Assembly (NCBI GenBank): GCA_902783235.1
Contig: CACZQG010000070.1
Coordinates: forward strand, 1-10,133
Length of the DNA: 10,133 bases
Source: an uncultured Ruminococcus sp.
GTDB taxonomy: Bacteria > Bacillota > Clostridia > Oscillospirales > Ruminococcaceae
Direction of reading: 5' to 3'
Positions 1 through 10,133 of this stretch are shown here, piece by piece. Both the position numbers and the translations under genes were made by a program. A model generated the notes under the pieces. The model ran no database searches and was not told the DNA's origin. It saw only the letters and a list, made by a program, of their open reading frames with translations. Positions within the stretch are counted from its first letter, which is position 1. Each line of letters opens with the position of its first letter.

Positions 1-31
1 ACAGACCAGTATTCCTGCACCTTCCCTCCTT
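1..31 (-). other. possible start of a minus-strand gene leaving the left edge
   Basis: On the minus strand a very strong Shine-Dalgarno sequence, AAGGAGG (complement of 25-31), stands four bases before a GTG (20-18). The GTG is followed by six open codons to the window edge. An in-frame ATG at 56-54 is the alternative start, but it has only a weak GAAGA before it. The two terminators just upstream on the same strand would isolate such a gene from rubrerythrin. Too little is visible to name a product, and the SD-to-start spacing is short. Confidence 0.22.
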
Positions 32-97
32 GAATTTCAGCATTTATTCTTCGCATAAATCTTCAAGATTTAATTGGGACATCAATAGGTATTCGCA

Positions 98-131
98 AAA
101 ATGCCAGCCCAAAAACGGCTGACATTTTTTT
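98..131 (-). terminator. intrinsic terminator, possibly bidirectional
   Basis: Twelve-base-pair stem (98-109 with 117-128) around a 7-nt A-rich loop. The minus-strand RNA pairs fully, with one U-G wobble where the plus strand would have a C-A mismatch, so minus is the better-folding orientation, with a five-T tail. The plus-strand copy has a longer seven-T run, so it could also act on that strand. On the minus strand it is the second hairpin behind rubrerythrin. Confidence 0.7.
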
Positions 132-183
132 CTGTTGTGTATGATGATCGCAGCGGAACGTTGATATTGCCTTGATCGTAAAA

Positions 184-220
184 GACGAGCCGCCCTGTAT
201 TAAATACAGGACGGCTCGTC
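184..220 (-). terminator. intrinsic terminator of the rubrerythrin gene
   Basis: Near-perfect hairpin of about 16 bp starting 37 nt past the rubrerythrin stop codon. The arms are GC-rich at the base (GACGAGCCG / CGGCTCGTC), the loop is small and AT-rich, and four T follow on the minus strand. One position is a U-G pair on the minus strand but a C-A mismatch on the plus strand, so the structure is built for minus-strand RNA. Confidence 0.85.
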
Positions 221-257
221 AATAGGAAAATAAGAAGGAAAAAGAATGTTATTTACA

Positions 258-803
258 TTATTTAAAGTATCTGTTAAGGAGACCCTGGAACGCACATCCG
301 TGTCTTGCTTCGTCCTTAGCCATTTCGTGGACTGTATCATGGATAGCGTCAAGATTCAGCTCCTTAGCTTTTGCGGCAAGCTTTTTCTTGCCTTCGCAGG
401 CACCGTTTTCGGCGTCTACTCTCATCTGTAGATTTTTCTTTGTTGAATCTGTAACGACCTCACCCAGAAGCTCTGCAAATTTAGCAGCGTGTTCAGCTTC
501 TTCCCATGCAGCCTTTTCATAATATGAGCCAACTTCGGGATAGCCTTCTCTGTATGCTACTCTTGCCATAGCAAGGTACATACCCACTTCTGAACACTCG
601 CCGGTAAAGTTCTGTCTCAGACCTTCAATTATTTCAGGGTCAACACCCTTGGCAACACCTACAACGTGCTGGTCAGCCCATGTAAGACCGTCTGCTGCCT
701 GTTCGGTGAACTTGGAAGCGGGAGCCTTACAGATAGGACAGACATCCGGAGCCTTATCCCCTGTGTGAACATAACCACATACTGAACAAACAAATTTCTT
801 CAT
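258..803 (-). CDS. rbr: rubrerythrin, reverse domain order (N-terminal rubredoxin)
   Basis: 181-residue cytoplasmic non-heme iron protein. Family knowledge: rubrerythrins are peroxidases that reduce hydrogen peroxide to water with NADH-derived electrons, protecting anaerobes from oxygen. The rubredoxin-like knuckle is at the N-terminus (Cys6, Cys9, Cys22, Cys25). The ferritin-like four-helix domain follows from about residue 55, with diiron ligand candidates Glu69/Glu72, an ExxH at 102-105, Glu132, and a second ExxH at 165-168. This is the order of 'reverse' rubrerythrins of Clostridia; classical ones carry rubredoxin at the C-terminus. The ATG at 803 is preceded by GGAGGA about 10 nt upstream. 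The gene stands alone between its own consensus promoter and a strong terminator. All expected metal ligands are present, so an active enzyme is likely. Confidence 0.96.
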
Positions 804-876
804 AATAAATATATCCTCCGCAAATCTTTACTTATTTACAAATATCACCTTATCATATACTATCAATTAAAGATCT

Positions 877-908
877 ATTTTGCCTGCCGCATAAGCGGCA
901 AGCAAAAT
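877..908 (-). promoter_or_regulatory. hairpin in the rubrerythrin 5' leader
   Basis: Fourteen-base-pair stem, ATTTTGCTTGCCGC on the minus strand, closed by a four-base loop. On the minus strand every pair forms, with one U-G; on the plus strand that position is C-A. No T-run follows in either direction, so it is not a normal terminator. It lies about 26-57 nt into the predicted transcript and roughly 75 nt before the start codon. It could stabilise the mRNA, bind a regulator, or be a palindromic DNA operator. The remaining gene-free sequence between 804 and 1130 holds only the promoter, the RBS and the downstream gene's terminator. Confidence 0.5.
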
Positions 909-940
909 ATTAATGAAAGAATTGATTTGATGATATAATT

Positions 941-969
941 ATTATAATATATTTTCTGCTGAATGTCAA
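941..969 (-). promoter_or_regulatory. consensus sigma-A promoter of rubrerythrin
   Basis: On the minus strand TTGACA (969-964) and TATAAT (946-941) are separated by exactly 17 nt, matching the housekeeping consensus at all twelve positions. The spacer is AT-rich. Predicted transcription start is near 934, giving a leader of about 130 nt. The perfect match suggests high constitutive expression unless the leader hairpin or a repressor intervenes. Confidence 0.88.
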
Positions 970-1061
970 TAGTTTTATACAAAATTTAACATTTTTCACA
1001 TTTATGGCTGTTGGAATTTGTATATAAAATCACTTAAACGATTAAATATATTTACACAAAT

Positions 1062-1091
1062 AAAAAAGAACGTTGAAAAACGTTCTTTTTT
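1062..1091 (-). terminator. intrinsic terminator of the scaffoldin gene
   Basis: Symmetric hairpin 40 nt past the stop codon: AAAAAAGAACGTT, a GAAA loop on the plus strand (TTTC on the minus), then the complementary arm with six T. Because both arms carry A/T runs it could stop transcription on either strand. The only gene ending here is the minus-strand one. Confidence 0.85.
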
Positions 1092-1130
1092 AAAAATATA
1101 TGAGAAATGAGGGAGAAAGCTATATTAAGA

Positions 1131-2390
1131 TCACTTATTCCATACTCTGCCTCTTGCTACAAAGCTTGCAATAGCTGCAGCATCTCTTACGGAGATGGAG
1201 GTATTCTTGTCATCAACGATACCGAAGAACAGACCCTCAGGTGTAACGTTGCCTTTTCTGCCCTTAGCAATGTACTTAGCTATAGCAGCAGCGTCTCTTA
1301 CATTTGTATCGCTATCGTAATTGAAGTCGCCTCTCTTGCCAACTGTTGTGCCTATAACTTCACCGGATGCAGACAGTTTCTTGAAGGTTTTGTAATCTGT
1401 AAGTCCGTTGGGAGTATAAGCAGCAGCTACTGAGATTATAGCATTTGAGTATGTAGCGCCGGGAAGCTCTTCTGTAGCTGTAGCAAAGTTTGTGAGCTGT
1501 GCAACGGAAACATTGAATGTATCACCGGGCATAGCGTCATCAGGAAGTGTAAAGTTCAGAGTTGCCATAGGTGTACCGTCTGTATAGCTGCCTGATGTAT
1601 AGCCAACCAGTGAAACGAAGCATCTGCCGTCCTGTTCAAATATAGTGAATGAATTTGCGCCGCTTACGCCGCCTTCTTCAAGAAGGAGAGCAGGGTCGTA
1701 TTCGATAAGCATATCATAGCAGGAGCACTCGTTGTTAGAGAAGGGAACTACCTGTACTACTGCACTGTCGCCTGCAATACCGGTAACGTTCTTGAGCTGT
1801 ACGCAGTTGCCCTTGATGATTTTATCTGTACCGCCTGTAACTGTTACGATAGCATCCTTTGCTGCATAATCGTCATAGTCAGCATCATTTGTTGAGAAGC
1901 TTGTGATCTCATTGAAGTTTACATAGTAATTATCGTTCTCTGCATTTTCGGGAACCTTGAAGTTGATAGTTGCAACAGCCTCGCCGTCCTTGTAGACGTT
2001 GGGAGTGTAACCAACGATGGAAACATATTTCATACCGTTCTGCTCAAAATCACAGAATGCCTGTGATCCCAGAACTGACTCGAATTCAAGTCTTGAATCA
2101 TACTCAATAACAACATTGTAGCAGGTACAGGTATCGCCTGTGAATGTTGTCATGGGGATAGAAATCTCATCGCCGGGCTTTGCTGCTGTGCCTTCGAGAG
2201 CGATAAGGTTAGCAGTCTCATTAGCCTTGGAATATTTCTTGAAAGACTTCTGAGCTGCGCTGTCAGCTGTTTTTGCAGCCTCCATTTGTTTAACACCTTG
2301 TGCGGATGTGGAAATACCTGTAGCGGAAACTGCCATTAAAGCTGTTGCGAGGATAGCTGTGAATTTGACCATTTTATTGTTCTTTTTCAT
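1131..2390 (-). CDS. secreted scaffoldin-like protein: two cohesin-like modules plus a dockerin
   Basis: 419 residues. Signal peptide 1-30 (MKKNNKMVKF, hydrophobic stretch, cleavage near TSA-Q). Cohesin-like module 1 spans about 61-187 and module 2 about 195-323. Both show the cohesin pattern: an IEYD strand, then a V-G-Y strand, then DGxxxATxNFxxP before the last strands. A dockerin occupies about 352-415. Its first calcium loop is intact (Asp355, Asn357, Asp359, Asp361, Asn363, Asp366); the second is degenerate, with Val392 at loop position 1. Both helices repeat RDAAAIA. Cohesins bind dockerins of other proteins, so this could be an adaptor scaffoldin joining two dockerin-bearing partners to a larger scaffold. 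Both modules carry a Cys-x-Cys at the same place (88-90 and 222-224). The start at 2390 is chosen for AAGGA five bases upstream and for the signal peptide; an in-frame ATG at 2423 has no RBS. The gene follows a c-di-GMP riboswitch. Confidence 0.87.
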   Translation of the reverse strand: MKKNNKMVKFTAILATALMAVSATGISTSAQGVKQMEAAKTADSAAQKSFKKYSKANETANLIALEGTAAKPGDEISIPMTTFTGDTCTCYNVVIEYDSRLEFESVLGSQAFCDFEQNGMKYVSIVGYTPNVYKDGEAVATINFKVPENAENDNYYVNFNEITSFSTNDADYDDYAAKDAIVTVTGGTDKIIKGNCVQLKNVTGIAGDSAVVQVVPFSNNECSCYDMLIEYDPALLLEEGGVSGANSFTIFEQDGRCFVSLVGYTSGSYTDGTPMATLNFTLPDDAMPGDTFNVSVAQLTNFATATEELPGATYSNAIISVAAAYTPNGLTDYKTFKKLSASGEVIGTTVGKRGDFNYDSDTNVRDAAAIAKYIAKGRKGNVTPEGLFFGIVDDKNTSISVRDAAAIASFVARGRVWNK

Positions 2391-2440
2391 AATAATCCTT
2401 CTTTCTTTAGTCGGGCAATCCATTGCACTTATAAGGAATT

Positions 2441-2473
2441 AAAAAACCGCTCCAGTATAAAAACCGGGCGGTT
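2441..2473 (-). terminator. riboswitch-controlled intrinsic terminator upstream of the scaffoldin
   Basis: On the minus strand the arms AACCGC-CCGG (2473-2464) and CTGG-A-GCGGTT (2455-2445) form a ten-pair stem with one bulged A and one G-U pair around an 8-nt loop. It runs directly into six T. It lies 50 nt before the scaffoldin start codon and 46 nt after the riboswitch aptamer, the position of an expression platform. Its 5' arm overlaps the proposed antiterminator strand. Confidence 0.85.
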
Positions 2474-2529
2474 ACATAATACATTGCATCTACTTATTTG
2501 TTCTACATCAGATGCGCTGTATGCAACCG
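2469..2529 (-). promoter_or_regulatory. antiterminator of the c-di-GMP riboswitch
   Basis: The 3' end of the aptamer on the minus strand, CGGUUGCAUA (2529-2520), can pair over ten positions, with one G-U, to UAUGUAACCG (2478-2469). That second strand contains most of the 5' arm of the terminator. A six-pair hairpin, GCAUCU with AGAUGC (2515-2510 and 2491-2486), nests inside. The antiterminator and terminator therefore exclude each other. If ligand binding locks the aptamer 3' strand, the terminator forms, predicting an OFF switch. Ligand-free RNA would read through. The pairing is seen in the sequence; the direction of control is inferred. Confidence 0.65.
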
Positions 2530-2610
2530 GCTGTCGTACCGAATTCGTATCGGCTTAGACCCTCTGGCTTTGCGTCCTTACTTTTCAATAAGTTTGCCAA
2601 ATATTAATCA
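2518..2610 (-). promoter_or_regulatory. c-di-GMP-I (GEMM-I) riboswitch aptamer
   Basis: The minus strand carries the GEMM core in order. First is GGCAAA (from 2598), then a hairpin CTTATT-GAAA-AGTAAG with the conserved GAAA tetraloop. GGACGCAAAGCC follows, whose GCC pairs back to GGC and whose GCAAAG includes the adenine that intercalates between the ligand bases. Next is the tetraloop-receptor segment GGTCTAAG, a second stem CCGA/TCGG, then TACGACAGCCGGTTGC. The base equivalent to G20 of the Vibrio Vc2 aptamer is G, which fits c-di-GMP rather than the cGAMP-preferring variants that have A. The outer P1 helix is not clear on the 5' side. Role: sense intracellular c-di-GMP and control transcription of the scaffoldin through the terminator downstream. 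Confidence 0.92.
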
Positions 2611-2687
2611 TTGTTTACTCATTTACTTAAACGTTTCAGAACTTTACGGTTTCTTTAAAGTTCTATCTTTCGTTTCCTTCTGTAATT

Positions 2688-2716
2688 ATTATAGCATCCA
2701 TGGATATAAATGTCAA
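2688..2716 (-). promoter_or_regulatory. consensus sigma-A promoter of the riboswitch-scaffoldin transcript
   Basis: Minus-strand TTGACA (2716-2711), a 17-nt spacer, and TATAAT (2693-2688), again a perfect match, with an additional extended -10 TGC directly before TATAAT. Predicted start near 2681, giving a leader of about 290 nt. The segment between the start and the aptamer (about 2611-2681) holds a small hairpin (ACTTTA/TAAAGT, 2641-2661) and no convincing leader peptide. With such a strong promoter, control must come mainly from the riboswitch. Confidence 0.88.
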
Positions 2717-2817
2717 TAGTATATTATCAAATTTGTAAGTTTACATTAATTTGGGGATGTGAATTTGTAAGATGTGCTCATAGGTTTGTTTATATATATA
2801 ACATAAACATAAGATGT

Positions 2818-2859
2818 AAAAAAAGAATGCCATAGCTAAATAACGCAGCTACGGCATTC
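2818..2859 (-). terminator. intrinsic terminator of the 92-residue protein gene
   Basis: Thirteen-pair hairpin (GAATGCC-x-TAGCT arms, 2847-2859 with 2825-2837) around a 9-nt loop, followed on the minus strand by seven T. The central position is G-U on the minus strand and A-C on the plus strand, supporting minus-strand use. It lies 90 nt past the stop codon, an unusually long 3' untranslated stretch (2860-2948) in which nothing else is seen. Confidence 0.87.
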
Positions 2860-2948
2860 CTAAAACGTTTAACTGTGATTATGCACAAAAATGCGAGATA
2901 ATTGTTGATGCTGAAAAAATGAAAATTTGTTATTTATTTATCAAACAT

Positions 2949-3227
2949 TCAGCTCTTTTTTGCTCTCTGGAGCCACGCATTAGCAAGATCAAGTGCCTCA
3001 TAAAGGCTTTCTCTCTCAGCTGTCTGAGTGATCCCTACTGTGGGAGGAAGGGTAAGATCTGTAGACATCTGATATATTTTTACCTTGCTTGCCACATCAA
3101 GATCCTTTACCTTCTGTTTTTCCTTTACTTCCAGCATTATTACATAGTCATCGGACATATTTCCGTAGTAAATAAAGTTTTCCTGTCTTACAAGAGGGTA
3201 CCCCTTGTATGTAAAAAAGTTACTCAT
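2949..3227 (-). CDS. small conserved protein of unknown function
   Basis: 92 residues with no signal peptide, no membrane segment and no cysteine. It begins MSNFFTYKGYPLVR and contains a YYGNMSDDYVIML segment. I recognise this as a small protein family that recurs in Clostridia, but no function is known to me. The N-terminal half looks like beta strands and the end (about 73-90, ESLYEALDLANAWLQRA) like an amphipathic helix. The start is firm: AAGGAGG lies six bases before the ATG. It has its own extended -10 promoter and its own terminator, so it is expressed independently of the ABC operon upstream. No strong terminator is visible between the operon end and this gene, so some read-through is possible. 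Confidence 0.88.
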   Translation of the reverse strand: MSNFFTYKGYPLVRQENFIYYGNMSDDYVIMLEVKEKQKVKDLDVASKVKIYQMSTDLTLPPTVGITQTAERESLYEALDLANAWLQRAKKS

Positions 3228-3270
3228 AGTTTTCCTCCTTTGTCATGTAACGCTTTAAATGCGCCTTTCT

Positions 3271-3299
3271 ATTATAGCATATTGGGTATGTCGTATTAT
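3271..3299 (-). promoter_or_regulatory. extended -10 promoter of the small-protein gene
   Basis: Minus strand TGC-TATAAT (3279-3271) has a perfect extended -10. No good -35 hexamer lies at 16-18 nt, which extended -10 promoters tolerate. Predicted start near 3264, giving a leader of about 37 nt to the ATG at 3227. The repeat fragment at 3309-3359 lies just upstream and may have replaced older upstream sequence. Confidence 0.6.
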
Positions 3300-3308
3300 G
3301 ACCAAATT

Positions 3309-3359
3309 AAGGCAACACCGCACAAATACCGCTTGGAAGCTTTGCACGTCATCTGCTTA
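3309..3359 (+). repeat. one-ended copy of the MITE-like repeat
   Basis: These 51 bases match 8301-8351, the left arm of the MITE-like element, in the same orientation at about 48 positions, including the terminal AAGGCAACACCGCACAAA. The second arm is absent, so it is a truncated or solo end. Its inner boundary coincides with the stop codon of the DUF4340 gene: the TAA (3359-3357) lies within the matching block. It forms a direct repeat with the copy upstream of the operon. Confidence 0.85.
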
Positions 3360-4817
3360 CCAGTTGGTCACAAACTCTTCATTTGTATCAAACTTGGCAA
3401 GGTTTTCCTTCAGAAGCTGAACATATGCAGAACGGCACTTGAAGCAGGGGACACCGTTGACCACAATATAGCTTTTTTTGCCGTCAGCCTTATAGAACTC
3501 TACGGTCTGTGTGGTGCTCTTATCCTGTGTCTCCAGGAGTATAGACACATCAGGCTCCCCCTGGGGCTTATCTGATATATCAAATTCCTCAGCAGAAGCT
3601 TTCAGCAGGAATTGGTATAGCTGCTTGAATCTTTCTGTGGAGGCATTATTGCCGTTTTTGGTAAGCTTGTAGCTGCCTTCGTCCTTACCGCTGCCTATGA
3701 ATTCGGCAGATTCTCCATCCTTGACATCTATCTTCAGCTTGCCGATATCCCATACATAAGTACCGAATATCATTCTTGAAATAATATCATCCGGCTTCAG
3801 AGTAGCCCAGCAAAGCTCATCCTCTGACACAGCATATACGACATCTATGTCGTTGAGCATCACAGCACGATAGCTGCCGTCTGTAATATCCAGCTTTCTG
3901 CCTATTTTAAGGGTATAGCTGTCACCGCCCTGTACCTTCATATCCACAGTACAGAAGGGTTTATCAAGCTGCATGGCTTTCAGTTCATCTTCACTCGGAT
4001 GAGCTGCCACAGCAGAGTAAGCGTTCATACCGAAGAATCCCTGTACCGCAGGTGTGGATTTCTCCGCATCAAGATAACAGTTGATAGGCTCTGTCATAAC
4101 GTGTGTTGCCATAGTACCCACCTTGTTTCCGGTGGTGGATTCGGTTTTGTCAAGAGTAAGGGCTATATCGTAATCCAGATCCTCACGCTGTATCTTTACA
4201 TCCTCGGCTGTTGGTTTACTGCCATCCTCATTGGTGGGGATAAGAGCCAGATCTATAAAGTTTTCCTTTCGGTTCAGAAAAACGCTGACTGCGGATGTGC
4301 CTGTAAGATATACTGTATCTCCTCCCTGCATCATGCAGTAGGTCTCTCCTTCCTGAGGAGACTCGCTGCCTATAAGCAGTACCTTTTCGCCATCTTTAAG
4401 CTTTATGCTGACAGAAGCCATAGGATCCTTGAGACCGTATTTGTCAAGATCCTTTTCCCCCTCTGCCACTACGCTGTCACAGACCAGATTTGATGAAGCG
4501 TTCAGAAGGGAGGTAAGTACGGTATCATTTTGTTTCAGACCATCAAGTCCCTTTACTTCAAATACAGGTTCGCCCTTGTCATCATTTTTTCCGCTTGATA
4601 CTGCCTCAAATCCGCCGTTCTGATTCTTGGCTGTTATGGATACAAGATCGGTCTTTTCTCCCTCCAGTATGGGAGCCGGCTTTTCTGCAATAGGACTATC
4701 TGAGGTGGATGTCTGGCTGTCAGGGGCATTATCTGTCAGCATCAAAGCGGCATAGCCGCCGCCTGCAAGGGCAAGGATACCCGTACAGGCGATCACAGCC
4801 TTTAAGTTTTTGTTCAT
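3357..4817 (-). CDS. DUF4340 domain protein, ABC exporter auxiliary subunit
   Basis: 486 residues with a single N-terminal membrane anchor (about 7-27, VIACTGILALAGGGYAALML) and no lipobox-type cleavage site. The rest is predicted to be extracytoplasmic and rich in beta strands. Typical of DUF4340 is the alternation of short acidic segments with segments such as LDKYGLKDPMASVSIKL and a later second copy of that layout (DELKAMQLDKPFCTVDMKV). In this family the protein is usually encoded with a Gld-type ABC transporter and is thought to act outside the membrane, but its biochemical role is not known. Start ATG 4817 overlaps the stop of the preceding gene by four bases (ATGA), with AAGGAG nine bases upstream. 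The protein ends FVTNW, and its stop codon lies in a repeat fragment, so the extreme C-terminus may have been changed by that insertion. Confidence 0.85.
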   Translation of the reverse strand: MNKNLKAVIACTGILALAGGGYAALMLTDNAPDSQTSTSDSPIAEKPAPILEGEKTDLVSITAKNQNGGFEAVSSGKNDDKGEPVFEVKGLDGLKQNDTVLTSLLNASSNLVCDSVVAEGEKDLDKYGLKDPMASVSIKLKDGEKVLLIGSESPQEGETYCMMQGGDTVYLTGTSAVSVFLNRKENFIDLALIPTNEDGSKPTAEDVKIQREDLDYDIALTLDKTESTTGNKVGTMATHVMTEPINCYLDAEKSTPAVQGFFGMNAYSAVAAHPSEDELKAMQLDKPFCTVDMKVQGGDSYTLKIGRKLDITDGSYRAVMLNDIDVVYAVSEDELCWATLKPDDIISRMIFGTYVWDIGKLKIDVKDGESAEFIGSGKDEGSYKLTKNGNNASTERFKQLYQFLLKASAEEFDISDKPQGEPDVSILLETQDKSTTQTVEFYKADGKKSYIVVNGVPCFKCRSAYVQLLKENLAKFDTNEEFVTNW

Positions 4818-6493
4818 TTATTCTTTCTCCTTACAAATACCACGATACCGCATATGATAACGATAAGCGGGAATCCGAATACAACGATATTACGCAGTAT
4901 GGATACCTGAGATGTGGTAACGTCCAGTGCTGTGGATTCAAAATTCTTTTCCGCAATGATAACAGCGTTTTCCTTGCCGCACATTTTGTTGATGGTGTTT
5001 ATTACGAACTCGGCATTATTATATGTGGAAACGCCGGTAATATACGGATCTGTGAAGGATGCACCGCCCATAACAAGTACATTGTTCTTGTGCTCGGTAT
5101 CTCCATCCATATTTGACTTGGAAGCCATAGCCATTACAATGCTTTCCTGCTTATCGGCAGATGCGATATCAAAGGCTGTTGTCTCTGCTTCTGTTTCAGC
5201 CTCAGCAGCTGTTTCCGCTTCTGTACTGCTTTCCTTGTTATCGCTTTCATCCTCGCTGCTGTTTTCGTCATTGTCTGCTTCGTCTTTATCGGAGTCAGCA
5301 GTCAGGTCGGCAGTTTCACCGGATGAGGTTTTCAGATTCAGAGGATAAAGTGCAGAGGTATCCGATGTTTTCAGTATTGCAGAGGTATTTCTGTCCACAT
5401 TCGCATCAAAAAGAAGCTCTATATTTCTTGCATATCCTGCCGCAATTGGAAGCTTGGTGTTTGAAAGCCCCTCCGAGTACTTATCATCTGCAATGGAAGC
5501 AGCAGGTACCTTTGCGTTCTGTCCGCCGTAGGTGCTCTTGATAAGGTTTACCTGAAGATTCTTTTCATCCGCTGTTTCAATTACCATATTATCGGCTACC
5601 TTGATACCCCATTCCTCAAGGAACTGGTCTATCTTGGGAGTTGCTGTCTGATATACATCCGCAATATATATCATATCCTTGTCCAGATCTCCTCCATTGT
5701 AGAGGAAAGCCTCCAGCTTGGATATACAGTCATCTGTAAGATCGCTGTAAGGAGCCGGCAGTACAGCCATATCATAGCTGTCCGGGGACAATTCATCAGT
5801 GAGTATATCTACTGTATTGCATTCATATCCGTTTTTGGTGAGCAGCTTCAGGAAGGAATCTATCTCATAGGTCAGATTTGGATTGAATATGGATTGATTG
5901 TTATAGGCTGCAAGAAAAGCTACCTTTACAGGATTGGAGTCGGTAACATTCATGACCAGAGAGGTTATCTCCTGTTCACCCTTATAGCCCTCTACCGTGC
6001 CTGTCTGATAATTCTGATCGAAGAGGGAGGAAACTGTTGTTACCTTTACTCTCTCGCCGCAGGCAACAATAATGCTGCCTTCATTTATATCGCCGTTATA
6101 ATAGGCACTGTATTTATTGATTATCTCAGGGTTTTTGGTGATGCTGTAATAGTTTACGTTGATATGGTCTGAGTTCTGCTCATATTTGGCAAGAGTTTCA
6201 ATGACCATTTTATAGTACTTGTTGTTTTCCAGACTGTCCTTTTCGGACATAACGGATATATCCACATCCTTGTCTATATTTCTGATATAATCGATGGTAT
6301 CCTGAGAAACATTAAAATACTTCTGAGAGGTAAGGTCTAATTTAAAGCCCTTTTTTTCTGTGAGTATCCCTGCTATAAGGTTTACAAAAACTATGGCAGC
6401 GATAACAAAGACTGTGATTATAGTTGCCGTTGCTCCGAATTTGAGCTTTCTTTTATTGAACGGCTTTTTTTCCTTCTTGTTTTCATTATTCAT
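4814..6493 (-). CDS. GldG-like ABC transporter auxiliary protein
   Basis: 559 residues. A basic cytoplasmic start (KKEKKPFNKRK) is followed by one membrane helix (about 21-45). A long extracytoplasmic region runs to about 530, and a second helix (532-555) ends in RRKNK. The start of the outer domain (LDLTSQKYFNVSQDTIDYI, 52-70) is the hallmark of the GldG/ABC-type 'uncharacterised transport system' family, followed by a Rossmann-like part (about 188-280, VKVAFLAAYNNQ and YDMAVLPAPYSDL). A 45-residue acidic Ser/Thr/Glu/Ala-rich insert (396-440) interrupts it. GGAGG lies nine bases before the ATG and 15 nt separate it from the permease gene. Family knowledge: GldG works with the GldF permease and GldA ATPase in Bacteroidota gliding; homologues in non-gliding Clostridia have unknown substrates. 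Confidence 0.87.
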   Translation of the reverse strand: MNNENKKEKKPFNKRKLKFGATATIITVFVIAAIVFVNLIAGILTEKKGFKLDLTSQKYFNVSQDTIDYIRNIDKDVDISVMSEKDSLENNKYYKMVIETLAKYEQNSDHINVNYYSITKNPEIINKYSAYYNGDINEGSIIVACGERVKVTTVSSLFDQNYQTGTVEGYKGEQEITSLVMNVTDSNPVKVAFLAAYNNQSIFNPNLTYEIDSFLKLLTKNGYECNTVDILTDELSPDSYDMAVLPAPYSDLTDDCISKLEAFLYNGGDLDKDMIYIADVYQTATPKIDQFLEEWGIKVADNMVIETADEKNLQVNLIKSTYGGQNAKVPAASIADDKYSEGLSNTKLPIAAGYARNIELLFDANVDRNTSAILKTSDTSALYPLNLKTSSGETADLTADSDKDEADNDENSSEDESDNKESSTEAETAAEAETEAETTAFDIASADKQESIVMAMASKSNMDGDTEHKNNVLVMGGASFTDPYITGVSTYNNAEFVINTINKMCGKENAVIIAEKNFESTALDVTTSQVSILRNIVVFGFPLIVIICGIVVFVRRKNK

Positions 6494-6508
6494 CTGACTG
6501 TACCTCCT

Positions 6509-7213
6509 TTAGCTCCAGCGTCTTTTTTCAAATACCCTGACTGTCAGGAAATTGAATATAAAGGCTGCGCTGATATAGAAAAGTACGCTTGACAGATTGA
6601 ATATGCCAACTGTAAATTCATTGTACTTATTGTAGAAAGCCAGTGCATTGAGTACATCGGAGATATAGTCAATGTCAATGAGTCTTGCAATAAGATCCAG
6701 CATTGCCAGGAAAAGGAGGGATATTATACCGCCAACAGCAGCAACCATCTGATTTTCTGTAAGTGAGGATATGAATACTCCAACAGCAATGAATGCCGCA
6801 CCTGCCAGTACAAGTGCCATATAATTGGACATTATCATAAGCCAGTCCACAGTACCGTAAAAGCTGAGTATGCAGGCATAAAGCAAGGTAATGCTGATAC
6901 CGATAACATACATAAGGAATACGGCAAAGTATTTGCCCAGTACCATTCCTGTCAGGCTTATGGGGGCAGTAAGAAGTCCCTGCTCTGTTTTCTGACGTTT
7001 TTCCTCACTGAATGATTTCATAGTGAGGACAGGTATGAGAAGTGCTACTATAATAAGTATCGAGTAGAAAAATGAGGACATATCCGAAGTGCCGGATGCC
7101 AGTGTTTCCTCATAGAAGAAAAATCCCGATATAAGATAAAATGCTGCCAAAAATACATAGGCTATACTGGACGTAAAGAACGATCCGAATTCACGTCTGA
7201 ATACTGCACCCAT
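6509..7213 (-). CDS. ABC-2 type permease (GldF-like)
   Basis: 234 residues, about six membrane helices (roughly 16-34, 49-65, 93-117, 126-148, 154-174, 206-224). After helix 2 comes the conserved cytoplasmic segment MKSFSEEKRQKTEQGLLTAP (65-84), characteristic of ABC-2 permeases of the GldF/NosY kind, probably the coupling helix contacting the ATPase. It is the transmembrane half of the exporter encoded with the ATPase gene: its ATG overlaps the ATPase stop by one base (TAATG), a sign of translational coupling. Length is usual for a single-copy ABC-2 permease that dimerises. The substrate cannot be read from the sequence. Confidence 0.9.
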   Translation of the reverse strand: MGAVFRREFGSFFTSSIAYVFLAAFYLISGFFFYEETLASGTSDMSSFFYSILIIVALLIPVLTMKSFSEEKRQKTEQGLLTAPISLTGMVLGKYFAVFLMYVIGISITLLYACILSFYGTVDWLMIMSNYMALVLAGAAFIAVGVFISSLTENQMVAAVGGIISLLFLAMLDLIARLIDIDYISDVLNALAFYNKYNEFTVGIFNLSSVLFYISAAFIFNFLTVRVFEKRRWS

Positions 7214-8274
7214 TACTTTTCGCCCTCCTTTTCATTGTCCTGCTGAGTTTCTGTATCCTTATCTGTATTTGTATCGGTATTGCCGGATGGTTCAGCCAAA
7301 TCAGCTGTGTCGCTCCTGCTTTCATTATCTGCAGCTCCGATACCTTCTCCCATGGTGATCTTCAGGAATATATCCTCCAGAGACATTTCCATAGTCTTCA
7401 TCAGGAGAATATCCCATCCCTTTTCACGGGCAAGAGTGCTCACTTTCTTTCTTACGTCCATATTTTCATTGGATTCGATCTCGTATTCGTAAACACCCTT
7501 TTCCTTTTCAATATCTGCGGATACCTTGATAATGCCGTTTATGCTGCGAAGCTCACGGAGTATCTCACCTTTGTCTCCTTCAATACGGACTATAAGTCTG
7601 TGATCGGTGGAGACCTTTTTGGAAAGGTTGTCGGCGGTATCATCAGCCGCAACAACGCCGTTGTTTATAATGATAACTCTGTCACATACCTGCTGGATCT
7701 CAGACAGAATATGAGAGGAGAGTATGACCGTGTGATTTCTGCCCAGCTTTTTGATAAGAGTTCTTATCTCCTTCATCTGACTGGGATCAAGACCTACCGT
7801 AGGCTCATCCAGTATCAGCACCGGCGGGTTGCCTATAAGTGCCTGAGCCAGACCTACACGCTGTTTATAGCCCTTGGAAAGATGCTTGATAAGACGGTTT
7901 TTAACGTTGGTTATCCTGCAAAGGTCACATATACCCTGCATATGCTCTTTTCTTGGAAGCTTGCATTTTTTCAGGTCATAGGCAAAGTTCAGATATGCCT
8001 TTACTGTCATATCTGTATAAAGGGGCGGTATTTCCGGGAGATAGCCTATATTCTTTTTCGCCTTTATAGGATCCTCCAGAATATCAACGCCGTTTATCAG
8101 TGCAGTACCCGAGGTGGAGGAGATATATCCTGTCAGCATATTCATTGTGGTGGATTTTCCGGCACCGTTAGGTCCCAGAAATCCAAGTATCTCTCCGTCC
8201 TGTACTGTAAAGCTGATACCCTGTACGGCGTGCTTGTCACCGTAATGCTTGGTAAGTTCCTTTACTTCTATCAT
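7213..8274 (-). CDS. ABC transporter ATP-binding protein (GldA-like)
   Basis: 353 residues, cytoplasmic ATPase that powers the adjacent ABC-2 permease. Walker A GPNGAGKST (34-42), signature LSKGYKQR (132-139), Walker B VLILDEP (152-158), D-loop GLDP (161-164) and H-loop His188 are all intact. The Q-loop glutamine position reads LPEIPPLY with Glu81, as is usual in the GldA/CcmA-type subfamily. After the nucleotide domain (1-215) comes a C-terminal regulatory region (about 225-310) and then an acidic, Asp/Thr/Glu-rich tail (about 315-353) that looks disordered. The ATG at 8274 fits the start of the ABC fold (MIEVKELTKHYG) and has GGAGGT 12 bases upstream; in-frame ATGs at 8298 and 8310 lie in or beside the MITE-like element without an RBS. 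First gene of the operon. Confidence 0.93.
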   Translation of the reverse strand: MIEVKELTKHYGDKHAVQGISFTVQDGEILGFLGPNGAGKSTTMNMLTGYISSTSGTALINGVDILEDPIKAKKNIGYLPEIPPLYTDMTVKAYLNFAYDLKKCKLPRKEHMQGICDLCRITNVKNRLIKHLSKGYKQRVGLAQALIGNPPVLILDEPTVGLDPSQMKEIRTLIKKLGRNHTVILSSHILSEIQQVCDRVIIINNGVVAADDTADNLSKKVSTDHRLIVRIEGDKGEILRELRSINGIIKVSADIEKEKGVYEYEIESNENMDVRKKVSTLAREKGWDILLMKTMEMSLEDIFLKITMGEGIGAADNESRSDTADLAEPSGNTDTNTDKDTETQQDNEKEGEK

Positions 8275-8300
8275 TTGAGTTTCAGTACCTCCGTTCATTA

Positions 8301-8476
8301 AAGGCAACACCGCACAAAGACCGCTTGGAAGCTTTGTACGTCATCTGCTTGCAGATTTTCCTTTATCTTGCACAAAATCTCTTTGACATACGCCAGTATG
8401 CCTGCATCAATTTTGTACAATCTAACGAAAAATCTGACTTCGCATCTGACGCACAATCTTTGTGCGGTATTGCCTT
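8301..8476. mobile_element. MITE-like element with terminal inverted repeats
   Basis: Non-coding, 176 bp. The ends are inverted repeats of 19 bp with one mismatch (AAGGCAACACCGCACAAAG at 8301, complement of CTTTGTGCGGTATTGCCTT at 8458-8476). Similarity between the arms continues inward: CAGATTTT, TTGCACAAAAT versus TTGTACAAAAT, and a central CATAC-GCCA-GTATG hairpin (8387-8400). The whole element therefore folds as one long imperfect hairpin; the left arm has about 10 extra bases. Left and right flanks are TTA-like (ATTA/AAAT), and no clear target duplication can be assigned. It has no transposase, so it would depend on one in trans. A partial copy lies at 3309-3359. Confidence 0.8.
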
Positions 8477-8496
8477 AAATTTTCTGCTCTTATAAT
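8470..8496 (+). promoter_or_regulatory. weak candidate promoter for the flippase gene
   Basis: Plus-strand TATAAT at 8491-8496 is a perfect -10. The only -35-like sequence is TTGCCT (8470-8475), 15 nt away and formed by the end of the MITE-like element, with a short spacer and three of six matches. It is the best candidate in the 85-bp gap between the element and the start codon, but it overlaps the minus-strand -10, so divergent transcription could compete here. Confidence 0.3.
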
Positions 8497-8523
8497 TATA
8501 ACACATATTTTCCCTGTCCGCAA
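8495..8523 (-). promoter_or_regulatory. probable promoter of the ABC exporter operon
   Basis: Minus strand TTGCGG (8523-8518), 17 nt, TATAAT (8500-8495), with TGT just before the -10 making an extended -10. Predicted start near 8488. The transcript would cross the entire MITE-like element before reaching the ATPase start at 8274, a leader of about 215 nt. The 8275-8561 gap contains only this promoter, the element and the RBSs. Confidence 0.6.
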
Positions 8524-8561
8524 CATATTTTTAAATAAAAATCGTTTTAAGGAGCAGAGAA

Positions 8562-10133
8562 TTGAAAAAACAAAGCTTTATAAAAGGATCTGTGATACTC
8601 ATAACCTCCGCACTTATAGCCAAAGCTATAGGGGCGTTGTTTAAGATACCCATAACGAATATGCTGGGCGGATTGGGTATGAGCTGCTTTTCAGGAGCCT
8701 ACGGACTTTTCCTGCCCATTTACGCCGTCACAGCAGGCGGACTTACCACCTCCGCCGCCAAGCTTACTGCTGAATGCTGTGCCGTGGGAGATCATGACGG
8801 TATACGGCGGATACATAAGACCGCATTGCTTATGTTCTCCCTTATGGGAATACTCGGCTGTCTTGCCATTGCCCTTCTGTCAGTTCCCTTTGCAGAAAAG
8901 GCAGCGGTATGCCCCGAAGCGTGGCTGTCAGTACTTATGATCGCTCCATCGGCTCTCTTCGGATGTGTCACAGCCGTTTACAGAGGCGTAAGAGAAGGCA
9001 TGAGTGATATGTATCCCACAGCCCTCTCCCAGGTCATAGAGTCGCTGGTACGCCTTGCAGCAGGTCTGGGGCTTTGCTATTATGTTATCACTCACAGGGA
9101 AGCGGTACTGTCCTTTCTTCCCCGTGGCACCTCCATAGAATCGGCAGCAGCGGCTGCGGCTGTACTGGGTATAAGTCTTTCCACTCTTATGGGAACGCTG
9201 TTTCTCCGCATTTCCGGGACAGGTCTGCCCAAAACAGTGAAAAAAATAAAGCCGGACATGAATACTGCCGTAGCATTGATAAAGATATTTGTCCCCGTGG
9301 CTCTGGGAGCAGCTGCGGCAAACCTCACCTCCCTGATTGATCTGGGCACTATGGTAAGAGGGCTTAAAAAGGCATATGCCGCTTCACCGGGATTCTTCAT
9401 GGACAGATTCGGTCTGGAGGGAGATACAGTCCCCGAATTTATTTACGGCTCCTTTATGGGACTTGCTGTCACAGTGTTCAATATAGTGCCCTCCGTAACA
9501 AATATGTTCGGAAAGAGCATACTCCCCCTTATCTCTGCCTGCAGTGCGGAAAAAAACACATCCGGGGTAAAGCGGCTCACCGAAAAGGTCATTTCTGTCA
9601 CAGGATCTATTGCCATTCCCGGAGGGCTGGGCATCTGTGCCCTTTCAAAGGAAGTCCTTGCCTTTCTTTTCGGGGGCAGAGAAGCGGAATGCGCCGTATC
9701 ATGGACTTCTCTTTCCATACTGGGGATAGCCCTTATATTCACCTGCCTGTCCTCCACCATGTTTTCCTGCTATCAGGCAGCAGGCAGGGCAGATATACCT
9801 GTTAAGCTGATGCTTGCCGGAGCAGCGGTAAAGCTTGCAGGTAATCTCATTCTCATACCGATACCAGTTATAAATGCAAACGGCGCAGCACTTTCAACAC
9901 TTTTATGCTACGCTGTTATATTCTTCCTGTCGGTGATATTCTATCCACGGGCATCCGGCTGCCGTATATCACTCAGAAGGCTTCTTTCCCCGCTGTTCTC
10001 CGGCATACTATGCGCTCTCACAGCATGGGTAGTGTTCCCTCTTCTGCCCTTTTCGATGCTTATTTCCCTGCCCATAGCCGTTTTGTGCGGAGGAGGTGTG
10101 TATCTCACGGCAATGCTGTTGACCAATACTTAT
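8562..10133 (+). CDS. MATE/MOP-type lipid-oligosaccharide flippase (SpoVB/YtgP/MurJ-like), 3' end cut by the window
   Basis: 524 codons are open to the window edge without a stop. Integral membrane protein with many hydrophobic segments. It begins MKKQSFIKGSVILITSALIA, then FKIPITNMLGGLGMSCFSGA and an AGGLTTSAAKL segment, the pattern of polysaccharide-transporter MOP flippases such as SpoVB and YtgP. Such proteins flip lipid-linked cell-wall or polysaccharide precursors across the membrane. Family members are usually about 520-550 residues, so nearly all of it is here. The start is TTG, chosen because AAGGAG (8549-8554) lies seven bases upstream and no ATG offers a comparable site; the first in-frame ATG is well inside the family homology. 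Transcribed divergently from the ABC operon. GC content is visibly higher than in the genes to the left. Which lipid-linked substrate it moves cannot be told from the sequence. Confidence 0.88.
   Translation, partial: MKKQSFIKGSVILITSALIAKAIGALFKIPITNMLGGLGMSCFSGAYGLFLPIYAVTAGGLTTSAAKLTAECCAVGDHDGIRRIHKTALLMFSLMGILGCLAIALLSVPFAEKAAVCPEAWLSVLMIAPSALFGCVTAVYRGVREGMSDMYPTALSQVIESLVRLAAGLGLCYYVITHREAVLSFLPRGTSIESAAAAAAVLGISLSTLMGTLFLRISGTGLPKTVKKIKPDMNTAVALIKIFVPVALGAAAANLTSLIDLGTMVRGLKKAYAASPGFFMDRFGLEGDTVPEFIYGSFMGLAVTVFNIVPSVTNMFGKSILPLISACSAEKNTSGVKRLTEKVISVTGSIAIPGGLGICALSKEVLAFLFGGREAECAVSWTSLSILGIALIFTCLSSTMFSCYQAAGRADIPVKLMLAGAAVKLAGNLILIPIPVINANGAALSTLLCYAVIFFLSVIFYPRASGCRISLRRLLSPLFSGILCALTAWVVFPLLPFSMLISLPIAVLCGGGVYLTAMLLTNTY

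Follow-up and report, generated by a model that had tools for sequence, protein, structure and literature searches.

A conserved c-di-GMP-I riboswitch ahead of a putative adaptor-type scaffoldin gene, with predicted OFF control, in a genus of Ruminococcaceae

Architecture of the locus

The locus occupies the minus strand of the window, the 10,133-nucleotide stretch of DNA analysed here, and comprises a promoter, a c-di-GMP-I (GEMM-I) aptamer, an intrinsic terminator and a gene for a secreted cohesin-dockerin protein, followed by a conserved neighbour, the rubrerythrin gene (Table 1). These elements, the modules of the encoded protein and their conservation in related genomes were established by computation. 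The aptamer matches Rfam family RF01051 over the full length of the model (positions 1–87), scoring 73 bits where 35 is the cut-off (E-value 3.2e-13). This is the sole Rfam match above cut-off in the whole window, and the sole one listed at E ≤ 1 within 2380–2760. By its sequence, the riboswitch fits the known class c-di-GMP-I well. A preliminary description of this DNA had proposed a GEMM-I aptamer with a terminator, behind a perfect consensus promoter, and had named the covariance-model search as a possible refutation; the search was strongly positive, and the promoter and terminator are both in place.

Table 1 Features of the riboswitch locus and its surroundings.
Feature	Position	Strand	Basis or remark
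AAACGTTT, second copy	2863–2870		upstream of promoter
Terminator-like site after upstream gene	2861–2823	minus	terminator scan
Sigma-70-type promoter, TTGACA-17-TATAAT	2716–2688	minus	12/12 consensus; TG ahead of second hexamer
Transcript start site, estimated	near 2681	minus
9-bp perfect inverted repeat near leader 5′ end	2664–2638	minus	read from sequence; stem in predicted folds
AAACGTTT palindrome, LacI/CcpA-operator-like	2629–2636		between estimated start site and aptamer
c-di-GMP-I (GEMM-I) aptamer	2608–2519	minus	Rfam cmscan; G at G20 position
Antiterminator 5′ arm GGTTGCATA, aptamer 3′ end	2528–2520	minus	predicted fold
Hairpin between antiterminator arms, GCATCT/AGATGC	2515–2486	minus	predicted folds
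Antiterminator 3′ arm TATGTAACC, overlapping terminator 5′ arm	2478–2470	minus	predicted fold
Intrinsic terminator	2473–2441	minus	stem-loop 2473–2445, U-run to 2441; −15.7 kcal/mol
Shine-Dalgarno-like AGAAGGA	2402–2396	minus	read from sequence
Secreted cohesin-cohesin-dockerin protein, 419 aa	2390–1131	minus	ORF, Pfam, alignment, model, Foldseek
Cohesin 1	2198–1881	minus	PF00963, 28 bits scored singly
Cohesin 2	1802–1458	minus	20.6 bits singly, below 24.1; second whole-protein stretch, alignment, model
Dockerin-like end, two VRDAAAIA repeats, second degenerate	1337–1134 (limits approximate)	minus	15.2 bits, alignment, model helices
Terminator-like site after scaffoldin gene	1092–1061	minus
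Promoter of rubrerythrin gene, perfect	969–941
Rubrerythrin gene, conserved neighbour	803–258	minus	Pfam

The case for the promoter stems from its complete match to the consensus and not from the number of such sites, the scan having found three promoter-like sites overall against 3.0 in shuffled sequence. The terminator scan gave two sites against 0.4 in shuffles, corresponding to the inner part of the 2473–2445 stem and to the end of the upstream gene. Translation starts at the ATG at 2390, behind the AGAAGGA motif. A terminator-like site and a further promoter separate the scaffoldin gene from the rubrerythrin gene. Control by the riboswitch is therefore probably limited to the scaffoldin gene and probably does not extend to rubrerythrin.

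The source genome (G000) probably belongs to Porcipelethomonas and not to Ruminococcus in the narrow sense, on account of one named homologue (P0025, 47% identity). Porcipelethomonas corresponds to GTDB UBA1394 (PMC9723785, in excerpt). A strict GEMM motif search of the loci of the best 80 of at least 590 rubrerythrin relatives in named genomes gave no match.

The encoded protein

The cohesin family PF00963 matches the whole protein with 42 bits in two stretches, and Dockerin_1 reaches 15.2 bits where 22.9 is the cut-off. The preliminary description had envisaged a signal-peptide protein with two cohesin-like modules and a dockerin; the secreted cohesin part of that claim stands, and the dockerin remains below cut-off with its repeats visible. 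The signal peptide at the N-terminus was recognized by eye. In an alignment of 24 sequences both cohesins are conserved and both dockerin repeats can be seen, the second degenerate in the window; PF00404 is carried by many of the homologues. The search for homologues recovered 42 proteins, the window's own included, among the best 7998 candidates scored; no close relatives were found in named genomes, and NCBIfam listed no family for either of the two GEMM-I targets of G000.

An AlphaFold2 model of the protein (pLDDT 82, pTM 0.72; residues 1–47 unreliable) has as its closest Foldseek matches the scaffoldin complexes 4fl4 and 3kcp and the cohesin dyad 3l8q. Whole-length TM-scores are low (0.27–0.38) and single cohesins match well, at about 0.6–0.74 by target length; further down, the matches also include unrelated Ig-like chains. 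By sequence, the nearest solved cohesin is the third of Ruminococcus flavefaciens ScaB.

The protein looks like an adaptor-type scaffoldin. With its cohesins and dockerin-like end it resembles R. flavefaciens ScaC, an adaptor scaffoldin that brings additional enzymes into the complex (PMC5934362, in excerpt). ScaC is monovalent, with a single cohesin and a dockerin (PMC11557425, in excerpt), whereas the window protein departs from that plan in having two cohesins; the neighbours of its gene, unlike those of ScaC, are not scaffoldin genes.

Conservation within the genus

A survey of relatives for the same leader, of the kind that the preliminary description had called for, supports its reading: genomes of the genus carry GEMM-I aptamers before cohesin-dockerin genes. 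The genus set comprised 11 genomes, nine of which contain a total of 19 aptamers above cut-off. Seven of these precede a dockerin protein with one to three cohesins, followed by rubrerythrin (G000, G001, G002, G004, G005, G006 and G008); the six scaffoldins other than the window's share 27–48% identity with it. Eight precede members of a threonine-rich, InlB-like protein family that match each other. A Listeria-Bacteroides (InlB) repeat exceeds the Pfam cut-off in L062, L065 and L067, lies just below it in L058, and is not listed by Pfam in L060, L066 and L070; DUF5620 is over cut-off in four of the family (L060, L062, L067 and L070). Seven of the eight end in a dockerin over cut-off, the eighth (L064, in G007) being cut by the contig end and outside the scan.

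The remaining four aptamers are distributed over three loci. A tandem pair in G009 precedes a cohesin-dockerin protein with an LRR-like part, with a rubrerythrin gene upstream on the opposite strand; one aptamer in G005 precedes an M60-peptidase protein for which Pfam lists no dockerin; and within 700 nt of the last (G009:C16) there is no plus-strand gene. Overall, a dockerin exceeds the Pfam cut-off in 13 of the 19 targets and falls below it in three (the window, L059 at 12776, and L068), while cohesins are over cut-off in six targets and below in L071 and L072. For L073, the probability of its match to the scaffoldin alignment is 99.8%. Two candidates were set aside: a sub-threshold GEMM match in G003 (L011), which lies inside a dockerin-coding ORF, and the best cohesin match of G010, rejected as a scaffoldin orthologue (255 aa, one cohesin-like part, an anchor-like tail and none of the GEMM motifs searched for).

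Because most GEMM-I targets in the genus are dockerin-bearing secreted proteins, c-di-GMP probably determines the adaptor and adhesion components that enter the cellulosome.

GEMM-I targets beyond the genus

Across 297 genomes of the family, a GEMM-I match was found in 72 (68 over cut-off); four of the 72 belong to this genus. This survey used stricter filters and scored at most 14 candidates per genome, so that some matches may be lost; five matches above cut-off (G175, G293:C12 twice, G179:C15 and G248:C66) and five below were left out of the family set. Downstream genes were examined for 124 aptamers outside the genus, in 63 genomes. With our own profile, built from the dockerins of the genus, a dockerin was found in the first two downstream plus-strand ORFs of eight of the 124, in six genomes of three genera. 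The Pfam dockerin was over cut-off in all five of these loci whose dockerin-bearing ORF was scanned (L094, L097, L099, L104 and L136). Transglutaminase-dockerin proteins are among these targets, as is an ORF of G094 that spans two frames and encodes a dockerin over cut-off together with a sub-threshold cohesin (16.7 bits). Two tandem aptamer pairs, in G094 and G181, lie ahead of genes for relatives of the threonine-rich proteins (33–38% identity) that are cut by contig ends. Other targets among the matches listed are varied and on our own reading include pilin-like and chemoreceptor-like proteins.

Predicted switching mechanism

The lowest-energy ligand-free fold of the leader to position 2441 (−58.7 kcal/mol) is predicted to be an antiterminator, in which 2528–2520 pairs with 2478–2470 and breaks the terminator; enforcing the aptamer lets the terminator form completely (−53.4 kcal/mol). 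Folds extended to the start codon give −68.8 kcal/mol unconstrained and −62.9 kcal/mol with the aptamer enforced. The gap of 5–6 kcal/mol between the two states is of a size that tight ligand binding can cover. Because the terminator shares no sequence with the aptamer, whose 3′ end is needed for the competing pairing, ligand should cause termination, and the sign predicted from these folds is OFF, with c-di-GMP lowering scaffoldin expression. At low c-di-GMP, the aptamer 3′ end would pair with the upstream terminator arm to give an antiterminator, which would let RNA polymerase read through and the scaffoldin be made; at high c-di-GMP, the aptamer would close, the terminator would form and the scaffoldin would not be made.

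Across related leaders, the OFF model is supported unevenly. Pairing and partition-function tests covered 16 of the 19 genus leaders, the scaffoldin leaders of G001, G004 and G005 having been dropped for want of a credible terminator; the terminator of L063 was chosen by hand, the automatic choice being a weak hairpin. The pairing between a leader's own tail and terminator arm averages −11.4 against −10.2 in permuted pairs (p 0.009, 16 leaders), a statistic in which three leaders identical in the tested segments are not independent. Seven of the 16 leaders beat dinucleotide shuffles at 0.05 or better and nine exceed 0.05, the window among the latter with a marginal shuffle fraction of 0.058; the own terminator is the best partner of the tail in only two. 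When the aptamer tail is blocked, the expected outer pairs of the window terminator rise from 4.0 to 6.8 in the partition function. In this equilibrium test, only two of the 16 leaders, L058 and that of the window, have a terminator whose formation depends on the tail; 13 form it whether or not the tail is free, and L066 forms it in neither state.

The scaffoldin leaders of G001, G004 and G005 contain no credible terminator, so another mechanism would be needed there. All 19 genus aptamers have a candidate TTGAC/TATxxT-type promoter 42–116 nt upstream, picked by pattern with no shuffled control. By eye only, GCCCTT ... AAGGGC was noted at the ribosome site in G001, G004 and G005, where it might hide that site.

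The same riboswitch could instead act as an ON switch, with c-di-GMP favouring read-through. This would match the attachment-promoting role of c-di-GMP, which usually favours attached life, and clean OFF switching in the model is confined to the two leaders named above. Among 12 c-di-GMP-I riboswitches of Clostridioides difficile, one rose with c-di-GMP, as ON control would have it, and 11 gave lower expression, as OFF control would (PMC3649979, in excerpt). With the terminator wholly outside the aptamer and the rival pairing engaging its 3′ end, however, a folded aptamer should help the terminator, and we regard ON control as rather unlikely.

Cellulosome setting of the source genome

In its 2.1 Mb, G000 has 65 dockerin matches as well as 13 cohesin matches, 10 of which exceed the cut-off; this supports the cellulosome link that had been suggested for the scaffoldin. 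It also encodes a 2060-aa LRR/multi-cohesin/dockerin protein and a GH9-CBM3-dockerin cellulase. Only two GEMM-I aptamers were found in this 88% complete assembly, so the gene for the 2060-aa protein and the other cohesin genes are without one. Both targets bear a dockerin, for which we estimate a chance of roughly 1 in 1000 if the genome has about 2000 genes.

A real riboswitch might nonetheless serve a general cell-surface or matrix protein built of cohesin-like modules and not a cellulosome part. Cohesin folds exist outside cellulosomes (2xdh and 2w1n are among the Foldseek matches), the window dockerin scores below cut-off, and GEMM-I outside the genus precedes varied genes among the matches listed. 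Against this stand the cohesin and dockerin complement of G000, its dockerin-bearing cellulase and its multi-cohesin protein, in view of which such a role for the target is unlikely.

c-di-GMP proteins, operator-like sites and ligand

G000 contains a single match each to GGDEF, EAL and PilZ. Its GGDEF protein carries a LacI-type periplasmic-binding domain (PF13377, PF13407, PF00532) and an intact GGDEF motif, with the canonical Asp of c-di-GMP makers where the cGAMP-making Hypr enzymes have Ser. Full-length relatives of this cyclase occur in seven other genus genomes (53–66% identity); the single GGDEF protein examined from G006 is not among them. A GH9-CBM3-dockerin gene lies near the cyclase in G000. 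This neighbourhood was not seen at the seven cyclase relatives examined, and no conserved cyclase-GH9 link is claimed. By further inference, the input signal would be this sugar-sensing diguanylate cyclase. The 99% complete G010 has 48 dockerin matches and none to GEMM-I, GGDEF, EAL or PilZ, a joint absence that, coming from one genome, is suggestive only. EAL is unmatched also in G002 and G003, and PilZ in G004, G007 and G009, so the absence of those parts means little by itself.

In 132 kb of loci from the genus, which had been selected around the genes in question, the palindrome AAACGTTT is found 36 times where 4.1 copies would be expected; we take it to resemble a LacI or CcpA operator. 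It lies between the −35 and −10 elements in all eight leaders of the threonine-rich proteins and in L069; several leaders, for example L059, L063, L068 and L073, have a promoter stretch without it. A search of G000 for the promoter-operator pattern with two mismatches gave four matches against eight for the control, and says little since the spacing was off by one for the C164 promoter. These sites, together with the marginal pairing statistic of the window, would fit a leftover leader whose aptamer no longer switches, the gene being set mainly by a LacI- or CcpA-type repressor. The aptamer core is conserved in all 19 genus leaders, though, and G010, the only near-complete genome of the genus in which GGDEF and EAL are both unmatched, is also without GEMM-I; we therefore consider a vestigial aptamer very unlikely.

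The predicted ligand is c-di-GMP, to which the key base of the aptamer points: the position numbered as G20 of Vc2, presumably the guanine-reading one (G for c-di-GMP, A for cGAMP), is G in all 19 genus aptamers, the window included, and is taken to be A in the GEMM-Ib riboswitches of Geobacter. Those riboswitches form a subclass within the GEMM-I family, have a regulon related to the surface and establish sensing of 3′,3′-cGAMP (PMC6456294, in excerpt); for the window aptamer this ligand is very improbable given the invariant G and the canonical Asp of the only GGDEF match in G000. No match to c-di-GMP-II was found in G000, in a search in which no control responded either.

Discussion

The riboswitches Cdi1_3 (before flgB) and Cdi1_12 (before CD2830) of C. 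difficile resemble the one described here in aptamer family and in predicted OFF control via premature termination, but the c-di-GMP-I targets of that organism are flagella, exported-protein and prophage genes (PMC3649979, in excerpt), compared with a cohesin-dockerin protein in the window. A second parallel is the 5′-UTR of the xyl-doc cluster in Clostridium papyrosolvens, a leader that terminates transcription of cellulosome genes and was called a putative riboswitch; its ligand is thought to be an oligosaccharide and its targets are hemicellulases, and the excerpted text on it makes no mention of GEMM or c-di-GMP (PMC5815224). Riboswitch-linked dockerins have been raised as a design idea in a 2025 review (PMC12484212, in excerpt). 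No description of a c-di-GMP riboswitch before a scaffoldin was found among the open-licence papers listed. New, as far as searched, is the conserved placement of GEMM-I before a cohesin-dockerin scaffoldin and before surface proteins bearing dockerins, OFF control being predicted.

Taken as a whole, the locus is likely to be a transcriptional c-di-GMP-I riboswitch of OFF sign that governs a single gene, that of a secreted adaptor-type scaffoldin; of this reading, we infer the ligand, the sign and the cellulosome role. A wider scheme is possible and is offered tentatively: in the family's cellulose-degrading gut bacteria, a cyclase with a LacI-type sugar-binding sensor would make c-di-GMP, which would serve as a composition switch for the cellulosome: at high c-di-GMP, GEMM-I riboswitches would shut off the adaptor scaffoldins and the adhesins that bear dockerins.

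To our knowledge, little is understood of how anaerobes choose the scaffoldins that they make. That choice becomes testable in vitro with a conserved riboswitch, of a class whose ligand is known, before an adaptor-type scaffoldin. The predicted sign, with c-di-GMP lowering the scaffoldin, is the opposite of a simple attachment picture. If the LacI-GGDEF cyclase is the input, sugar sensing would be tied to cellulosome make-up, and, if the wider scheme is true, nutrient state and not only surface contact would decide what the cell surface carries. Beyond its known role in attachment, c-di-GMP may help to shape the assembly of fibre-digesting enzyme complexes.

Leader architecture

The leaders of three scaffoldin genes of the genus that lie behind GEMM-I (L071, L072 and L073) contain no credible terminator, and inspection by eye reveals a GCCCTT/AAGGGC pair at their ribosome site, a pairing that could place control at translation instead of termination. 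In the window, the rubrerythrin gene, a conserved neighbour of the scaffoldin gene, may possess a separate regulated leader, because a terminator-like hairpin lies between its promoter and its start codon; this hairpin has no Rfam match over the cut-off.

Features of the leaders, promoters and GEMM-I loci
Feature	Location	Strand	Remarks
Terminator-like hairpin	window 909-876	-	between rubrerythrin promoter (969-941) and start codon (803)
AAACGTTT palindrome, two copies	window 2629-2636 and 2863-2870		
GEMM-I aptamer with terminator	L074, G009:C16:2985-3076		
GEMM-I ahead of 1786-aa protein	L061, G005:C120		M60-peptidase, FN3, borderline F5/8 domain (Pfam)
GGDEF protein with LacI-type sugar-binding domain	L077:3948-5933, G000:C36	+	Pfam

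Aptamer variants and unusual sites

The ligand-discriminating position, unreadable in 7 of 143 aptamers, carries A instead of the G of c-di-GMP types in 17 of the remaining 136, as in cGAMP-type GEMM-Ib, and part of these may be misread tandem copies. Among the 17 is the aptamer of locus L083, downstream of which we read a CheW-like protein. Tandem aptamers, double and triple, occur in other genera of the family (L119, L103, L100 and L144). The L074 aptamer has no plus-strand gene within 700 nt, and faces a GGDEF-EAL gene on the opposite strand.

Promoter palindromes and a candidate cyclase

AAACGTTT palindromes are also present at the promoters of many GEMM-I genes of the genus, with 36 observed versus 4.1 expected in 132 kb of genus loci chosen around GEMM-I genes; their position in or near these promoters resembles that of LacI/CcpA operators. 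The LacI-type GGDEF protein of L077, for which Pfam gives no DNA-binding domain, has relatives in seven further genus genomes and is a possible input to the proposed circuit in which c-di-GMP, through GEMM-I, would switch the scaffoldin off.
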